Source of the DNA: Phenylobacterium sp.
GTDB lineage: Bacteria > Pseudomonadota > Alphaproteobacteria > Caulobacterales > Caulobacteraceae
Assembly (NCBI RefSeq): GCF_004299445.1
Contig: NZ_SCTC01000068.1
Location: 1 to 64,000 of the forward strand
DNA: 64,000 nt
Reading direction: 5' to 3'
Of the stretch, positions 1 to 64,000 are shown piece by piece. The notes under the pieces are model-generated. The model had not been told where the DNA came from. It ran no database searches and saw nothing but the letters and a program-made list of their open reading frames with translations. Numbering within the stretch: the stretch's first letter is position 1; each line of letters opens with the position of its first letter. The translations under genes were made by a program, and so were the position numbers.

Positions 1-46
1 ATCACCCCCGACGGTTTGGCGTGCGAGGACGAGAGAATCCTGCCGA

Positions 47-1528
47 CTAGAACTCGGCCCACGCCTCGCCCACCGCGGCCTTCAGTTGCTGCCGCACCGC
101 GCGTGCGCCGGCGGCGGGCGGCATACGAGCGTGGGTCGCGGGCGCGGCGGCGGGGGGGCCGCCGCCGATCCGGAAGCGCCCGACCAGCCGCGAGAGATTG
201 CCGGCCTCGCCCCTGAGCTGGCTGGCGGCGGCCGTGGCCTCCTCGACCATGGCGGCGTTCTGCTGGGTCACCTGGTCCATCTGGTTGACGGCGCTGTTGA
301 CCTGGCTGAGCCCGGTGGACTGCTCCTGCGCCGAGGTGGCGATCTCGGAGACCAGGCCATCGATCTCGGCCACGCGCTCGATGATGGCGTTCAGCGCCTT
401 GCCGGTCTCGCCGACCAAGCCGACGCCACGGTTGACCTGCTCGGTGGAGGCCAAGATCAGGGCCTTGATCTCCTTGGCGGCCTCGGCTGAACGCTGCGCC
501 AGCGCTCGAACCTCGGCGGCGACCACCGCGAATCCCCGACCCGCCTCGCCGGCCCGAGCGGCTTCCACCCCGGCGTTGAGCGCCAGCAGGTTGGTCTGGA
601 AGGCGATCTCGTCGATGACGCCGATGATCGAGGAGATCTTCCCGGCGCTCTCCTGGATATCATGCATGGCGGCGACCGCCTCCTGCACCACTCTGCCCGA
701 GCGCTGGGCCTCCGACCGCGCGCCGGACGCGACATCGAACGCCTGCCGGGCGCCCTCGGCGCTGCGCTTGACCGTGGCTGTGATCTGGTCGAGCGCCGCG
801 GCGGTCTCTTCCAGGCTGGCGGCCTGCTGTTCGGTGCGGCGCGACAGATTATCGGACGCCGAAGCGATTTCGTCCGAGCCGCTGCGCAGGGCGGTCGTCG
901 CTTGCAGCACCGCGCCCATGACGCCACGCAGGTTCTCCAGGGCCCGGTTGAAGTCGTCGCGGACCGGAGAGTAGGCGCCATCGAGGTCGTTGCTGATCAC
1001 GGCCGTAAGGTCGCCCTCTGAAAGCCGCTTCAGGCCGGCGCCGACATGGGCGATGATCTTCTGTTGCTCCCCGGCGATTGCGGCGGTGCGCTCGCCCTCG
1101 GCGCGGGCGCGTTCCGTTTCCACCGCCGTGATGTCTGTGGCGAATTTGACCACGCGCACGGCCTTGCCGGCCGCGTCGAGGATGGGGTTGTAGGACGCCT
1201 GGATCCAGACTTCACGGCCGCCCTTGGCAAGGCGGCGGAATTTGGCGGCGACAAACTCGCCGCGGTTCAGGGCGCGCCAGAACTCACGATACGCCTCGCC
1301 CTCGACCTCCATCGGATCGACGAACATGGCGTGCTTGCGACCGACAATCTCGGATGCCGTGTAGCCGAGGGTCGACAGGAAATTCTGATTGGCCCGCACG
1401 ATGGTTCCGTCGAGCTCGAACTCGATGACCGCCTGCGACCGCTCGATAGCCGCCACCAAGCCCTCAAGCCGGCGCAGATGCTCTCCGCCACGCTCACCGT
1501 CACGCCCAGACCTGCCGAACAGTCCCAT
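47..1528 (-). CDS. soluble methyl-accepting chemotaxis protein with PAS domain
   Basis: This is a cytoplasmic chemoreceptor of 493 residues that would control a CheA kinase. A single PAS domain lies at about residues 20-130, followed by a linker and a methyl-accepting signalling domain whose hairpin tip ([14 protein letters not shown], near residue 310) is the CheA/CheW contact region. There is no membrane segment. The last five residues, AWAEF, fit the CheR/CheB-tethering pentapeptide pattern (xWxxF, as in NWETF). The start at 1528 is chosen because GGAG sits six bases upstream; the in-frame ATG 36 bases further upstream has no ribosome site. The ligand sensed by the PAS domain is unknown. 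The gene stands alone, behind a 27-bp dyad at 1604-1630. Confidence 0.93.
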
Positions 1529-1603
1529 TTGCGTCTCCGCCCGGCTCTGCGACAGCAACCCCATGTCGCGGCTTGCGAGCCGGGCAATCAGACAATCGAC
1601 TCT

Positions 1604-1630
1604 AACGGTTAATATTCGGAAACAACCGTT
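1604..1630. promoter_or_regulatory. inverted repeat upstream of the chemoreceptor gene
   Basis: AACGGTT and AACCGTT form a perfect 7-bp inverted repeat with a 13-bp spacer, about 76 bp upstream of the chemoreceptor start. A GANTC site (GACTC, 1598-1602), the target of the CcrM methyltransferase in Caulobacter relatives, lies immediately beside it. The dyad is AT-rich against a GC-rich background. It may be an operator; the binding protein is unknown. Confidence 0.35.
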
Positions 1631-1650
1631 CTGGTTGCATATCGCGAGGT

Positions 1651-2607
1651 CTACGGCGTCTGGCTTCCGCGGACCTGAGCCGACTGGATGGCGGCGTCCA
1701 GCGCGGGGTTGGAGTACATCACCCCCAAACGCACAAGCTGATCGCTGTCCTCGTACCTCACCGATCCAGTGTGGTGGAACCGCATGCGCGGATTCGCATG
1801 CGCGTGCGCCCGATAGGCCAGGAACTCCCGTTCGGCGCCCGCGTGCCAGCCCCCCGCAACCGCAGTCTCGACACGATCGCTGAAATCGCTCAGGAACTTG
1901 AAGTGCAGCAGCGCGCCGATCGCCGGAAAGAGCCGCGCTGGCGACATCCGGTGGGTGGACAGCAGATACCGCATACCGCGCCGCCAACGTACCAGCGGCA
2001 CCTTGGTCAAGAGCGGCGGACCCTCCTGGTAGGGCTGAAATTCGATCATCCGATCCCGCGGGCCGCCGTAGATTGAGATCGAAGGAAACGGCCCTCCCCG
2101 ACGCACGCGATACGGACCGGGATCGAACCAGCTGCAGGTCTCCAGCAACGGCCGCGCTGGATCGTGTAAGGCCTCCGCGACATCGCCGTCGTTGTACATG
2201 TCGAGCAAGAAAGCCAGCAGGCAGTCTGCGCTCTGCGCCTCCAGCACTTCGCACAGCGCTCTCAGATCTAGGGTCTCGACGCCGGGGTAGATGAGCTGTT
2301 CATCGGCATCGACGCTCAGCGTCCAGTGCCCATCGCAGAACGCGTCACGAACCGCATTGCTCCAGGTCAACCCGTCGTGGCTGGCGGCGAAGGTTTCCGA
2401 CGTCTGGAACATGTGGACGTCCGGCTGGGCGGTGAGCAGATCCTGTGTTCCATCCACCGAGCCGTTGTCGATCACCAGGAAGCGATCGACCCCAAGGCGT
2501 CGATGGTGATCGAGCGTCGACGGCAACCGCAGCGCCTCATCGCGCACCACGAGGCAGGCGCGAATTTCCCCAGGGCGCTCTGGCACGATCACGCCGTCGA
2601 GCGTCAT
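1651..2607 (-). CDS. family 2-type glycosyltransferase (DUF/Glyco_tranf_2_4 type)
   Basis: A 318-residue putative glycosyltransferase with a GT-A-like N-terminal half. It carries the nucleotide-binding DNGSVDGT signature at residues 47-54 and a DADEQ metal-binding motif at 100-104, as in the Glyco_tranf_2_4 group. No membrane segment is visible. The start at 2607 is used because ATGA couples it to the stop codon of the upstream epimerase gene, which the longer reading frame would ignore. The pair probably makes or transfers a modified sugar to a surface glycan. Donor and acceptor cannot be read from the sequence. Confidence 0.85.
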
Positions 2608-3512
2608 GCGCCCTGCACCGCCAATGCGCTCGGGCCGACAGGCATCGACAGATCGGCGACAAGCCTCGCCATTCCCAGCTCGATCGAGGTTTCGGCCTGC
2701 CATCCCAACAGGGCTCGCGCGCGGCTCGGATCTCCGATGAACCGGGAGACATCGTAGGTGCGCGCGGGCGCCTCGATGATTTCGAACGGAGCTCGGGCCA
2801 GGCGACCAGCCAGCGCGGCCAGCATCCCAAGCCGCACGCCACGCCCACTGACGAAGTGGATCGGGGGCAGTTGCTCTCCAGAATCCATGGCGTCGACGAG
2901 GCGGCAGAGGCCGAGTGCGACGTCGCGCACCGCCGTGAAATCAAACTCGCAGTCGGAGCCGTCCACCCGCATGGCGCCGCCTCTGGCCGCCACGCCTGCG
3001 AACGCCATCGCCACCCGATCCGGATGATCCTCGGCGCACCCGTAGACGCTGGAAAGGCGGCATATGCCGGCGTGCAATCCGGCCTCGCTGGCCGCCTGGA
3101 CCATCACCTCGCCCTGCACCTTGCTCCGCGCGTAGACATTCATCGGCTTCAGGTCCGCGTCCTCGGGCGCCGGGAAGGTTGTCGGGGTTCCGTAGACCTC
3201 CCGGCTGCTCGCGAACACGACCCAGGGACGGCGCGCCCGCCCGAGGCACAGTGTGAGCAACCGGTGGAGCGCAGTGACGTTCGTTGCTTCACAATTCGCG
3301 GGGTCCGCCTCCCCCGCGTCAACCCTGGTCACGGCGGCGAGATGGAGGACGCCCGAGACATCCCGCAGCGATGCTTCCAGGGCTTCGGGCCGACGCACAT
3401 CCTCGCGCGGGTCCCGGCGGAGGTCGAACCGCCGGACCGCGCGGCCCATGGCTTCAAGCCTTGCGCAGACATGCCGGCCGACGAGGCCTTCCGAACCGGT
3501 CACCAGGATCAT
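2604..3512 (-). CDS. NAD-dependent epimerase/dehydratase (extended SDR)
   Basis: A 302-residue extended short-chain dehydrogenase/reductase of the nucleotide-sugar epimerase type. The Rossmann motif GxxGxxG is at residues 6-12 and the catalytic YxxxK (YARSK) is near residue 128, with SSREVYG upstream as the usual serine region. It overlaps the glycosyltransferase gene by four bases (ATGA), so the two are translationally coupled and likely serve the same glycan pathway. The upstream 138 bp is shared with the divergent plsY gene and must hold both promoters. The exact sugar substrate is unknown. Confidence 0.88.
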   Translation of the reverse strand: MILVTGSEGLVGRHVCARLEAMGRAVRRFDLRRDPREDVRRPEALEASLRDVSGVLHLAAVTRVDAGEADPANCEATNVTALHRLLTLCLGRARRPWVVFASSREVYGTPTTFPAPEDADLKPMNVYARSKVQGEVMVQAASEAGLHAGICRLSSVYGCAEDHPDRVAMAFAGVAARGGAMRVDGSDCEFDFTAVRDVALGLCRLVDAMDSGEQLPPIHFVSGRGVRLGMLAALAGRLARAPFEIIEAPARTYDVSRFIGDPSRARALLGWQAETSIELGMARLVADLSMPVGPSALAVQGA

Positions 3513-3650
3513 GTGTCCAGGTTAGACTCTTCAACCGCCATTCCAAGCGGATCGCCCCAATGCCGCTTGAAGTTCGCTATATGTTCTTTACTGTTGGGGC
3601 ATGGACCGCCGTCGCGCTAGCATTCCTCCAAACCGGGGGAACCGATCTGC

Positions 3651-4343
3651 ATGACCAGCACCATGCTCTTCACCATCGCTATTGTCGGCGGCTATCTGCT
3701 GGGATCGATTCCGTTCGGCGTGATCGCCACGCGACTTGGCGGCGCGGGCGATCTGCGCAGTATCGGGTCCGGAAACATCGGGGCCACCAACGTCCTGCGC
3801 ACCGGCCGGCGCGACCTGGCGCTGATCACCCTGCTTGGCGATGGCGGCAAGGGGGCGGTGGCGGTGCTGCTGGCATGGCTGGCCACCCGTGACGGCACGG
3901 TCGAGCAGCAGGCGGTCGTGACGTCGCTGGCGGCCGGCGCGGCCTTCCTTGGCCACCTGTTTCCCGTCTGGCTAGGCTTCAAGGGCGGCAAGGGGGTGGC
4001 CACGTTCTTCGGCACACTGCTGGCCGCAGCCTGGCCCGTGGGCGTGCTGGCCGGGGCCACGTGGCTGATCGTGGCCTTCCTGTTCCGGATGTCGTCCCTG
4101 GCCGCCCTGGTGGCCGTGGCGCTGGCGCCGGCCATTGCCCTGCTGATCGGCCGACCACCGGCCATCGCCCTGCTGGCCCTGTTCATGGGGCTGCTGATCT
4201 ACATCCGGCACAGTGACAACATCCGCCGGATTCTGAAGGGCGAAGAGCCGCGGATCGGAGCCAAGAAGCCGACGGAGGGTCACAACGGCGGCCCGCCGAT
4301 GCCTCCGGAACTCTATACAGACAAGCGGCCTCCCGAGGCGTGA
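3651..4343 (+). CDS. plsY: glycerol-3-phosphate acyltransferase PlsY
   Basis: An integral membrane enzyme that transfers the acyl group of acyl-phosphate to glycerol-3-phosphate, the first step of phospholipid synthesis. The 230 residues contain the family landmarks: GSIPFG near the N-terminus, SGNIGATNVLRT, GDGGKG, GHLFPVWLGFKGGKG and the final RHSDNIRRI. About five hydrophobic segments are visible. The C-terminus has an extra hydrophilic tail of about 30 residues after the core. A GGGGGA sequence precedes the ATG by ten bases. The stop overlaps the GTG start of dprA, so the two genes are co-transcribed. Confidence 0.97.
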   Translation: MTSTMLFTIAIVGGYLLGSIPFGVIATRLGGAGDLRSIGSGNIGATNVLRTGRRDLALITLLGDGGKGAVAVLLAWLATRDGTVEQQAVVTSLAAGAAFLGHLFPVWLGFKGGKGVATFFGTLLAAAWPVGVLAGATWLIVAFLFRMSSLAALVAVALAPAIALLIGRPPAIALLALFMGLLIYIRHSDNIRRILKGEEPRIGAKKPTEGHNGGPPMPPELYTDKRPPEA

Positions 4344-5431
4344 TCCGGACGCTGTCCCATGCCGAGCGGCGCGACTGGCTGCGCCTGAGTCGCACCGACA
4401 ACGTCGGCGCCGTCACGTTCAACGAACTGATCCTCCGGTTCGGCGAGGCCTCGCTGGCGCTGGCCGCGCTGCCCGACCTGGCCCGTCGTGGCGGCCGGAC
4501 GGGACTGCGCGTGGCCAGCGAAGCCGAGGCCGAGCGCGAGCTGGCCGACGGCGCGGCCCTGGGCGCACGACTGATCGCGTCGTGCGAGGCTGACTTCCCC
4601 CAGGCGCTGGCCGCCCTGGACCCGCCACCGCCGGTGATCTGGGCCCGGGGCGACACGAAACTTCTCGACCGCCGGAACGTCGCCATCGTAGGCGCCCGCG
4701 TCGCCTCGGCCGCCGGCCAGCGGTTCGCGCGCGGCCTCGCCGCCGAGCTGGGCGCGAGCGGGCATGTCATCGTCTCGGGCATGGCGCGCGGCATCGACGC
4801 CGCCGCGCATGAAGGCGCGCTGCCCACCGGCACGGTGGCAGTGCTGGCGGGCGGCGTCGACGACGTCTATCCGCCCGAGCATCGCGGCCTTTACGAACGG
4901 ATCGTGGAGACGGGCTGCGTGGTCTGCGAGAACGAACCCGGCCGCACCGCCGTCGCCCGCGACTTCCCCCGCCGCAACCGGATCATCGCCGGCCTGTCCC
5001 GGGCCGTCGTCGTGGTCGAGGCCGAGTTCCGCTCAGGCTCGCTCATCACCGCCCGTCTGGCCAACGAGCAGGGCCGCGAGGTGCTGGCCGTCCCCGGCTC
5101 GCCCCTGGACCCCCGCGCCAAGGGAACCAATGACCTGATCCGCCAGGGCGCCGCGATCTGCGAGGGCGCCGATGACGTACTGCGCGCGCTGGAGGGCCTC
5201 GACGGCTTCCGCGAACCCGAGCGCGCGCGGTTCGGCCCGGCGCCCTGCGTGGAACCCGACGACCGCCTGCGCGACCGGGTGGCCGATCTCCTGTCCCCGA
5301 CGCCGGTCTCCCGGGACGAACTGGTGCGGGCGGCGGGCGCTCCGGCGCCCCTCGTTTTCGCCGCATTGACCGAGCTGGCGCTGGCCGGACGAGCGGAATT
5401 GCTGCCGGGCGGAATGGTCGCGGCGTCGTGA
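4340..5431 (+). CDS. dprA: DNA-processing protein DprA
   Basis: DprA/Smf (363 residues) binds incoming single-stranded DNA and loads RecA during natural transformation. A SAM-like N-terminal region is followed by the Rossmann-like DprA core with VGARVASAAG, GMARGIDAAAHEGAL, a GGVDDVYPPEH segment and RNRIIAGLS. The C-terminal 60 residues form the winged-helix DML1-type domain. It starts at a GTG that shares bases with the plsY stop (GTGA). A perfect 8-bp hairpin begins at its own stop codon. Presence of dprA does not by itself show competence. Confidence 0.95.
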   Translation: MIRTLSHAERRDWLRLSRTDNVGAVTFNELILRFGEASLALAALPDLARRGGRTGLRVASEAEAERELADGAALGARLIASCEADFPQALAALDPPPPVIWARGDTKLLDRRNVAIVGARVASAAGQRFARGLAAELGASGHVIVSGMARGIDAAAHEGALPTGTVAVLAGGVDDVYPPEHRGLYERIVETGCVVCENEPGRTAVARDFPRRNRIIAGLSRAVVVVEAEFRSGSLITARLANEQGREVLAVPGSPLDPRAKGTNDLIRQGAAICEGADDVLRALEGLDGFREPERARFGPAPCVEPDDRLRDRVADLLSPTPVSRDELVRAAGAPAPLVFAALTELALAGRAELLPGGMVAAS

Positions 5432-5449
5432 GCCCCCCTTAGGGGGCTC
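5430..5449 (+). other. hairpin at the dprA stop codon
   Basis: GAGCCCCC and GGGGGCTC form a perfect 8-bp stem with a four-base loop, starting inside the dprA stop codon. No T-run follows, so it is not a classical intrinsic terminator. It may stabilise the plsY-dprA transcript or slow read-through into topA. Confidence 0.5.
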
Positions 5450-5534
5450 GCCGGAACGGGTCGAATCCGCCCGTTGACACGCCCCGCTGACCACCCCCAC
5501 CTTCCGCGCTCTTTTGGGACAAGCACACCTTATA

Positions 5535-8192
5535 ATGAACGTCGTCATCGTCGAGAGCCCGGCCAAGGCCAAGACCATCAACAAGTACCTTGGCTCGAAC
5601 TACACCGTGCTCGCCTCCTACGGCCACGTCCGCGACCTCCCCGCGAAGGACGGTTCGGTGCGCCCGGACGAGGACTTCGACATGTCGTGGGAAGTCGACG
5701 CGAAGGCCGCCAAGCGGCTGAACGAGATCGCCGATGCGGCCAAGGGCGCCGACACCCTGATCCTGGCCACCGACCCCGACCGCGAAGGCGAGGCCATCAG
5801 CTGGCACGTCCTGGAGGTGCTGCAGAAGAAGCGCGCCCTGAAGGACATGACCATCCAGCGGGTGGTGTTCAACGCCATCACCAAGGCCGCCGTCACCGAG
5901 GCGATGGCCAACCCGCGCGACCTGGACATGGAGCTTGTGCGCGCCTACCTGGCCCGCCGCGCCCTGGACTATCTGGTAGGCTTCACGCTTTCGCCCATTC
6001 TCTGGCGCAAGCTGCCGGGCTCGCGCTCGGCGGGACGTGTGCAGTCGGTGGCCCTGCGGATCATCGTGGACCGCGAGCTCGAGATCGAGCGGTTCAAGAC
6101 CCAGGAGTACTGGACGGTCGAGGCCGAGGTCGCCGCCGGCGGCGACCCGTTCACCGCCCGCCTGGTGAAACACGAGGGCAAGCGCCTCACGAAGTTCGAC
6201 CTGGCCAACGAGGCCAGCGCCTTCGCCGCCCGCGACGCGGTCAAGGCTGGGTCGTTCAAGGTCACCTCGGTCGAGCGCAAGCCCGGCCGCCGCTCGCCGC
6301 CGCCGCCCTTCACCACCTCGACCCTGCAGCAGGAGGCCTCGCGCAAGCTGGGCTTCAACGCGCAACGCACCATGCAGGCCGCCCAGAAGCTCTACGAGGG
6401 CATCGACATCGGCGGCGAGACCGTGGGTCTCATCACCTACATGCGGACCGACGGCGTGCAGACCGCGCCCGAGGCGCTGGACGAAGCCCGCGCCGTGATC
6501 AACGGCCTCTATGGCAAGGAATATGTGCCCGAGAAGGCGCGGATCTATTCCACCAAGGCCAAGAACGCCCAGGAGGCCCACGAGGCCATCCGCCCCACCA
6601 GCCTGGGCCGCAACCCCGGCAAGCTGCGCCTTGAGGGCGACCTGGGCCGGCTGTACGAGCTGATCTGGAAGCGGATGATCGCCTCGCAGATGGAAGCGGC
6701 CCGGATCGAGGACACCAACATCAACCTCGACAGCGCCGACGGCCAGACGGGCCTGCGCGCCACCGGCCGCGTGGTGACCTTCCCGGGCTATCTGGCGGTC
6801 TACGAAGAGGGCAAGGACGACCCGGAGGACGAAGAGTCGGGCCGCCTGCCCCAGGTGGCCGACGGCGCTGCGGCCAACGTCCGCTCGGCCAAGGCCGACC
6901 AGCACTTCACCGAACCGCCGCCGCGCTACTCCGAAGCCAGCCTGGTGAAGAAGATGGAGGAGCTCGGCATCGGCCGGCCCTCGACCTACGCCTCGATCCT
7001 GACCGTGCTTCGCGACCGCGCCTACGTCCGGATGGAGAAGCAGCGCTTCGTGCCCGAGGATAAGGGCCGGCTGCTGAGCGCCTTCCTGGAGGAGTTCTTC
7101 GGCCGCTACGTCGAGTACGACTTCACCGCCGGGCTGGAGGAGCGCCTCGACCTGGTGTCGGCGGGCGACCTCGACTGGAAGGTCCTACTTCGCGAGTTCT
7201 GGGCCGACTTCAACGCCAAGATCGGCGAGATGGGCGAGCTGCGGATGAGCGACGTGCTCACCGCGCTGGACGCCAGCCTGGGCCCGCACCTGTTCCCGGC
7301 GAAGGCGGACGGCTCGGACCCCCGCGCCTGCCCGGTCTGCAACACCGGCCGCATGGGGCTGAAGTCCAGCCGCTTCGGGCCGTTCCTGGGCTGCTCGAAC
7401 TATCCCGAATGCCGCCACACCCGGCCGCTGACGGTGGCCGAAGAGGGCGAGGACGGCCCGACCGGCGACCGCGAGCTGGGTATCGACCCGGTGACCGGCG
7501 AGACCGTTTTCCTCAAGACCGGCCGCTTCGGCGTCTACGTCCAGCTGGGCGAAGGCGAAAAGCCGAAGCGCTCCAGCCTGCCCAAGGGCTGGTCGGCGCC
7601 CGACATGGATCTGGAGAAGGGCCTGCGCCTGCTGCGCCTGCCCCGCGAGGTGGGCCTGCACCCGGAGGACGGCAAGCCGATCCTGGCCGGCATCGGCCGC
7701 TTCGGCCCCTTCGTGCTGCACGAGGGCACCTACGCCAACCTGCCGACCGCCGACGAGGTCTTCGAGGTCGGCGTGAACCGCGCCGTGGACCTGATCGCCA
7801 CCAAGCGCGCCGGACGTCGTGGCGGCGAGGCAGCGGCGCTGAAGGACCTGGGCGCCCACCCGGTGGACGGCCAGCCGATCCGCGTGCTCTCGGGCCGCTA
7901 CGGCCCCTACATCAAGCACGGCTCGACCAACGCCAACGTGCCCCGCGGCGCCGACCCGCTGGAGGTCACCCTGGAACAGGCCGTGGCCCTGATCGCCGAG
8001 CGCGAAGCCAAGGGCGGCGGCAAGAAGGCCAAGAAGCCGGCCCGCGCCGCCAAGCCGAAGGCCGAGGGCGCCGAGGCCAAGACAACGGCCAAGAAGAAGC
8101 CCGCGAAGAAGACCGCCGCCAAGAAGAAGGCTCCCGCCAAGGCCAAGGCCGCCGCCGCGGCCCCGATCGAGGACGACGAGACGCCGTTCTAG
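5535..8192 (+). CDS. topA: DNA topoisomerase I
   Basis: Type IA topoisomerase (885 residues) that relaxes negative supercoils. The TOPRIM domain begins at the first residues (VVIVESPAKAKTI) and includes DPDREGE. The active-site tyrosine is Tyr302 in ITYMRTDG. A four-cysteine zinc ribbon follows near residue 598 (CPVCNTG to CSNYPEC). After it come three Topo C-terminal repeats (KTGRFGVYV, GRFGPFVL, SGRYGPYI) and a lysine/alanine-rich basic tail ending in DDETPF, typical of alphaproteobacteria. I start at the ATG at 5535, because the conserved N-terminus begins there; a TTG 21 bases earlier has no ribosome site. Confidence 0.97.
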   Translation: MNVVIVESPAKAKTINKYLGSNYTVLASYGHVRDLPAKDGSVRPDEDFDMSWEVDAKAAKRLNEIADAAKGADTLILATDPDREGEAISWHVLEVLQKKRALKDMTIQRVVFNAITKAAVTEAMANPRDLDMELVRAYLARRALDYLVGFTLSPILWRKLPGSRSAGRVQSVALRIIVDRELEIERFKTQEYWTVEAEVAAGGDPFTARLVKHEGKRLTKFDLANEASAFAARDAVKAGSFKVTSVERKPGRRSPPPPFTTSTLQQEASRKLGFNAQRTMQAAQKLYEGIDIGGETVGLITYMRTDGVQTAPEALDEARAVINGLYGKEYVPEKARIYSTKAKNAQEAHEAIRPTSLGRNPGKLRLEGDLGRLYELIWKRMIASQMEAARIEDTNINLDSADGQTGLRATGRVVTFPGYLAVYEEGKDDPEDEESGRLPQVADGAAANVRSAKADQHFTEPPPRYSEASLVKKMEELGIGRPSTYASILTVLRDRAYVRMEKQRFVPEDKGRLLSAFLEEFFGRYVEYDFTAGLEERLDLVSAGDLDWKVLLREFWADFNAKIGEMGELRMSDVLTALDASLGPHLFPAKADGSDPRACPVCNTGRMGLKSSRFGPFLGCSNYPECRHTRPLTVAEEGEDGPTGDRELGIDPVTGETVFLKTGRFGVYVQLGEGEKPKRSSLPKGWSAPDMDLEKGLRLLRLPREVGLHPEDGKPILAGIGRFGPFVLHEGTYANLPTADEVFEVGVNRAVDLIATKRAGRRGGEAAALKDLGAHPVDGQPIRVLSGRYGPYIKHGSTNANVPRGADPLEVTLEQAVALIAEREAKGGGKKAKKPARAAKPKAEGAEAKTTAKKKPAKKTAAKKKAPAKAKAAAAAPIEDDETPF

Positions 8193-8201
8193 GTCTGACC
8201 T

Positions 8202-8411
8202 TTACCTCCCCCGCGCAGCGGCGGGAGGGGGACCGACCGCCGAGCCGCAGGCGGAGAGCGGTTGGTGGAGGGGGCGAGCCTCAGGCTCGGCGTCCCGATC
8301 GGCGGTGGCAGGTACGGCGCGTGAGGCTCGCCCCCTCCACCACGCGCTCTACGGCCGGCTGCGCCGCCCTCGGCCCGTGGTCCCCCTCCCGCCGCTTCGC
8401 GGGGGAGGTAA
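8202..8411. repeat. nested intergenic inverted repeat after topA
   Basis: The 308-bp gap after topA has no plausible gene but is mostly a large two-level inverted repeat. The outer arms, 8202-8234 and 8379-8411, are 33 bp long with a single mismatch. The inner arms, 8264-8283 and 8322-8341, are a perfect 20 bp. The segments between outer and inner arms also pair partly (around 8241-8260 with 8343-8362). The whole can fold as one long cruciform or RNA hairpin. The layout resembles a mobile palindromic repeat family more than a simple terminator. Confidence 0.8.
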
Positions 8412-8500
8412 GGCACTGACCTTCGCAGACACATCCAGCAGCGGAACCCAGAGTCAGAGATAGGTGGGAAGGCGACGTCAGTCAGGTTACGGAGTGGACC

Positions 8501-8725
8501 ATGGACCGACGTGATCCTCACCTGCGCGCAGCGGTAAAGGCGAAGTGGTTTTCGGCCGCTTTTGCCGTTGTCCTAGGAGTCTTCGGCGCGCTCGCCTGGA
8601 AGGGCATCTTCGGCAACAAGCAAGACTCGCCCCAGCTCCTGTTGATGGCTTTTGCGGGAGCGGGCCTGTCCCTTGTCCTTTGGCTGGCCATCCGTGTCGT
8701 GACACGACGGCCGTCAACCGACTGA
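8501..8725 (+). CDS. small two-helix membrane protein
   Basis: A 74-residue protein of unknown function with two hydrophobic helices (about residues 16-36 and 46-66) and basic flanks. GGAG lies six bases before the ATG, which supports translation. The family is not recognised. It lies between the topA repeat and an alpha/beta hydrolase with which it shows no overlap. Confidence 0.65.
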   Translation: MDRRDPHLRAAVKAKWFSAAFAVVLGVFGALAWKGIFGNKQDSPQLLLMAFAGAGLSLVLWLAIRVVTRRPSTD

Positions 8726-8840
8726 ATCCGCGAAGGGCCGGCAACTATAGTTCGCCTTCTCGCCAAGCTCAGACCCGCCATTGGCGACGAGGCGCGACGA
8801 CAGGGTGACGAGCCTCGCAAGCGACCGTTACAGTCTCCCC

Positions 8841-9638
8841 ATGCCCAACGCGACCCTCAACGGCCTGAACTTCCATTTCGAGCGCGCAGGCTCCGGCCCG
8901 CCGCTGTTGTTCATATCGGGCACGGGCGGCGATCTGCGGGTGCAGCCGAACGTGTTCGCCTCGCCGCTGGCCAAGGCGTTCGATCTCTTGGCCTACGACC
9001 AGCGTGGGCTGGGGCGGACCGACAAGCCGGACGTCCCCTATTCCATGGCGCAGTACGCGGATGACGCCGCGGCCCTGCTGGACCATGTCGGCTGGGATCA
9101 GGTCGCGGTGATCGGCGTCTCGTTCGGCGGAATGGTGGCCCAGGAGCTGGTGCTGCGACATCCGCAACGGGTGAAGCGGCTGGTGCTGGCCTGCACGTCG
9201 CCGGGCGGCGCCGGCGGGGCGTCGTATCCCTTCCACGAGATCGAGCACCTGACGGGCGAGGCGCGCGCGCGCTTCCTGATGCCGATCAGCGACACGCGGC
9301 GCGACGCAGCCTGGCAGGCGGCGAACGCCGAGGACTATGAGCGCTTCATCGAACTGGCGTCCGCGGACCCGTTCGCGGGCGAGCCGGGCCGGGCCGAGGG
9401 CGCCCACCGTCAGCTGGAGGCGCGCGCCAGGCACGACACCTGGGATCGCCTGGACCAGATCGCCTGCCCCGTGCTGATCGCCGCCGGCCGCTACGACGGC
9501 ATCGCGCTGCCCGCCACGCAGGAGAAGATGGCGGCCCGCATCCCCGGCGCCGAGCTGCGCTGGTACGAAGGCGGCCACCTGTTCATGCTGCAGGACCGGG
9601 CCGCCTACCGCGAGATCGCGGCGTTTCTCGCAGGCTGA
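8841..9638 (+). CDS. alpha/beta hydrolase
   Basis: A 265-residue alpha/beta hydrolase of the enol-lactonase-like group. Visible elements are the oxyanion loop (SGTGGD), the DQRGLG motif after strand 4, the nucleophile elbow GVSFGG with Ser94, an acid in AAGRYDG, and the catalytic histidine in GGHLFM. The start is placed at 8841 because homology begins just after it; no ribosome site precedes it, and a TACAGT hexamer six bases upstream suggests a leaderless mRNA. It converges with the alcohol dehydrogenase gene, leaving only two bases between them. Substrate unknown. Confidence 0.88.
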   Translation: MPNATLNGLNFHFERAGSGPPLLFISGTGGDLRVQPNVFASPLAKAFDLLAYDQRGLGRTDKPDVPYSMAQYADDAAALLDHVGWDQVAVIGVSFGGMVAQELVLRHPQRVKRLVLACTSPGGAGGASYPFHEIEHLTGEARARFLMPISDTRRDAAWQAANAEDYERFIELASADPFAGEPGRAEGAHRQLEARARHDTWDRLDQIACPVLIAAGRYDGIALPATQEKMAARIPGAELRWYEGGHLFMLQDRAAYREIAAFLAG

Positions 9639-9640
9639 AC

Positions 9641-10795
9641 TCAGCCGGCCGCGATCTGCAGAATCTCGACGATATCGGCGGGCCCCGAGATCGGCCGGGC
9701 GCTGTTGCGGACGCCGCCGTCGTGCATCGTGTGTTCGGCGATGGCCTGGAAGGCCTGCGGCAGCACGCCGACGGCTTTCAGCGTCGTCGGCAGGCCCAGG
9801 CCGCTCACCAGCCCGCGAACGCCCTCCGCGGCCGTCCGAGCGCCCAGGGCGTCGGCGATCAGGCGCTGCTGAGCGCCCGCCGCTTCGCCGGTCCACTCCA
9901 GCACCGCCGGCAGGATCACGCACGAGGTGACCCCGTGCGGCACGCCATAGCTGCCCCCCAGGGTGTGGCCGATGGCGTGGCTGGGGCCCATGCCGCGGCC
10001 CGAGCCGACGCCGCTGATCGCCAGCCACATCCCGAACTGGCATTGAAGCCGCGCTTCCAGGTCAGTCGGGTGGGCCTGGGTGGCGTTCAGTCCCGCCGCC
10101 AGCCGCTTCAGCCCATCGAGGGCCAGCGCGTCGGCATAGGGCGCTCGCACGGGGTGGCAGAGCTGCTCCACCGCATGATCCACCGCCTTCATGCCGGTGG
10201 AGCCCCACAGCTGCGCAGGGGTCGACAGCGTCATCGCCGGGTCGAGCACCACGGCCCGCGGCGCGAGCATCGGGTGAGTGTAGCCCTCCTTCACGCGCCG
10301 GGCGGCGTCGCTGACGCCGGCGAAGGGGGTGAACTCGGCGGCCGAGAGCGTCGTCGGCACGGCGATCATCCGGATACCCGCGGCCAGCTTGGTGACGTCC
10401 ACCCGGTCCGGGCCGCGGCCGGCTCGGTAGGCGTCGAGTTCGTCCACTCGGGTCAGGCCGGCCCACAGCGCCAGCTGCATCACCTTCGCCGCATCGATCA
10501 CCGAGCCGCCGCCCAGGGCCACGATCAGGTCCGCCTCGGCCGCACGCGCGGCGTCGACGCCGCCGATCACCCCTTCGCGCGGCGAGTGCGCGCCGATGTC
10601 GGAGAAGACGCCGACGCACAGGTCGCCAAGCGCGGCGGCGAATGCGGCCGCGAGGCCGTCGGCCAGCGACCGCGTCGTGGTCAGCAGCAGGCGCGAACAG
10701 CCCCACCCCCTCGCCAGTTCGGCAACCACCTCGGCGGCCGGGCGCCCGTAGACGATCTGGTCCTGCTTCGGGAAGCGGTGCGTTCCGGTGAGCAT
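9641..10795 (-). CDS. iron-containing alcohol dehydrogenase / maleylacetate reductase-like
   Basis: A 384-residue group III (iron-type) dehydrogenase. The NAD(P) motif GGGSVIDAAK is near residue 97, and the metal-binding histidines are in KAVDHAVEQ and SHAIGHTLGG with a following VPHG. A GAGGA ribosome site is seven bases from the ATG. The neighbouring alpha/beta hydrolase resembles lactonases of aromatic degradation, so a maleylacetate reductase is possible, but the closer match could equally be a generic alcohol or lactaldehyde dehydrogenase. The rest of such a pathway is not in this window. Confidence 0.88.
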   Translation of the reverse strand: MLTGTHRFPKQDQIVYGRPAAEVVAELARGWGCSRLLLTTTRSLADGLAAAFAAALGDLCVGVFSDIGAHSPREGVIGGVDAARAAEADLIVALGGGSVIDAAKVMQLALWAGLTRVDELDAYRAGRGPDRVDVTKLAAGIRMIAVPTTLSAAEFTPFAGVSDAARRVKEGYTHPMLAPRAVVLDPAMTLSTPAQLWGSTGMKAVDHAVEQLCHPVRAPYADALALDGLKRLAAGLNATQAHPTDLEARLQCQFGMWLAISGVGSGRGMGPSHAIGHTLGGSYGVPHGVTSCVILPAVLEWTGEAAGAQQRLIADALGARTAAEGVRGLVSGLGLPTTLKAVGVLPQAFQAIAEHTMHDGGVRNSARPISGPADIVEILQIAAG

Positions 10796-10830
10796 CTGCG
10801 TTCCTCTTCAAACGGTGCTAAGCACGCCCG

Positions 10831-13140
10831 ATGGCCCGATCCAAGATGCCCAAGTCCACGCGCTTCGCCAAAGGCGTGCCCGACCGCGAGACCCTCCTGA
10901 AGTTCATCCGCGAGAGCGGCGAGACCGACAAGGGGGCGATCGCGCGCGCTTTCGGGCTGAAGGGCGAGGATCGCCGCGCGCTGCGCGCCACGCTGCAGGC
11001 GCTGGAGGCCGACGGCACGCTGGGCAAGCGCGGCCGCAAGGGCTTCGCCGAGGCCGGCGCCCTACCCGAGGTGGGCGTGGCCGACGTGGTCGAGCGCACG
11101 GCCGACGGCGACCTGATGGTCCGCCTCACCCGCGGCGAGGATGCGCCCCTGGTTCCGCTGGCCCCCGGCGGCGACATCAAGGCCGGCGCGCCGGGCATGG
11201 GCGACCGGCTGCTGGTGCGGTTCGTGAAGCTGGAGAGCGGCGAGACCGAGGCCAAGCTCATCAAGCGCCTGGGCCAGAGCGCACACCGCATCCTGGGCGT
11301 CGTGCGCAAGGCGCGTCGCGAGGTTCGGGTCGAGCCGGTGGACCGCCGCTCGAAGGACACGCTGCTGCTGCCTCAGGGCGAGGACGTCCGCGACGGCGAC
11401 CTGGTGATCGCCCAGGTCGAACCGCACGGTCCGCGCTATGGGCCCAAGCAGGGCAAGCTGCTGGAGGTGGTCGGCCGCGAGGACGAGCCCCGCGCCTTCT
11501 CGATCATCGCCATTCACGCCCACGGCATCCCCACCGGCTTCTCCGAGGCCGCCGAAGCCGAGGCCGAGGCCGCTCAGCCGCCGACGCTGGCCGGTCGCGA
11601 GGACCTGCGGGACATCCCGCTGATCACCATCGACCCGGTGGACGCCCGCGACCACGACGACGCGGTCTACGCCCAGCCCGACGACGACCCGAAGAACCCC
11701 GGCGGCTGGGTCTGCTGGGTCGCCATCGCCGATGTGGCCGCCTACGTCCGCCCCGGCACCGAGCTGGACCGCATCGCCCGCGACAAGGGCAACAGCGTCT
11801 ACTTCCCCGACCGCGTCGAGCCGATGCTGCCTGAGCGGTTGTCGAACGGCCTGTGCTCGCTGCGCGAGGGCGAGAACCGCGCCACCCTGGCGGTGCGGAT
11901 GGTGTTCGGCGCCGACGGCCGCAAGCGCAGCCACCGGTTCGTCCGCGGCCTGATGCGCTCGGCCGCCAAGCTCAGCTACGAGCAGGCCCAGGCCGCCATC
12001 GACGGCGAGCCCGACGACAAGACCGGCCCGCTGATGGACACGGTGCTGAAGCCGCTATGGGCCGCCTATGCCTGCCTTAAGAAGGGCCGCGACGCGCGGT
12101 CCCCGCTGGCCATCGAGAGCGCCGAGCGGAAGATCGCCATCAATCGCGAGGGCGAGATCGCCGCGATCACCCCGCGCGCCAGCCTGGACGCCATGAAGCT
12201 CATCGAGGAGTTCATGATCCAGGCCAACGTCTGCGCCGCCGAGGCGCTGGAGGCCAAGAAGACCCCGCTGATCTACCGGATCCACGACGAGCCCAGCCCC
12301 GAGAAGGTTCAGAACCTGGCCGACTTCCTGGCCACGCTGGAACTGCCCTGGACCAAGGGCGAGACGACACGCACCGAACGCTTCAACCGGCTTTTGGACG
12401 AGACCCGCGACGGGCCGCACGCCGACATCGTCAACGAGGTGGTCCTGCGCACCCAGATGCAGGCGGTCTATTCCACCGAGAACATCGGCCACTTCGGCCT
12501 GAATTTGGGCAAGTACGCGCACTTCACCTCGCCGATTCGCCGCTATGCCGACCTCATCGTCCACCGGGCGCTGGTCACGACGCTGGGGCTGGGCGGCGAC
12601 GGGCTGTCGGACTTCGACATCCGCGAGATGAAGAACACCGCCGAGATCATCACCTTCGCCGAGCGCCGGGCGATGGCCGCCGAGCGCGACGCGATGGACC
12701 GCTATGTCGCGGCCTTCCTGTCGGACCGCGTGGGCGCCGAGTTCACGGGCAAGATCACCGGCGTCACGCGCTTCGGCCTGTTCGTGCGGCTGGCCGAGAC
12801 CGGGGCCGACGGGCTGGTGCCGGTGTCGCGGCTGGGCGGCGAGTTCTTCGTGCACGACGACCGCAGCCACGCGCTGGTCGGCGAGCGGACCGGCGCGCGC
12901 TGGCCGCTGGGAATGATGGTGGACGTGCGCCTGGTCGAGGCCACGCCCCTCACGGGCGGACTGCTGTTCGAGATGCTGAGCGAGCCGGCGCCGGCCGACG
13001 CCTCGATGCCGCGCCCGCGCCTGGGTGTTCGTGGCCGCGGCGACAGGGGCCCCAAACGGGGGCCGCCCAAACCCGCCAACGGCCGCCCGCCGGGCATCCG
13101 CACCGGCCGCAAGAAGAAGATGGGCGGCAAGCGGCGCTAG
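10831..13140 (+). CDS. rnr: ribonuclease R
   Basis: A 3'-5' exoribonuclease (769 residues) that digests structured RNA and takes part in RNA quality control. An N-terminal winged-helix region is followed by cold-shock domains, the RNB catalytic domain with DARDHDD at residues 271-277 (metal-binding aspartates), an S1 domain near residue 640, and a strongly basic glycine/proline/lysine tail. Length fits RNase R rather than RNase II. Its ATG lies 36 bp from the divergent dehydrogenase start, so both promoters must overlap in that short gap. Confidence 0.96.
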   Translation: MARSKMPKSTRFAKGVPDRETLLKFIRESGETDKGAIARAFGLKGEDRRALRATLQALEADGTLGKRGRKGFAEAGALPEVGVADVVERTADGDLMVRLTRGEDAPLVPLAPGGDIKAGAPGMGDRLLVRFVKLESGETEAKLIKRLGQSAHRILGVVRKARREVRVEPVDRRSKDTLLLPQGEDVRDGDLVIAQVEPHGPRYGPKQGKLLEVVGREDEPRAFSIIAIHAHGIPTGFSEAAEAEAEAAQPPTLAGREDLRDIPLITIDPVDARDHDDAVYAQPDDDPKNPGGWVCWVAIADVAAYVRPGTELDRIARDKGNSVYFPDRVEPMLPERLSNGLCSLREGENRATLAVRMVFGADGRKRSHRFVRGLMRSAAKLSYEQAQAAIDGEPDDKTGPLMDTVLKPLWAAYACLKKGRDARSPLAIESAERKIAINREGEIAAITPRASLDAMKLIEEFMIQANVCAAEALEAKKTPLIYRIHDEPSPEKVQNLADFLATLELPWTKGETTRTERFNRLLDETRDGPHADIVNEVVLRTQMQAVYSTENIGHFGLNLGKYAHFTSPIRRYADLIVHRALVTTLGLGGDGLSDFDIREMKNTAEIITFAERRAMAAERDAMDRYVAAFLSDRVGAEFTGKITGVTRFGLFVRLAETGADGLVPVSRLGGEFFVHDDRSHALVGERTGARWPLGMMVDVRLVEATPLTGGLLFEMLSEPAPADASMPRPRLGVRGRGDRGPKRGPPKPANGRPPGIRTGRKKKMGGKRR

Positions 13141-13234
13141 AGCCTGGCGGCGCACACTTGGGCGGGATGCGTTGCAGCGGCCTTCCGCCACGGCGCCCTT
13201 TCCAGCCCCGCTCGGGCGGTCATACACTTGTTTC

Positions 13235-13972
13235 ATGGCCAGCGAAGACGCCCCCCAGGGAAGCAATCCAGGACCCGCAAGCGTCCCCCACAAGCCGGAA
13301 GGTCCGCCCCGCATCCCCGGACAGCGGGCCGTGCGGCCCAAGAACGCCGCGACGGTGATGATCATCCGGCGCGATGCGAAGAAGCCCCGCGTGCTGATGG
13401 GTAAGCGCCACGGCGGCCACAGCTTCATGCCCGACCGCTGGGTGTTTCCGGGCGGGCGGATCGACCGGGCCGACTACCGCGCCCCCTTCGCCACCGACCT
13501 GCGCGCCGACGTCGGCGGCCTGTTCGACCGCTACCTGCCCGCCGGCCGCGGCCGGGCGCTGGCGCTGGCCGCCGTTCGGGAGACCTGGGAGGAAGCGGGC
13601 CTGCTGCTCGCCCAGCCGGGCCAGGCCAAGGCAAGCGGGCCCTGGAAGGACTTCGTGGAACAGGGTTTCCTGGCCGACCTCGACGCCATGGACGTGATCG
13701 CCCGGGCCATCACCCCGCCCGCCGTCGGCAAGCGCTTCGACACCTGGTTCCTGACCGCCGACGCCGAGCGGCTGACCAGCCTGGAGCGCCAGCCCGACTG
13801 CGGCGAGCTGGAGGAGATCGACTGGGTCGACTTCGACGACGCCATGAGCCTGCCCCTGCCCGCCGTCACGCGGATGATGATCAAGGAAGCGGTCGAGCGC
13901 GTGAAGGACCCCAGCCGCCCGAAGCTCTTCCTGCGCTACAAGGACAAGGGGATGCGGCCGGTCAGCCTATAA
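13235..13972 (+). CDS. Nudix hydrolase with an interrupted Nudix box
   Basis: A 245-residue pyrophosphohydrolase. The Nudix box is split: FPGGRID near residue 70 is separated from the catalytic helix RETWEEAGLLL by an insertion of nearly 30 residues. Such insertions are known in the NUDT7/NUDT19-like group, some of which cleave CoA esters. The N-terminal 40 residues are proline-rich and low in structure. The ATG at 13235 is taken as start because the upstream open frame lies inside rnr; there is no ribosome site, but TACACT lies six bases before it (possible leaderless transcript). Substrate unknown. Confidence 0.85.
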   Translation: MASEDAPQGSNPGPASVPHKPEGPPRIPGQRAVRPKNAATVMIIRRDAKKPRVLMGKRHGGHSFMPDRWVFPGGRIDRADYRAPFATDLRADVGGLFDRYLPAGRGRALALAAVRETWEEAGLLLAQPGQAKASGPWKDFVEQGFLADLDAMDVIARAITPPAVGKRFDTWFLTADAERLTSLERQPDCGELEEIDWVDFDDAMSLPLPAVTRMMIKEAVERVKDPSRPKLFLRYKDKGMRPVSL

Positions 13973-14073
13973 GTTCGCGGCGCCATTGACTTCGCGCTGC
14001 GGATTCGTATTTTCCGCGCCTCCTAACACCCGCCGGCGGTGCGTACCCGTTTGGCCCCGCAAGGATTCGAGCC

Positions 14074-14241
14074 ATGGCGAAGCCCGCCTCCATCAAGATC
14101 CGCCTCAACTCGACGGCCGACACCGGCTTCTTCTACGTCGCGAAGAAGAACGCCCGTACGAAGACCGACAAGATGGTGCTGAAGAAGTACGACCCGGTCG
14201 TGCGCAAGCACGTCGAGTTCAAGGAAGGCAAGATCAAGTAG
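14074..14241 (+). CDS. rpmG: 50S ribosomal protein L33
   Basis: A 55-residue basic protein beginning [13 protein letters not shown] and ending FKEGKIK, which matches the alphaproteobacterial L33 type without the zinc-binding cysteines. AAGGA lies about nine bases before the ATG. It is followed 29 bp later by a strong intrinsic terminator, so it ends its transcription unit. In Caulobacter relatives rpmG also lies close to pleD and divK. Confidence 0.95.
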
Positions 14242-14270
14242 ATCTTCCAACCTATGGAATTCATGGAAAA

Positions 14271-14296
14271 CGCCCGGCTCACCGCCGGGCGTTTTT
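14271..14296 (+). terminator. intrinsic terminator after rpmG
   Basis: CGCCCGGC and GCCGGGCG form a perfect 8-bp stem with a five-base loop, followed by TTTTT and preceded by AAAA. This is a textbook terminator, and the A-run on the other side lets it also serve the convergent membrane protein gene. Confidence 0.95.
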
Positions 14297-14303
14297 CGTT
14301 GGG

Positions 14304-14675
14304 TCAGGCCGGCTTGGGCTTGGGCGCGAGCATCACCATGACCAGCCCGGCGGTGGACGCGACCAGCAGAGCCCCGAGGATCATCACCAGCTGGAGCTCG
14401 TTCTCGTGCCAGTCCCCCTTAGCCCGGCTCAGTAGGGTCACGTGGGTGAGGAACGCCGAGGCGTAGAGGCCGATCGCGAAGGCCCATCCGACCGGCAGCA
14501 GGCGCGTGTTCTGTTTGCGCAGGGCGGCGATGCCGCAGCCCAGGATCAACAGCCCGGCGACCACGTCGATCCCCCAGGTCATCCAGCGTTCGGTGTTGTC
14601 GTAGTTGCGCACGACCTGCGCGACGGCCACGCCCGCGCCCACAAGAATGGCGAGCCAGGACGACAATCTGAGCAT
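14304..14675 (-). CDS. four-helix membrane protein of unknown function
   Basis: A 123-residue inner-membrane protein with four hydrophobic segments (about residues 5-22, 35-52, 62-82 and 95-117). GGGGGAGG five bases before the ATG at 14675 makes this start more likely than a TTG 15 bases upstream. I do not recognise the family. It shares the rpmG terminator in convergent orientation. Confidence 0.75.
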   Translation of the reverse strand: MLRLSSWLAILVGAGVAVAQVVRNYDNTERWMTWGIDVVAGLLILGCGIAALRKQNTRLLPVGWAFAIGLYASAFLTHVTLLSRAKGDWHENELQLVMILGALLVASTAGLVMVMLAPKPKPA

Positions 14676-14731
14676 ATTCACCTCCCCCAAGGCGTCTGAA
14701 CAGGTGTCGAGGGTGCGCTCGCCGGGGCCAT

Positions 14732-15060
14732 TTGGCTAGTCATGCCCGCGGCTTGACGCTGGTACGACCCCGCTGGATGCCTTCAGGGTCGTCGATCCGA
14801 AAGCACCTGCAGTCCGGGCGCCGCTGCTTCGCCGACCTGATGTCGCCGACCCGCTATCTGGACCGCGTGCAGCGCTTCATGGCCGCGCCCACCCTGGTGA
14901 ACGGCGTGCGGGTGCAGGTGACCGAGATCGTGAGCGAGCCCAGCGACCTGTGGCTCATGCATCCCGCGGCCCTGCACACGCTCGCGCCAAATGTGCTGGA
15001 GACGCCGCGGCTGGTGCTGGAGCAGTTCATCTATCCGAGTAGCGAGGTCTCGGCGGCTAG
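14732..15060 (+). pseudogene. remnant of a phytanoyl-CoA dioxygenase (PhyH) family gene
   Basis: The reading frame encodes a stretch that resembles the C-terminal part of PhyH-family 2-oxoglutarate oxygenases: a DLWLMHPAALHTLAPN segment (the distal metal-binding histidine region) followed by PRLVLEQFIYPS. The N-terminal two thirds, including the HxD motif, are missing, no credible start or ribosome site is present, and the frame runs on into the 3' end of pleD on the opposite strand. I read this as a decayed gene fragment. A short functional protein cannot be excluded. Confidence 0.5.
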
Positions 15061-16421
15061 GCCGCCCTGGCGATCACCCGGTTGCGGCCGCGGGACTTGG
15101 CCTCGTAGACCGCCTCGTCGGCGCGCTTGACGATGGCCTGGGGCGTGTCGCCTTCGCCGCAGCTGGAGGCGACCCCGATGGAGATGGTGACCGACAGCAG
15201 TTCCTCGCCGCCCATCACGCGGAACGGAGCGCCGGCCACGTGCAGGCGGATGCGCTCGGCGATGCGGCGGGCGTCTTCCAGGTCGGTGTCGGGCATCACC
15301 ACCACGAACTCCTCGCCGCCGTGGCGGACGGGCAGATCGATGGCGCGCACATTGGAGGCCAGGCGCACGGCGAACTCGGACAGCACCTCGTCGCCCACGT
15401 CGTGGCCGAAGCTGTCGTTGACCTTCTTGAAGTGGTCGATGTCGATGACCAGCACCGACACGGGCTCGCCGCCCTGGGCCGCGCGGCGCATCAGGGCCTC
15501 CAGCTGGCCGGCCATGTAGCGGCGGTTGTGCAGGCCGGTGAGCTGGTCGGTGACCGCCAGCTCCAGCGAATGGTCGAGGTTGGAGCGCAGGTAATCGGTG
15601 TAGCGCTTGCGGCGGATCTGGGTGCGCACGCGCGCCGCCAGCTCGCCGGGATCGATCGGGCGGGCCAGGATGTCGTTGATGCCGATCTCGAGGGCCTTCA
15701 CGGCCTTCTGACGCTCGTCCAGGTCGGCGACGCCCAGGATCGGCAGGCTGCGGGTGGCCTCGTCCGACCGCAGTTGCGCGGCGAAGCGCAGGCCGTCGAA
15801 CGACTTGGCGTTGAGGTTGCAGATCACCAGGTCGACCGGACCCCGGGCGGTCAGCACGGCCTTGTAGGCTTCGCTCTCGACCACCGGGCGATGCTCGATG
15901 GACAGCTCGGCCGCCACGCGCTCAGCCTGGCGCAGATTGTCGTCGACGATGAGGATGCGGCCGCCCGAGCCGCCCAGGCGGGAGGCGGCGCCGGCGATCA
16001 CGCCCATGCGGCGGCCCGAGGCCTCGCGGTCGCGCAGTTCGTCGATGACGGCCTTCAGGCGCGTCAGGCTGCGCACCCGGGCGAACAGCATCACGTCGTC
16101 GATGGGCTTGGTCAGGAAGTCGTCGGCGCCCGCTTCCAGGCCGGCGACCCGATCGGCGCGGCCGTCCAGCGCGGTCACCAGCACCACAGGCACGTGGCGG
16201 GTCAGCGGATCGTCCTTGAGCCGGCGGCAGACGTCGAAGCCGTCCATGCCGGGCATCATCACGTCGAGCAGCACGATGTCGGGCAGTTCGGAGGCCGCCA
16301 CCGCCAGCGCCGTCGGGCCGTCGTTGGCCGTCAGCACCTCATAGTACTCGGCTGTCAGCTTGGCCTCGAGCAGGCGCACGTTCGATTCGATGTCATCGAC
16401 GACGAGGATGCGCGCGGACAT
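15057..16421 (-). CDS. pleD: response regulator and diguanylate cyclase PleD
   Basis: PleD (454 residues) makes cyclic di-GMP at the stalked pole when phosphorylated by DivJ. The first receiver domain has the phospho-acceptor Asp53 in LLDVMMP. The second receiver (from about residue 155) is degenerate, with VICNLNAKS in place of the phospho-site, and acts as a dimerisation adaptor. The GGDEF domain carries the active-site GGEEF at 368-372 and an intact inhibitory I-site R359-x-x-D362. These positions equal those of Caulobacter crescentus PleD. It starts one base after the divK stop, so divK-pleD form an operon. Confidence 0.98.
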   Translation of the reverse strand: MSARILVVDDIESNVRLLEAKLTAEYYEVLTANDGPTALAVAASELPDIVLLDVMMPGMDGFDVCRRLKDDPLTRHVPVVLVTALDGRADRVAGLEAGADDFLTKPIDDVMLFARVRSLTRLKAVIDELRDREASGRRMGVIAGAASRLGGSGGRILIVDDNLRQAERVAAELSIEHRPVVESEAYKAVLTARGPVDLVICNLNAKSFDGLRFAAQLRSDEATRSLPILGVADLDERQKAVKALEIGINDILARPIDPGELAARVRTQIRRKRYTDYLRSNLDHSLELAVTDQLTGLHNRRYMAGQLEALMRRAAQGGEPVSVLVIDIDHFKKVNDSFGHDVGDEVLSEFAVRLASNVRAIDLPVRHGGEEFVVVMPDTDLEDARRIAERIRLHVAGAPFRVMGGEELLSVTISIGVASSCGEGDTPQAIVKRADEAVYEAKSRGRNRVIARAA

Positions 16422-16422
16422 G

Positions 16423-16788
16423 CTAGTTCAGCAGCCGGCGGATGGTTTCGAGAAAGTGGGTCACCGAGATGGGCTTGGAGATATAGGCCTCGCAGCCGCC
16501 CTCACGGATCCGCTCCTCGTCGCCCTTCATGGCGAAGGCGGTCACGGCGACAACCGGGATGTGAGCCAGATCGTCGTCTTCCTTCAGCCACTTGGTGACC
16601 TCGAGCCCCGAGATCTCCGGCAGCTGGATGTCCATGAGGATCAGGTCGGGCCTGTGCTCGCGCGCAAGCGACAGCGCCGCAAGACCCTCACGGGTCTCGA
16701 GGGTCTCGTACCCCTGGGCTTCGAGCAGATCATGAAACAGCTTCATGTTCAGCTCGTTATCCTCGACGATGAGGACCTTCTTGGCCAT
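16423..16788 (-). CDS. divK: cell-fate response regulator DivK
   Basis: A single-domain response regulator (121 residues) phosphorylated by DivJ and dephosphorylated by PleC, which signals through DivL to the CckA-CtrA pathway. Asp53 in [10 protein letters not shown] is the phospho-acceptor; EDN at the N-terminus binds Mg2+, and T/K switch residues ([14 protein letters not shown]) are intact. The sequence is nearly identical to the Caulobacter protein through the core. The start is the [12 protein letters not shown] methionine; the open frame upstream has no family homology. It shares a 107-bp divergent region with a HAD-like gene. Confidence 0.98.
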
Positions 16789-16895
16789 TGAGGACCTGAC
16801 GCTGCTTGGAACGCGGCCGCAATAGGCCCGCCCCACCCTGGCGTGCTTATCGGCCCCAACATCCTTAAACTTCGTTATCCCGACCTGGATCAACC

Positions 16896-17552
16896 GTGAC
16901 CGATCGTCCTGACATCGCCGCTCCTCGCCTCGAGGCCCTGGGCCTGTCGACCGCGCGGCCCCTCGTGCTGATCGATGTGGACGAGGTCCTTGGCCTGTTC
17001 ATGCAGGGGTTCGGCGACTACCTCGCCGATCAGGGCCTCGAGATGCGGATCGAGCGGTTTGCGCTGTTCCAGAACATCTACCGCCCCGGCGAGACCCAGC
17101 ATCTCGATATCGCCGAGGGCAAACGGCACTTCGACGCCTTCTTCAGCGGCCACTGCCACCTGATGGAGCCGGCGCCCGGCGCGATCGACGCTCTGAACCG
17201 GTTGGGCAGGTCGGCCGAGATCCTGATCCTGTCCAACGCGCCGGCCGACGCCGAGCGGCTGCGCACCGATTGGCTGCGCAAGCACGGGATGGAACATCCG
17301 CTGATCCTGAACTCGGGGCCGAAGGGTCCGATCGCCTCGGCGCTGATCGGCCAGACGCCGCACCGGACCGCCTTCGTGGACGACCTGCTGCCCAACCTGG
17401 ACTCCGTGGCCGATCACTCCCCGCCGACCGCCACCTTCCAGCACGTCGCCGACCTGCGCCTGCGTCCCTATGCGCCGGCATCCGACCGCCATCCGCGCAT
17501 CGACGACTGGGCGGAGCTGGGCGAGGCGATCGAGGCGGCCATCCGGGGCTGA
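16896..17552 (+). CDS. HAD-superfamily hydrolase-like protein
   Basis: A 218-residue protein with recognisable HAD motifs: LIDVDEVLG (motif I, Asp-x-Asp), ILSNAP (motif II serine), a lysine in SGPKGP (motif III) and FVDDLLPN (motif IV acidic pair). It probably removes phosphate from a small substrate; which one is unknown. The start is a GTG with only a weak ribosome site. It is divergent from divK and followed by a sugar kinase 44 bp downstream, possibly in one transcript. Confidence 0.78.
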
Positions 17553-17596
17553 CGTCGGCGATCCACGAACCGGAACAAATCAGGTATCAAAGCCGC

Positions 17597-18493
17597 ATGA
17601 TCCGGATCGGCGTGGACTTCGGCGGCACCAAGATCGAGGCGGCGGCGCTGGACGCCCAGGGCCTCATACGGGCCCGCGTCCGTCGCCCCACGCCCACGGC
17701 TTATGACGACCGGCTGGAGGCCGTCCGTGACATCGTGGCCGAGGTGGAACGCCAGGCCGGCGCATCGGTCGACCGGGTCGGCGTCGGCGGGCCGGGGTCG
17801 CCCTCCCCGGTCGCCGGGCCCATGCGCAATTCCAATTCGACGATCCTGAACGGCCGCCCCTTCCCCGCCGATCTGGCCCGCGTCCTGGGCCGACAGGTGC
17901 GCTACGCCAACGACGCCAACTGCCTGGCGCTGTCGGAGGCTGTAGATGGCGCGGGGGCGGGCCACGGCGTGGTGTTCGCGGTGATCCTGGGCACCGGCTG
18001 CGGCGCAGGCTTCACGGTCGACCGTCGACTGGTCGAGGGCCGCAACGGCGTCGCCGGCGAGTGGGGACACATGCCGCTGCCGAACTGGCGGCCCGGCGAG
18101 CCTCTCCTCACCTGCTGGTGCGGCCGCGAGAACTGCATGGAGCTGTTCGTCAGCGGCACCGGCTTCGCGCGCGACTCCGGCCGCTCCGGCGAGGACACCA
18201 TCGCGGCCGCCCGCGCCGGCGAGGCCTGGGGCCGCGAAGCGCTGGACCGCTACATCGATCGGCTGGCTCGCGGCCTGGGCGTGGTGGTCAACCTGATCGA
18301 TCCCGACATCATCGTCCTGGGCGGCGGGATGTCGAACGTGGACGAGCTGTACGACGCCCTGCCTGCGGCGCTGGAGCCGCACGTCTTCTCGGATGTCTTC
18401 TCCACGCCGGTCGTGAAGGCGGCGCACGGCGACAGTTCGGGCGTTCGTGGCGCAGCCTGGCTGTGGCCGCCGCCCGGGGCCGAGGGCGGATGA
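17597..18493 (+). CDS. ROK-family sugar kinase
   Basis: A 298-residue ROK-family kinase, of the fructokinase / N-acetylglucosamine kinase type, which phosphorylates a hexose with ATP. The phosphate-binding DFGGTK is at residues 7-12, ANDANC carries the catalytic Asp, LGTGCGAGF binds phosphate, and GEWGHMP leads to the zinc-binding CWCGRENCMELF cluster. The ATG at 17597 begins the ROK core directly. Its stop overlaps the dinB start (ATGA). Specific sugar not resolvable. Confidence 0.9.
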   Translation: MIRIGVDFGGTKIEAAALDAQGLIRARVRRPTPTAYDDRLEAVRDIVAEVERQAGASVDRVGVGGPGSPSPVAGPMRNSNSTILNGRPFPADLARVLGRQVRYANDANCLALSEAVDGAGAGHGVVFAVILGTGCGAGFTVDRRLVEGRNGVAGEWGHMPLPNWRPGEPLLTCWCGRENCMELFVSGTGFARDSGRSGEDTIAAARAGEAWGREALDRYIDRLARGLGVVVNLIDPDIIVLGGGMSNVDELYDALPAALEPHVFSDVFSTPVVKAAHGDSSGVRGAAWLWPPPGAEGG

Positions 18494-19761
18494 AGGCCCT
18501 CTGCCGCGACTGCTTCTGGCAGGGCGACGAGCCCGTCCGGCGATGCCCGACCTGCGCCTCGCCCCGAATCGTGGCGCACGAGGAGCTGGGCGCGCTCTCG
18601 ATCGCGCACATGGACTGCGACGCCTTCTACGCCAGCGTCGAAAAGCGCGACCGGCCAGCGCTGCGCGACGTTCCGGTGATCGTCGGCGGCGGGAAGCGCG
18701 GCGTGGTCACCACCTGCTGCTACATCGCCCGCATCTCGGGCGTGCGCTCGGCCATGCCGATGTTCAAGGCGCTCAAGGCCTGCCCGGAAGCGGTGGTCAT
18801 CAAGCCCGACTTCGCCAAGTACCGGGCCGAGTCCAAGCGCATCCTGGGCATGGTCGCCGACCTGACGCCCCTGGTGCAGAACCTCAGCCTGGACGAGGCC
18901 TGGATGGACCTCTCGGGCACGGAGCGCCTCCACGGAGCTCCGCCTGCGGTCACCCTCGCCAGGCTGCAGGCCAGCATCGAGGCCGAGACGGGGCTGACCG
19001 TCTCCATCGGTCTGGCGGTGAACAAGTTCCTGGCGAAGGTGGCGTCCGACCTCGACAAGCCGCGCGGCTTTTCGGTCATCGGCCACGAGGCCCAGGCGTT
19101 CCTGGCGCCCAAGCCTGTGCGCATCCTGCCCGGCGTGGGCCCAGCCATGGTGGCCTCGCTGGAAAAGGCGGGCTTCCGCACCGTGGGCGACCTGGCCCGG
19201 GCCGACGTGAAGGTGCTCGCCGAAAAGTGGGGCGCCTATGGTCTGCGCCTGCACGACCTCTCCCATGGCCGCGACGCCCGCGCCGTGAACCCCAACGAGG
19301 CGCGCAAGGGCATCAGCTGCGAGACCACGTTCAACGACGACCTGACGTCGATCGACGCGCTGGAGGACAAGCTGGCCCCGCTATGCGAGCGGGTGGCGCG
19401 CCAGGCGCGCAGCGGTGAGGTCGCGGGACGGGTGGTCACGCTGAAGCTGCGGACCACCGACTTCAAGATCGTCACGCGCCGACGCACCCTGCCCGTGGCC
19501 ACGCAGACGGCTCACACGCTGTTCAAGGTGGGCCGCGAACTGCTGGCCAAGGAAGCCACCGGCAGGCCCTGGCGGCTGATCGGCATCGGCATCGCCGACC
19601 TCGTGGACGCCGAGCTCGCCGGGGCCGACTTCTTCGCGGCAGAGGAACGCAAGGCCCTGGCCAGCGAGCGCTCGCTGGATGTGATCCGTGCGAAGTTCGG
19701 CGCCGACGCCGTCACCTCGGGTCGGATCCTGCGGGCCCGAACCGCCCGGGACGACGACTGA
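18490..19761 (+). CDS. dinB: DNA polymerase IV (Y-family) with N-terminal zinc finger
   Basis: A 423-residue translesion polymerase. A short N-terminal module with two Cys pairs (CRDC, CPTC) precedes the polymerase domain, as in several alphaproteobacterial DinB proteins. Catalytic acids are in MDCDAFYASVE and LSLDEAWMDL; a helix-hairpin-helix segment (LPGVGPAMVASLEKAG) and the little-finger domain follow. It is translationally coupled to the kinase gene by ATGA, an unusual partner. No SOS box is evident because the gene has no upstream gap of its own. Confidence 0.95.
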   Translation: MKALCRDCFWQGDEPVRRCPTCASPRIVAHEELGALSIAHMDCDAFYASVEKRDRPALRDVPVIVGGGKRGVVTTCCYIARISGVRSAMPMFKALKACPEAVVIKPDFAKYRAESKRILGMVADLTPLVQNLSLDEAWMDLSGTERLHGAPPAVTLARLQASIEAETGLTVSIGLAVNKFLAKVASDLDKPRGFSVIGHEAQAFLAPKPVRILPGVGPAMVASLEKAGFRTVGDLARADVKVLAEKWGAYGLRLHDLSHGRDARAVNPNEARKGISCETTFNDDLTSIDALEDKLAPLCERVARQARSGEVAGRVVTLKLRTTDFKIVTRRRTLPVATQTAHTLFKVGRELLAKEATGRPWRLIGIGIADLVDAELAGADFFAAEERKALASERSLDVIRAKFGADAVTSGRILRARTARDDD

Positions 19762-19803
19762 GCTCTTCCCTTCAACCCGACGAGCCGGAGGCTCAGGGGA
19801 TGT

Positions 19804-19883
19804 AACCGCAGAGGCCGCGGAGATGCGCGGAGACGCCAGCACGTGCTCCGACATCTCTGCGTGTCTCTGCGATCTCCGCGGTT
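19804..19883. repeat. imperfect inverted repeat after dinB
   Basis: Arms of 33 bp at 19804-19836 and 19851-19883 pair at about 25 positions around a short GC-rich loop. Each arm is itself built of short units of the type CGCGGAGA / CGCAGAGA. It lies 40 bp after dinB and about 100 bp before the next gene. It may act as a transcription attenuator or be a palindromic repeat element. Confidence 0.6.
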
Positions 19884-19985
19884 GAGAACGACGGCTCCGC
19901 CGCCCTGGACGCCGCACACGATCGTCCTGCTCATCAAGGCCGGAAGAGCTTGACCTCGCTCTCGGATTGTGTTCTGCTTTTGTTC

Positions 19986-20489
19986 ATGTCGAGCGCCGCT
20001 GACACCTCCGCCGAACAGGCCCTCCTCCTGGAGCTCGCCCAGCTCGGCCTGGGCATGACCCGCCAGGTGCACGCCGCCACGCTCGCCACCACCGACACCG
20101 AGCCGCTCGTCGCCCTGGCCATCGCCTATACGAAGATCGGCCGCGGCATCCGCCAGTCTCTGGCGCTTCGCGCCCGCTTCGCCGCCGGAACCGTCGCCCA
20201 GGTGCGCCCGGCGCGCGCGCAGTCCGCCGACGCCCCCGCGCCCCGTCGCGAAGATGAGCGCGCCGACTGGACCGAACGACCCGACTGGAACGAGCGCTTC
20301 GCCACGGGCGCCGAGCGCCTCCATGACGACCCCCATGTCTGCAAGGCCCGTATCGCCCGCGACCTCACCGTCGTCTCCCGGACGCCGGTCCTGGCCGCCA
20401 TCCCGGCCCTTCAGGCCCCCGCCGCGCACCTCGCCGGCCGCGCCGCCCTCCTCACCGGCGCCACGCTCCGCATCGTCAACACGTCCTGA
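19986..20489 (+). CDS. hypothetical protein
   Basis: A 167-residue protein of unrecognised family, alanine- and arginine-rich, without signal peptide or clear membrane helix. The first 70 residues look helical (LLLELAQLGLGMTRQVHAA), the middle is a charged linker with a repeated Trp motif (DERADWTERPDWNERF), and the end is alanine-rich. Codon use fits neighbours. The ATG at 19986 has no obvious ribosome site. A real gene seems likely but not certain. Confidence 0.5.
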   Translation: MSSAADTSAEQALLLELAQLGLGMTRQVHAATLATTDTEPLVALAIAYTKIGRGIRQSLALRARFAAGTVAQVRPARAQSADAPAPRREDERADWTERPDWNERFATGAERLHDDPHVCKARIARDLTVVSRTPVLAAIPALQAPAAHLAGRAALLTGATLRIVNTS

Positions 20490-20976
20490 GCACCCCTCAC
20501 CCAGGCGCGGCCGCGCCTCGGGAAGGCCGACAGAGAGGCCGCTCCGCGCCCAGAACACCAAGACCTTTGCACCCGCTCGCGCCCCGCGCCTGCGGCCACG
20601 ACCCGTTCGGCCGGGCGCCGCGAGGGGCCACGAAATCGCCGTCGCGACCAGCGAGCCGCCCTCACTCGACCGCGTCCACGCCGCCGTCGCGCCCGGGAGC
20701 GGGTTCGTCCTGCGCCCCGAAGCTGCGCCCTATCGCCGCGACTCGCACCCGCCGCGAGCGCCGCCGCCGCATCTCCCGCGCTCGCCGCGCGTACAATTTA
20801 CGAGGGCCGTCGCCTGCCGATTAGGCGCCTCAGGATTAGCGGTGTCTTGACCCAACGGTAATCGCGGATGGGTAGCGTACAGGCGGGCCTATGTGATTCA
20901 TCCCTTCCAAAAGGCGCGACATTCCATATCTAATCCCTAGGACGAACGATCACGGCGACGGCAGGAGACGAAACAC
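20490..20976. other. non-coding region upstream of clpS
   Basis: No convincing gene lies here; open frames in the region have arginine/proline-rich shadow composition. The last 150 bp before clpS become AT-richer and must hold its promoter. TTGACC at about 20847 and AT-rich runs near 20925-20935 are candidate elements, but I cannot pair them into a clear -35/-10 promoter. A GANTC site (GATTC) lies near 20893. Confidence 0.4.
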
Positions 20977-21306
20977 ATGAGCGAACGAAAGGAAGGTGGC
21001 GCTGACACCGGCGTTCGTTCGACGGTGATCACTCAGACCAAGCCGAAGACGCAGAAGCCGTCGATGTATCGGGTTCTGATCCTGAATGACGACTACACGC
21101 CGATGGAGTTCGTCGTGTACGTACTAGAGCAGTTCTTCAATAAATCGCGCGAAGACGCGACTCGCATAATGCTCCACGTTCATCAACACGGCGTGGGTGT
21201 CTGCGGAATCTACACATACGAAGTGGCGGAAACAAAAGTAGCCCAGGTCGTTGATACGGCGCGGCGGCACCAGCACCCGCTGCAGTGCACCATGGAGAAG
21301 GACTAG
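20977..21306 (+). CDS. clpS: ATP-dependent Clp protease adaptor ClpS
   Basis: The N-recognin adaptor (109 residues) that delivers N-end-rule substrates to ClpA. After a flexible lysine-rich N-terminal extension comes the ClpS core: [20 protein letters not shown] (binding pocket) and [28 protein letters not shown] lies about ten bases before the ATG. It is seven bases upstream of clpA in one operon. Confidence 0.97.
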
Positions 21307-21312
21307 AGGCGC

Positions 21313-23628
21313 TTGCCTTCATTTTCTCGCCAACTCGAAGAATCCCTGCATCGCGCCGTCGCTTACGCGAACCAGCGCAAACATGAGTACGCGACGCTGG
21401 AGCATCTGCTCCTCAGTCTGATCGATGACGAGGACGCCGCCGGCGTGATGCGGGCGTGCGATGTCGAACTCGCGGCGCTGCGCACCACCCTCACGAACTA
21501 CGTGGACAACGAACTGCGATCCCTCGTCGTCGATGACGGCGAAGACGCGAAGCCGACCGCCGGCTTCCAGCGTGTGATCCAGCGCGCGGTCATCCACGTG
21601 CAGTCGTCCGGCCGCGAGGAGGTGACGGGCGCGAACGTGCTGGTCGCCATCTTCAGCGAACGCGAAAGCCACGCCGCCTACTTCCTGCAAGAGCAGGACA
21701 TGACGCGGTACGACGCGGTCAACTACATCGCGCACGGCATCGCCAAGAAGGCCGGCGCCTCCGAAGCCAAGCCCGTGAAGGGCGCCGAGGACGAAGACAA
21801 GCCCCAGGTGAAGACCGGGGGCGAGGCGCTGGAAGCCTACTGCGTCAATCTCAACGAGAAGGCCAAGCAGGGTAAGGTGGACCCGCTTATCGGACGCATG
21901 TCCGAGGTGGAGCGCTGCATCCAGATCCTGTGCCGCCGGACCAAGAACAACCCGCTTCTCGTGGGCGACCCGGGCGTCGGCAAGACCGCCATCGCCGAGG
22001 GGCTGGCCCGCAAGATCGTGAACAAGCAGGTCCCCGAGGTCCTCGCGGGGTCGACCATCTTCTCGCTCGACATGGGCGCGCTGCTGGCCGGCACTCGCTA
22101 TCGCGGCGACTTCGAAGAGCGCGTGAAGCAGGTCGTCAAGGAACTCGAGAACCACCCCGACGCGGTGCTGTTCATCGACGAGATCCACACGGTGATCGGC
22201 GCGGGCGCGACCAGCGGCGGGGCGATGGACGCCTCCAACCTGCTGAAGCCGGCCCTGGCCTCAGGCACCCTGCGGTGCATGGGCTCGACCACGTACAAGG
22301 AGTTCCGTCAGCACTTCGAGAAGGATCGGGCCCTGGTCCGCCGCTTCCAGAAGATCGACGTGAACGAGCCCACGATCGACGACACGATCAAGATCCTGAA
22401 GGGCCTGAAGGTCTACTACGAGGAGTTCCACAAGCTCCGTTACACCAACGACGCCATCAAGGCGGCTGTGGAGCTGTCGGCCAAGTACATCAACGACCGC
22501 AAGCTGCCCGACAAGGCGATCGACATCATCGACGAGGCGGGCGCCTCACAGATGCTGCTGCCCGAAGGCCGGCGGAAGAAGGTGATCGGACTGAAGGAGG
22601 TCGAGGCCGTCGTCGCCAAGATCGCCCGCATCCCGCCGAAGTCGGTCTCCAAGTCCGACACCGAGGCCCTGAAGCAGCTGGAAAGCGACTTGAAGCGCGC
22701 GGTCTATGGCCAGGACGAAGCGATCGACAGCCTGTCGGCGGCCATGAAGATGGCCCGGGCCGGCCTGCGCGACGCCAACAAGCCGATCGGTTGCTACCTG
22801 TTCTCCGGACCCACCGGCACCGGCAAGACCGAGACGGCGCGCCAGCTGGCCTCCACCCTCGGCATCGAGCTCCTGCGGTTCGACATGTCCGAGTACATGG
22901 AGCGCCATACGGTCAGCCGCCTGATCGGCGCACCTCCCGGCTACGTGGGCTTCGACCAGGGCGGCCTGCTGACCGACGCGGTCGATCAGCATCCCCACTC
23001 GGTGGTCCTCCTGGACGAGATCGAGAAGGCGCACCCGGACGTCTTCAACATCCTTCTGCAGGTCATGGACCACGGTCAGCTGACCGACTCGAACGGCAAG
23101 AAGATCGATTTCCGCAACGTGGTCCTGATCATGACCACCAATGCGGGCGCGTCCGACGCGCAGAAGAACTCGATCGGCTTCGGCCGCGGCAAGGCGGAGG
23201 ACGAGGTGGACGAGGCGCTCAAGCGGCTGTTCACCCCGGAGTTCCGCAACCGCCTGGACGCCATCGTCCAGTTCAAGCCGCTGACGCCCGAAATCATCCG
23301 TCAGGTGGTGCAGAAGTTCGTCATGCAGCTGGAAGCCCAGCTGGCGGATCGTCACGTCACCATCGAGACCTCGGACGAGGCGGCCGACTGGCTGGCCAAG
23401 AACGGCTTCGACGAACTCTACGGCGCACGGCCCCTGGCCCGGGTCATCCAGGAGAACATCAAGAAGCCGCTCGCCGACGAGATCCTGTTCGGCAAGCTCA
23501 CCAAGGGCGGCCACGTCAAGGTGGTGCTCAAGGACTCCAAGCTGTCGTTCGAGATCGAGGGCGACGAGCGAGAGCGCGGCGCCCCGGTGGTCGAGAGCCC
23601 CGCGGACGAACCCGAAGCGGTGGACTAA
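21313..23628 (+). CDS. clpA: ATP-dependent Clp protease ATP-binding subunit ClpA
   Basis: AAA+ unfoldase (771 residues) that feeds substrates to ClpP. Double Clp-N repeats at the N-terminus, then two AAA modules with Walker A at 218-225 (GDPGVGKT) and 499-506 (GPTGTGKT) and Walker B motifs LFIDEIH and [12 protein letters not shown]. It starts at a TTG (21313); conserved family sequence PSFSRQLE begins there, and GAGG lies a few bases upstream. The acidic C-terminal tail is short. In Caulobacter ClpAP with ClpS degrades some cell-cycle and division proteins. Confidence 0.97.
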
Positions 23629-23654
23629 CCCCCGCTCTGAGCGCTGGAACTGCG

Positions 23655-23683
23655 AAGGCCCGGGAGTGATCCCGGGCCTTTTC
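23655..23683 (+). terminator. intrinsic terminator between clpA and the LysE gene
   Basis: AAGGCCCGGGA and TCCCGGGCCTT make a perfect 11-bp stem with a GTGA loop, followed by T residues. It lies between two convergent genes and its symmetric A/T ends suit both directions. Confidence 0.92.
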
Positions 23684-23686
23684 GCT

Positions 23687-24292
23687 TCAGGCTGTCGCGA
23701 ACACCAGCCAGATGGCGACGGACGCCAGCGCCAACGCCATGATCCGCCCGGTCCAGGGCCCCTGCCGGGCCATGAGTTCCCGCGCCGAGCCGGCGAACAG
23801 CACGATCGACCCGTGGATCACGAGGCTCACGCCGATATGGATCGAACCCAGGATCAGCGCCTGGGTGACCGGATCGCCGTCCGGCGCGATGAAGGCCGGC
23901 AACAGCGTGACATACAGAAGGGCCGCCTTGGGGTTCAGCAGATTGGCGACCAGGCCGCGGACGAATATGCGGCCGAAGGGCTGCACCCCATCGGCCTGGG
24001 CCTTCGGAGGCGCTTCGCGCCAGGCGTCGAACGCCAGCCAGAACAGATAGGCCACCCCGGCCCAACGAAGCGCCTGATACGCCCAGGGCCAACGCTGAGC
24101 CGCTTCGGCCAGGCCCGCGACGGACGCCAGAAGATAGGCCCCCAAGCCCAGGGTCACCCCGGCCACGGCCACCGCGCCGGCGCGGCGGCCGGACCTCGCC
24201 GCCACCAGCGCCAGATAGGCCATGTTGGGCCCGGGCGTCAGCTCCATGGCCAGCACGGCCAGCAGGAACGGGATCAGGGTGTTCAGCGTCAT
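23687..24292 (-). CDS. LysE/RhtB-family amino-acid exporter
   Basis: A 201-residue inner-membrane exporter with six hydrophobic helices. The N-terminal signature ELTPGPNMAYLAL and the mid-protein NLLNPKAALLY motif are characteristic of the LysE/RhtB family, which exports amino acids or related metabolites. Substrate unknown. It may be co-transcribed with the HIT gene located upstream, 19 bp away. Confidence 0.9.
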   Translation of the reverse strand: MTLNTLIPFLLAVLAMELTPGPNMAYLALVAARSGRRAGAVAVAGVTLGLGAYLLASVAGLAEAAQRWPWAYQALRWAGVAYLFWLAFDAWREAPPKAQADGVQPFGRIFVRGLVANLLNPKAALLYVTLLPAFIAPDGDPVTQALILGSIHIGVSLVIHGSIVLFAGSARELMARQGPWTGRIMALALASVAIWLVFATA

Positions 24293-24311
24293 CCGATCCC
24301 GGCCCGAAGAC

Positions 24312-24746
24312 TTACGAAATCATCGCCGAGATCTGCTCGGCCAGGCCTTTCAGCTCCTGCATGTCGGCCATGCCCTCGGCATGGCGGCCCAGCGGAACGC
24401 CCTCCCAGCGCGGGATGATGTGGAAGTGCAGATGATAGACAGTCTGACCCGCTGGCGCGCCATTGAACTGGGTGATCACCAGCCCGTCGGGCTTCAGCGC
24501 AGCACGCACCGCCTTCGCCACCCGCTGCACGCCCAGCATCAACGGCCCCACGATCTCAGGCGCCTCCTCCAGGAAGTTGCGCGCCGTCGAGTGCTTGGGG
24601 ATCACCAGGGTGTGGCCCTTGGCCTGCGGGAAGACGTCCATGAAGGCCAGGACGTGCTCGTCCTCGTACACCCGAACGGCCGGCATCTCGCCGCGCAGGA
24701 TCTTGGCGAAGATGTTGCCCGCGTCGTAGGTCCCGTCCAAGCTCAT
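24312..24746 (-). CDS. HIT-family nucleotide-binding hydrolase
   Basis: A 144-residue histidine-triad protein, HINT/Fhit-like, with the catalytic HLHFHIIP motif near residue 105 and the upstream NIFAKILRGE and KGHTLVIPK segments. These enzymes hydrolyse nucleotide phosphoramidates or adenylylated products. The physiological substrate is unknown. Confidence 0.92.
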   Translation of the reverse strand: MSLDGTYDAGNIFAKILRGEMPAVRVYEDEHVLAFMDVFPQAKGHTLVIPKHSTARNFLEEAPEIVGPLMLGVQRVAKAVRAALKPDGLVITQFNGAPAGQTVYHLHFHIIPRWEGVPLGRHAEGMADMQELKGLAEQISAMIS

Positions 24747-24800
24747 GGCTTACTCCTGAATCCGCGCCGCCACGCCTAGCAAATCGCCTCCGAGGGGGAA

Positions 24801-25379
24801 ATGTCGGACAAGCCCAGCTCGATGACGGCTCGCCAGGAGAAGTGGTTCGCCTCGATCCTGGAGAGCATGGCGCGCGAGACCGGCAAGACCCTGGACGAGT
24901 GGGTCGAGATCGCCAGGACCTGCCCCGAGACCAGGCCCGGCGCGCGCAAGGCCTGGTTCAAGGCCACCCACGGGATCGGCACGAACCGCGCCAGCGTGAT
25001 CCTCGGCAAGGCCTTCCCCGAGAGCGCCCATTGGGCCGAACCGGACAACCTGCGCGAGACGCTCTGGGCGGACGCGCACGCCCGCGCGGTGCTCGAGGCC
25101 ATCGAGGCGGCGGTGGCCGATGTCCCGGGTCTGGTGTCGGCGCAGCGCAAGGGGTTCACCGCCTTCTCCCGCGAGTACCAGTTCGCCGCGGCGCGGCCGC
25201 TAAAAGGCGGCATCGTGCGACTGGGCCTCGCCGTCGATCCGTCCTCCGATCCGCGCCTGGAGCTGCCGAAGAACGAGGGGTGGAGCGAGCGGCTGAAGAG
25301 CGTGAGGTTGCTGACCTCCGCCGCCGACGTCGACACGAGCGTGAAGGCGCTGCTCCGGCAGGCCTGGGAGCGAAGCTGA
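24801..25379 (+). CDS. DUF4287 / DUF5655 domain protein
   Basis: A 192-residue cytoplasmic protein. The N-terminal half (EKWFASILESMARETGKTLDEWVEIA) matches the DUF4287 pattern; the C-terminal half (VSAQRKGFTAFSREYQFAAARPL to VRLLTSAADVDTSVKALLRQAW) matches DUF5655, a predicted transport-type or YdhG-like fold. Biochemical role unknown. It converges with the acyltransferase gene, three bases apart. Confidence 0.82.
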   Translation: MSDKPSSMTARQEKWFASILESMARETGKTLDEWVEIARTCPETRPGARKAWFKATHGIGTNRASVILGKAFPESAHWAEPDNLRETLWADAHARAVLEAIEAAVADVPGLVSAQRKGFTAFSREYQFAAARPLKGGIVRLGLAVDPSSDPRLELPKNEGWSERLKSVRLLTSAADVDTSVKALLRQAWERS

Positions 25380-25382
25380 TCG

Positions 25383-26546
25383 CTACTCGCCCTCCCTGAA
25401 CGGCGAGAACCCCTCCTCCAGCCACTCCATCTCCTGCTCCACGGCGGCGCGCTCCTGCTCCAGGAACCGCATGACCGGCGCGCGCAACGCCGGGTCGGCG
25501 ATCCAGTGAGCGGAGTAGACGGGCTTGGGCAGGTAGCCGCGGGCGATCTTGTGCTGGCCCTGGGCGCCCGCCTCCACGCGCGGCAGCCCCCGCTCGATGG
25601 CCCACTCGATGGCCTGGTAGTAGCAGAGCTCGAAGTGCAGGAACGGCACGTCCTCGACGCAGCCCCAGTGGCGGCCGTAGAGGCAGTCGCCGCCGATCAG
25701 GTTCAGCGCGCCCGCAATCCAGCGCCCGTCCCGCCGGGCCATCACCAGCAGCACGCGGTCGGCCATCCGCTCGCCCAGCAGCGAGAAGAACGCCCGCGTG
25801 AGATACGGCCGCCCCCACTTGCGCGAGCCGGTGTCCATGTAGAACCGGAAGAAGGCGTCCCAGTGATCCTCGGTGAGGGCTGCGCCAGTCAGGCGCACGA
25901 TCTCCGCGGCGCCCTGGGCCTCGCGTCGTTCGCGGCGGATGGTCTTGCGGCGGCCCGACGACAGCGCGCCCAGGAACGCGTCGAAGTCCGCGTAGCCTCG
26001 GTTCTCCCAGTGGTACTGCTGCCCCTCGCGCCGGCCCAGCCCCTGCCCCCCCGTCCAGGCCCACTCGGCCTCGGTCAGGAAGTTCAGGTTGAGACCCGAG
26101 GCGCCGTAGCGCTCGCACAGCGACAGCCCGCCGCCCAGCAGATAGCCCCAGGCCTCTTCCTGCTCGACGTCGGGGCGGCAGAGCAGGCGCGCGCCCGCGG
26201 CCGGGGTGAACGGCGCCGCCGAGAGCAGCTTCGGATAGTACTGCCCCCCGGCCCGCTCGTAGGCGTCGGCCCAGGCATGGTCGAAGATGTACTCGCCCTG
26301 GCTATGGCTCTTCAGATAGAGCGGCATCACCGCCGCGACCCGGCCCTCGTCGTCCTCGACCGACAGGTGCTGCGGCCCCCACCCCGTCCGCTCGACGGCG
26401 CAGTTGGCCTCCTCAAGCGCGTTCAGGAAGTCGAATCGGATGAACGGATTGCCGTCGTAGGCGGGATTGTCGGCGCAGGCGTCCCACGCGTCGCGGCCGA
26501 TCTCGGCGATGCGGCGGGACACCTTCACCGCCGGCGTCAGCTTCAT
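25383..26546 (-). CDS. GNAT-like acyltransferase (DUF482/FemAB-like)
   Basis: A 387-residue protein of the PF04339 group, related to FemAB and GNAT acyltransferases, called peptidoglycan biosynthesis proteins in some databases. Typical segments are NPFIRFDFLNALEEA, YIFDHAWADAYERAGGQYYPKL, SSGRRKTIRRER, and HFELCYYQAIEWAIERGL near the end. No membrane segment. The start overlaps the upstream GDPD stop (ATGA). Function is inferred from fold only. Confidence 0.85.
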   Translation of the reverse strand: MKLTPAVKVSRRIAEIGRDAWDACADNPAYDGNPFIRFDFLNALEEANCAVERTGWGPQHLSVEDDEGRVAAVMPLYLKSHSQGEYIFDHAWADAYERAGGQYYPKLLSAAPFTPAAGARLLCRPDVEQEEAWGYLLGGGLSLCERYGASGLNLNFLTEAEWAWTGGQGLGRREGQQYHWENRGYADFDAFLGALSSGRRKTIRRERREAQGAAEIVRLTGAALTEDHWDAFFRFYMDTGSRKWGRPYLTRAFFSLLGERMADRVLLVMARRDGRWIAGALNLIGGDCLYGRHWGCVEDVPFLHFELCYYQAIEWAIERGLPRVEAGAQGQHKIARGYLPKPVYSAHWIADPALRAPVMRFLEQERAAVEQEMEWLEEGFSPFREGE

Positions 26547-27322
26547 GTCCGCGGGCCCGCATCCGGGACGAAGCCTTCAAAGATCAGGTTGTCGCAGCCG
26601 TCCTTGATCGCGTCCCACTGCTCGGGCCGGCGCACGGTCCAGGCCACCACCGGCATACCCTGCGCCCGCAACTCCGCGGCCCGCGCGTTCGGCAGCATGT
26701 CGAGGCCCAGAGCCAGGAAGTGCGGCCGCGCCACCGCCACGTGCTCCAACTGGGCGAAGCTGCGCCGCTGGTCTTCGGCCATGTGCGGGGCCTTGTCGTA
26801 CGAATAGCTGTCCAGACCGCGCAGCACGCCGGGATAGCGGTCGGCGAACCAGGCATGGCTGTAGGGATTGAAGCCGATCACGCACAGCGGGCCGTTGTGG
26901 TCGGCGATCACCTCGTGCGTCCGCTGTTCCAGGGGCCCCACCTCGCCATAGGGCGTCTTCAGCTCGACGTGCACCATGGCCCGGTGGCCGATCAGGGCCA
27001 GGGTCTCGAGAAGTGTCGGGATCTTCTCGTCGCTGCCGGCCAGCCGCAGGTCGGCCAGATCGGCGGCGCTGTAGTCGCGGACCCGGCCGTCGACCCCCGT
27101 CATGCGCTTCAGCTTGTCGTCGTGGAAGACCACGGCCTCGCCGTCGGCGGACAGCTGGACATCCAGCTCGATGCCGTACCCGGCGGCGCAGGCGGCCTGG
27201 AAGGCGCCCAGGGAGTTCTCCGGCGGACCGTCAGGGCTCCAGAGCCCCCGATGCGCGATCGGCGGGTGGAAGAGGAGGTCCCAGGACTCGCCGAAGCCCC
27301 CCTTCTCCACGGCGGCCCTCAC
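26543..27322 (-). CDS. glycerophosphodiester phosphodiesterase
   Basis: A 259-residue cytoplasmic GDPD that hydrolyses glycerophosphodiesters to glycerol-3-phosphate and alcohol. The catalytic and metal-binding residues are in PIAHRG, ELDVQLSADGEAVVFHDDKL and VHVELKTP. No signal peptide. It begins with a GTG that shares bases with the ridA stop (GTGA) and ends in an ATGA overlap with the acyltransferase gene, so the three genes form a tightly coupled operon. Confidence 0.93.
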   Translation of the reverse strand: MRAAVEKGGFGESWDLLFHPPIAHRGLWSPDGPPENSLGAFQAACAAGYGIELDVQLSADGEAVVFHDDKLKRMTGVDGRVRDYSAADLADLRLAGSDEKIPTLLETLALIGHRAMVHVELKTPYGEVGPLEQRTHEVIADHNGPLCVIGFNPYSHAWFADRYPGVLRGLDSYSYDKAPHMAEDQRRSFAQLEHVAVARPHFLALGLDMLPNARAAELRAQGMPVVAWTVRRPEQWDAIKDGCDNLIFEGFVPDAGPRT

Positions 27323-27780
27323 CGGACCTGCACCACGGCGTCGACTTCGACCGCGAAGTTCATCGGCAGGCGATAGACCCCGACCGCGGATCGGGCATGG
27401 CGGCCGGCATCGCCCAGGGCCTCGACCATCAGGTCGGAACAGCCGTTCACGACCTTGGGAATATCGAAGAAGTTCGGGCCGGCCTGCACGAAGCCGCCCA
27501 GCTTGACCACGCGGACCACGCGCTCGAGATCGCCCTCGCAGGCGGCCTTCATCTGCGCCAGCAGGTTGATCGCACAGATGCGGGCGGCCTTCACCGCGGT
27601 GTCGAAATCGACGTCCTCGCCGACCACGCCGCGGATCCCGCCCGAGGCGTCGACCGACACCTGGCCCGAGATGTGGACGATCTCACCCGCGCGGACGAAC
27701 GGCACGTAGTTGGCGACGGGAGCGTTGGGCTTGGGCAGCTCGATACCGAGCGCGGCCAGACGGGCTTCGACTTGGGACAT
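27319..27780 (-). CDS. RidA/YjgF-family protein
   Basis: A 153-residue member of the YjgF/YER057c/UK114 family, in the longer subgroup that starts with ARLAALGIELP and ends with GVYRLPMNFAVEVDAVVQV. Classical RidA hydrolyses reactive imine intermediates; this subgroup often lacks proven activity. GAGG is seven bases before the chosen ATG. It heads the ridA-GDPD-acyltransferase operon. Confidence 0.9.
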   Translation of the reverse strand: MSQVEARLAALGIELPKPNAPVANYVPFVRAGEIVHISGQVSVDASGGIRGVVGEDVDFDTAVKAARICAINLLAQMKAACEGDLERVVRVVKLGGFVQAGPNFFDIPKVVNGCSDLMVEALGDAGRHARSAVGVYRLPMNFAVEVDAVVQVR

Positions 27781-27850
27781 GCCCGAACCTCTAGCGCCCG
27801 GCGTCCCCCAGGAAAAGGGGCCGCTCCCCGCGGATCGGCCCAAAGAAGAA

Positions 27851-27876
27851 GGGCCGGCTCTCGAGAGAGCCGGCCC
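27851..27876 (-). terminator. terminator downstream of the phasin gene
   Basis: GGGCCGGCTCTC and GAGAGCCGGCCC form a perfect 12-bp stem with a two-base loop. On the minus strand it is followed by TTCTTCTTT, so it would end the phasin transcript. A second 8-bp hairpin without a T-run lies at 27946-27966, nearer to the phasin stop codon. Confidence 0.8.
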
Positions 27877-27990
27877 AACACGTCTACTTATGAAAAGGCT
27901 CGCCGGACGGGGGAGACCAGCGGGCCTGATCGGGTACTCAACTGTGAGCCCGGCGCCGCCGGGCTCGAACCTTCCGATACGCAGAAGGAT

Positions 27991-28425
27991 TTAGCGGACG
28001 GCCTGGAACTTCTCGACGGTCGCGGTGACGCGCTCGTTGATCGGCTTCATGGATTCCTTCACCGAGGCGGACACGGTGTCCGACATCTTGGCGAACTCGG
28101 CCATGTAGGTTTCCAGCGCCGACTTGGCGAAGCTGGTTTGCAGCTCGACCACTTCCTGGACGCTCTTGGCGCCGGCCAGCGACTTGGCGGCCGACACGTT
28201 GGTGTCGAACACGGCCTTCGAGAAGGCCATCGCCTGGGCGCCCAGGGCTTCAGCGCCCTTGGCCGAGGCGGTCGCCGAGGCGACGATCGCTTCCAGGTTC
28301 TTCTTCGAATGGGCGTTCAGCTCGTTCATCGCGGCCAGCGACTTCTCGACGCCTTCCTTGAAGGCGACGTTGGAGGCGGCGGTGAATTGCTCGACGGTGT
28401 TCTTCGCGGCTTCGGCGGCGGCCAT
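27991..28425 (-). CDS. phasin family protein
   Basis: A 144-residue, almost entirely helical, alanine-rich protein of the phasin family (KNTVEQFTAASNVAFKEGVEKS, AFSKAVFDTNVSAAKSLAGAKSVQEVVELQTSF), which coats polyhydroxyalkanoate granules. AGGAG lies six bases before the ATG at 28425; the longer frame upstream lacks homology. Two copies of TGCAGTGCA flank its putative -35 region, suggesting repression by a PhaR-like regulator. No PHA synthase gene is nearby. Confidence 0.92.
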   Translation of the reverse strand: MAAAEAAKNTVEQFTAASNVAFKEGVEKSLAAMNELNAHSKKNLEAIVASATASAKGAEALGAQAMAFSKAVFDTNVSAAKSLAGAKSVQEVVELQTSFAKSALETYMAEFAKMSDTVSASVKESMKPINERVTATVEKFQAVR

Positions 28426-28502
28426 GGGAGGCTCCTGTTCGGACGGGGCGGGAAAGGCGTTTGGGGCGACATGCCCTGGATGACTGCCGCCTTTTCTCAT
28501 GT

Positions 28503-28541
28503 TGCACTGCAGCAGTCAAACACTTTTTGTGCAGTGCACAA
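28503..28541 (-). promoter_or_regulatory. paired TGCAGTGCA operator boxes at the phasin promoter
   Basis: The 9-mer TGCAGTGCA occurs on the plus strand at 28530-28538, inside the perfect palindrome TTGTGCAGTGCACAA (28527-28541), and again on the minus strand at 28503-28511. Between them on the minus strand is TTGACT (28514-28519), a good -35 hexamer for the phasin gene. PhaR repressors of alphaproteobacteria recognise TGC/GCA-type sites, so this is a plausible PhaR operator; the exact consensus in this lineage is not known to me. Confidence 0.55.
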
Positions 28542-28716
28542 TGCGCCTTTCGCATGAGCTTTGCCGTAGGATCGCTGTCAGCGCCCGTTCATGCGGCGCC
28601 GCGACAATTGCGCCCGTTCAAACCTTGTTTACTCTCCTGCAAGGGTAACGAGGGCATGGTACCGACTCTCGGGCGGCGCAGTGGCCGTCTCAACGCGTTG
28701 ATTCGACGGACGAAGC

Positions 28717-30024
28717 ATGATCCAGCACGCCCGCCGCCTGTTCCTCTCGCTCGGTCTGGCCACGGCCATGGCCCTGGGTTCGGCGTCCGCGCCGGCGATG
28801 GCGCAGGTTCCGTATCTCTCCCTCATTCCCCAGAACTCTTCGAAATATGCGGCGATCGTCGTCGATGCGAAGACGGGCGAGGTCCTCTACGGCAAGCGCG
28901 CCGATGCGCCCCGGTATCCCGCGTCAATCACCAAGGTGATGACGCTCTATCTGGCGTTCGAGGCGCTGGCCGCCGGCAAAATCGAGCTGGACGATCCGGT
29001 CGTCTTCTCGCCCCGGGCTGCAGCCCAGTCTCCGACCAAGCTCGGCGTTCGCGCCGGTGATTCGATCACCGTGATGCAGGCGATGCAGGGCATGGTGACC
29101 CGCTCCGCCAACGACGCCTCGGTCGCGATGGCCGAGAAGCTGGGCGGCACCGAGCAGCGCTTCGCCACGCTGATGACGCTGAGGGCCCACGAACTGGGCA
29201 TGACGAACACCAACTTCACGAACGCCAACGGTCTGCCCGACAGCCGCAACATTTCGTCCGCCCGCGACCTGGCGATCCTGTCGCGCGCCGTGATGCGCGA
29301 CTATCCGCAGTACTACCGGCTGTTCTCCACCAAGAGCTTCAATTTCCGCGGCCAGACCATCGGCAACCACAACCACATGCTCTCGGAAGTTTCGGGCGTC
29401 GATGGTCTGAAGACCGGCTTCACCAACGCCTCAGGCTTCAACATTGCCATCTCGGGCGTGCGCGACAACCGTCGCCTGATCGTTGTCGTGCTGGGCGGCC
29501 CCAACCGCATCACCCGCGACCGCGTGGCTGAGAGCCTGCTCAACACCGGCTTCGAAGTCCTGGACCGCCGGGCTCGCGGCGAGCAGATCACCGTCGCCCA
29601 GAACTTCTTCGAGCCGCCGCAGCTGGCCCAGGCGACGCAGCCGTCGATGCAGCAGGGCGACACCGACCTGGGCCTGTCGATCCAGCTGGCCTCGTCCCCG
29701 CCGCCGAGCCGCGCGTCGAAGATTCAGATCGTCGAGCCCAGCACGGTCCCGAAGCTGAACGGCAAGGCCAAGGCGTCCGCCGGCGGCCGCTGGACCATCC
29801 AGGTCGGCGCATTCAAGAACCGCTCGGATGCCCGCGAGCAGCTGTCGCTGGTCGAGAAGAAGTTCGGCAAGCACGTGGATGACGCCAAGGCGGTCGCCGA
29901 GAAGGACAACGGCCGCTATACGGCCCGCTTCTCCGGCATGAACGAGACCGAGGCCAAGAACGCCTGCAAGGCCATCAAGGCCAAAAAGCAGCCCTGCGTG
30001 GTGATGGCCCCCGGCCGGGGCTGA
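28717..30024 (+). CDS. D-alanyl-D-alanine carboxypeptidase with C-terminal SPOR domain
   Basis: A secreted penicillin-binding protein (435 residues) that trims the terminal D-alanine of peptidoglycan stem peptides. Signal peptide residues 1-29 (cleavage after AMA). Active-site motifs: SITK (Ser70, Lys73), SAN, and KTG in DGLKTGFTNASG. A proline/serine linker leads to a SPOR domain (WTIQVGAFKNRSDAREQL) that binds denuded glycan at division septa. The SPOR domain is an addition to the usual DacA/DacF layout and points to a role at the division site. Confidence 0.95.
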   Translation: MIQHARRLFLSLGLATAMALGSASAPAMAQVPYLSLIPQNSSKYAAIVVDAKTGEVLYGKRADAPRYPASITKVMTLYLAFEALAAGKIELDDPVVFSPRAAAQSPTKLGVRAGDSITVMQAMQGMVTRSANDASVAMAEKLGGTEQRFATLMTLRAHELGMTNTNFTNANGLPDSRNISSARDLAILSRAVMRDYPQYYRLFSTKSFNFRGQTIGNHNHMLSEVSGVDGLKTGFTNASGFNIAISGVRDNRRLIVVVLGGPNRITRDRVAESLLNTGFEVLDRRARGEQITVAQNFFEPPQLAQATQPSMQQGDTDLGLSIQLASSPPPSRASKIQIVEPSTVPKLNGKAKASAGGRWTIQVGAFKNRSDAREQLSLVEKKFGKHVDDAKAVAEKDNGRYTARFSGMNETEAKNACKAIKAKKQPCVVMAPGRG

Positions 30025-30046
30025 ACCGCCCACCTATCGAGTTGCG

Positions 30047-30076
30047 AAGGCCCCGGCGCACTCCGGGGCCTTTTCA
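30047..30076 (+). terminator. terminator after the carboxypeptidase gene
   Basis: AAGGCCCCGG and CCGGGGCCTT form a 10-bp stem with a six-base loop followed by TTTTCATTT. It overlaps the stop codon of the convergent J-domain gene. Confidence 0.9.
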
Positions 30077-30496
30077 TTTCAGCAGCCGGTCGCGCGCGGT
30101 GTTGAGCTGGGCGGCGAGGCCCGCGGTGCCACCCTTGTCAGGGTGCACCGCGCGCATGAGGCGGGTGTAGGCGGATTGGATCTCGTCCCGCGAGGCGTCT
30201 GCGCCGACGCCCAGGATGCGGCGGGCCTCGTCAACGCTCATCTTGGCGGTGGGAGGCGGGCGGCCGACGGCGGCGGTCTTGCGGGTGGACGCGGCCAGCC
30301 AAAGGCCAACCACGCTAAGGACGATGGTGATCCCCCAGCTGCCGCGCACGCCCGCATAGGCGGCGCCCGTAAAGGCGACCAGGGCCATCGCCCCCGTCAG
30401 CACGCGCCATTCCCGGAGCTTCAGCAGGGGCGTCTTGCCGCCGGTCGCCCAAATGTAGAGCGCCAACAGGGCGCCGCCGACCAGCAGATAAATCAT
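30074..30496 (-). CDS. membrane-anchored J-domain protein
   Basis: A 140-residue protein with two or three N-terminal hydrophobic segments (to about residue 70) and a C-terminal J-domain containing the HPD motif (AVHPDKGG), the Hsp70-stimulating element. The layout, membrane anchor then terminal J-domain, resembles the mitochondrial TIM14/Pam18 type. It would recruit DnaK to the membrane. It follows mipZ by four bases and is probably co-transcribed. Confidence 0.9.
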   Translation of the reverse strand: MIYLLVGGALLALYIWATGGKTPLLKLREWRVLTGAMALVAFTGAAYAGVRGSWGITIVLSVVGLWLAASTRKTAAVGRPPPTAKMSVDEARRILGVGADASRDEIQSAYTRLMRAVHPDKGGTAGLAAQLNTARDRLLK

Positions 30497-30500
30497 GCGG

Positions 30501-31334
30501 CTATTCCGCCGCGATCCGCTCCTGGTCGTCCAGTCCGTTGAAGCCCAGGGCCACCATCAGCGCCCGCAGTTCCTGTCGCGCGGCCACATGCTGCAGGCCC
30601 ATGGCCACCGGCCGAATCGACGTGGACAAATCGGCCACCGTCAGGCCGAACGGAAACAGCTCGCGATAGATCACCCGATCACGCAGGCCGGGGCCGACGC
30701 GGAAGCCCACCTTCTTCGACAGCGCCTCGACACGCTCGTCGAGGCGACGGCGGTTGCGGGCCTCGGTGGGGGCCAGGCGGTTGCGCAGAACCACCCAGTC
30801 GATCTGCTTGCGCTCGCGCGTCGCCCGCTCCTTGCGGCAGCCCCAGACCGTCTCGGCGTAGAGGCTGTGGCGCTTGAGGTCCAAGGTCACGGGATCGACT
30901 ACGCCCAGCATGTCGAAATCGACGAAGCTGTCGTTCATCGGCGTGACAATGAGATCGGCCTTCACGTGGGCGGCGCGGCTGATGGCGGTATCGGCGCCGG
31001 GGGTGTCGATCAGCACGAAGTCGGCGGTTTCGGACACTTCGGCGAAGGCTTCTTCAAAGCGCGCCAGTTGCTCGGCGTCTGACGACTTGGCCAGAGCGTC
31101 GCCGGCGCTGCTGACCGCGTGCTGGATCGGCATCGGCGCTTCGGCCTCGTTCGCGGCCAGCCAGGCGGCCCGGTTCGCGAAAAAGTGACCGAGGGTCTGC
31201 TGGCGCAGATCGAGGTCGAGAACGGCGACCTTTGCGCCCCCGTGCAGAAGAGCGGTGGCGATGTGGATGGCCAGGGTGGATTTGCCCGCCCCGCCCTTTT
31301 CGTTGCCGACCACGATGACGCTGGCCTGGCCCAT
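30501..31334 (-). CDS. mipZ: division-plane positioning ATPase MipZ
   Basis: A ParA/MinD-family ATPase (277 residues) that forms a bipolar gradient from the ParB-bound origins and inhibits FtsZ polymerisation near the poles. The deviant Walker A KGGAGKST is at residues 13-20, with signature Lys13; FVLIDTPG is the switch II region; TPMNDSFVDFDMLG and GPGLRDRVIYRELFPFGLT are near-identical to Caulobacter MipZ. It heads a pair with the J-domain gene. A GANTC site lies 35 bp upstream of its start. Confidence 0.96.
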   Translation of the reverse strand: MGQASVIVVGNEKGGAGKSTLAIHIATALLHGGAKVAVLDLDLRQQTLGHFFANRAAWLAANEAEAPMPIQHAVSSAGDALAKSSDAEQLARFEEAFAEVSETADFVLIDTPGADTAISRAAHVKADLIVTPMNDSFVDFDMLGVVDPVTLDLKRHSLYAETVWGCRKERATRERKQIDWVVLRNRLAPTEARNRRRLDERVEALSKKVGFRVGPGLRDRVIYRELFPFGLTVADLSTSIRPVAMGLQHVAARQELRALMVALGFNGLDDQERIAAE

Positions 31335-31368
31335 GACTTCAGCTCCCCGTCGGCCGCAGTTCGGCGCC

Positions 31369-31373
31369 GACTC
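31369..31373. promoter_or_regulatory. GANTC methylation site in the mipZ promoter region
   Basis: GACTC, 35 bp upstream of the mipZ ATG. In Caulobacter mipZ is one of the genes whose transcription depends on CcrM methylation of promoter GANTC sites with GcrA. Chance occurrence is possible, as the motif is short. Confidence 0.4.
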
Positions 31374-31475
31374 ATATCGGGCCTAGCTGACCTCGGGTGA
31401 TAGTCTCGCGTCAACGCGACCTTCTGCGCGCCCTGTGGATGGACTTGCTCGCTGCGCCGCAGCATAAGCCGCCCG

Positions 31476-32330
31476 ATGACCACCCCCCTGCCCGTCGTCC
31501 GCACTGTCGCCAACCTCCGCGCCCAGGTCCGGTCCTGGCGTCAGGCCGGCCTCAACGTGGGTTTCGTCCCCACAATGGGGGCGCTGCACGAAGGCCACCT
31601 GTCACTGGTGCGCCTGGCGCGCACGAAGGCCGACCGCGTGGTGGCCAGCATCTTCGTCAATCCGACCCAGTTCGCGCCGCACGAGGACTTCGAGGCCTAT
31701 CCCCGCGACGAAGCCGGCGACATGGCGCAGCTGGCGTCAGCCGGTTGCGACCTGCTGTTCTCCCCGACGGTGGACGAGATGTACCCCGCAGGCGCCGCCA
31801 CCACCGTCACGGTCGAGGGGATCACCGCCTCGATGGACGGAATCGCCCGCCCGACCCATTTCGCGGGCGTGGCCACGGTCGTGACCAAGCTGCTCAACCA
31901 GTGCGCGCCCGACGTCGCCGTGTTCGGCCAGAAGGATTTCCAGCAGTTGCAGGTGATCCGCCGCCTGGTTCGGGACCTGGACATTCCCGTGGAGATCGTA
32001 GGCGCGCCCACAGCCCGCGCCGACGACGGCCTGGCCCTGTCCTCCCGCAACGCCTACCTGAGCGCCGACGAGCGAAAGGTGGCAGTGCGCCTGAACGAGG
32101 TCCTTCGCGACGCCGTCGATCGGGTCCGCCGAGGCGAGCCCGTTGAGGCCACCGAGACCCACGCCATCGCAGACCTGCAGGCCGCCGGCTTCAGCAAAGT
32201 GGACTACGTGGAGACCCGCACCCCTGAAGATCTCGCCCGCCTGGGCCCCGGGCCGATCGCCGGCCCCTTCCGCATCCTGGCTGCGGCCCACATCGGTCGC
32301 ACCCGTCTCATCGACAACATGGGCGACTAG
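31476..32330 (+). CDS. panC: pantothenate synthetase
   Basis: PanC (284 residues) joins pantoate and beta-alanine using ATP. Family motifs are intact: VPTMGALHEGHLSLV (ATP-binding HxGH), SIFVNPTQF, FGQKDFQQLQVIRR, and LALSSRNAYLS. Its start is 141 bp from the divergent mipZ start. panB and panD are not in the window. Confidence 0.97.
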   Translation: MTTPLPVVRTVANLRAQVRSWRQAGLNVGFVPTMGALHEGHLSLVRLARTKADRVVASIFVNPTQFAPHEDFEAYPRDEAGDMAQLASAGCDLLFSPTVDEMYPAGAATTVTVEGITASMDGIARPTHFAGVATVVTKLLNQCAPDVAVFGQKDFQQLQVIRRLVRDLDIPVEIVGAPTARADDGLALSSRNAYLSADERKVAVRLNEVLRDAVDRVRRGEPVEATETHAIADLQAAGFSKVDYVETRTPEDLARLGPGPIAGPFRILAAAHIGRTRLIDNMGD

Positions 32331-32340
32331 GGCGCGCCGC

Positions 32341-32751
32341 CTACCAGGCCCCGACTTCGCGTAGCTGGCGGGCCAAGTCTTCCGGCACCTCACCGAACGC
32401 CGCTTCATCCAGATCGGCCGGAGCATCCTTAGGGTCCAGGTAGCGCCACCCCTGGAACGCGCGACGCGGTGTCGGCGCCACGCGCACGATGGTGTCGTCC
32501 AGGGTGATCTCGCAGCGCGCGGCGGCCCCCTCACCCACGGTGTTCACGGCCAGGATGCGCTGGCGGCAGAGGATCACGCCCTTGAAGACGCGATAGATCG
32601 AACCGCCGTCCACCATCTCAGGGCCGCGCTTGGGCGTCATGCGGGTGCGCAGGATCCAGGGCTCGCCGGGCTTCGAATGTGCAAGGCGCCAGGCCAACAG
32701 ATCGTCGATGGTGTCCGCGCCGACGACGAGCTTGATCATGTGCAGGGCCAT
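32341..32751 (-). CDS. DUF1489 family protein
   Basis: A 136-residue cytoplasmic protein matching the alphaproteobacterial DUF1489 family, beginning with HMIKLVVGADTIDDL and containing TRMTPKRGPEMVDGGSIYRV. Function unknown. It is convergent with panC and follows, with 38 bp between, the enoyl-CoA hydratase gene on the other side. Confidence 0.88.
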   Translation of the reverse strand: MALHMIKLVVGADTIDDLLAWRLAHSKPGEPWILRTRMTPKRGPEMVDGGSIYRVFKGVILCRQRILAVNTVGEGAAARCEITLDDTIVRVAPTPRRAFQGWRYLDPKDAPADLDEAAFGEVPEDLARQLREVGAW

Positions 32752-32789
32752 GATCCGGGATTAGGACGCGGCGGCCTCCTTGGAAAGGC

Positions 32790-33629
32790 TCACTCGGCCC
32801 ACGCGGCCTTGCGCCGCTCCAGGAACGCCCTGACGCCCTCCTGGCCCTCTTCGCCGACCCGTGCGGCCGCGATGCGGTGGGCCGTCAGTTCCATGAGGTC
32901 GCGGTCGATCACCCGGCCGGCCACATCGGCCACCAGCTTCTTGGACGCCTCCACCGCGCCAGGCGCCGCGGCGGTCATCTCATGAGCGATGCGACGGGCC
33001 GCCGCCTGCAGCGCCGCGGCGTCGGCTACGACTTCCGAAATCAGGCCGCACCGCTCGGCGAAATCGGCGTCGAAGATGCGGGCCGTGGCGAACAGGGCGC
33101 GCGCCTGCCGGGGTCCCACGGCTTCGATGACGTAGGGGCTGATGGTGGCGGCGATCAGGCCCAGCTTGACCTCAGAGAAGCTGAACTTGGCGTCCGCCGT
33201 GGCGATCGCGAGGTCGCAGGCCGCGGCCAGCCCGCCGCCGCCGCCATAGGCCCCGCCCTCGACCAGCGCCACGGTGAGCGCCGGCAGGTCGTGCAGCGCC
33301 TTCAGCATCTTGGCCAGTTCCATGGCGTCGGCCCGGTTCTCGGACTCGGTCCGGTCGATGGCGGCGCGCATCCAGTCCAGATCCGCGCCGGCCGAGAACG
33401 TGCCGCCCGCGCCGCGGATGAAGATCACCCGCACGCCCTCGGCGCCGGCCAGGGTGTCGAACGCCTCCCGCAGGGCCGAGATCAGGTCGTCGTTGAAGGC
33501 GTTCTTCCGCTGCGGCCGGTTCATCGTCACCGTCACAGCGCCGGCCTGGGTGGCGCTGATGTGGACCAGCTCAGTCGTGGCGCTCACGTCCGGGAATTCC
33601 ACCATCGGATGGGCGATCTCGTTGGTCAT
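32790..33629 (-). CDS. enoyl-CoA hydratase/isomerase family protein
   Basis: A 279-residue crotonase-fold enzyme. It has the oxyanion-hole segments AFNDDL, GTFSAGADLDWM and GGAYGGGGGLAAACDLAIA, and FSFSEVKLGLIAATISPYV, which places it near methylglutaconyl-CoA or isohexenylglutaconyl-CoA hydratases (LiuC/AtuE-like). A GGAG ribosome site is five bases before the ATG at 33629; the much longer open frame upstream is antisense to the patatin gene. No other leucine or terpene catabolic gene is adjacent. Confidence 0.9.
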   Translation of the reverse strand: MTNEIAHPMVEFPDVSATTELVHISATQAGAVTVTMNRPQRKNAFNDDLISALREAFDTLAGAEGVRVIFIRGAGGTFSAGADLDWMRAAIDRTESENRADAMELAKMLKALHDLPALTVALVEGGAYGGGGGLAAACDLAIATADAKFSFSEVKLGLIAATISPYVIEAVGPRQARALFATARIFDADFAERCGLISEVVADAAALQAAARRIAHEMTAAAPGAVEASKKLVADVAGRVIDRDLMELTAHRIAAARVGEEGQEGVRAFLERRKAAWAE

Positions 33630-33701
33630 GGAGTCTCCTTGTCGCGAGCTTCGGGAGCGCAGCCATAGCCGTCGAGGTTCCAGGGCGCTACCCTGCCTCC
33701 C

Positions 33702-35510
33702 GTGGCGAGCTTGCCGGACATCGCGGTCGATTCGGCGCTTGCGCGGCTGTTCCATCTGCCGCGTGCGCGGGACGCGACGGTGTGGTTCTCGCTGCCCGGC
33801 GGCTCGAAACTGTTCGGCCAGGGCGACGCCTCGGACATGCTCTATGTCGTGCGCGCCGGTCGCCTGGGCGCGTTCCGCCGCGATGAAGGGCAGGAGACGC
33901 ACTTTCTGGGCATCATCCGTCCCGGCGAGCCCGCCGGCGAAATGGCCCTGATCGCGGGCATCCCCCACTCGGCCGATGTCTATGCTCTGCGCGACTCCGA
34001 GATCTTTGCGGTGCCGAAGAAGGCCTTCTTCGAAGCCTGCGACGAGGACGCCTCGGTGATGACCGAACTGGCGCGGCTGATGATCCTGCGCAGCCGCCAG
34101 ACGGCGCGCCGGGGCCCGGTGGGCGAGCCGTCGGTGTTCGGCTTCATCCCGGTTGGCCGGCCTGGTCCTGTGCGGCCCCTGGTCGAGCGGCTGGAGCGCG
34201 AGATCGCCGCGTTGGGGTACCAGGTGACCACCGTCGGCGCCGAGGCCGACGCCGCGCCTACCGAATGGTTCTCGGAAGTCGAGCGGGTGCACGACTTCGT
34301 CCTCTATGTCGCCGAGCGCGACGAACCCGACTGGGCCGCCTTCGTGCCGCGCCAGGTGGACCGGCTGTTCCGGGTGGGCCGCGGCGACCGCACGGCCGAG
34401 AGCGACGGCTGTCCGCCCGGAGCCGCCACGCTGCAGGAACAGGGACTCGTCGACCTGGTTCTTCTCCAGTCGCCCGAGGCCATCAGGCCCGTGGGCACCG
34501 AAGCCTGGCTCGACTCCACCAGCGCCTCCCGCGTTTTCCACATCCGCCGAGGGCACACGCCCGACCACCAGCGGCTGGCCCGGGTGCTGACCGGGCAATC
34601 GGTGGGGCTGGTCCTGTCGGGTGGCGGTGCGCGGGCCTACGCCCACGTCGGCGCGATCAATGCGCTGCGCGAGCGGGGCGTCCCTATCGACTTCGTGGGC
34701 GGCTCGTCGATGGGGGCCATCGTGGGCGCGGGCTTGGCCATGGGCTGGGGCCAGGACGAGATGGATCGCCGTCTGCACGAAGCCTTCGTCGACTCCAGCC
34801 CGCTCGACGACATGGCGCTGCCGCTGCTGGCCATGACGCATGGCGTCAAGGTGACCGAGCGCCTGAACACCCACTTCGGCGACACTCAGATCGCCGACCT
34901 CTGGCTGCCCTTCTTCTGCCTATCGTCCAACCTGACCACCGGCGCCTACCAGCTGCACCGCCGCGGCTCGCTGACCCACTCGCTGCGAGCCTCCATCGCC
35001 CTCCCTGGCGTCATGCCGCCCGCAACCGACGGCCAGAACGTGCTGGTGGACGGTGCGGTGATGAAGAACTTTCCCGCCGACATCATGCGGGCCGGCCAGC
35101 TGGGCCCCATCGTGGGCGTCGACGTGACGACCGCGCGCAGCATCACCGCCAAGGACGTGGCCCGCCCCTCCTCGGTCTGGCGCTGGATTCGCTCGGGCCA
35201 ATGGCGGATGGGCCCGCCGATCGTCTCCCTCTTGATGCGTACAGCTACCGTCTCGACCGGCCGCGACCTCGCGGCGGCCCGCGAAGCCACCGACGTCCTG
35301 ATCCAGCCTGACGTCTCCGGCATCGAAATCCGCAACTGGGAGGCCTACGACGCCGCGGTCGAGGCCGGGTATCGGGCCGCGATCGCCGCATTGGACAAGC
35401 TGCAGAAGCCGGTCACCGAGGTGCGTCGTCGCCCCAGTCTGCGCGAACAAGCGGCGGCCGGCGCCGTGATGTCGCCCTTCATCGCGTCCACCCACGAGGC
35501 CGCCGAATGA
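33702..35510 (+). CDS. cyclic-nucleotide-binding patatin-like phospholipase
   Basis: A 602-residue protein with an N-terminal cNMP-binding fold (about residues 20-130, LFGQGDASDMLYVVRAGRLG, GEPAGEMALIAG), a middle Rossmann-like region, and a C-terminal patatin domain with the glycine loop SGGGARAYAHVG, nucleophile Ser336 in GGSSMG, and the acid in VDGAVMKNFP. The layout matches the neuropathy-target-esterase / RssA-like group of lysophospholipases. Start is a GTG at 33702. Whether a cyclic nucleotide actually binds is unknown. Confidence 0.9.
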   Translation: MASLPDIAVDSALARLFHLPRARDATVWFSLPGGSKLFGQGDASDMLYVVRAGRLGAFRRDEGQETHFLGIIRPGEPAGEMALIAGIPHSADVYALRDSEIFAVPKKAFFEACDEDASVMTELARLMILRSRQTARRGPVGEPSVFGFIPVGRPGPVRPLVERLEREIAALGYQVTTVGAEADAAPTEWFSEVERVHDFVLYVAERDEPDWAAFVPRQVDRLFRVGRGDRTAESDGCPPGAATLQEQGLVDLVLLQSPEAIRPVGTEAWLDSTSASRVFHIRRGHTPDHQRLARVLTGQSVGLVLSGGGARAYAHVGAINALRERGVPIDFVGGSSMGAIVGAGLAMGWGQDEMDRRLHEAFVDSSPLDDMALPLLAMTHGVKVTERLNTHFGDTQIADLWLPFFCLSSNLTTGAYQLHRRGSLTHSLRASIALPGVMPPATDGQNVLVDGAVMKNFPADIMRAGQLGPIVGVDVTTARSITAKDVARPSSVWRWIRSGQWRMGPPIVSLLMRTATVSTGRDLAAAREATDVLIQPDVSGIEIRNWEAYDAAVEAGYRAAIAALDKLQKPVTEVRRRPSLREQAAAGAVMSPFIASTHEAAE

Positions 35511-35516
35511 GGCCCT

Positions 35517-35544
35517 TTGCGTCCGCCGAAACGCACGCCATAGT
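35517..35544 (+). promoter_or_regulatory. candidate sigma-70 promoter of the 22-codon mini-gene
   Basis: TTGCGT and CATAGT, separated by 16 bp, lie just after the patatin stop codon and would start transcription near 35551, about 30 bases before the mini-gene start. Each box matches the consensus at four of six positions. Confidence 0.35.
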
Positions 35545-35581
35545 CCTCGCGTCTACTCAACCATTGAAAGGAGGTGATCCA

Positions 35582-35650
35582 GTGTCTCATAGCTCTAGCC
35601 GCCAAGCGGTGACCGTGACCTGGACCTCCGTGAACGGGGTCTGCGCCTAG
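35582..35650 (+). CDS. 22-codon mini-gene with an extreme Shine-Dalgarno sequence
   Basis: A GTG-started frame of 22 codons encoding a serine/threonine/valine-rich peptide that begins MSHSSSRQAV and ends VNGVCA. The sequence before it, GAAAGGAGGTGATCCAG (35566-35582), is complementary over 17 bases to the 3' end of alphaproteobacterial 16S rRNA, reaching into the first base of the start codon; normal genes match 4-6 bases. Spacing of GGAGG to the start is seven bases. A small hairpin and an intrinsic terminator follow, so the unit appears to be a separate short transcript. Function unknown; either the peptide or the ribosome-binding RNA could matter. Confidence 0.6.
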   Translation: MSHSSSRQAVTVTWTSVNGVCA

Positions 35651-35695
35651 CCAAGGCTGGCAAGGTCGCGAACCGCTGAAGCGGTCCGACTATGG

Positions 35696-35728
35696 AAGGG
35701 CCGTCCCAGCAATGGGGCGGCCCTTTGC
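35696..35728 (+). terminator. intrinsic terminator after the mini-gene
   Basis: AAGGGCCGTCCC and GGGGCGGCCCTT pair over 12 bp, with one G-U, around a six-base loop, and the stem ends in TT. It would end the mini-gene transcript. A five-base-pair hairpin with a TGAA loop at 35672-35685 lies before it. Confidence 0.8.
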
Positions 35729-35743
35729 TATCCGGTAATGGCC

Positions 35744-37627
35744 TCAGGCCGCATCGATGGCCTCTAGGGGCGCAGAATCGGCCGCCTGGAGCAGCACCTT
35801 CAGGAGCGCCGTCACGAACTGGTCGGCCTTGAACGGCTTGGAGATGAAGTCGTCCATGCCGGCGGCCCTGCACGCCTCCTCGTCGCTCTTCATGGCGTTG
35901 GCGGTCATGGCGACGATCGGGATGCGCGAGACCGGCCCCGAGAGCGCGCGGATTCTCCGGGTGGCCTCCAGCCCGTCCATCACCGGCATCTGCACGTCCA
36001 TCAGCACAAGATCGTAGCCTCCGCGCAGGACGGCCTCGACGGCTTCCTCGCCGTTCCTGACGCGTTCGACGGCCAGGCCCACCTGGCGGACGATTTCAGC
36101 GGCCAGCATGGCGTTGACGTCGTTGTCCTCGGCCAGCAGCACCCGCGCGTGCTGCGACGGCTCGCTGGGAGGTTGGGCCGCCGCGCTCTCGACCTCGGGC
36201 GCCACGCCAGGCTCCAGTTCGACTTCGAACCAGAACACCGCGCCGCCGCCTCGTCTGTCGGACACACCGATGCGGCCGCCCATCAGCTCGATCAGCTGGC
36301 GCGAGATCGAAAGGCCCAGACCCGTGCCGCCGAAGCGGCGCGTGGTCGAACTGTCGGCCTGCTGGAAATTGCGGAACAGTTTGGTCTTCTGGGCATCGTC
36401 GACCCCGATGCCCGTGTCTCGCACCTCGGCCCGCACCCGGGTCCGGCCCATGGCCCCGCGCAGAGCGCTGACGTCCAGGGTAACCTGGCCCTTCTCGGTG
36501 AACTTGAGCCCATTCGAAAGCAGGTTGAGCAGCACCTGACGCAGGCGCTGCGGATCGCCCTTGAACGACTTGCGGGCGCCGGGCGCGATGTTGCAGGTCA
36601 TCTCCAGGCCCTTCTCGGTCGCCAGGGGCGACAGCAGCAGGACGGCTTCCTCAGCCAGGGCCTGGAAACTGAAATCGATGGCCTCGATCTCGACCTTGCC
36701 CGCCTCCAGTTTCGAGATATCCAGGATGTCGTTGATGATCGCCAGGAGCGCGTCGGCCGAGCTGCGGATGGTGTCGGCATAGCGGCGCTGTTGGGCCGTG
36801 AGATCCGTGCGGAGCAGGAGCTCGTTCATGCCCATGATGCCGTTCATGGGCGTGCGGATCTCATGGCTCATGTTGGCCAGGAACTGGCTCTTCGCCCGAT
36901 TGGCCGCCTCGGCCTCGTCCCGCGCGCGGAACAGCTGCTGCTCGGCGGCTTCAGAGGCCGCGAGAGCCTGGCGCAGCTCGCGCATCACCTTGTTGGCCTG
37001 GACCCGGTCGTTCACGGCCCCGCCGATCAGGCGTTGGGTGGCGAAGATGATCAGGACGCAGGCGAAGGCGTAGAACAACAGGCTGAGGACCACGCCCAGC
37101 GCGGACAGGCCCAGCATCGCCGGTGCGTAGGCGATCACCACGCCAACCGGCGCCGGCAGCGCCGTGGCGACCCACACGCGCTTCGACATCCAGCCCAACG
37201 CCCCGGCGGTGACGGCCAGCGTCGCGGCTGTCATCGCCAACAGGGCGTGCGCGCCTGGCGTACCCAGGGCTGCAACCGCGTACATCGGCCCGACCATCCA
37301 GGCCGCCGAACGCACCACGGACAGGACCGCCAGCGCGATGAGGCCCTGGTCCTCGGGCGTCGCATCGGCCTTGGGCGGCCACGCCTTGAGAAGCGACTGC
37401 TGGACCACCTGTACGGCGAGGGATCCGGCGCACCAGACCGCTGCGAACAGCGGCAGGCCCAGGGCCGCGACGGCGCCGCAGCCCAGCACATGAAAGACGA
37501 CAGAGATGGGCCAGGGTTGCAGCATTCCGACGAGCGTCGTCCGGAACGCCGTGGGGTCTCCCTCCTCGGCGCCGGGCAACTTGATGTCATCGGCCTGAGC
37601 GGCCATGGCGTCCTGAAGAGGTCGCAT
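35744..37627 (-). CDS. hybrid sensor histidine kinase with membrane input domain
   Basis: A 627-residue hybrid kinase. Six or so hydrophobic segments span residues 35-200, with no recognised sensor fold. A coiled region leads to the HisKA domain (phospho-His in [11 protein letters not shown]), the HATPase domain ([27 protein letters not shown]), and a C-terminal receiver with phospho-Asp in [13 protein letters not shown]. The start is uncertain: 37627 is the first ATG, with AAGG nine bases upstream. A cognate partner is not adjacent. It converges with the mini-gene terminator. Confidence 0.93.
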
Positions 37628-37778
37628 TCGACCAGCCTTGCCATGCAACCCGTAAAGGAATGGCGAGGACGGGTGGCGCGCATTGGGGCGGAATGTCGCA
37701 TAGTGGCCATAGCGCCGGACGCCCGCTCATTACCTGGGAGGTCATGGACGCGCCACAGGCCGTGGCTAGGATTGCGCC

Positions 37779-38591
37779 ATGAACGCCCCCCAGAGACATG
37801 TTGGCGAGCACCTCCGCGACTGGCGCACGCGACGGCGCATGAGCCAGATGGACCTGGCGCTGGAGGCCGAGATTTCGACCCGGCACCTGTCGTTCCTCGA
37901 GACCGGCCGCGCCCAACCCAGCCGCGAGATGGTGCTGCATCTGTCGGACCAGCTGGAGATTCCCTTGCGCGAACGCAACGTGATCCTGGTGGCCGCGGGC
38001 TATGCGCCCGTCTTCCCCGAACGCAACCTCGACGCCCCCGAACTCGCCTCGGCGCGCCGCGCGGTAGACTTGATCCTGAAGGCGCATGAGCCTTACCCGG
38101 CCCTGGTGGTCGACCTGCGCTGGAACCTCGTTGCGGCGAACGCAGCCGCCCTCCCCCTCCTGGACGGCGTCGACCCCGAGCTGTTGTCACCGCCCTTGAA
38201 CGTGATCCGTGCCTCGCTGCATCCGCGCGGCCTGGCGCCCAGGATCGCCAACCTGGGCGAATGGCATTCGCACATCCTGGAGCGCCTGCGCCGGCAGGCC
38301 GACCTGACGGCCGACCCCGGCTTGTTGTCGCTGATCGACGAGATCAAGACCTATCCGAAGCCTCCGGCGCCCGACCGTCGACCCGAGGACTACGGGAACG
38401 TCGCGATCCCATTCCAGCTGATGATGGGGGACACGTTGCTGTCGATGATCGGCACGACGACGGTGTTCGGCACCCCCGTGGACATCACGCTTTCGGAACT
38501 CACCCTGGAGACGTTCTTCCCGGCCGACGCCCAGACGGCCGAGGCCCTGCGCCTGGCGCACGAGGCGCGGCAGGCGGCTGCAGCGGCCTAA
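37779..38591 (+). CDS. XRE-family regulator with MmyB-like ligand-binding domain
   Basis: A 270-residue transcription factor. The N-terminal helix-turn-helix (residues 8-65, SQMDLALEAEISTRHLSFLETGRAQPS) is followed by an MmyB-like ligand-binding domain (PALVVDLRWNLVAANAAALPLL, VFGTPVDITLSELTLETFFPAD), a PAS-like fold. Related proteins respond to fatty-acyl ligands in actinobacteria. Target genes are unknown. Its stop overlaps the convergent lipoprotein gene by four bases. Confidence 0.9.
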   Translation: MNAPQRHVGEHLRDWRTRRRMSQMDLALEAEISTRHLSFLETGRAQPSREMVLHLSDQLEIPLRERNVILVAAGYAPVFPERNLDAPELASARRAVDLILKAHEPYPALVVDLRWNLVAANAAALPLLDGVDPELLSPPLNVIRASLHPRGLAPRIANLGEWHSHILERLRRQADLTADPGLLSLIDEIKTYPKPPAPDRRPEDYGNVAIPFQLMMGDTLLSMIGTTTVFGTPVDITLSELTLETFFPADAQTAEALRLAHEARQAAAAA

Positions 38592-38986
38592 AGCGCGACG
38601 CAGGCGGGCGGCGGCATCAGGACCACCGAGTCCTGTTTGAACCTGGCCCGGTACGCATTGCGCACCTGCTCGACCTTCGCCGCCGGATCGCCGGTTTCCG
38701 GCAGCACGATCATGACGACCTTCGCCGCCTCTCGGATCATCCGGTTCTCGTCGCCGCGCCACTGGCCCCCGCCGTCCACCACGGTCACCCCGTCGGGGAA
38801 GCGCGGCGTGACCTCGGCGTCGACGAACCTGCGGATATCGTTGTCGGAGACCTTGGCCGGCGGCTTGGCGCCCAGGAACAGCTGCGCGGTCCGCAGTGTG
38901 GACTGGCCGGCCGGGCACGCAAGCTTGGGCTGTGTCGCGCAGCCCGCAAGGACCAGCGTCAGGATCGCCGCCCCAAGGAGCTTCAT
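38588..38986 (-). CDS. DUF3574 lipoprotein
   Basis: A 132-residue predicted lipoprotein: MKLLGAAILTLVLAGC is a lipobox signal peptide with the acylated cysteine at residue 16. The mature part (TAQLFLGAKPP, DAEVTPRFPDGVTVVDGGGQWRG) matches DUF3574, whose function is unknown. The start at 38986 fits the signal peptide; an ATG 18 bases upstream is also possible, and neither has a ribosome site. Confidence 0.83.
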   Translation of the reverse strand: MKLLGAAILTLVLAGCATQPKLACPAGQSTLRTAQLFLGAKPPAKVSDNDIRRFVDAEVTPRFPDGVTVVDGGGQWRGDENRMIREAAKVVMIVLPETGDPAAKVEQVRNAYRARFKQDSVVLMPPPACVAL

Positions 38987-39072
38987 CTGATCATGCGTCG
39001 ACATCACGACGCGGGATTATCACGCGTCGCCGCGCCGAGCGAGGTGGCGCGCAATCAGCCTCAGGCGCCGGA

Positions 39073-40419
39073 TCAGTCCCGCTCAGCTTCGCGACCGAGA
39101 CGCTGCAACAGGCGGAAGACCGCCACCACCACGAAGCCCACGCCCGCAAGGCCCGCGGGCCAGGCCACCATGATCGGCGTTACGAACCCGCCCGTGGGAG
39201 CCATACGCGCGCTGAGCCCCCAGAACACGCCGAAGCCGAAGAAGGCGAGACCCAACAGCGCGAGCAACAGGTCCCAGACGACCGAGGTCTCCTTGGGCTG
39301 CGGCGTCGGGCGTCTACGGGCCGGGATGAACTCGAACGGGGCGACCTCGAGATTGACCTGCGGGGCGTCACGATCGGCCGCCCGGAACACCGAGGCGTGG
39401 GGGGCGACCGGGATGTCGAGCTCGGAATCGGCTGGAGAGAACGCGGGCTCGGGCGACGTGCGCTCGATCTCAGGCAAGGCGGCGCCGGTTGCTTGCTCAC
39501 CAAGCTCGGCTACGGGGCCCGCATCGGCTAGCGGGTCGCCGTGATCGGGCAAATCCGCGGACGCCTCGGCTGTGGTGGGCGTCTCAAGGGCGGCGGCCTC
39601 GGCGACGAGCGCCCCAGCTTCCTCGATGACAGGCCCCTCGAGGGGACCGGCCAGGAAGTCCGTGGGCGGCTCAGGCGCGGGCTGGGGCTCGACGCCGGGC
39701 TCGGCGAATATGGTCTCCAGCCGCGCACTAATCGCTTCCGCGGCGGCCGTGACCGCCGGCAGGGGGTCTTCGTGGACGGCTCCAGGCCTCGGCTCGGCCG
39801 CCGGCGGCGTCGTGTCTTCGCCGGCGTGTTCGCGGCGTGCGGTGACCCGGTCACCCTCCAGCGAGGGCTCCACCTCGACCGGCCGGCGCAGCGGTACGAG
39901 GTCCAGGGCGTCGAGATCGATCACCGGCCGCAGTAGCGGCGATGGCGCGGGCGTCCAATTCCCGTCGTCCGGCGACAGGAACATCGCCTTCTCCGACGCC
40001 CGTCGGCGAACCAGTGCGTCGAGGACGATCCGCTCGCCCTCGAAGTCGGTCTTGCGCCACAGCTCCATGGCGCAGGCGGCCTGCACGTGCGCGCCCGCGT
40101 TCAGCCGCTTCAGCACCTGACTGCGGCGAAAGTTGTCGAGGCCTACGTTGAACGCGAAGCTGCACAGGGCGTCGAACTGGTTCTGACTGAGCGGCGCGTA
40201 CACGCTCTCGTTCACGGCGTGCTGGACGGCGATCAGGTCGTAGACGAGCAGCGCCTCGGCGTCAGGCTCGGAGACTTCGGCGCCTTCGCGGGCGGTCAGC
40301 GTATGTCCATAGCCGATCGTCCAGCGGCCATCGGGCAGCTGGGCGGCGTTTCGGCGGTAGCCCTCGAACCGCTTGATCAGTTCGATGGCCGCCCGGGAGA
40401 CGCGATGACGCGAGAGCAT
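39073..40419 (-). CDS. spmX: polar localisation protein SpmX (lysozyme-like domain, two C-terminal membrane helices)
   Basis: A 448-residue homologue of Caulobacter SpmX, which localises to the stalked pole and recruits and activates the DivJ kinase. The N-terminal GH24 muramidase-like domain (RFEGYR with Glu19, LPDGRWTIGYGHT) is followed by a long acidic proline/alanine-rich linker (about residues 185-370) and two membrane helices at the C-terminus. In SpmX the muramidase fold serves in localisation and multimerisation. The start at 40419 has GGGAG just upstream. A sigma-54 promoter match lies 55 bp before it, consistent with TacA control in Caulobacter. Confidence 0.93.
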   Translation of the reverse strand: MLSRHRVSRAAIELIKRFEGYRRNAAQLPDGRWTIGYGHTLTAREGAEVSEPDAEALLVYDLIAVQHAVNESVYAPLSQNQFDALCSFAFNVGLDNFRRSQVLKRLNAGAHVQAACAMELWRKTDFEGERIVLDALVRRRASEKAMFLSPDDGNWTPAPSPLLRPVIDLDALDLVPLRRPVEVEPSLEGDRVTARREHAGEDTTPPAAEPRPGAVHEDPLPAVTAAAEAISARLETIFAEPGVEPQPAPEPPTDFLAGPLEGPVIEEAGALVAEAAALETPTTAEASADLPDHGDPLADAGPVAELGEQATGAALPEIERTSPEPAFSPADSELDIPVAPHASVFRAADRDAPQVNLEVAPFEFIPARRRPTPQPKETSVVWDLLLALLGLAFFGFGVFWGLSARMAPTGGFVTPIMVAWPAGLAGVGFVVVAVFRLLQRLGREAERD

Positions 40420-40473
40420 GGCTCCCAATTGTCCCAATTCGGCACAGGCGACGAGCGCCTGGGGACGTCCAGC

Positions 40474-40488
40474 GCAAGCCCGACGCCA
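40474..40488 (-). promoter_or_regulatory. sigma-54 promoter of spmX
   Basis: On the minus strand the sequence TGGCGTCGGGCTTGC keeps the invariant GG and GC with ten bases between them, and matches most of the -24/-12 consensus (TGGCAC-N5-TTGC). It lies in the mgtE-spmX gap and would start transcription about 43 bases before the spmX ATG. In Caulobacter spmX is activated by TacA, a sigma-54 activator. Confidence 0.7.
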
Positions 40489-40489
40489 T

Positions 40490-41905
40490 TTACAACAGGA
40501 TTAGCGCGGCAAGCCCCAGGAAGGCGAAGAAACCTGTGAAGTCCGTCACGAAAGTCACGAATACGGATGAAGAAACCGCCGGATCGCGTCCCATGCGCTC
40601 CAGCGCGAGTGGAATCACGGCGCCTGCCAGCGCAGCCATGAAGAAGTTGATGATCATTGCCGCCCCGAACGCGACCGACAGCCGCAGATCGTGGAATACG
40701 CCGAAGATCACGCCGCCCGTGATGATCGCCAGCACCACCCCATTGATCAGACCCACAGCCATCTCGCGGCTGACCGTCCGCACGGCGTTGAACGCCGATA
40801 GCTCGCGGCTAGCCAACGCCCGGACCGCGACGGTGAGCGTCTGAGTTCCCGCATTGCCGCCCAGCGACGCCACCACCGGCATCAGCGCGGCGAGGATCGC
40901 GAGCTTGGCGATCTGGCCTTCGAAGGCCCCGATCACGCTGGCCGAGAGTGCGGCGGTCAGCGTGTTGACCAGGAGCCACGGCAGGCGCGACCGGACGATG
41001 CCGATGACGCCGGCGTCGCGGCCGGCGTCCGACACGCCGGCCAGGGCCAGGATGTCCTCTTCGCTCTCTTCCTGGACGACGCCCACGATGTCGTCGACGG
41101 TGATCTGGCCCACCAGGCGGCCAGCGACGTCCACGACGGGCGCCGAGATCAGGTGGTACTTGTCGAAGATGTAGGCGACCTCTTCCTGGTCGAGGTCGAC
41201 GGTGATCTCGGTCACCGGCTCCATGATCTGGGCCAGCGGCGTCTGGCGGCCGACCCGCAGAAGGCCGCTGACCGGCACGGCCCCCACTGGTTTGAACGCC
41301 GGATCGACCACGTAGATGTCGAAGAACAGCTCGGGCAGCTCCTCCGGATCTTTGCGGAAGTGGTCGATGGCCTGCCCGACGGTCCAGAACTGCGGCGCGG
41401 CCACCACCTCGCGCTGCATCAGGCGGCCAGCGGTCTCTTCCCCGTACCTCAGGGTGGTCTCGATGGCCGCCCGTTCCAGCTCGGGCATGGCGGCCATGAC
41501 TTCGGCGCGCTTGTCGTCCTCGAGGTCGTCCACGACGTCGGCGGCGTCGTCCGACTCCATCTCGCCGATGGCCTTGGCCAGCGTGGCGGACGGGACGTGC
41601 TCCAGAACGTCCTCCCGGATCTCCGTGTCGAGCTCCGACAGGATCTCGGCGAGCGTCTCGGGATCGAGGTGCGGGATCAGCTCTTCGCGGTCGTCCGCCG
41701 ACAGGAAGCCCATCAGGTCGGCGATGTCGGCAGGATGCAGCGCCGCAAGCAGCTCGCGAAGCCGCTCGGCATCGCCACGATCCAGCGCGTCGGCGACATC
41801 GGAGACGAACTCAGGGTTCAGCGCGTAGTCGTCGTCGAGCGCGAGGTCTTCCAGGTCCTCTTCGGCGTCCATGACGTCAGTGAGGTCGTCCGTTTCGCGA
41901 CTCAT
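40490..41905 (-). CDS. mgtE: magnesium transporter MgtE
   Basis: A 471-residue Mg2+ channel. The N-terminal MgtE-N superhelical domain (DALDRGDAERLRELLAALHPADIADL), two CBS domains (from about residue 160) and five C-terminal membrane helices are all present, with the pore signature LGGNAGTQT. Acidic residues in the N domain sense Mg2+. It stops just upstream of the spmX promoter on the same strand. Confidence 0.96.
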   Translation of the reverse strand: MSRETDDLTDVMDAEEDLEDLALDDDYALNPEFVSDVADALDRGDAERLRELLAALHPADIADLMGFLSADDREELIPHLDPETLAEILSELDTEIREDVLEHVPSATLAKAIGEMESDDAADVVDDLEDDKRAEVMAAMPELERAAIETTLRYGEETAGRLMQREVVAAPQFWTVGQAIDHFRKDPEELPELFFDIYVVDPAFKPVGAVPVSGLLRVGRQTPLAQIMEPVTEITVDLDQEEVAYIFDKYHLISAPVVDVAGRLVGQITVDDIVGVVQEESEEDILALAGVSDAGRDAGVIGIVRSRLPWLLVNTLTAALSASVIGAFEGQIAKLAILAALMPVVASLGGNAGTQTLTVAVRALASRELSAFNAVRTVSREMAVGLINGVVLAIITGGVIFGVFHDLRLSVAFGAAMIINFFMAALAGAVIPLALERMGRDPAVSSSVFVTFVTDFTGFFAFLGLAALILL

Positions 41906-42069
41906 GCGGACCTCCCTGAAGTTTATGTGTGGACGGCTTTGCTCGTTTCCCGGGCGATCGGCGAGCGCCGATCACCGACGACCTTCACTTGAGTCTAGAC
42001 CCTTCGTCGCGCTGAGAGTGGCCCGATCCAGGACAACGTAAAGTCCGGGATCGCAGGCCCATTTTTCAC

Positions 42070-42154
42070 TGGTGCGGTCGAGAAGACTCGAACTTCCACG
42101 GGTTGCCCCACAGCGACCTCAACGCTGCGCGTCTACCAATTCCGCCACGACCGC
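42070..42154 (-). tRNA. tRNA-Leu (anticodon GAG)
   Basis: On the minus strand an 85-base tRNA with acceptor stem GCGGTCG/CGACCGC, D-loop AATTGGTAGACGCG, anticodon GAG in the loop TTGAGGT, a long variable arm (TGTGGGGCAACCCGT region) and T-loop GTTCGAGTC. The long variable arm is typical of a leucine tRNA. CCA is encoded at 42070-42072. The upstream/downstream sequence holds no other tRNA. Confidence 0.96.
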
Positions 42155-42219
42155 TCGTGGTGAGGCGCGGCAGGTAGCAAACACCGGCCGCATACTCAAG
42201 TGCGCGTTCAGCGCCTTCG

Positions 42220-42537
42220 TCAGACGCTGCCGGCCATGTAGTCGTAGACGTTGGCCTCGCGGGTCACCTGGATGGCGATCCGCTCGTCGTTGATCTGGAT
42301 TTCGCCACGAGCCACGGGGTGGTTGTTGGCCAGAATCCAGACCTCTTCATTCACGGTCGTATCCAGCGGGATGACGGCGCCGCGGCCCATGCGCAGCAGT
42401 TGCGCCATGGGTAGGATGGCGCGACCGAGCACCACCTGTATTTCAACATTGACCGCCTTGACCTGGCTCACGAAGAAAACCTCGAACGCTCCGGGCTTTG
42501 CGCGACGCAGGCCCGAGCCCCACATTGGTCGCAACAT
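42220..42537 (-). CDS. orphan FliN/SpoA-domain protein
   Basis: A 105-residue protein that is mostly a FliN-type SpoA domain ([29 protein letters not shown] then [18 protein letters not shown]), the fold of the flagellar motor switch C-ring. No other flagellar gene is nearby, so it could be a true fliN placed away from the cluster or a paralogue. Start is uncertain: its first ATG overlaps the lipB ATG on the other strand, so one of the two must start further in. Confidence 0.85.
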
Positions 42538-43261
42538 GCTTGATCGGTCGTTAAGTTTCGGGCCCGCAGCGCCATTCGGCCGAAGTGACGCAGCCCCTGC
42601 CGGTTGGGCGGTGTCGCGCACCCCCGTGGCGTACCCCGAGGCCGTCGCCGCCATGGAGGCCCGCGCCGCCGCCATCGCCGACGGGACAGCCGGCGAACTG
42701 GTCTGGCTGCTGGAGCATCCGCCGCTCTACACGGCCGGCGTCTCGGCCAAGGCCGCAGACCTTATCGAGCCCGACCGCTTCCCGGTCTTCGCCAGCGGCC
42801 GCGGCGGGCAGTACACCTATCACGGCCCCGGCCAGCGGGTGGCGTACGTCATGCTGGACCTGACGAAGCGCAGCCGCGATGTGCGTGCGTTCGTGGCGGC
42901 CCTGGAGGCCTGGGTGATCGGCGCGCTGGACGTCTTCAACGTCACCGGCGAAATCCGTGACGGCAGGGTGGGTGTCTGGGTCGAGCGTCGCAGTCCGGGC
43001 GTCGCGCCACGCGAGGACAAGATCGCCGCCATCGGCGTGAAGCTGCGCCGCTGGGTGTCGTTCCACGGTGTCTCGCTGAACGTGGAGCCCGACCTGTCGC
43101 ACTTCGGCGGCATCGTGCCCTGCGGCGTCACCGAGCATGGCGTCACCAGCCTGGTCGACCTGGGCCTGCCCGTCACGATGGACGACGCGGACGCCGCCTT
43201 AAGAGACAGTTTTCAGGACATTTTCGGGCCCGTGGAGGACGCCAAGGCGCCGGTCGGCTAG
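42536..43261 (+). CDS. lipB: octanoyltransferase LipB
   Basis: Transfers the octanoyl group from acyl carrier protein to lipoyl domains. The core is intact: [35 protein letters not shown], the catalytic lysine in [15 protein letters not shown] and the catalytic cysteine in [15 protein letters not shown]. The ATG at 42536 gives 241 residues with about 25 extra N-terminal residues; a GTG at 42611 would give the usual LipB length and would leave room for the divergent fliN-like promoter, so it may be the true start. Confidence 0.93.
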
Positions 43262-43331
43262 GTGGCCCTCCGTCGCAACTGCAACCCTCGCGTTCTGGAG
43301 AACACCGGATTCGCAATGCTACCCATGGTCC

Positions 43332-44246
43332 ATGGACGCGCTGGACGATGCCAACGTCGCCACCGTGCTCGCGGCGAGCGACCTTCTCTTCGACCTGGCA
43401 TTGCTGGCTCGGCGCGACCTCGACGCCATCGACAATCTGATCCTGCTGGGCGTCTCACAGGCGAACGTTCGCCAGATCGTGGCGCACTCGGACAATCCGT
43501 TTCTCTACGCCTTTGCGGATACGAACCCGCCGGACGGCGCGCGCCTTCCGATCAGTGTCGCCGCCCTGAGCCGGGTCCTGAGCCTGCCGTTCGAGACCGT
43601 CAGGCGACGGGCCGTCCGCCTGTGCGAAACCGGGCTCCTGGCGGCGACCTCCGAGGGGCTGGTCGTACCCTCGACGATGCTGGACACCGCAGGGCATGTG
43701 GAGATGCTGAAGGGCGTCCACCGCGCCACGACGCGCACCTACCAGCGCCTCCAGGAGGCGGGGTTCTTCGCTGCGAGCGACTTGCCTGCGCCGGAACAAC
43801 CGCCCGAGGAGCCCCCGTTGCGGGCGATCGGACGCCTGGCTGGCGAGTTCTATCTTCGGATGCTGGCGCCCCTGCATTCCTGGGCAGGCGATCCGATCGA
43901 CGCGGTGCTGCTGCTTTGTCTGCTGCGTCGTCGCCGAGGAGAGTCCCGGCTGGTTGACGCGGGCGCGAGCATTCCACTGGGGAGTCCGGCCCACATCGCG
44001 CGCGAACTGGGCTTTTCATCGGAAACGGTCCGCCGACGTCTCCAGCGCATGGCCGACAAGGGCCTGTGCCGGAGGGACGCCGACGGGTTTGCCGCCCCGC
44101 TGGACGCCATTCAGGGCCAGCTACAGCACCGGTTAGCCGAATCCAGCGCGCTGAATCTTCGGCGGCTCTATCGCCGGCTCTCCGAACTCGGGGCTATCGA
44201 GCCCGGCGTTTGCAGGTCGCGACTGGCGTCGCCCCCGGACCGCTAG
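43332..44246 (+). CDS. hypothetical protein with two winged-helix domains
   Basis: A 304-residue cytoplasmic protein. Two similar helix-turn-helix segments are visible: residues 74-105 (VAALSRVLSLPFETVRRRA) and residues 218-250 (PAHIARELGFSSETVRRRL), both with the ETVRRR recognition-helix core followed by a wing. The repeat suggests internal duplication. It probably binds DNA; the family and targets are unknown to me. It overlaps the convergent CAP gene by four bases. Confidence 0.7.
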   Translation: MDALDDANVATVLAASDLLFDLALLARRDLDAIDNLILLGVSQANVRQIVAHSDNPFLYAFADTNPPDGARLPISVAALSRVLSLPFETVRRRAVRLCETGLLAATSEGLVVPSTMLDTAGHVEMLKGVHRATTRTYQRLQEAGFFAASDLPAPEQPPEEPPLRAIGRLAGEFYLRMLAPLHSWAGDPIDAVLLLCLLRRRRGESRLVDAGASIPLGSPAHIARELGFSSETVRRRLQRMADKGLCRRDADGFAAPLDAIQGQLQHRLAESSALNLRRLYRRLSELGAIEPGVCRSRLASPPDR

Positions 44247-44833
44247 CGCGCGACGACCGCGCCGGCGAACTGGATCACGCACATTGCGCCGTAGCGGGCG
44301 TGCGCGCCGCAGCCGACGCCAGCGACCGAGTAGGCGCCGCCGAAGATGTCGCGCCGGTGGCCGCGGTTGGCGACGCCGGCGTCCACGACCAGCTGGCGCA
44401 CAACATCCTCGGCCGACATCTGGCCGTAGGAGATGCCCTCGGCTGACAGTCCAGCATAGAATCCCACACGTTGCAGCCGCTGGGGAAAGGTGTCGCCGGC
44501 CGGGCCGCGATGGCCCACCTCCCCGGTCACGCCCTGAGCGTCGGCAAGGCTTCGCGCCGAGCTTCCGAGACGGTCATCCCAGCGAAGTGGCGGCAGAGAC
44601 GGCTGACGCATCAGGAAGTCCACGGCCTCCGCCAGCGCGCCTGGCTCCGCACCGGCCCAGGTGGCGTACTCGGTATCGGCCTGACGCAGGGTGTGGGCGA
44701 ACGCCTGGGGCTTTGTGCGGGCGTAGTTGATGACCGCCAGCACCTCTTCCTCGAAGCTCTCGGCGGCGCCGGCCGACGCCGGGGCCACGAGTCCTAAAGC
44801 TGCAACCGCGATGGCCAGCTCACGAAAACACAT
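44243..44833 (-). CDS. secreted CAP-domain protein
   Basis: A 196-residue exported protein: signal peptide through about residue 23 (ASAGA), then a CAP (SCP/PR1) fold with VINYARTKPQAFA, LRWDDRLGSSARSLADAQ, GHRGPAG, AEGISYG and HRRDIFGGAYSVAGVG. Bacterial CAP proteins have varied, mostly undefined functions in the envelope. The metal-binding His/Glu positions appear partly kept. Confidence 0.88.
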   Translation of the reverse strand: MCFRELAIAVAALGLVAPASAGAAESFEEEVLAVINYARTKPQAFAHTLRQADTEYATWAGAEPGALAEAVDFLMRQPSLPPLRWDDRLGSSARSLADAQGVTGEVGHRGPAGDTFPQRLQRVGFYAGLSAEGISYGQMSAEDVVRQLVVDAGVANRGHRRDIFGGAYSVAGVGCGAHARYGAMCVIQFAGAVVAR

Positions 44834-44945
44834 AAACGAACCCCATCCTGACGTCCTCGCGTCAATGGTTCGACGCGAAGAGCCACAGGGGCGTTAAACG
44901 GATTGGATAATTGCGATGGCCCGCGGCCCGCGACTGGGCCGACGG

Positions 44946-46919
<1,974 letters not shown>

Positions 46920-47031
46920 TCCAGCCCTTAAGCGACAGTCCCAACAGGCGGCCCGGTGAGAGCCCGACGATGCGCGCCCTGCATGGCGCGACACCTTCCG
47001 TAGTGGAGAGCGAGACCTTAGATTGGCGTCC

Positions 47032-47529
47032 ATGAGCACGCCAGCAGTCTCCCCGTCCGGATTCTCTCTCTCGCCGCCTACCGCAGAGGAACGCAAGCAA
47101 CTGGAAGCCGGCCTTTCCCCAGCGGAAGCCGATGTCCTGCTGCACCACGGCACCGAGGCGCCGTTCTGCGGCGGCCTTCTCGATCAGAAGGACGACGGCG
47201 TCTATTGCTGCCGCCTCTGCGCCCTGCCCCTCTTCCGGCACAAGACCAAGTTCGAAAGCGGCACGGGCTGGCCCTCCTTCTGGGCGCCGTTCGATGAGGC
47301 GCATGTGGCCGGCGTCCGCGACACCAGCTACGGCATGGTCCGCATCGAAACCCTCTGCGCCCGCTGTGGCAGCCACCAGGGTCACGTATTCCCCGACGGG
47401 CCGCCGCCGACGCGCCTGCGCTACTGCATCAACTCGGTGAGCCTTGAGTTCGTCCCCGGCGGGGGCCACCTGCGCGACCCCCTGGGCCGAGGCGACGATG
47501 AGGCGCTCCAGGCGGCCGCCGCCGGCTGA
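47032..47529 (+). CDS. msrB: peptide-methionine (R)-S-oxide reductase MsrB
   Basis: A 165-residue repair enzyme that reduces methionine-R-sulfoxide in proteins. Two CxxC pairs (CRLC and CARC) bind zinc; the catalytic cysteine is in RYCINS near the end, preceded by SGTGWPSFW and GHVFPDGP. An N-terminal extension of about 30 residues is unusual but hydrophilic. Its stop overlaps the next gene start (TGATG). Confidence 0.96.
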   Translation: MSTPAVSPSGFSLSPPTAEERKQLEAGLSPAEADVLLHHGTEAPFCGGLLDQKDDGVYCCRLCALPLFRHKTKFESGTGWPSFWAPFDEAHVAGVRDTSYGMVRIETLCARCGSHQGHVFPDGPPPTRLRYCINSVSLEFVPGGGHLRDPLGRGDDEALQAAAAG

Positions 47530-48353
47530 TGTCCGAACCCACCGAACGGCACGGCCTCGGGTCGTCGGGCCTGTGGGCCGTGGCGGCGGCGGTGGCCATG
47601 CTGGGCTGGACCGCCTGGGATAACCGGGTGGAAGACACCGCGCCCGGTCGCGCGCCGTATGATCGTATCGCCGGCGCGCGGGACGATCTCGAGACCCAGG
47701 CCCTCGCCCGCCTGATGACGGACGCCTACGCGGTGCTTCGCTCGCCAGACTTCCGCGAGAATCTCCTGGCGCTCGAAGCGCGCTATCCCGCCGTCTACGC
47801 CCGCAACGGCGAGCAGGGCGCCACGATCCCTCGGATCGCCGGCATCGTCGCCCTGGAGCCCGCAGGTTCGCGCTTCGCGCCCGCAGACGTGACGCTGGTC
47901 AATGGCGAATCCGGCGGTCTGGGCGCCGCGGGCGAAGGCGTCGCTTCGGGTCGCTACTCCAACATCCTCATCGAGCGGATGGTCATGGCGGCCTGGGGGC
48001 GTCCGGACGCCGTCGCCCGGTCCTGCGCCATCAATGTGGCCGCGCACGAGTACGCCCACACCATCGTGCTGACCCCGATGGGCTTCGGAAACGCGTTCAC
48101 CGATACCAGGTCGGACGAGGTCGCGATCCCCAACCGCAGGTCCCATGGGACGCCGGTGGCCAGCTACCTGATCGGCTCTGTGGCCCAATGCACCTGGCTG
48201 GCGCAGCAGGGCCGCATCGAGCGCTCGGACGTCGGCGCCTGCGTCCAGGTGTTCGGGACGGCTGCGTTCAACTGGGATCGCTGCGGGCAGTTCGCGGGCG
48301 GGGAGCCGGTCGCCATGCGCCCCGGCCTCGCCCCGCCCGCGCGGCCGCTCTAG
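47529..48353 (+). CDS. membrane-anchored HExxH metallopeptidase-like protein
   Basis: A 274-residue protein with a single N-terminal membrane helix (about residues 14-30) and an outward-facing domain that contains HEYAH at residues 173-177, matching the HExxH zinc-binding motif. The region is followed by LTPMGFGNAF and several cysteines (four after residue 160). It is translationally coupled to msrB. No family name is assigned; peptidase activity is inferred only from the motif. Confidence 0.65.
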   Translation: MSEPTERHGLGSSGLWAVAAAVAMLGWTAWDNRVEDTAPGRAPYDRIAGARDDLETQALARLMTDAYAVLRSPDFRENLLALEARYPAVYARNGEQGATIPRIAGIVALEPAGSRFAPADVTLVNGESGGLGAAGEGVASGRYSNILIERMVMAAWGRPDAVARSCAINVAAHEYAHTIVLTPMGFGNAFTDTRSDEVAIPNRRSHGTPVASYLIGSVAQCTWLAQQGRIERSDVGACVQVFGTAAFNWDRCGQFAGGEPVAMRPGLAPPARPL

Positions 48354-49357
48354 TTCCGCTTCTGGGCCGAAGGCGTCGCGGCTCCGTCGGTCACATCCTG
48401 CACCGGCTGGCTGGCGGCCATGCCCACGTCGCTGGCGCCGGCGCCGTAGCTGCGCGCCGCGTTCTCGGCGTAGCCGGCGGACTGGACCCGCAGGTTGTTC
48501 TGGACGTGATGCACGCCCGCCAGATCCTCGACGATCCGTTCGGCGCGGTGCTTGGCCTCGCGGCTCACCACCGTGCCCGACAAGGTCACCTCGCCGTCCG
48601 ACACCGCGACGTTGATGTGGGTGGCGTCCAGCCATGCATCGTCCGCCAGCCGCTGGTGGACGTCGTCGCTGATCCGCTCGTCCGAGCGCTTGTAGCCCTT
48701 CGGACCCAGACCGCGGGCGCCGCGATACTCCTCGTAGGCGTTGCGGTTCTCCTGGCCGCCCTCGCCCGCCACGTCTGAGAACCAGTTCGAGATCCGCCGA
48801 CCGGTTCGCCGGAAGAAGTCGCCGGCCTCGCGGGCCCGGTCCTCGAAGCCGCGGTCGTCGGCACGGCCGCCATCGCCGTAGCCCCGCTCGTAGTCGTAGC
48901 CGCCCGTACCGCTGGAGTACGTCGCGTCCGGGCGGCGCATCTCGCGCTGATAGCGCTGGTCGGCCTCATGGCTGCCGAAGCGACGGCCTTCGCCATCGTA
49001 GTCGCGGCCGCGCCGATCGGTCGGATGCGCGCGATAGCCGGTCTCGTAGTCCCCGCGTCGCATCGCCGGCGAGACGCCCTCGTAGTCGGGGTCCTGCCAG
49101 CCGCTACGGCCGTAGAGATCCTCGTCGGGCCGCCGCGTAAAGCGGGCGTCTTCGCGGCCCTGGTTGTAGCCGGCGCCGGTCTCACGCTCGCCAAACACCC
49201 GGCCGCGCTCGGCCCCGCGCACGAAGGTCCGGTTCTCGCCGCCCGACCAACGGTCGCGGCCGTCGCTCATCCCGTAGGCGTCGTACCGGTCGTCGGATCG
49301 CTGCCGATCGCGCTCCTGCCAGTACCGCTCCAGATCGTCGCTCCAACGACCAGCCAT
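48350..49357 (-). CDS. BON-domain protein with long charged N-terminal region
   Basis: A 335-residue protein. The first 220 residues are low-complexity and rich in Arg, Asp, Gly and Tyr, with no membrane segment; the BON domain follows at about residues 240-305 (ISDDVHQRLADDAWLDATHINVAVSDGEVTLSGTV and REAKHRAERIVEDLAGVHHVQNNL). BON domains bind phospholipid or are stress-related. AGGAGA is seven bases before the ATG at 49357; the longer frame upstream is not supported. Confidence 0.85.
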   Translation of the reverse strand: MAGRWSDDLERYWQERDRQRSDDRYDAYGMSDGRDRWSGGENRTFVRGAERGRVFGERETGAGYNQGREDARFTRRPDEDLYGRSGWQDPDYEGVSPAMRRGDYETGYRAHPTDRRGRDYDGEGRRFGSHEADQRYQREMRRPDATYSSGTGGYDYERGYGDGGRADDRGFEDRAREAGDFFRRTGRRISNWFSDVAGEGGQENRNAYEEYRGARGLGPKGYKRSDERISDDVHQRLADDAWLDATHINVAVSDGEVTLSGTVVSREAKHRAERIVEDLAGVHHVQNNLRVQSAGYAENAARSYGAGASDVGMAASQPVQDVTDGAATPSAQKRN

Positions 49358-49443
49358 GGCTGTTCTCCTTCGTTCTTCATGGCGGGTCGAGCCCGCCGTG
49401 GGTGAGAACAAAGGGCCGCAGTGGTGGTTCCGCTGGAAGGGGC

Positions 49444-50976
49444 TCAGAGCGGGATGTTGTCGTGCTTCTTCCAGGGATTCGTGAGCGTCTTGCCCTTGAG
49501 GTTCTTCAGCGCGTTGATCAGCCGCTTGCGGGTCGAGTGGGGCATGATCACGTCGTCGATATAGCCGCGTGAGGCGGCGACGAACGGGTTGGCGAACCGG
49601 GCCTGATACTCGGCGGTGCGGGCCGCGATGGCTTCGGGGTCGCCGATCTCGGAACGGAAGATGATCTCCACCGCGCCCTTGGCCCCCATCACCGCGATCT
49701 CGGCCGACGGCCAGGCGTAGTTGATGTCGCCGCGGATGTGCTTGGAGCTCATCACGTCATAGGCGCCGCCATAGGCCTTCCGCGTGATCACCGTGATCTT
49801 CGGCACCGTCGCCTCGGCGAAGGCGAAAAGCAGCTTGGCGCCGTGGCGGATCAGGCCGCCCTGCTCCTGCTTGGTGCCCGGCATGAAGCCCGGCACGTCG
49901 ACGAAGGTGATGATCGGGATCTCGAAGCAGTCGCAGAAGCGCACGAAACGGGCGCCTTTTCGCGAGCTGTCGATGTCGAGCACGCCGGCGAGGGTCTGCG
50001 GCTGGTTGGCCACAATGCCCACCGGCTGCCCATCCAGGCGGCCGAAGCCCACCACGATGTTCTTGGCGAAGTCCGGGCTGATCTCGAAAAAGTCGCCCTC
50101 GTCCACGACCTTCTGGATCAGCTCCTTCATGTCGTAGGGCTTGTTGGGATTGGCCGGGACCAGGCTGTCCAGGCTCATCTCCATGCGCTTGCCGTCGTCG
50201 TAGCTCTCGCGGACGGGCGGCTTCTCGCGGTTGTTCAGCGGCAGGAAGTCGATCAGGCGGCGGACCTGGGTCAGCGCCTCGAGGTCGTTCTCGAAGGCCC
50301 CGTCGGCGACGCCGGACTTCATCGCGTGAACCCGGTAGCCGCCCAGGTCCTCGTGGCTGACGTCCTCGTGGGTGACGGTCTTCACCACGTCGGGGCCGGT
50401 CACGTACATGTAGGACGTGTCCTTCACCATGAAGATGAAGTCGGTGATGGCGGGCGAATAGACGTCGCCGCCGGCGCAGGGGCCCATGATCACGCTGATC
50501 TGCGGGATGACGCCCGAAGCCAGGGTGTTCTCGAGGAAGATGTCGGCATAGCCGCCCAGGGCCGCGACGCCCTCCTGAATGCGCGCGCCGCCGGCGTCGA
50601 ACAGGCCGATGATCGGCGCGCCCACCTTCATGGCCTGCCGCTGGACTTTCAGGATCTTCTCGGCGTGGGCGGACGACAGCGAGCCGCCGAACACGGTGAA
50701 GTCCTTGGAGAAGACGAACACCACCCGGCCGTTGATGCGGCCCCAGCCGGTGACGACGCCGTCGCCGGGGATCCGGTTCTTCTCCATGCCGAACTCGCTG
50801 ACGCGATGCTCGACGAACATGTCGAACTCCTCGAACGAGCCCTCGTCGAGCAGCAGGTCGATCCGTTCGCGGGCGGTGAGCTTGCCCTTGGCGTGCTGGC
50901 TCGCGATCCGCTTCTCGCCGCCGCCCATGCGGGCTTCCTCGCGGCGCTTCTCGAGTTCTTCCAGGATGTGCTTCAC
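49444..50976 (-). CDS. pccB: propionyl-CoA carboxylase carboxyltransferase subunit
   Basis: The 510-residue beta subunit that transfers carboxyl from biotin to propionyl-CoA. Carboxyltransferase N- and C-domains are present, with [56 protein letters not shown] (oxyanion hole) and [23 protein letters not shown]. Length and sequence match PccB rather than MCC or AccD. It pairs with pccA at 44946-46919; the genes between them are unrelated. Confidence 0.96.
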
Positions 50977-51105
50977 GTCCGGCCTTCCTTGACGAAGGCG
51001 CAGGGGTAGAGCCGCGCGGCTTCACAGGCAAGTTGCCCCCAGGGGAGGTCCATACACCCCGGCGACGCCCTGCCTACCGTTAGGTGAGCTTGCGGCGCAT
51101 GCACT

Positions 51106-51123
51106 ACTTAGATACTTCTAAGT
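51106..51123. promoter_or_regulatory. palindromic operator upstream of the SnoaL gene
   Basis: ACTTAGA and TCTAAGT form a perfect 7-bp inverted repeat with a 4-bp spacer, 30 bp before the SnoaL-like gene, in an AT-rich stretch. Size and symmetry fit a TetR-type operator, and a TetR gene lies 0.4 kb away. A smaller AGAA-A-TTCT dyad follows immediately. Confidence 0.5.
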
Positions 51124-51153
51124 AAGAAATTCTTCCGCACCCTGGAGCGCCCC

Positions 51154-51597
51154 ATGAGCCTGATCCAACTCTTCGTCGCTCAGCGCGAGGCGTTCGAGGC
51201 CGCCTATGAAGATGACGACTGGTCGCGTCTCGACCCCTTTTTCCACCCGGACGTCCGCTACGAGGTGATGAACATGCCCTTCCACTGCGTGCTGGAGGGG
51301 CGCGACGCGATGGTGGCGGGCATCCGCCGATCAATCTCGGGCTTCGACAAGCACTGCCGTCGCACCGTGGGCCTCGACCGCGTCGTGCGCGAGGAAGGCG
51401 CCAACGTCATCATTTTCAGCCGCATGATGTTCGAGCGACCCGGCGCGCCGCCCACGTCCAGTGGCGTGTGGGAGATCGCCACTTACCGCGACGGGCGGAT
51501 CTCGCGGCTGATCGACCTGTACGAGCCCAACGCGGCGGGCGACTACGAGCGATGGATGGCCGAGTGGGGCCAAGGGTTGGACCCAAGCTACGCCTGA
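51154..51597 (+). CDS. SnoaL-like (NTF2-fold) protein
   Basis: A 147-residue cytoplasmic protein of the NTF2/SnoaL fold (LFVAQREAFEAAYEDDDWSRLDPFFHPDVRYEV at the start, RISRLIDLYEPN at the end). Such proteins include polyketide cyclases and small-molecule isomerases; no catalytic residues can be assigned. It converges with the TetR gene, overlapping by ten bases. Confidence 0.8.
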   Translation: MSLIQLFVAQREAFEAAYEDDDWSRLDPFFHPDVRYEVMNMPFHCVLEGRDAMVAGIRRSISGFDKHCRRTVGLDRVVREEGANVIIFSRMMFERPGAPPTSSGVWEIATYRDGRISRLIDLYEPNAAGDYERWMAEWGQGLDPSYA

Positions 51598-52202
51598 CGC
51601 CCGTCCAGCCGCCCTATAGTCCAGTCGAGAAAGTCCTTCGGCGAGGTTTCAGAAAGGCCGACGGCGCGAAGGTTCGCGTCGCCGGCCAGCGCCTGGGTCA
51701 GCGTGACCGCCGCGACCAGGGCGACCAGCTTCTGGCTCTCGGCCAGTTCGGGCGCCGACTGGCCAGCCCACTCGGCCCGGCGCACGCGCGCCGCGTGCAC
51801 GCGCTCGGCCATCGGCAGCAGCATGCCCTGCCCGCTTGGCGACCAACCGGTGAGCACCAGCCACAGCGCCAGCCGCGCCGTGCCGCGCCCCGCGTAGAAT
51901 TCGGTTAGCAGTTCGCCCACCTGCGCCAGCTCGAGGCCATCCGCCGCGCGCTGGGCCACGATCTGCTGCAACTCGTCCGCGAAGCGCCTGCCCGAGAACC
52001 GCAGCAACGCCTCCAGCAGCCCCTCGCGGTTTCCGAAGTGGTAGTGGATGGCGGCGTCGGTCATGTTCAGCTCGGCGGCGATCTTCTGGACCTTCACGCC
52101 GTTCGGCCCCTCGGCGGCGAGGTAAGCTTCGGCGGCCTCCAGGATCGCCTGGCGCGACGCCTCCACGGTCCGGCGCACCCGCTTTCCGTCCGCCTTCGCC
52201 AT
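51588..52202 (-). CDS. TetR-family transcriptional regulator
   Basis: A 204-residue regulator with an N-terminal TetR helix-turn-helix (AILEAAEAYLAAEGPNGVKVQKIAAELNMTDAAIHYHFGNREGLLEALL, residues 18-65) and an unrelated C-terminal ligand domain. The start at 52202 is the methionine just before the HTH; the longer frame has no homology. It is divergent from the monooxygenase gene and may control it or the SnoaL gene. Confidence 0.9.
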   Translation of the reverse strand: MAKADGKRVRRTVEASRQAILEAAEAYLAAEGPNGVKVQKIAAELNMTDAAIHYHFGNREGLLEALLRFSGRRFADELQQIVAQRAADGLELAQVGELLTEFYAGRGTARLALWLVLTGWSPSGQGMLLPMAERVHAARVRRAEWAGQSAPELAESQKLVALVAAVTLTQALAGDANLRAVGLSETSPKDFLDWTIGRLDGRQA

Positions 52203-52314
52203 CCTGACTCGCTCCCCGGCTTCGAGGAGTCTAGGTAAGCCCGCGCCGCTGCAGGACCAAGCGCCGCTTGCGCCGACGCAGGACGCCCAGCACCCTGGCG
52301 CTTCGGAGGTCCCC

Positions 52315-52608
52315 ATGCTCGTCGTCACCGGAACCGTCACCGCGCGGCTCGACACATTCGAGGCGCTGCGCGAGGCGGCGCTGGCGCACGTGGCGCGCTC
52401 GCGGACCGAGCCGGGCTGCCTGAAACACGGCGCGCACGTCGACTGCGAGGACCCGCTGACCCTGTTCTTCTATGAGGAGTGGGCCGACCGCGCCGCGCTG
52501 GACGCCCACTTCGCCCAGCCGGGCTCGCAGGCGTTCATGGCCCGCGTCCGCGAGCTCGCGGCGCGCAGCACGCGGATGAAGATCCTGCCGATCGTGGAGC
52601 GGAGTTAG
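52315..52608 (+). CDS. antibiotic biosynthesis monooxygenase (ABM) domain protein
   Basis: A 97-residue small dimeric alpha+beta barrel protein (LVVTGTVTARLDTFEALREAALAHVARSRTEPGCLKHG, DPLTLFFYEEWADRAALDAHFAQPG). YgiN-like members oxidise quinols; others are structural. GGAGG is five bases before the ATG. Its stop overlaps the convergent ATP12 gene by four bases. Confidence 0.9.
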   Translation: MLVVTGTVTARLDTFEALREAALAHVARSRTEPGCLKHGAHVDCEDPLTLFFYEEWADRAALDAHFAQPGSQAFMARVRELAARSTRMKILPIVERS

Positions 52609-53339
52609 GCCGCCAGCGCCTTCAGCCAGCGGTCCAGCACCTGGGCCTCGACGCGCAGGCGCGCCGTCCGCTCGGCGGCCTCCGCATCGATGCCCCACTT
52701 CTCCTCCTGGTAGGCCTCGTCCACGCGCGACAGGTCGAACGCCTCGTCGGCGGTGAGCCAGCCGCGCAGCAGGCCGATCGCCAGCGCGGCCGAGCCGAAC
52801 AGCGCGACCCCGAACGCCAGGCCGGCGAGCTGGAAGTCGCTCAAGGACAGCGCGATCTCTCGCACCCGCGTCAGCGACGTGGACGGCTGGTCGCGATGGA
52901 CGATGCCCTGGCTGCGCTCGAGGCGCACGCCCTCCTCCGCCGCGATACGCGCGAGGACGGGCAGCCATGCCGCTTCCTGCCGCGCCACCAGGGCGGCCGG
53001 GTCGGTGGCGAAGTAGCAGACCAGGTCCGAGCCCGCGTACTGCGCGACCTGATCGGCCACGCCGTCGCGACTGTCGCCAATGGTCTCGATGGCGGTGTTG
53101 GCGAGGCGGGTGGCGTGCATGGTCGCCATCTCGATCACGTCGGTCTGGGCGGCCCACTCCTCGGCCACCTGTTCGGCCGCCGAGCGGGTGGGAAGCCGCA
53201 TCAGCTGCGCCTTCGGCGTGCGCAGGTTGCGGCCATCCAGCTGCACGCCGAAACCGCCGTCCGCCTCGATGACGGTGACGGCCTTGTAGAAGCGCCTGGG
53301 TTTCTCGGCCGGCTCGTGGAAGCCTTTGCGCAAGTCCAA
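52605..53339 (-). CDS. ATP12-family F1-ATPase assembly chaperone
   Basis: A 244-residue ATP12 homologue (KRFYKAV region at the start, LDGRNLRTPKAQLMRLPTRSAAEQVAEEWAAQ, MHATRLANTAIETIG, LVCYFATDP) that assists assembly of the alpha subunit of F1-ATPase. The start is a TTG at 53339, supported by GGAG seven bases upstream and by the lack of any in-frame ATG before the conserved core. Related alphaproteobacteria keep ATP12 near an rlu gene and crcB, as is seen here at 57.5-58.9 kb. Confidence 0.9.
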   Translation of the reverse strand: MDLRKGFHEPAEKPRRFYKAVTVIEADGGFGVQLDGRNLRTPKAQLMRLPTRSAAEQVAEEWAAQTDVIEMATMHATRLANTAIETIGDSRDGVADQVAQYAGSDLVCYFATDPAALVARQEAAWLPVLARIAAEEGVRLERSQGIVHRDQPSTSLTRVREIALSLSDFQLAGLAFGVALFGSAALAIGLLRGWLTADEAFDLSRVDEAYQEEKWGIDAEAAERTARLRVEAQVLDRWLKALAA

Positions 53340-53416
53340 CTCGTGTCTCCCGACGGAACGTCTCTCGGCGGCCGTGCAATGCGGACAAAACGAGACGACC
53401 GCAAGGGAGGATGCCG

Positions 53417-54841
53417 GTGGCGACAGGCCAAAGGGATCTGGAAGGCGCCATCGCCGTCACCCGCTTCGGCTTGGGCGCCCGGGCCGGCGAGATCGGAGAG
53501 GCGGTGCGAGATCCTCGCGGCTGGCTGAAGGCTCAGGTGCGCCGCGAAGGCGCCGAGCCTTTCTCGACCAATGGCGAGGGATCGACCCAGCGACTGATCG
53601 AGTTCCGCGACTATCGCCGTCAGCGCGCCATGGCCGAGCAGGCCGGCTCCCCTCCCGCAGATGGAAGCGGGCGCAAAGACGATCCGGTGATGAAGGCGCG
53701 GCAGTTCGTGCGCGACAACACGACGGGCGACATCCTGGGTCGCGTCCAGGTGGCGGCGCAGACCCCGGCCGGATTCCGGGAACGGTGGGCGCTGTTCTGG
53801 GCAAACCACTTCACCGTCTCGGCCGTGAAGCTGCAGGTCGCGGGACTGGTCGGCCCGTTCGAGAACGAGGCGATCCGCCCGCGTATCTTCGGCCGCTTCA
53901 TCGACCTGCTGGGGGCGGCCGAAACCCACCCGGCGATGCTGCTCTACCTGGATCAGGCGCAGTCGGTGGGGCCGAACAGTCGCGCCGCGCAGTTCCAGCG
54001 CCGCCGCGGGACCCGTGAGGGCGGCGGCCCGGCGCGCGGCCTGAACGAGAACCTCGCCCGCGAAATCCTGGAACTGCACACGGTGGGCGTCGATGGCGGC
54101 TACACTCAGGCCGACGTCACGGAGTTCGCCCGCGCGCTGACGGGCCTGTCGATCGCGGGCCCCCGCGACGCCGGCGTCGAGGGCGTGGTGTTCCGGGCTC
54201 AGACCCATGAGCCCGGCGCGCGCACCGTCATGGGCGTCCTCTACGGCGATGGCGGCAAGGAGCAGGCGAGCGCGATCCTCGCAGATCTCGCCGCGCGGCC
54301 GCAGACCGCCCGCTTTGTCTGCACGAAGATCGCCCGGCACTTCGTGGCGGACGATCCGCCACCGGCCCTGGTCGCGCGCCTGGAGCGGGCCTGGCTCTCG
54401 ACCGATGGCGACCTGGCCCGCGTGGCCGAAGCGCTGATCGACGCGCCCGAGGCCTGGGAGCCCTTCCCCGCCAAGCTGAAGACGCCCTACGAGTTCCTGG
54501 TCTCAAGCTATCGCGCGCTTGGCGGCGAACCGCGCGGGATCGGCCAGGTGGCCGGCGTGCTGGGCGGGCTGGGGCAACGGCCGTTCGGCGCGCCTTCGCC
54601 GAAAGGCTGGCCCGACGAGGCCGCGCCCTGGGCCGCCTCCGACGCCCTGGTGAAGCGGATGCAGTTCGCCCAGCAGATCGCCGCCGTGGCGGGACCGCTC
54701 GTGCAGGATCCGTCGGCGCTCGCGACCCTGACCCTGGGCGCGCGCCTGGGCCAGGCATCGCGCATAGCCATCGCCCGGGCCGAGTCGCGCGCCGAAGCCG
54801 TCGCCCTTCTCCTCATGACGCCGGAGTTCCAGCGCCGATGA
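53417..54841 (+). CDS. DUF1800 family protein
   Basis: A 474-residue protein of the DUF1800 family (RFGLGARAGEI, WALFWANHFTVS, LNENLAREILELHTVGVDGGYTQADVTEFARALTG, KIARHFVADDPP, LKTPYEFLVSSYRALG). The GTG at 53417 is preferred because GGGAGG lies exactly six bases upstream; the ATG at 53411 would sit directly on it. It overlaps the DUF1501 gene by four bases (ATGA), the usual partner of DUF1800. Role of the pair is unknown; some related genes are near secreted enzymes. Confidence 0.9.
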   Translation: MATGQRDLEGAIAVTRFGLGARAGEIGEAVRDPRGWLKAQVRREGAEPFSTNGEGSTQRLIEFRDYRRQRAMAEQAGSPPADGSGRKDDPVMKARQFVRDNTTGDILGRVQVAAQTPAGFRERWALFWANHFTVSAVKLQVAGLVGPFENEAIRPRIFGRFIDLLGAAETHPAMLLYLDQAQSVGPNSRAAQFQRRRGTREGGGPARGLNENLAREILELHTVGVDGGYTQADVTEFARALTGLSIAGPRDAGVEGVVFRAQTHEPGARTVMGVLYGDGGKEQASAILADLAARPQTARFVCTKIARHFVADDPPPALVARLERAWLSTDGDLARVAEALIDAPEAWEPFPAKLKTPYEFLVSSYRALGGEPRGIGQVAGVLGGLGQRPFGAPSPKGWPDEAAPWAASDALVKRMQFAQQIAAVAGPLVQDPSALATLTLGARLGQASRIAIARAESRAEAVALLLMTPEFQRR

Positions 54842-56013
54842 CCGGACCCCGCCTCCATCGCCGCGCATTCGCCGCCGGCCTGTCGCTGCCGTTCCTGGCC
54901 CGCGTCGCGGACGCAGCGGTCCCGGCTAACCGCAAGTTCGTGGTGATCGTCTGCCGGGGCGGCATGGACGGACTGTCGGTCGCCCCGCCGATCGGCGACC
55001 CGGACTACGAAGGCCTGCGCCGCGCGCTCGCGCTGGGCGATGCTGCGCTCAAGCTGGACTCGACGTTCGCTCTGCATCCCGTGTTGCCGACGATCCATCG
55101 GCTGGCGCAGGCCGGGCAGGCCCGCATCGCCCCGGCCGTGGCGAGCCCCGATCGCGCTCGCTCGCACTTCGAGGCGCAGGACGTGCTCGAGACCGGCGCC
55201 CCCGGCGTCTACGCCACCACCTCGGGCTGGCTGAACCGCGCTGTCTCGGCGATGGGCAAGGTCGAGGCGATTTCGGTTGGCCCGACGGCGCCGCTGATCC
55301 TGCGTGGGCCCGCCACCGCCGGCTCCTGGTCGCCCGGCCGCGCCCTCGACGCCGAGGCCCGCCTGCCCGGGCTCCTGCAGGACCTCTACAAGCAGGATCC
55401 CCTTCTGGGCCCCGCGCTCGCGCGGGGGCTGCAGACCGAGACCCTGGCCCGCGACACCGGCGCGGCGATGTCCGCCGCGGGGGGCATGCGGGGCCAGACC
55501 GTGCCCGGCCGCGAGGCGGCCCGGGCCATGGGCGAGGCCCTGGCGGGCTTCCTGAAGGCGCCGAACGGGCCGCAGGTGGCCGCCGTGTCGCTGGACGGCT
55601 TCGACACCCACGCCAATCAGGCGCCTCTGCTGGCCGTCCGTCTCGCCAGCCTCGACGCCCTGGTGGATGGCCTGCACGCAGGGCTGGGCCCGGTCTGGCG
55701 CGACACCGTCGTCCTGGCCGTCACCGAGTTCGGCCGGACCGCCCGCATGAACGGCACAGGCGGCACCGATCACGGCACCGGCTCGACAGCGCTGATCATG
55801 GGCGGCGCCCTGAAGGCCGGCGGAATTGTCGGCGACTGGCCCACGCTGAAGCGGCAGGCGTTGTTCGAGGATCGCGACGTCTATCCGGCGCTCGACCTAC
55901 GGGCGCTGGAGAAGGGGCTGCTGGCCGAGCACCTGGGTCTCGAACGACGCGCCCTGGACAGCCTGGTGTTCCCTGAGAGCGCCAGCGTCAGGCCGCTGAC
56001 GGGACTGGTCTAG
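54838..56013 (+). CDS. DUF1501 family protein
   Basis: A 391-residue exported protein related to sulfatase/phosphatase folds. The N-terminus (HRRAFAAGLSLPFLARVADAAVPA) looks like a Tat or Sec signal. Core motifs: VVIVCRGGMDGLSVAPP, HFEAQDVLETGAP, DTHANQAPLL, AVTEFGRTARMNGTGGTDHGTG. Function unknown, though the DHGTG and RGGMDG segments resemble metal-binding loops of alkaline-phosphatase relatives. Translationally coupled to the DUF1800 gene. Confidence 0.9.
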   Translation: MTGPRLHRRAFAAGLSLPFLARVADAAVPANRKFVVIVCRGGMDGLSVAPPIGDPDYEGLRRALALGDAALKLDSTFALHPVLPTIHRLAQAGQARIAPAVASPDRARSHFEAQDVLETGAPGVYATTSGWLNRAVSAMGKVEAISVGPTAPLILRGPATAGSWSPGRALDAEARLPGLLQDLYKQDPLLGPALARGLQTETLARDTGAAMSAAGGMRGQTVPGREAARAMGEALAGFLKAPNGPQVAAVSLDGFDTHANQAPLLAVRLASLDALVDGLHAGLGPVWRDTVVLAVTEFGRTARMNGTGGTDHGTGSTALIMGGALKAGGIVGDWPTLKRQALFEDRDVYPALDLRALEKGLLAEHLGLERRALDSLVFPESASVRPLTGLV

Positions 56014-57506
56014 GCAGGCACCGCGTCGAACGCGATGGTCATCCGGCGCTCGTCGGTCGTGAAGGGCACGGTCCCGTGCCACATGTACGAGGGGAACAGC
56101 ACCAGCCGGCCAGGCTTGGGCCGTATGAAGTGATCGGCAGGCTGCGGCGGATCGGTGACGAAGGGCGGCTGGCCGAACCGGATCCAACCCTGCTTCTCGG
56201 CGCTGTCCAGGGCGCTGTCTGGCGTCTCGACATAGAAGGCCGACGACAGCCAGCCCTCGGGGTGGAAGTGGTCCTTGTGGAAGCCGCTGGGCTTCAGTCG
56301 CACCGACCAGGCCCCCTCGATGCGGTAGTTCCCGGTCGAGCGCGACCGCAGGGGATCGGTCCCGGCGCCCAGCCTGGCGATGTGCTCGCGGATCGGGGCG
56401 TCGATGGCCTTGAAGAACGCCTGGATCGCCGGGTTGTCCGAGCCCGTCAGCCGGTAGGTCGTCTGGCTGCCGTGGCGCAGGGACTGCGACGACGGGTGAG
56501 TATCGTAGATGTGGAGACGATTGAGGGCGGCGGCGAGGTCGGCGAGGTAGCTGGGCAGGTCGGCCCACCCCGCCGGCGCGGAGATCTCGTAGGCGCCGAC
56601 CATGGCGTCATAGTCGTAGAGTTCGCGGTAGAGCGGGTCGCCCAGGGCGCGCGCCGCCGACGCCGCCCAGCCCCACAGAGACTGGTTGCCCGGATCCAGC
56701 TCCAGGCCCCGCCGCGCCTTCGCCAGCGCCAGGTCGGCGCGCCCGCGGGCGAGATGGACAATCACCGCCTGGCTCAGGACGCCGGGCTGGTCGGGCAACC
56801 GCGCCTCGGCCCGCGCCGCCAGCCGCTCGGCGTCGTCCAGCCGGCCCAGTTCCAGCGCCGCCTGTCCCGCGGCCATCAGCAGCGCCACCTCGTCGGGCAT
56901 TCGATCGGCGGCCATGGCCAGCAGGGCAGCGCCCTTCTCGGCCTGGCCGGCGGCTTCGAGGAACCTGGCCTTGGTCAGCAGGAGCGGCGCGGGAAGGCCG
57001 CCGGCGTGGGCGCAGCGATCCAGGATCATCTCGGCCTCGGCCAGGTCGCCCCGCCGCATCCAGACGAGGTTGGCGTACTCGGCGGCCGTCTCGACCCGGT
57101 TCGGCGCCCTGCGCAGCGCCTCACGATAGGCGTTCTCTGCGCCGTCCAGGTCTCCGACGGCCGACTTGGCGCGCGCCATCACGCCCCAGCTCAGCGCGCC
57201 GTCGAGTCCGAGTCGGAACCCATGCTCCATGGCCGCGACGGCCTGGGCCCCGTGGCCCAGATCCCCAAGGGTTGCGGCCAGATTGTGCCAGGCCACGCCG
57301 CTTGACGGGTATCGGCTGGTGGCCCGGGTGTCGAAGACCAGCGCCTCCTCGCGTCGGCCCAGCGCCTTGAGCGCCGTGGACTGCACGGCCAGCGCCCGGT
57401 GGCTGGGCTCGGGATGCTCGGCCAGGGGCGTCGTGAGCGCCAGCGCCTCTTCGATGCGGCCCTCGTCCAGCAGGGCCTTGGCGCGATCCACGGGGTCTTG
57501 GCTCAA
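56010..57506 (-). CDS. TPR-repeat protein fused to a 2-oxoglutarate oxygenase domain
   Basis: A 498-residue protein. Residues 1-290 are tetratricopeptide-like helical repeats (RALAVQSTALKALGRREEALVF, VAWHNLAATLGDLGHGAQAVAAMEHG). The C-terminal 200 residues form a 2OG-Fe(II) oxygenase: HKD in FHKDHFHPEGWLSSAFYV, distal His in SYMWHGTVPF and the 2OG arginine in DERRMTI. Start is a TTG overlapping the rlu stop (TTGA) with AGAGG upstream. It probably hydroxylates a protein or a surface molecule recognised by the repeats. Confidence 0.88.
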   Translation of the reverse strand: MSQDPVDRAKALLDEGRIEEALALTTPLAEHPEPSHRALAVQSTALKALGRREEALVFDTRATSRYPSSGVAWHNLAATLGDLGHGAQAVAAMEHGFRLGLDGALSWGVMARAKSAVGDLDGAENAYREALRRAPNRVETAAEYANLVWMRRGDLAEAEMILDRCAHAGGLPAPLLLTKARFLEAAGQAEKGAALLAMAADRMPDEVALLMAAGQAALELGRLDDAERLAARAEARLPDQPGVLSQAVIVHLARGRADLALAKARRGLELDPGNQSLWGWAASAARALGDPLYRELYDYDAMVGAYEISAPAGWADLPSYLADLAAALNRLHIYDTHPSSQSLRHGSQTTYRLTGSDNPAIQAFFKAIDAPIREHIARLGAGTDPLRSRSTGNYRIEGAWSVRLKPSGFHKDHFHPEGWLSSAFYVETPDSALDSAEKQGWIRFGQPPFVTDPPQPADHFIRPKPGRLVLFPSYMWHGTVPFTTDERRMTIAFDAVPA

Positions 57507-58480
57507 CGGCGCCTCTTGAAGGGTTCAGGGTCGGCCTCATGCTCGTCGAAGCCGAAATGTTCGAAGCCGGCCTTCAGCTCGCGGCTGATCGGGGCTTCCA
57601 GAATCAGGGTCCCACGCGAGGGGTGCGGCAGGACCAGCCGACGCGCGTGCAGCTGCATCTTGAGACCGCCGGACAACTCGACCGAGGCCTCGGTATTGTA
57701 CTTCAGGTCGCCCAGGATCGGATGGCCCATGGCCAGCATATGGGCGCGGAGCTGGTGGGTGCGCCCGGTGTGGGGCCACAGCGCCATCCAGGCGGCGCGG
57801 GGCCCGGCACGAGCGATGGTCACGAACTCGGTCTCGGCCTGCTCGGCGCGGTCGTCCTTGGGGTCGACCGGGACCATCATCTCGCGGTCGCCGACACCCT
57901 TTTTGGCCAACGGCAGGTTCAGCACGCCGTCGCCCGGCTTCGGGAAGCCCGCCACGATGGCCCAATAGACCTTCTGCGCCCGGCGCTTGGCGAACGCCCC
58001 CGCCAGCTTGGCGGTCGCGCTCGGCGTCTTGCCCAGCACCAGAACGCCCGAGGTGTCGCGGTCCAGTCGGTGGACCAGACGGGGCCGGTCCAGCCCCTCC
58101 CCCCAGGCCGAGAGCAGCCGGTCGATATGCTTCGAGGTCTTGGTCCCGCCCTGCACCGCCAGGCCGGAAGGCTTGTTCAGCGCCAGCACCTCCTCGTCCT
58201 CGTAGATCACCAGGCTCTTGGCGTAGGCGATGTCGCGGGCGGGCAACTGGCCCTTCTCCTCCGGGTCCGGCGCCTCGGGAAGCGGCGGCACGCGCACCTG
58301 GCTGCCGGCCGACAAGCGCGTGTCGGGCTTGGCGCGCGCGCCGTCCACCCGGATCTGCCCCGATCGCGTCAGCTTCTGGATCTGGATGTGGTTGAGGTGC
58401 GGCCAGCGGCGCTTGAACCACCGGTCCAGGCGCACGCCCTCCTCGCCCTTGTCCACATAGAGGGTCTTGACCTCTCTCAT
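57503..58480 (-). CDS. RluA-family pseudouridine synthase with S4 domain
   Basis: A 325-residue pseudouridine synthase. An N-terminal S4 RNA-binding domain (VRLDRWFKRRWPHLNHIQIQKLTRSGQIRVDG) precedes the RluA catalytic domain with the active-site aspartate in HRLDRDTSGVLVLGK and the TGRTHQLRAHM motif. Likely RluC, acting on 23S rRNA (positions 955/2504/2580 in E. coli numbering), though RluD-type activity is not excluded. It overlaps crcB (ATGA) and the TPR gene (TTGA). Confidence 0.93.
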   Translation of the reverse strand: MREVKTLYVDKGEEGVRLDRWFKRRWPHLNHIQIQKLTRSGQIRVDGARAKPDTRLSAGSQVRVPPLPEAPDPEEKGQLPARDIAYAKSLVIYEDEEVLALNKPSGLAVQGGTKTSKHIDRLLSAWGEGLDRPRLVHRLDRDTSGVLVLGKTPSATAKLAGAFAKRRAQKVYWAIVAGFPKPGDGVLNLPLAKKGVGDREMMVPVDPKDDRAEQAETEFVTIARAGPRAAWMALWPHTGRTHQLRAHMLAMGHPILGDLKYNTEASVELSGGLKMQLHARRLVLPHPSRGTLILEAPISRELKAGFEHFGFDEHEADPEPFKRRR

Positions 58481-58860
58481 GCGAGCAACCGTCGCATCAG
58501 CAGCAGGCCCGCGAAAAGAGCCGCCACCGACAACACCACCGAGCCCAGGCTGTAAACGAAGGCCTGCCCCCAGTCGCGTCGTTCGATCATCAGCGCCACC
58601 TCCAGAGAGAAGGCGGAGAACGTCGTGAAGCCGCCCAGGACCCCCACGCCCAGCAGAACCCGCCACTTCTCGCCGTCGGGCCCGCCTCTGAGCGCCAGCC
58701 AGCCGGCCAGCACGCCCATCAGGAGGCCGCCCAGCGCATTGGCCGCGAAGGTGCCGTAAGGCCAGCCTGGCCCCAGCACCCGGGTCGCCTGGACGCCCAG
58801 CAGGTAGCGCAGGATCGCGCCCGACCCGCCACCTACGGCCACAAGGAGAAGTGTCTGCAT
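58477..58860 (-). CDS. crcB: fluoride ion channel CrcB/Fluc
   Basis: A 127-residue membrane protein with four helices that exports fluoride as a dual-topology dimer. The family sequences GGGSGAILRY, YGTFAANALGGLLMG and GFTTFSAFSLE (Phe-box and Na+ site) are present. The ATG at 58860 is preferred as the open frame upstream is charged and unlike the family. No crcB-type fluoride riboswitch was recognised in the short 5' gap to the divergent gene. Confidence 0.94.
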   Translation of the reverse strand: MQTLLLVAVGGGSGAILRYLLGVQATRVLGPGWPYGTFAANALGGLLMGVLAGWLALRGGPDGEKWRVLLGVGVLGGFTTFSAFSLEVALMIERRDWGQAFVYSLGSVVLSVAALFAGLLLMRRLLA

Positions 58861-58917
58861 TCGAAGGGCCTTATGCGCGGCAAGACTTCGTTTGCCAACG
58901 TCGGCCAAGGTGGCCCC

Positions 58918-60165
58918 ATGTCGAACGACTCCGGCGGCAACGAGATTACGCGCATCAGCGCGGCGGACGCGCCCGCCATGCTGGAGCGGCTTGCGGGTTC
59001 GGATCGGCTGGAACGCGGCGCGGTCTTCCTCATCAGCGTCGAGGCGATCAAGGAGCGGTCGGGCGACCGCTGGGACAGGAAGCGCGACGACGTCTGGGGC
59101 TACCTCGGCCGCAAGCTCAACGAGTACCTGTCATACCAGGACATCCATCAGCAGGTCAGCGACACCGAAGTGCTGGTGGCGATGACCACCGAGGAGGGCG
59201 TGGCCGCCCAGGCGGTGGGCATGAAGGTGCTGGAGGAGGTGCTGGAATTCTTTCTGGGCGCCGCCAACCGGCGCGACATCCGCGTCAAGGCCGTGACCAA
59301 GATCGACGGCCACCTGCTCAGCTGCACCGAAATCGACCCCGAGGCCATCGCGACCGCGCGGGCCACCGCCAGGCCGGAGCCAGAGCGCGAGCCGGCCATC
59401 TCCCCCTATCAGATGAGGGTCAGCGCCCAGGCCGAGCGCGAGCGCAATCCCGTGTCGTTCGTGGCCGCCAGCGGCCACAAGCTGCTGATCGAGTTCGCCC
59501 TGGAGCATGTGATCAGCCTGCGCCACGGCGTGACGGCCGTGCTGCGGGTGGAGCCGACGGTGCGCTACTACGCGACCGGCGAGGTCATCCCGACGCGGAA
59601 GTACGGCAAGTTGGCCGATGTGGACCTGATGGCGTTGGACAGCGCCACCCTGGCGTTCGGCAGCCTGTTTCTGCCGCAGGATGCACGCACCCAACCGCCG
59701 CTGATCCTGCCGGTCTCGTTCCGTACGATGGGCGGGCGCAAGGGCCGCCAGCTGCTGATCGGCATGCCCTGCGCCTCGCCGGAACTGGTGCGCCAGGGCG
59801 CCATGATCGAGTTCATCGATATCGACCACGGCACGCCGCCCGGCCGCCTGGTCGAAGTGGTCAGTCTGGTGAGCGGCGTCGCGCGCGGGGTGCTGGCGCG
59901 GTTGCAGCCCACGGGCGACGCCCTGCGGCCTGTCAGCGGTGCGCGCTTCAACGGCTTGTCGGTCGATGTCGCGGAACTGGGCCTGCCCGACGCCAAGCTG
60001 CCGTCGTTCCTGCGTCAGATGGCGCACCAGATGCGCGGCAAGGCGCCGGCCCTGATCGCCCAGGGGCTGGGCGAGCGCCTGCACCTCGACATGGCCGAAG
60101 AAGCCGGATTCACGCACGCCGGCATCCGCGCCGCGCCGAAGACGGTGACGCGTCAGGTCGCCTGA
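58918..60165 (+). CDS. putative degenerate GGDEF-EAL-like protein
   Basis: A 415-residue cytoplasmic protein with no ready family name. Residues 35-140 follow the secondary-structure order of a GGDEF domain (VFLISVEAIK, then a helix with two conserved lysines, DIHQQVSDTEVLVAM, KVLEEVLEFFLG, VKAVTKID) but the sugar-binding signature is replaced near residues 78-88. Residues 185-400 follow an EAL order (LRHGVTAVLRVEP, ILPVSFRTM, EFIDIDHG, FNGLSVDV, LIAQGLGERLHLDMAEEAGFTHAGI) without catalytic ExLxR. It would be a c-di-GMP-pathway scaffold or sensor, not an enzyme. An ATG 45 bases upstream is also possible. Confidence 0.6.
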   Translation: MSNDSGGNEITRISAADAPAMLERLAGSDRLERGAVFLISVEAIKERSGDRWDRKRDDVWGYLGRKLNEYLSYQDIHQQVSDTEVLVAMTTEEGVAAQAVGMKVLEEVLEFFLGAANRRDIRVKAVTKIDGHLLSCTEIDPEAIATARATARPEPEREPAISPYQMRVSAQAERERNPVSFVAASGHKLLIEFALEHVISLRHGVTAVLRVEPTVRYYATGEVIPTRKYGKLADVDLMALDSATLAFGSLFLPQDARTQPPLILPVSFRTMGGRKGRQLLIGMPCASPELVRQGAMIEFIDIDHGTPPGRLVEVVSLVSGVARGVLARLQPTGDALRPVSGARFNGLSVDVAELGLPDAKLPSFLRQMAHQMRGKAPALIAQGLGERLHLDMAEEAGFTHAGIRAAPKTVTRQVA

Positions 60166-60654
60166 CTAGATCCGTTCGCCCAGCGTCTTGCGCAGGGCCC
60201 GGGCGTCATAGGTGTCGGCGCCGCGCGGGCGTTCGCCCCGGCCCATGACGACCTCGATGGTCGACGTCACCGACGGCCCCGGACCGAGGCTCATGCTGCC
60301 CAGACCAACGCCCACGCCGATGCCTGAGCGGCGCCCGTAGCTGCCGCCGCCGACACCCAGGCTGACCTGTGGCCCACGATCGGGCCGGCCCTCCATGTAG
60401 CGATCAGCGACCCGGAACCAGTCGTAGCCTTCGGCAATGGCAAGGTCGGCGGCGCGAACCAGGGCATAGTCCTGGACCTGCTGCGGGGGCGCGCCGGGGC
60501 CGCCCTGGAAGGTCACGCGGTAGCGGCCAGGTTCTATGCGGTACTCACGGTAGCCGACGGCGCTGGCAGAGCCGGCGGGCTGGTAGAGTGTCGGCGTGGC
60601 GGCGCAGGCGGTGACCGAAAGTGCGGCCGCAGCGATCAGGATCAGGCGGATCAT
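60166..60654 (-). CDS. CC0125/CC1285-type lipoprotein
   Basis: A 162-residue predicted lipoprotein (signal with SVTAC lipobox, Cys17). The YREYRIEPGRYRVTFQGG and LVRAADLAIAEGYDWFRVAD segments match a lipoprotein family annotated CC0125/CC1285 in Caulobacter; a glycine-rich stretch follows. Function unknown. Convergent with the GGDEF-EAL-like gene, with no gap between stop codons. Confidence 0.85.
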   Translation of the reverse strand: MIRLILIAAAALSVTACAATPTLYQPAGSASAVGYREYRIEPGRYRVTFQGGPGAPPQQVQDYALVRAADLAIAEGYDWFRVADRYMEGRPDRGPQVSLGVGGGSYGRRSGIGVGVGLGSMSLGPGPSVTSTIEVVMGRGERPRGADTYDARALRKTLGERI

Positions 60655-60734
60655 GGACAGTGGTCCGAGCGAAAAGTGACGTCCCTTCCGGGGCTTGTAG
60701 CCCGAAACGGTTAAGTCCGCGCGCCCGTTCCTGG

Positions 60735-61466
60735 TTACCGCAGCCCCAGCGCGTCGATCAGAGCGGCCATGTCGGCCGGCGGCGGCGCCTCCAGCCGCTT
60801 GGTCCCGCCACCCGGGTGCGGAAATCCCAGCGCCGTCGCATGCAGCATCAACCGCGGGATCGGCTGGCCGTTGACCACGAGCGCGCCGCCGTATCGGGCG
60901 TCTCCCGCAATCGGCCGCCCGATCGACGCGAGATGCACACGCAGCTGGTGCATGCGCCCCGACTCGGGATCGAGCTGCAGGAGCGCACTGCCCTCGCCCG
61001 CCTTGAGCGTCTTGTAACGTGAGCGGGCGGTCTCGGCGTCGGGGTGATCGGCGCTGCAGACCTGCATGTAGGCCTCCCGCCCCTGCTCCACCCGGCGCAG
61101 CGGCGCATCGATCGCGCCGCCTTTCGGGTCCGGCGCGCCGGGCGTGACGATGGCCAGGTAGGTCTTGGAAAATGCCCGCCGCATCATGGCCTTGCCCAGG
61201 AAACTTGCGGCCGGCTGGGTCTTGGCGGTCAGGATCACGCCCGAGGTGTCGCGGTCCAGTCGGTGGATCAGCCGCGGCCGCGCCTTGCCCGGCTTGGCGA
61301 ACGCCCAGAGCAGCTCGTCCAGGGTGTTCACCTGCCCCCGGCCGCCCTGGCTCGACAGGCCCGCAGGCTTGTTCAGGGCCAGGATGTCGGCGTCCTCGTA
61401 CATCACCAGGCCGCGCACGAACGCGACCTCCTCGGGCGTCAGCTGAACAGGCTTCTGGGTTTTCAC
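60735..61466 (-). CDS. RluA-family pseudouridine synthase (no S4 domain)
   Basis: A 243-residue enzyme with the catalytic HRLDRDTSGVILTAK, RMHQLRVHL motif and ALNKPAGL but no S4 domain. This layout fits RluA or a related 23S/tRNA synthase. The GTG at 61466 is chosen because AAGGG lies six bases upstream; a further upstream GTG lacks one. It overlaps nothing, but the next gene ends 11 bp upstream inside its 5' region, so the two are adjacent on the same strand. Confidence 0.92.
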   Translation of the reverse strand: MKTQKPVQLTPEEVAFVRGLVMYEDADILALNKPAGLSSQGGRGQVNTLDELLWAFAKPGKARPRLIHRLDRDTSGVILTAKTQPAASFLGKAMMRRAFSKTYLAIVTPGAPDPKGGAIDAPLRRVEQGREAYMQVCSADHPDAETARSRYKTLKAGEGSALLQLDPESGRMHQLRVHLASIGRPIAGDARYGGALVVNGQPIPRLMLHATALGFPHPGGGTKRLEAPPPADMAALIDALGLR

Positions 61467-61476
61467 CCGCGCCCTT

Positions 61477-61923
61477 CTAGCGGAGCACACCCCGCTTCGT
61501 CATCGCCCAAGCGAAGCCGGCCAGCAGCACGCAGATCACCACGATGACAATCGGGAACGCGAGGCCCCCCATGAACTCTCCGCCCGGCGCCGTCGCGGTG
61601 TGGAGCAGCGAGCCCGCCGCCCCGAGCGTGGACACCGCAAACGCGTGCATCGCCCACCTCGACCGCGCAAGCAGGAGCAGCGACCCCACCACCGAGCCCC
61701 ACACGCCCACGGCCCAAACCGCATGCATCCAGGTCGGATAGGCGGCGATGAACGCAATCTGTGGCTCCGTCATGCCGGCCGAGCGCATGTAGGCGTCGCC
61801 CTGCACGTGGCTCATCGTGTAGTCGAATCCGCCGAACGCGTTCCAAAGCAGGCTCACGCCCGCTACAATCCAGAACCACCAGGGGGTCGCCCGCGGCGTC
61901 GCCGTGCCCGTCGTTGTGGTCAT
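61477..61923 (-). CDS. four-helix membrane protein of unknown function
   Basis: A 148-residue protein with four membrane helices (about residues 16-34, 62-80, 85-105 and 118-140) and the segment LLWNAFGGFDYTMSHVQGDAYM, common to a small unnamed family. GGGGAGGG five bases before the ATG at 61923 decides the start. Possibly co-transcribed with the pseudouridine synthase gene. Confidence 0.8.
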   Translation of the reverse strand: MTTTTGTATPRATPWWFWIVAGVSLLWNAFGGFDYTMSHVQGDAYMRSAGMTEPQIAFIAAYPTWMHAVWAVGVWGSVVGSLLLLARSRWAMHAFAVSTLGAAGSLLHTATAPGGEFMGGLAFPIVIVVICVLLAGFAWAMTKRGVLR

Positions 61924-61994
61924 CGTACCCTCCCCAGGGAATGGAGAGAGCCTAGGCTGCGGAATGCCAGCGAACAACGGTCACCGGAGACCGT

Positions 61995-63290
61995 TCAGCC
62001 CCTGCGCAGCGCCGCCCATCGCTCAAGACGTTCCTTGATGCGCGCCTCGTTCCCCTCGCCGCGCGGCTGATAGAACTGCCGCCGCTCCATCCCTTCGGGG
62101 AAATAGTTCTGTCCCGAGAAGCCTTCGGCGGCGTCGTGGTCGTACTGATAGCCCTTGCCGTAGCCCAGGTCCTTCATCAGCCGCGTTGGCGCGTTCAGGA
62201 TGTGTGACGGCGGCATCAGCGAGCCGGTCTCCTTGGCCGCCTTCATGGCCGCGCCGAAGGCCTTGTAGACGGCGTTCGACTTGGGCGCGCAGGCCAGATG
62301 CACCACCAGCTGCGCCAGCGCGATCTCGCCTTCGGGCGAGCCCAGGAAGTCGTAGGTGTCCTTGGCGGCGTTCGCGAGGACGAGGCTCATCGGATCGGCC
62401 TCGCCGATGTCCTCGGCCGCCGCGCGGATCAGGCGGCGCGCCACGAACAGCGGGTCTTCGCCGCCCGTCAGCATCCGCGCCAGCCAGTAGAGCGCCGCGT
62501 CCGGGTCGGACCCCCGGATCGACTTATGCAGGGCCGAGATGAGGTTGTAGTGCTCCTCGCGGTCCTTGTCGTAGGCGGGACTCCGCTTCTGCAGGATCTG
62601 CCCCAGCTCCTTGGCGGTCAGCGGCTTGGCCGAGGCGATGTTGAAAAGGGTCTCGGAGAGCGTCAGCAGATAGCGTCCATCCCCATCGGCCAGGGCGGTC
62701 AGGGCGGCGCGGGCCTCAGGCTCGAGTGGCAGCTTGCGGCCTTCATGCGCCTCAGCCTTGGCCAGCAGTTGCTCGAGCGCCTCGTCGTCCAGGCGCTTCA
62801 GCACGAACACCTGGCTGCGCGACAACAGCGCTCCATTCAGCTCGAACGAAGGATTCTCGGTGGTCGCGCCCACCAGCGTGACAATCCCTTCCTCCACGAA
62901 CGGCAGGAAACCGTCCTGCTGGGCGCGGTTGAAGCGGTGGATCTCATCGACGAACAGGAGGGTCGCCTGGCCTGCGAGACGACGCGCACGGGCCTGCTCG
63001 AAGGCCTTCTTCAGGTCGGCCACGCCCGAGAACACCGCCGACAGCTGCTGGAATTCGTAGCCCGCCGCCTTCGCCAAGAGGCGCGCGATGGTGGTCTTCC
63101 CCGTCCCCGGCGGGCCCCAGAGGATCATCGAGCTCAACCGCTTCGCCTCGGCCATCCGCCCGATGGGGCCTTCGGGCCCCAACAGGTGGTCCTGGCCCAC
63201 CACCTCAGCCAGCGTCTGCGGGCGCAGGCGGTCGGCCAGCGGCGACGGCTGTTGCGGCTTCAGGCCCGCGGCTTCGAAGAGGTCGGCCAT
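61995..63290 (-). CDS. rarA: replication-associated recombination protein A (RarA/MgsA)
   Basis: A 431-residue AAA+ protein of the clamp-loader-like MgsA/RarA/WRNIP1 family, acting at stalled replication forks. Walker A GPPGTGKTT near residue 59, Walker B LLFVDEIHRFN, sensor VTLVGATTENPSFELN and the C-terminal tetramerisation region (HYNLISALHKSIRGSDPDAALYWLARML). The ATG at 63290 begins with the family sequence MADLFEAAG. Four bases separate it from the AbgT gene. Confidence 0.96.
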   Translation of the reverse strand: MADLFEAAGLKPQQPSPLADRLRPQTLAEVVGQDHLLGPEGPIGRMAEAKRLSSMILWGPPGTGKTTIARLLAKAAGYEFQQLSAVFSGVADLKKAFEQARARRLAGQATLLFVDEIHRFNRAQQDGFLPFVEEGIVTLVGATTENPSFELNGALLSRSQVFVLKRLDDEALEQLLAKAEAHEGRKLPLEPEARAALTALADGDGRYLLTLSETLFNIASAKPLTAKELGQILQKRSPAYDKDREEHYNLISALHKSIRGSDPDAALYWLARMLTGGEDPLFVARRLIRAAAEDIGEADPMSLVLANAAKDTYDFLGSPEGEIALAQLVVHLACAPKSNAVYKAFGAAMKAAKETGSLMPPSHILNAPTRLMKDLGYGKGYQYDHDAAEGFSGQNYFPEGMERRQFYQPRGEGNEARIKERLERWAALRRG

Positions 63291-63294
63291 CGGC

Positions 63295-64000
63295 TTACGG
63301 CCCTGTCAGGGCGCCGGGGCCGACGTAGTGCACCCCCGCGTGCGGCCCCAGAGGCAAGTCGAGCGCAGCCCAGACCAGCGTCATACTGATCCCTGCGGCC
63401 ATGAAGCAGAGCGCGTAGGGCAGCATCAGCGCCAGCAGGGATCCCACGCCTATGCTCTTGTCCCACCGGCGACAGAAAGCCAGCACCAGCGGGAAGTAGG
63501 ACATCAGGGGCGTCATGATGTTGGTATAGCTGTCGCCCATACGGTAGGCCGCCGTCGTCATCTCGGGCGAGATGCCCAGCAGCATGAACATCGGCACCAC
63601 CACCGGCGCCATCGCGCTCCACTTGGCGGACGCCGAGCCGATGAACAGATCCAGCACCGACGAGAAGGCCTGCACGCTCACCAGCAACAGCGGTGCGGGC
63701 AGCGCCAAGGCCTTCAAGGCCTCGGCGCCGTTGATCGCCGCGATGGGCCCCAGTCGCGACCAGTTGAACATCGCCACGAAGTGCGCCGCGAAGAACACGA
63801 ACACCACATAGGGCGCGATCGCGCGCACACCCCCGACCATCTGCTCAACGACGTCCGACGACGTCCTGATCACGCCGGCGCCGCGCCCGAAAGCGATCCC
63901 GCTCGCCATGAACAACAGCATGAAGCCCGCGATCAGCGCGCTGTAGAAGGGCTGCAGTTGGGCAGGACCGGTCTTCGACTCGTCGATCAGCGGCGTGTAT
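63295..64000 (-). CDS. AbgT-family transporter (truncated by the window end)
   Basis: The C-terminal 234 residues of an AbgT-type transporter (p-aminobenzoyl-glutamate or drug exporter family), read through the end of the window. Several membrane helices are present, with FIGSASAKWSAMAPVVVPMFMLLGISPEMTTAAYRMGDS, the most conserved segment. The start lies outside the window. Four bases separate it from rarA, downstream on the same strand. Confidence 0.88.
   Translation of the reverse strand, partial: YTPLIDESKTGPAQLQPFYSALIAGFMLLFMASGIAFGRGAGVIRTSSDVVEQMVGGVRAIAPYVVFVFFAAHFVAMFNWSRLGPIAAINGAEALKALALPAPLLLVSVQAFSSVLDLFIGSASAKWSAMAPVVVPMFMLLGISPEMTTAAYRMGDSYTNIMTPLMSYFPLVLAFCRRWDKSIGVGSLLALMLPYALCFMAAGISMTLVWAALDLPLGPHAGVHYVGPGALTGP

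Follow-up and report, generated by a model that had tools for sequence, protein, structure and literature searches.

The window (the whole 64,000-nt stretch of Phenylobacterium sp. DNA that was analysed) carries a small unit between two protein-coding genes. Upstream of it and on the same strand, at positions 33702–35510, is a gene with cNMP-binding and patatin domains; downstream is a convergent gene for a hybrid histidine kinase (35744–37648, minus strand). An Rfam scan of the window yields two matches. One is a tRNA gene at 42073–42154 on the minus strand (RF00005) and the other, which covers the unit, is RF01867, the CC2171 "caulobacter sRNA". The features of the unit are listed in Table 1.

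Table 1. Features of the unit, in window positions
Feature	Position	Strand	Basis
Candidate promoter, TTTGCG - 17 nt - CATAGT, imperfect	35516–35544	+	Read from sequence
RF01867 CC2171 small RNA	35558–35724	+	Model positions 1–159, end to end; 92.2 bits (gathering score 75), E = 9e-18
Extended Shine-Dalgarno (SD), 17-nt complement of the 16S 3′ tail	35566–35582	+	Exact match; tail read in L235
22-codon frame, GTG start (35582–35584), TAG stop (35648–35650), peptide VSHSSSRQAVTVTWTSVNGVCA	35582–35650	+	
Long-range helix, 5′ arm CATAG(C)TC, codons 3–5	35588–35595	+	MFE fold, covariation; the RF01867 consensus helix joins the same regions
Anti-SD-like stretch CCTGGACCTCC within the frame	35619–35629	+	Possible SD pairing GGAGG(UGA)UCCAG; MFE places it in the main stem
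Small hairpin ACCGC-TGAA-GCGGT, 3′ of the stop	35672–35685	+	RF01867 consensus alignment; MFE pairs it with the frame instead
Long-range helix, 3′ arm GACTATG, abutting the terminator	35688–35694	+	MFE fold, covariation
Terminator hairpin, 14 bp, 4-nt loop, short T run	35695–35729	+	MFE fold

The 22-codon frame opening with GTG, which was proposed in an initial annotation of this DNA, is borne out at the positions given in the table. The further proposal of an independent unit stands in part. The unit appears small and free-standing and ends in a hairpin with a short T run, but its candidate promoter is imperfect, and a strict scan called no sigma-70 promoter and no intrinsic terminator at the unit. 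A heuristic search calls a terminator hairpin in 186 of 197 distinct unit sequences. At about the same distance as CATAGT, 5 of the 13 relatives with listed upstream sequence have CATATT and 4 have CATATC or CATACT; an ungapped profile built from the window's type (68 loci) has no conserved promoter columns.

Immediately 5′ of the SD, some relatives (L018, L011 and L002 among them) display the sequence TGTTCAACA, often within the near-palindrome CTGTTCAACAG. The unit in the window retains only CAAC of this element, which is a candidate leader element or operator.

The 17-mer, its RNA family and its spread

The 17-mer GAAAGGAGGTGATCCAG is present as a single exact copy in the window, and this is also the only exact occurrence in the draft genome (4,900,969 bases), where base composition predicts about 0.0002 copies by chance. 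With up to three mismatches there are 2 matches in the window (0.16 expected from shuffles) and 19 places in the genome, and apart from the exact copy all 18 of these carry three mismatches. The reversed control of GAAAGGAGGTGATCCAG is found at 5 genome places at the same setting. No 16S gene was recognisable in the draft genome, and the tail was taken from a genome of the same family (L235), whose positions 1501–1520 read gaaaggaggtgatccagccg, antisense to the 16S end. Because this tail shows the antisense sequence, all 17 bases of the SD pair with it. The match to the whole 3′ tail, entering the GTG at 35582, had been noted in the initial annotation and is exact and unique. The predicted duplex of the 17-mer with the tail has an energy of −32.4 kcal/mol versus −10.1 kcal/mol for AAGGAGG, in agreement with the earlier remark that the complement extends far beyond what translation needs.

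The RF01867 alignment takes in the SD, the first codons, the helix between these codons and the region before the terminator, and the terminator itself. The closing helix of the family is present in the unit (CATAG(C)TC with GACTATG in the MFE fold) and covaries within the window's type. RF01867 matches were found at E ≤ 0.001 in 100 of 200 genomes of the order, in 31 of them above the cut-off. The other 100 gave no match under strict filters, with which weak matches are lost, and the same filters left 5 of the 20 listed genomes of the window's own family without one. The unit is therefore either dispensable or diverged past detection in the genomes without a match. Caulobacter vibrioides is the sole positive among 14 named control genomes. 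CC2171 reportedly goes back to a survey of small RNAs by Landt et al. 2008. Elsewhere, RF01867 is listed in the available excerpt on Rfam 15 among the improved families, with one extra covarying pair (PMC11701678), and an sRNA of Mesorhizobium huakuii is assigned to it in the accessible part of another report (PMC5596092).

The unit matches the model of this family over its full length, above the gathering score. It differs in kind from the Rfam entry, which is typed as an sRNA gene, in that it keeps a start codon and a frame, and because of these it is better called a small mRNA or a dual RNA.

A close parallel is rreB, which Hahn et al. 2017 (RNA Biol 14:1353) reportedly described in Bradyrhizobiaceae as a 165-nt mRNA with a 17-nt SD, a GTG start and 14 codons. 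It was reportedly found with the 30S subunit, was weakly translated, and was stabilised by a start-to-stop change. The same authors are said to have seen similar sites in Caulobacterales, Rhizobiales, Rhodobacterales and Rhodospirillales, and to have named the 18-codon form of the Rhodobacter/Roseobacter lineage rreR. One mark of these RNAs is reportedly complementarity of 16 nt or more to the 3′ end of 16S, placed immediately ahead of a small frame; the unit has 17 nt. A second mark is a stand-alone transcript of about 165 nt that has its own terminator, and at the unit the imperfect TTTGCG/CATAGT pair and the 3′ hairpin are present. Shared features are the 17-nt SD for the 16S 3′ end, a GTG or ATG start and a tiny frame, and in the unit's case a putative stand-alone RNA of about 165 nt. 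The peptides of rreB (14 codons) and rreR (18 codons) differ from that of the unit, which has 22 codons and unrelated residues, and the unit is therefore of the rreB/rreR kind but not an ortholog by peptide.

The CC2171 model also scores such units at the expected places below its cut-off of 75, in Bradyrhizobium (41.7 bits), Sphingomonas (41.4), Luteovulum (37.0) and Mesorhizobium (33.8), and it places loci of Bosea, Brevundimonas, Microvirga and Falsiroseomonas above the cut-off; the scores of the distant types are in part SD-driven, since the SD is common to all. Judged from sequence, the CC2171, rreB, rreR, Sphingomonas and Mesorhizobium types are likely one loose class, a union that is unproven for the distant types. 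In the literature searched, CC2171 is nowhere linked to rreB, nor is either one linked to arfB; this is not proof, as Hahn 2017 and Landt 2008 lay outside the search.

Extended SD motifs are also reported for Staphylococcus aureus. Going by the available portion of that report, the SD-anti-SD helix is likewise longer and extends toward the start codon, but as a feature of many genes (PMC13009471), whereas here there is one dedicated RNA with the complete complement of the tail.

A pattern scan of named genomes detected the unit in at least 119 stretches. These and 23 from the class search, the window's own included, make up 142 matches, of which 137 open a frame of 14–26 codons, with two cut off by the end of the sequence. 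A 25-mer search with up to three mismatches of any kind gave 64 places in 63 of 385 genomes of the class, and the reversed 25-mer gave none among the matches listed for these genomes. Conservation of the 17-mer followed by a GTG or ATG frame, for which the initial annotation had proposed a search in relatives, is thus widespread in Alphaproteobacteria. That annotation had also named a lack of conservation of peptide or 17-mer in relatives as a point against it; the 17-mer is conserved, and for the peptide no consistent constraint was seen among loci of the window's type.

In all, 197 distinct sequences fit the pattern. The analysis of the helix arms retained 165 of them, leaving out those with no terminator call, a call inside the frame or a short 3′ part, duplicates, and L142; 118 representatives of the 165 were folded. 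L142, from a record named Gemmatimonadota bacterium bin1194, has an extended SD, a GTG and a 21-codon frame, and the remainder of its unit is unlike the others. A binning error, chance and a separate origin are candidate explanations for its place outside the Alphaproteobacteria. One genome of the class (G211) has two unit matches, at C1:805112 and C1:2922045.

Pairing, frame and fold in relatives

Substitutions in the SD show which property is kept. At the 64 places there are 18 substitutions at SD positions 1–15. All 10 that fall at positions 2–14 are A-to-G changes, which retain a G-U pair with the 16S tail, although position 12 alone supplies 7 of these 10 and the relatives are not independent. 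The five substitutions that break pairing are at the ends (two at position 1 and three at position 15), and three further changes at position 15 are C-to-T with pairing to the 16S retained.

The frame is also kept. It has 14 codons in all eight Bradyrhizobium-type loci and 18 codons in 24 of 25 Sphingomonadales-type loci, the latter type being defined by frames of 20 codons or less and the Rhodobacterales type by frames of 18. TAA, TAG and TGA each serve as the stop codon in the Bradyrhizobium, Sphingomonadales and Rhodobacterales types, and this exchange of stops is better evidence for the frame, because two of the groups are partly or wholly defined by length.

The peptide sequences are wholly unlike between clades. 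Bradyrhizobium relatives have V-S-x-x-K-R-C-H-L-A-G-I-A-R (14 codons, from GTG) and a typical Rhodobacterales sequence, of 18 codons, has V-S-R-V-I-L-E-R-G-V-G-T. Codon 2 is a serine codon (TCN) in 63 of the 64 places, even with up to three mismatches allowed, and the start codon before it is ATG, GTG or, in three cases, TTG. In two loci of Azospirillum sp. B21 (L074 and L200), the same extended SD with a ATGTCTCAT start precedes a longer frame of 56 or 59 codons with a signal-peptide-like beginning.

The RNA of the window has a predicted fold of −87.9 kcal/mol (z = −5.35 versus shuffles). In the MFE structure the SD forms only a 3-bp local hairpin inside the 17-mer, and CATAG(C)TC of codons 3–5 pairs with the GACTATG directly before the terminator. 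With more downstream sequence included, the unpaired probability of the SD core is 0.35 (L001).

The two arms of this long-range helix change together in relatives, as in CATTGTC/GACAATG, CATAGTT/GACTATG, CATTCTC/GAGAATG and CATTGTT/AACAATG. When arm energies were permuted, none of 2000 permutations reached the pairing of the loci's own arms, both for all 165 loci and within the window's type; in the MSS type 3 of 2000 did so. The Rhodobacterales type gives no support for covariation of the arms, since 1611 of 2000 permutations equal the real pairing; the Sphingomonadales arms are uninformative (1847 of 2000). A count of arms with at least six of seven pairs gives 46 of 50, versus a mean of 40.6 and a maximum of 44 in 200 swaps; this is weaker evidence than the energy permutations because most arms are identical.

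The state of the SD appears to differ between types. The SD core, mostly paired in the predicted folds of rreB- and rreR-like RNAs, is more open in those of the window's type: its mean unpaired probability is 0.11 for rreB-like (3 representatives), 0.05 for rreR-like (19) and 0.32 for the window's type (50). Shuffling the middle part of the RNA raises this value from 0.05 to 0.24 in Rhodobacterales (the real sequence is lower in 17 of 19), where the predicted partner is mainly in the 3′ part. For the Bradyrhizobium type the corresponding values are 0.11 and 0.21 (lower in 3 of 3), with the partner inside the frame. The comparable figures are 0.33 versus 0.25 in the window's type, where the test covered the first 20 of its 50 representatives (lower in 5), 0.28 versus 0.25 in the MSS type (7 of 20, out of 22) and 0.28 versus 0.29 in Sphingomonadales (5 of 14). 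Compared with dinucleotide shuffles, SD-core duplexes reach p ≤ 0.05 in 29 of the 118 representatives and in none of the 14 from Sphingomonadales; in all these SD-core comparisons the relatives are not independent. The folding models thus predict a buried SD in the Rhodobacterales and Bradyrhizobium types and an open one in the window's type. Position 12 of the SD is joined to its partner as G-C in 18 of 22 cases and as A-U in 59 of 96 (37 unpaired), and this covariation was left unused, being for the most part a consequence of the pairing rule.

The best site for SD pairing within the window's RNA is CCTGGACCTCC, with a duplex of −14.9 kcal/mol. It falls within an inner segment of the frame that is well conserved as measured by entropy, both among 22-codon frames (16 loci) and among 25-codon frames (7 loci). 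A self-sequestered SD was considered for this RNA and found no support: the duplex is no better than in shuffles (z = −1.1, p = 0.18), forcing it costs 8 kcal/mol, and in the window's type the SD core is, as given above, slightly more open than in shuffled sequences. Pairing of CCTGGACCTCC with the SD would cross the long-range helix, and to accommodate the two the RNA would need a pseudoknot or a switch.

Alternative explanations and the role of the unit

By its architecture, as read from the DNA, the unit is the Caulobacterales counterpart of rreB and rreR. It seems fairly probable, judging by the comparisons above, that it is an independent small mRNA of roughly 170 bases, of the same kind as CC2171, rreB and rreR, in which engagement of the ribosome, and not the peptide, has been kept by selection. 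In such an RNA the short 5′ end would expose the complement of the whole 16S tail, and the coding and 3′ parts would fold into a compact body, closed by the helix that runs from after the start codon to the terminator. A 30S subunit may dock at the GTG start by up to 17 bp and, if the modelled fold is correct, would then have to open the body in order to translate the 22 codons. Ribosome engagement (docking, a slow start, transit and stop) would probably set the lifetime of the RNA or its partner-binding state. Docking of the 30S in Phenylobacterium sp., weak initiation, an effect on RNA stability and a benefit to the cell are what we infer from these features.

Alternatively, the unit might exist to make a functional micropeptide, about 22 residues long, with the long SD merely securing its translation. 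This is in keeping with the retention of start and frame in relatives, and a highly translated small peptide was one suggestion of the initial annotation, together with a check for synonymous bias in the 22 codons. The check was run as part of an amino acid constraint test, which is rough. Pooled over its seven lengths, the window's type has 425 single-base codon differences, and 114 of them are synonymous, a share of 0.27 versus about 0.31 expected. By length, the share in this type is 0.40 versus 0.30 for 20 codons and 0.35 versus 0.30 for 26, and there is a deficit at 24 codons (0.17 versus 0.35 expected). The Sphingomonadales also fall below expectation (0.23 versus 0.27), and the Rhodobacterales lie weakly above it (0.38 versus 0.30). 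Frames of 26 codons in the MSS subtype have a synonymous excess (0.61 versus 0.30); because they are constrained, the peptide may matter in that subtype. Composition effects disturb the test, since the reading in shifted frame 2 often gives a stronger signal of constraint than the real one does: 0.47 for frames of 22 codons and 0.53 for Sphingomonadales, with shifted-frame values reaching 0.53 in the larger groups. No consistent purifying selection was thus seen in the window's type, and the proposal of a highly translated micropeptide is not supported for it, within the limits of this rough test; the Bradyrhizobium relative, too, is reported to be weakly translated (Hahn et al. 2017). With residues that differ wholly from clade to clade as well, we regard a functional micropeptide as unlikely.

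The extended SD could instead be a decoy or target for anti-SD sRNAs, its match to the 16S being a by-product. Caulobacter crescentus has four sRNAs with a 10-mer anti-SD signature, SisA–D, and a sponge, CrfA, that titrates them, as stated in the available part of a recent report (PMC12559287). The likeness lies in an anti-SD-like RNA pairing in the same order as the window's unit. SisA–D, as far as that part of the report goes, carry the anti-SD and act with Hfq, whereas the RNA of the window carries the SD and a frame. A match of 17 nt exceeds what a 10-mer needs, and a decoy does not account for the start codon and frame being kept, so that this role is rather improbable.

Similarly improbable is a titrator of free 30S subunits, an abundant RNA that ties them up; the initial annotation had suggested this role or that of a sensor of free 30S subunits. 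The stability predicted for the duplex with the tail (−32.4 kcal/mol) and the retention of pairing by substitutions in the SD core would suit such a role, but copy numbers near those of ribosomes would be required, and a frame with a stop codon would be superfluous.

The neighbouring genes bear on the possibility that the unit is a cis-acting leader of an adjacent gene. In relatives the next gene is co-oriented at 66 of 155 loci. Nine of 46 clusters of neighbour genes mix sequence groups, and the most mixed is ArfB, an alternative ribosome-rescue hydrolase (NCBIfam equivalog NF006718 in the three proteins tested). The arfB gene is present near the unit in 25 of 232 loci, duplicates included. 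At 14 loci, which are Rhodobacterales by name or peptide type, it lies on the same strand, at a distance of 180 to 317 nt from the start of the SD to its own start; at four more this gene is farther downstream, by 1.1 to 1.6 kb. A divergent arfB upstream of the unit occurs in L170 (Hyphomonadaceae, 172 nt) and L263 (84 nt), and also, at 820 to 887 nt, in L055, L057, L058 and L061 (L242 repeats L055). Rhodobacterales-type units with arfB beside them include L119, L127, L129, L145, L150, L178, L186, L189, L221 and L223, among others. In the open sample of the class, an ArfB match was seen by eye within 300 nt at 2 of the 64 unit places, on the same strand and downstream of the unit in G449 and divergent in G226 (the same locus as L263); a rough guess for proximity by chance is about 0.02, from 1 kb of a 4-Mb genome per place.

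The examined flanks of the 68 window-type, 25 Sphingomonadales and 8 Bradyrhizobium-type loci contain no arfB. The link of unit and arfB looks real in a few lineages and, on these gene arrangements, is possibly old and since lost. It says nothing direct about the copy in the window. The Rhodobacterales unit may not be free-standing, because arfB often follows it on the same strand, and there the unit is perhaps a leader of arfB. Units like rreR often precede arfB; the window's unit does not. Its next gene is convergent and the single ArfB match of the genome is on another contig (C61), so that a leader or attenuator of a neighbour was rejected for it. With arfB also missing from the flanks of three types, a leader role for the unit is very unlikely.

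Lastly, the 17-mer is identical to the antisense of the 16S end, yet origin as a chance or degenerate copy of that end is ruled out for practical purposes by the genome counts, the expectation of only about 0.0002 copies per genome, the tail read in L235, and the conservation of frame, helix and terminator with the unit across many genera. The initial annotation likewise held that the 17-mer is not a 16S fragment.

The small-mRNA reading may be carried one step further, to a conjecture that we hold to be unlikely as it stands. The members of the class would be ribosome-state switches tied to ribosome rescue, in which the SD has two competing partners, a free 30S subunit and a 16S-tail copy within the RNA itself, and the signal is given by the open form and not by the peptide. 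This tail copy would lie in the coding part in Bradyrhizobium and in the 3′ part in Rhodobacterales, and in Caulobacterales might act through a pseudoknot with CCUGGACCUCC; the supply of ribosomes would choose between the closed and open forms. If this is true, the pathway that is served would be indicated by the arfB genes next to the unit in several lineages.

The Rfam CC2171 element and the rreB/rreR architecture were already known. Added here are the union of CC2171 with rreB/rreR, the evidence that pairing and frame are kept over the peptide, the split between buried and open SD, and the arfB neighbourhood. Together, the comparisons suggest that the Rfam "sRNA" CC2171 and the small mRNAs rreB and rreR form one alphaproteobacterial class, and that the features kept in it are the pairing with the ribosome and an open frame, not a peptide. 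The link with arfB in some lineages is, to our knowledge, the first functional hint for this class. In C. crescentus an SD is present on 24.6% of coding sequences, according to the available excerpt of PMC4117421. If ribosome engagement is the signal, the unit would give a simple genetic readout of free 30S subunits, acting in a group where few genes rely on the SD.
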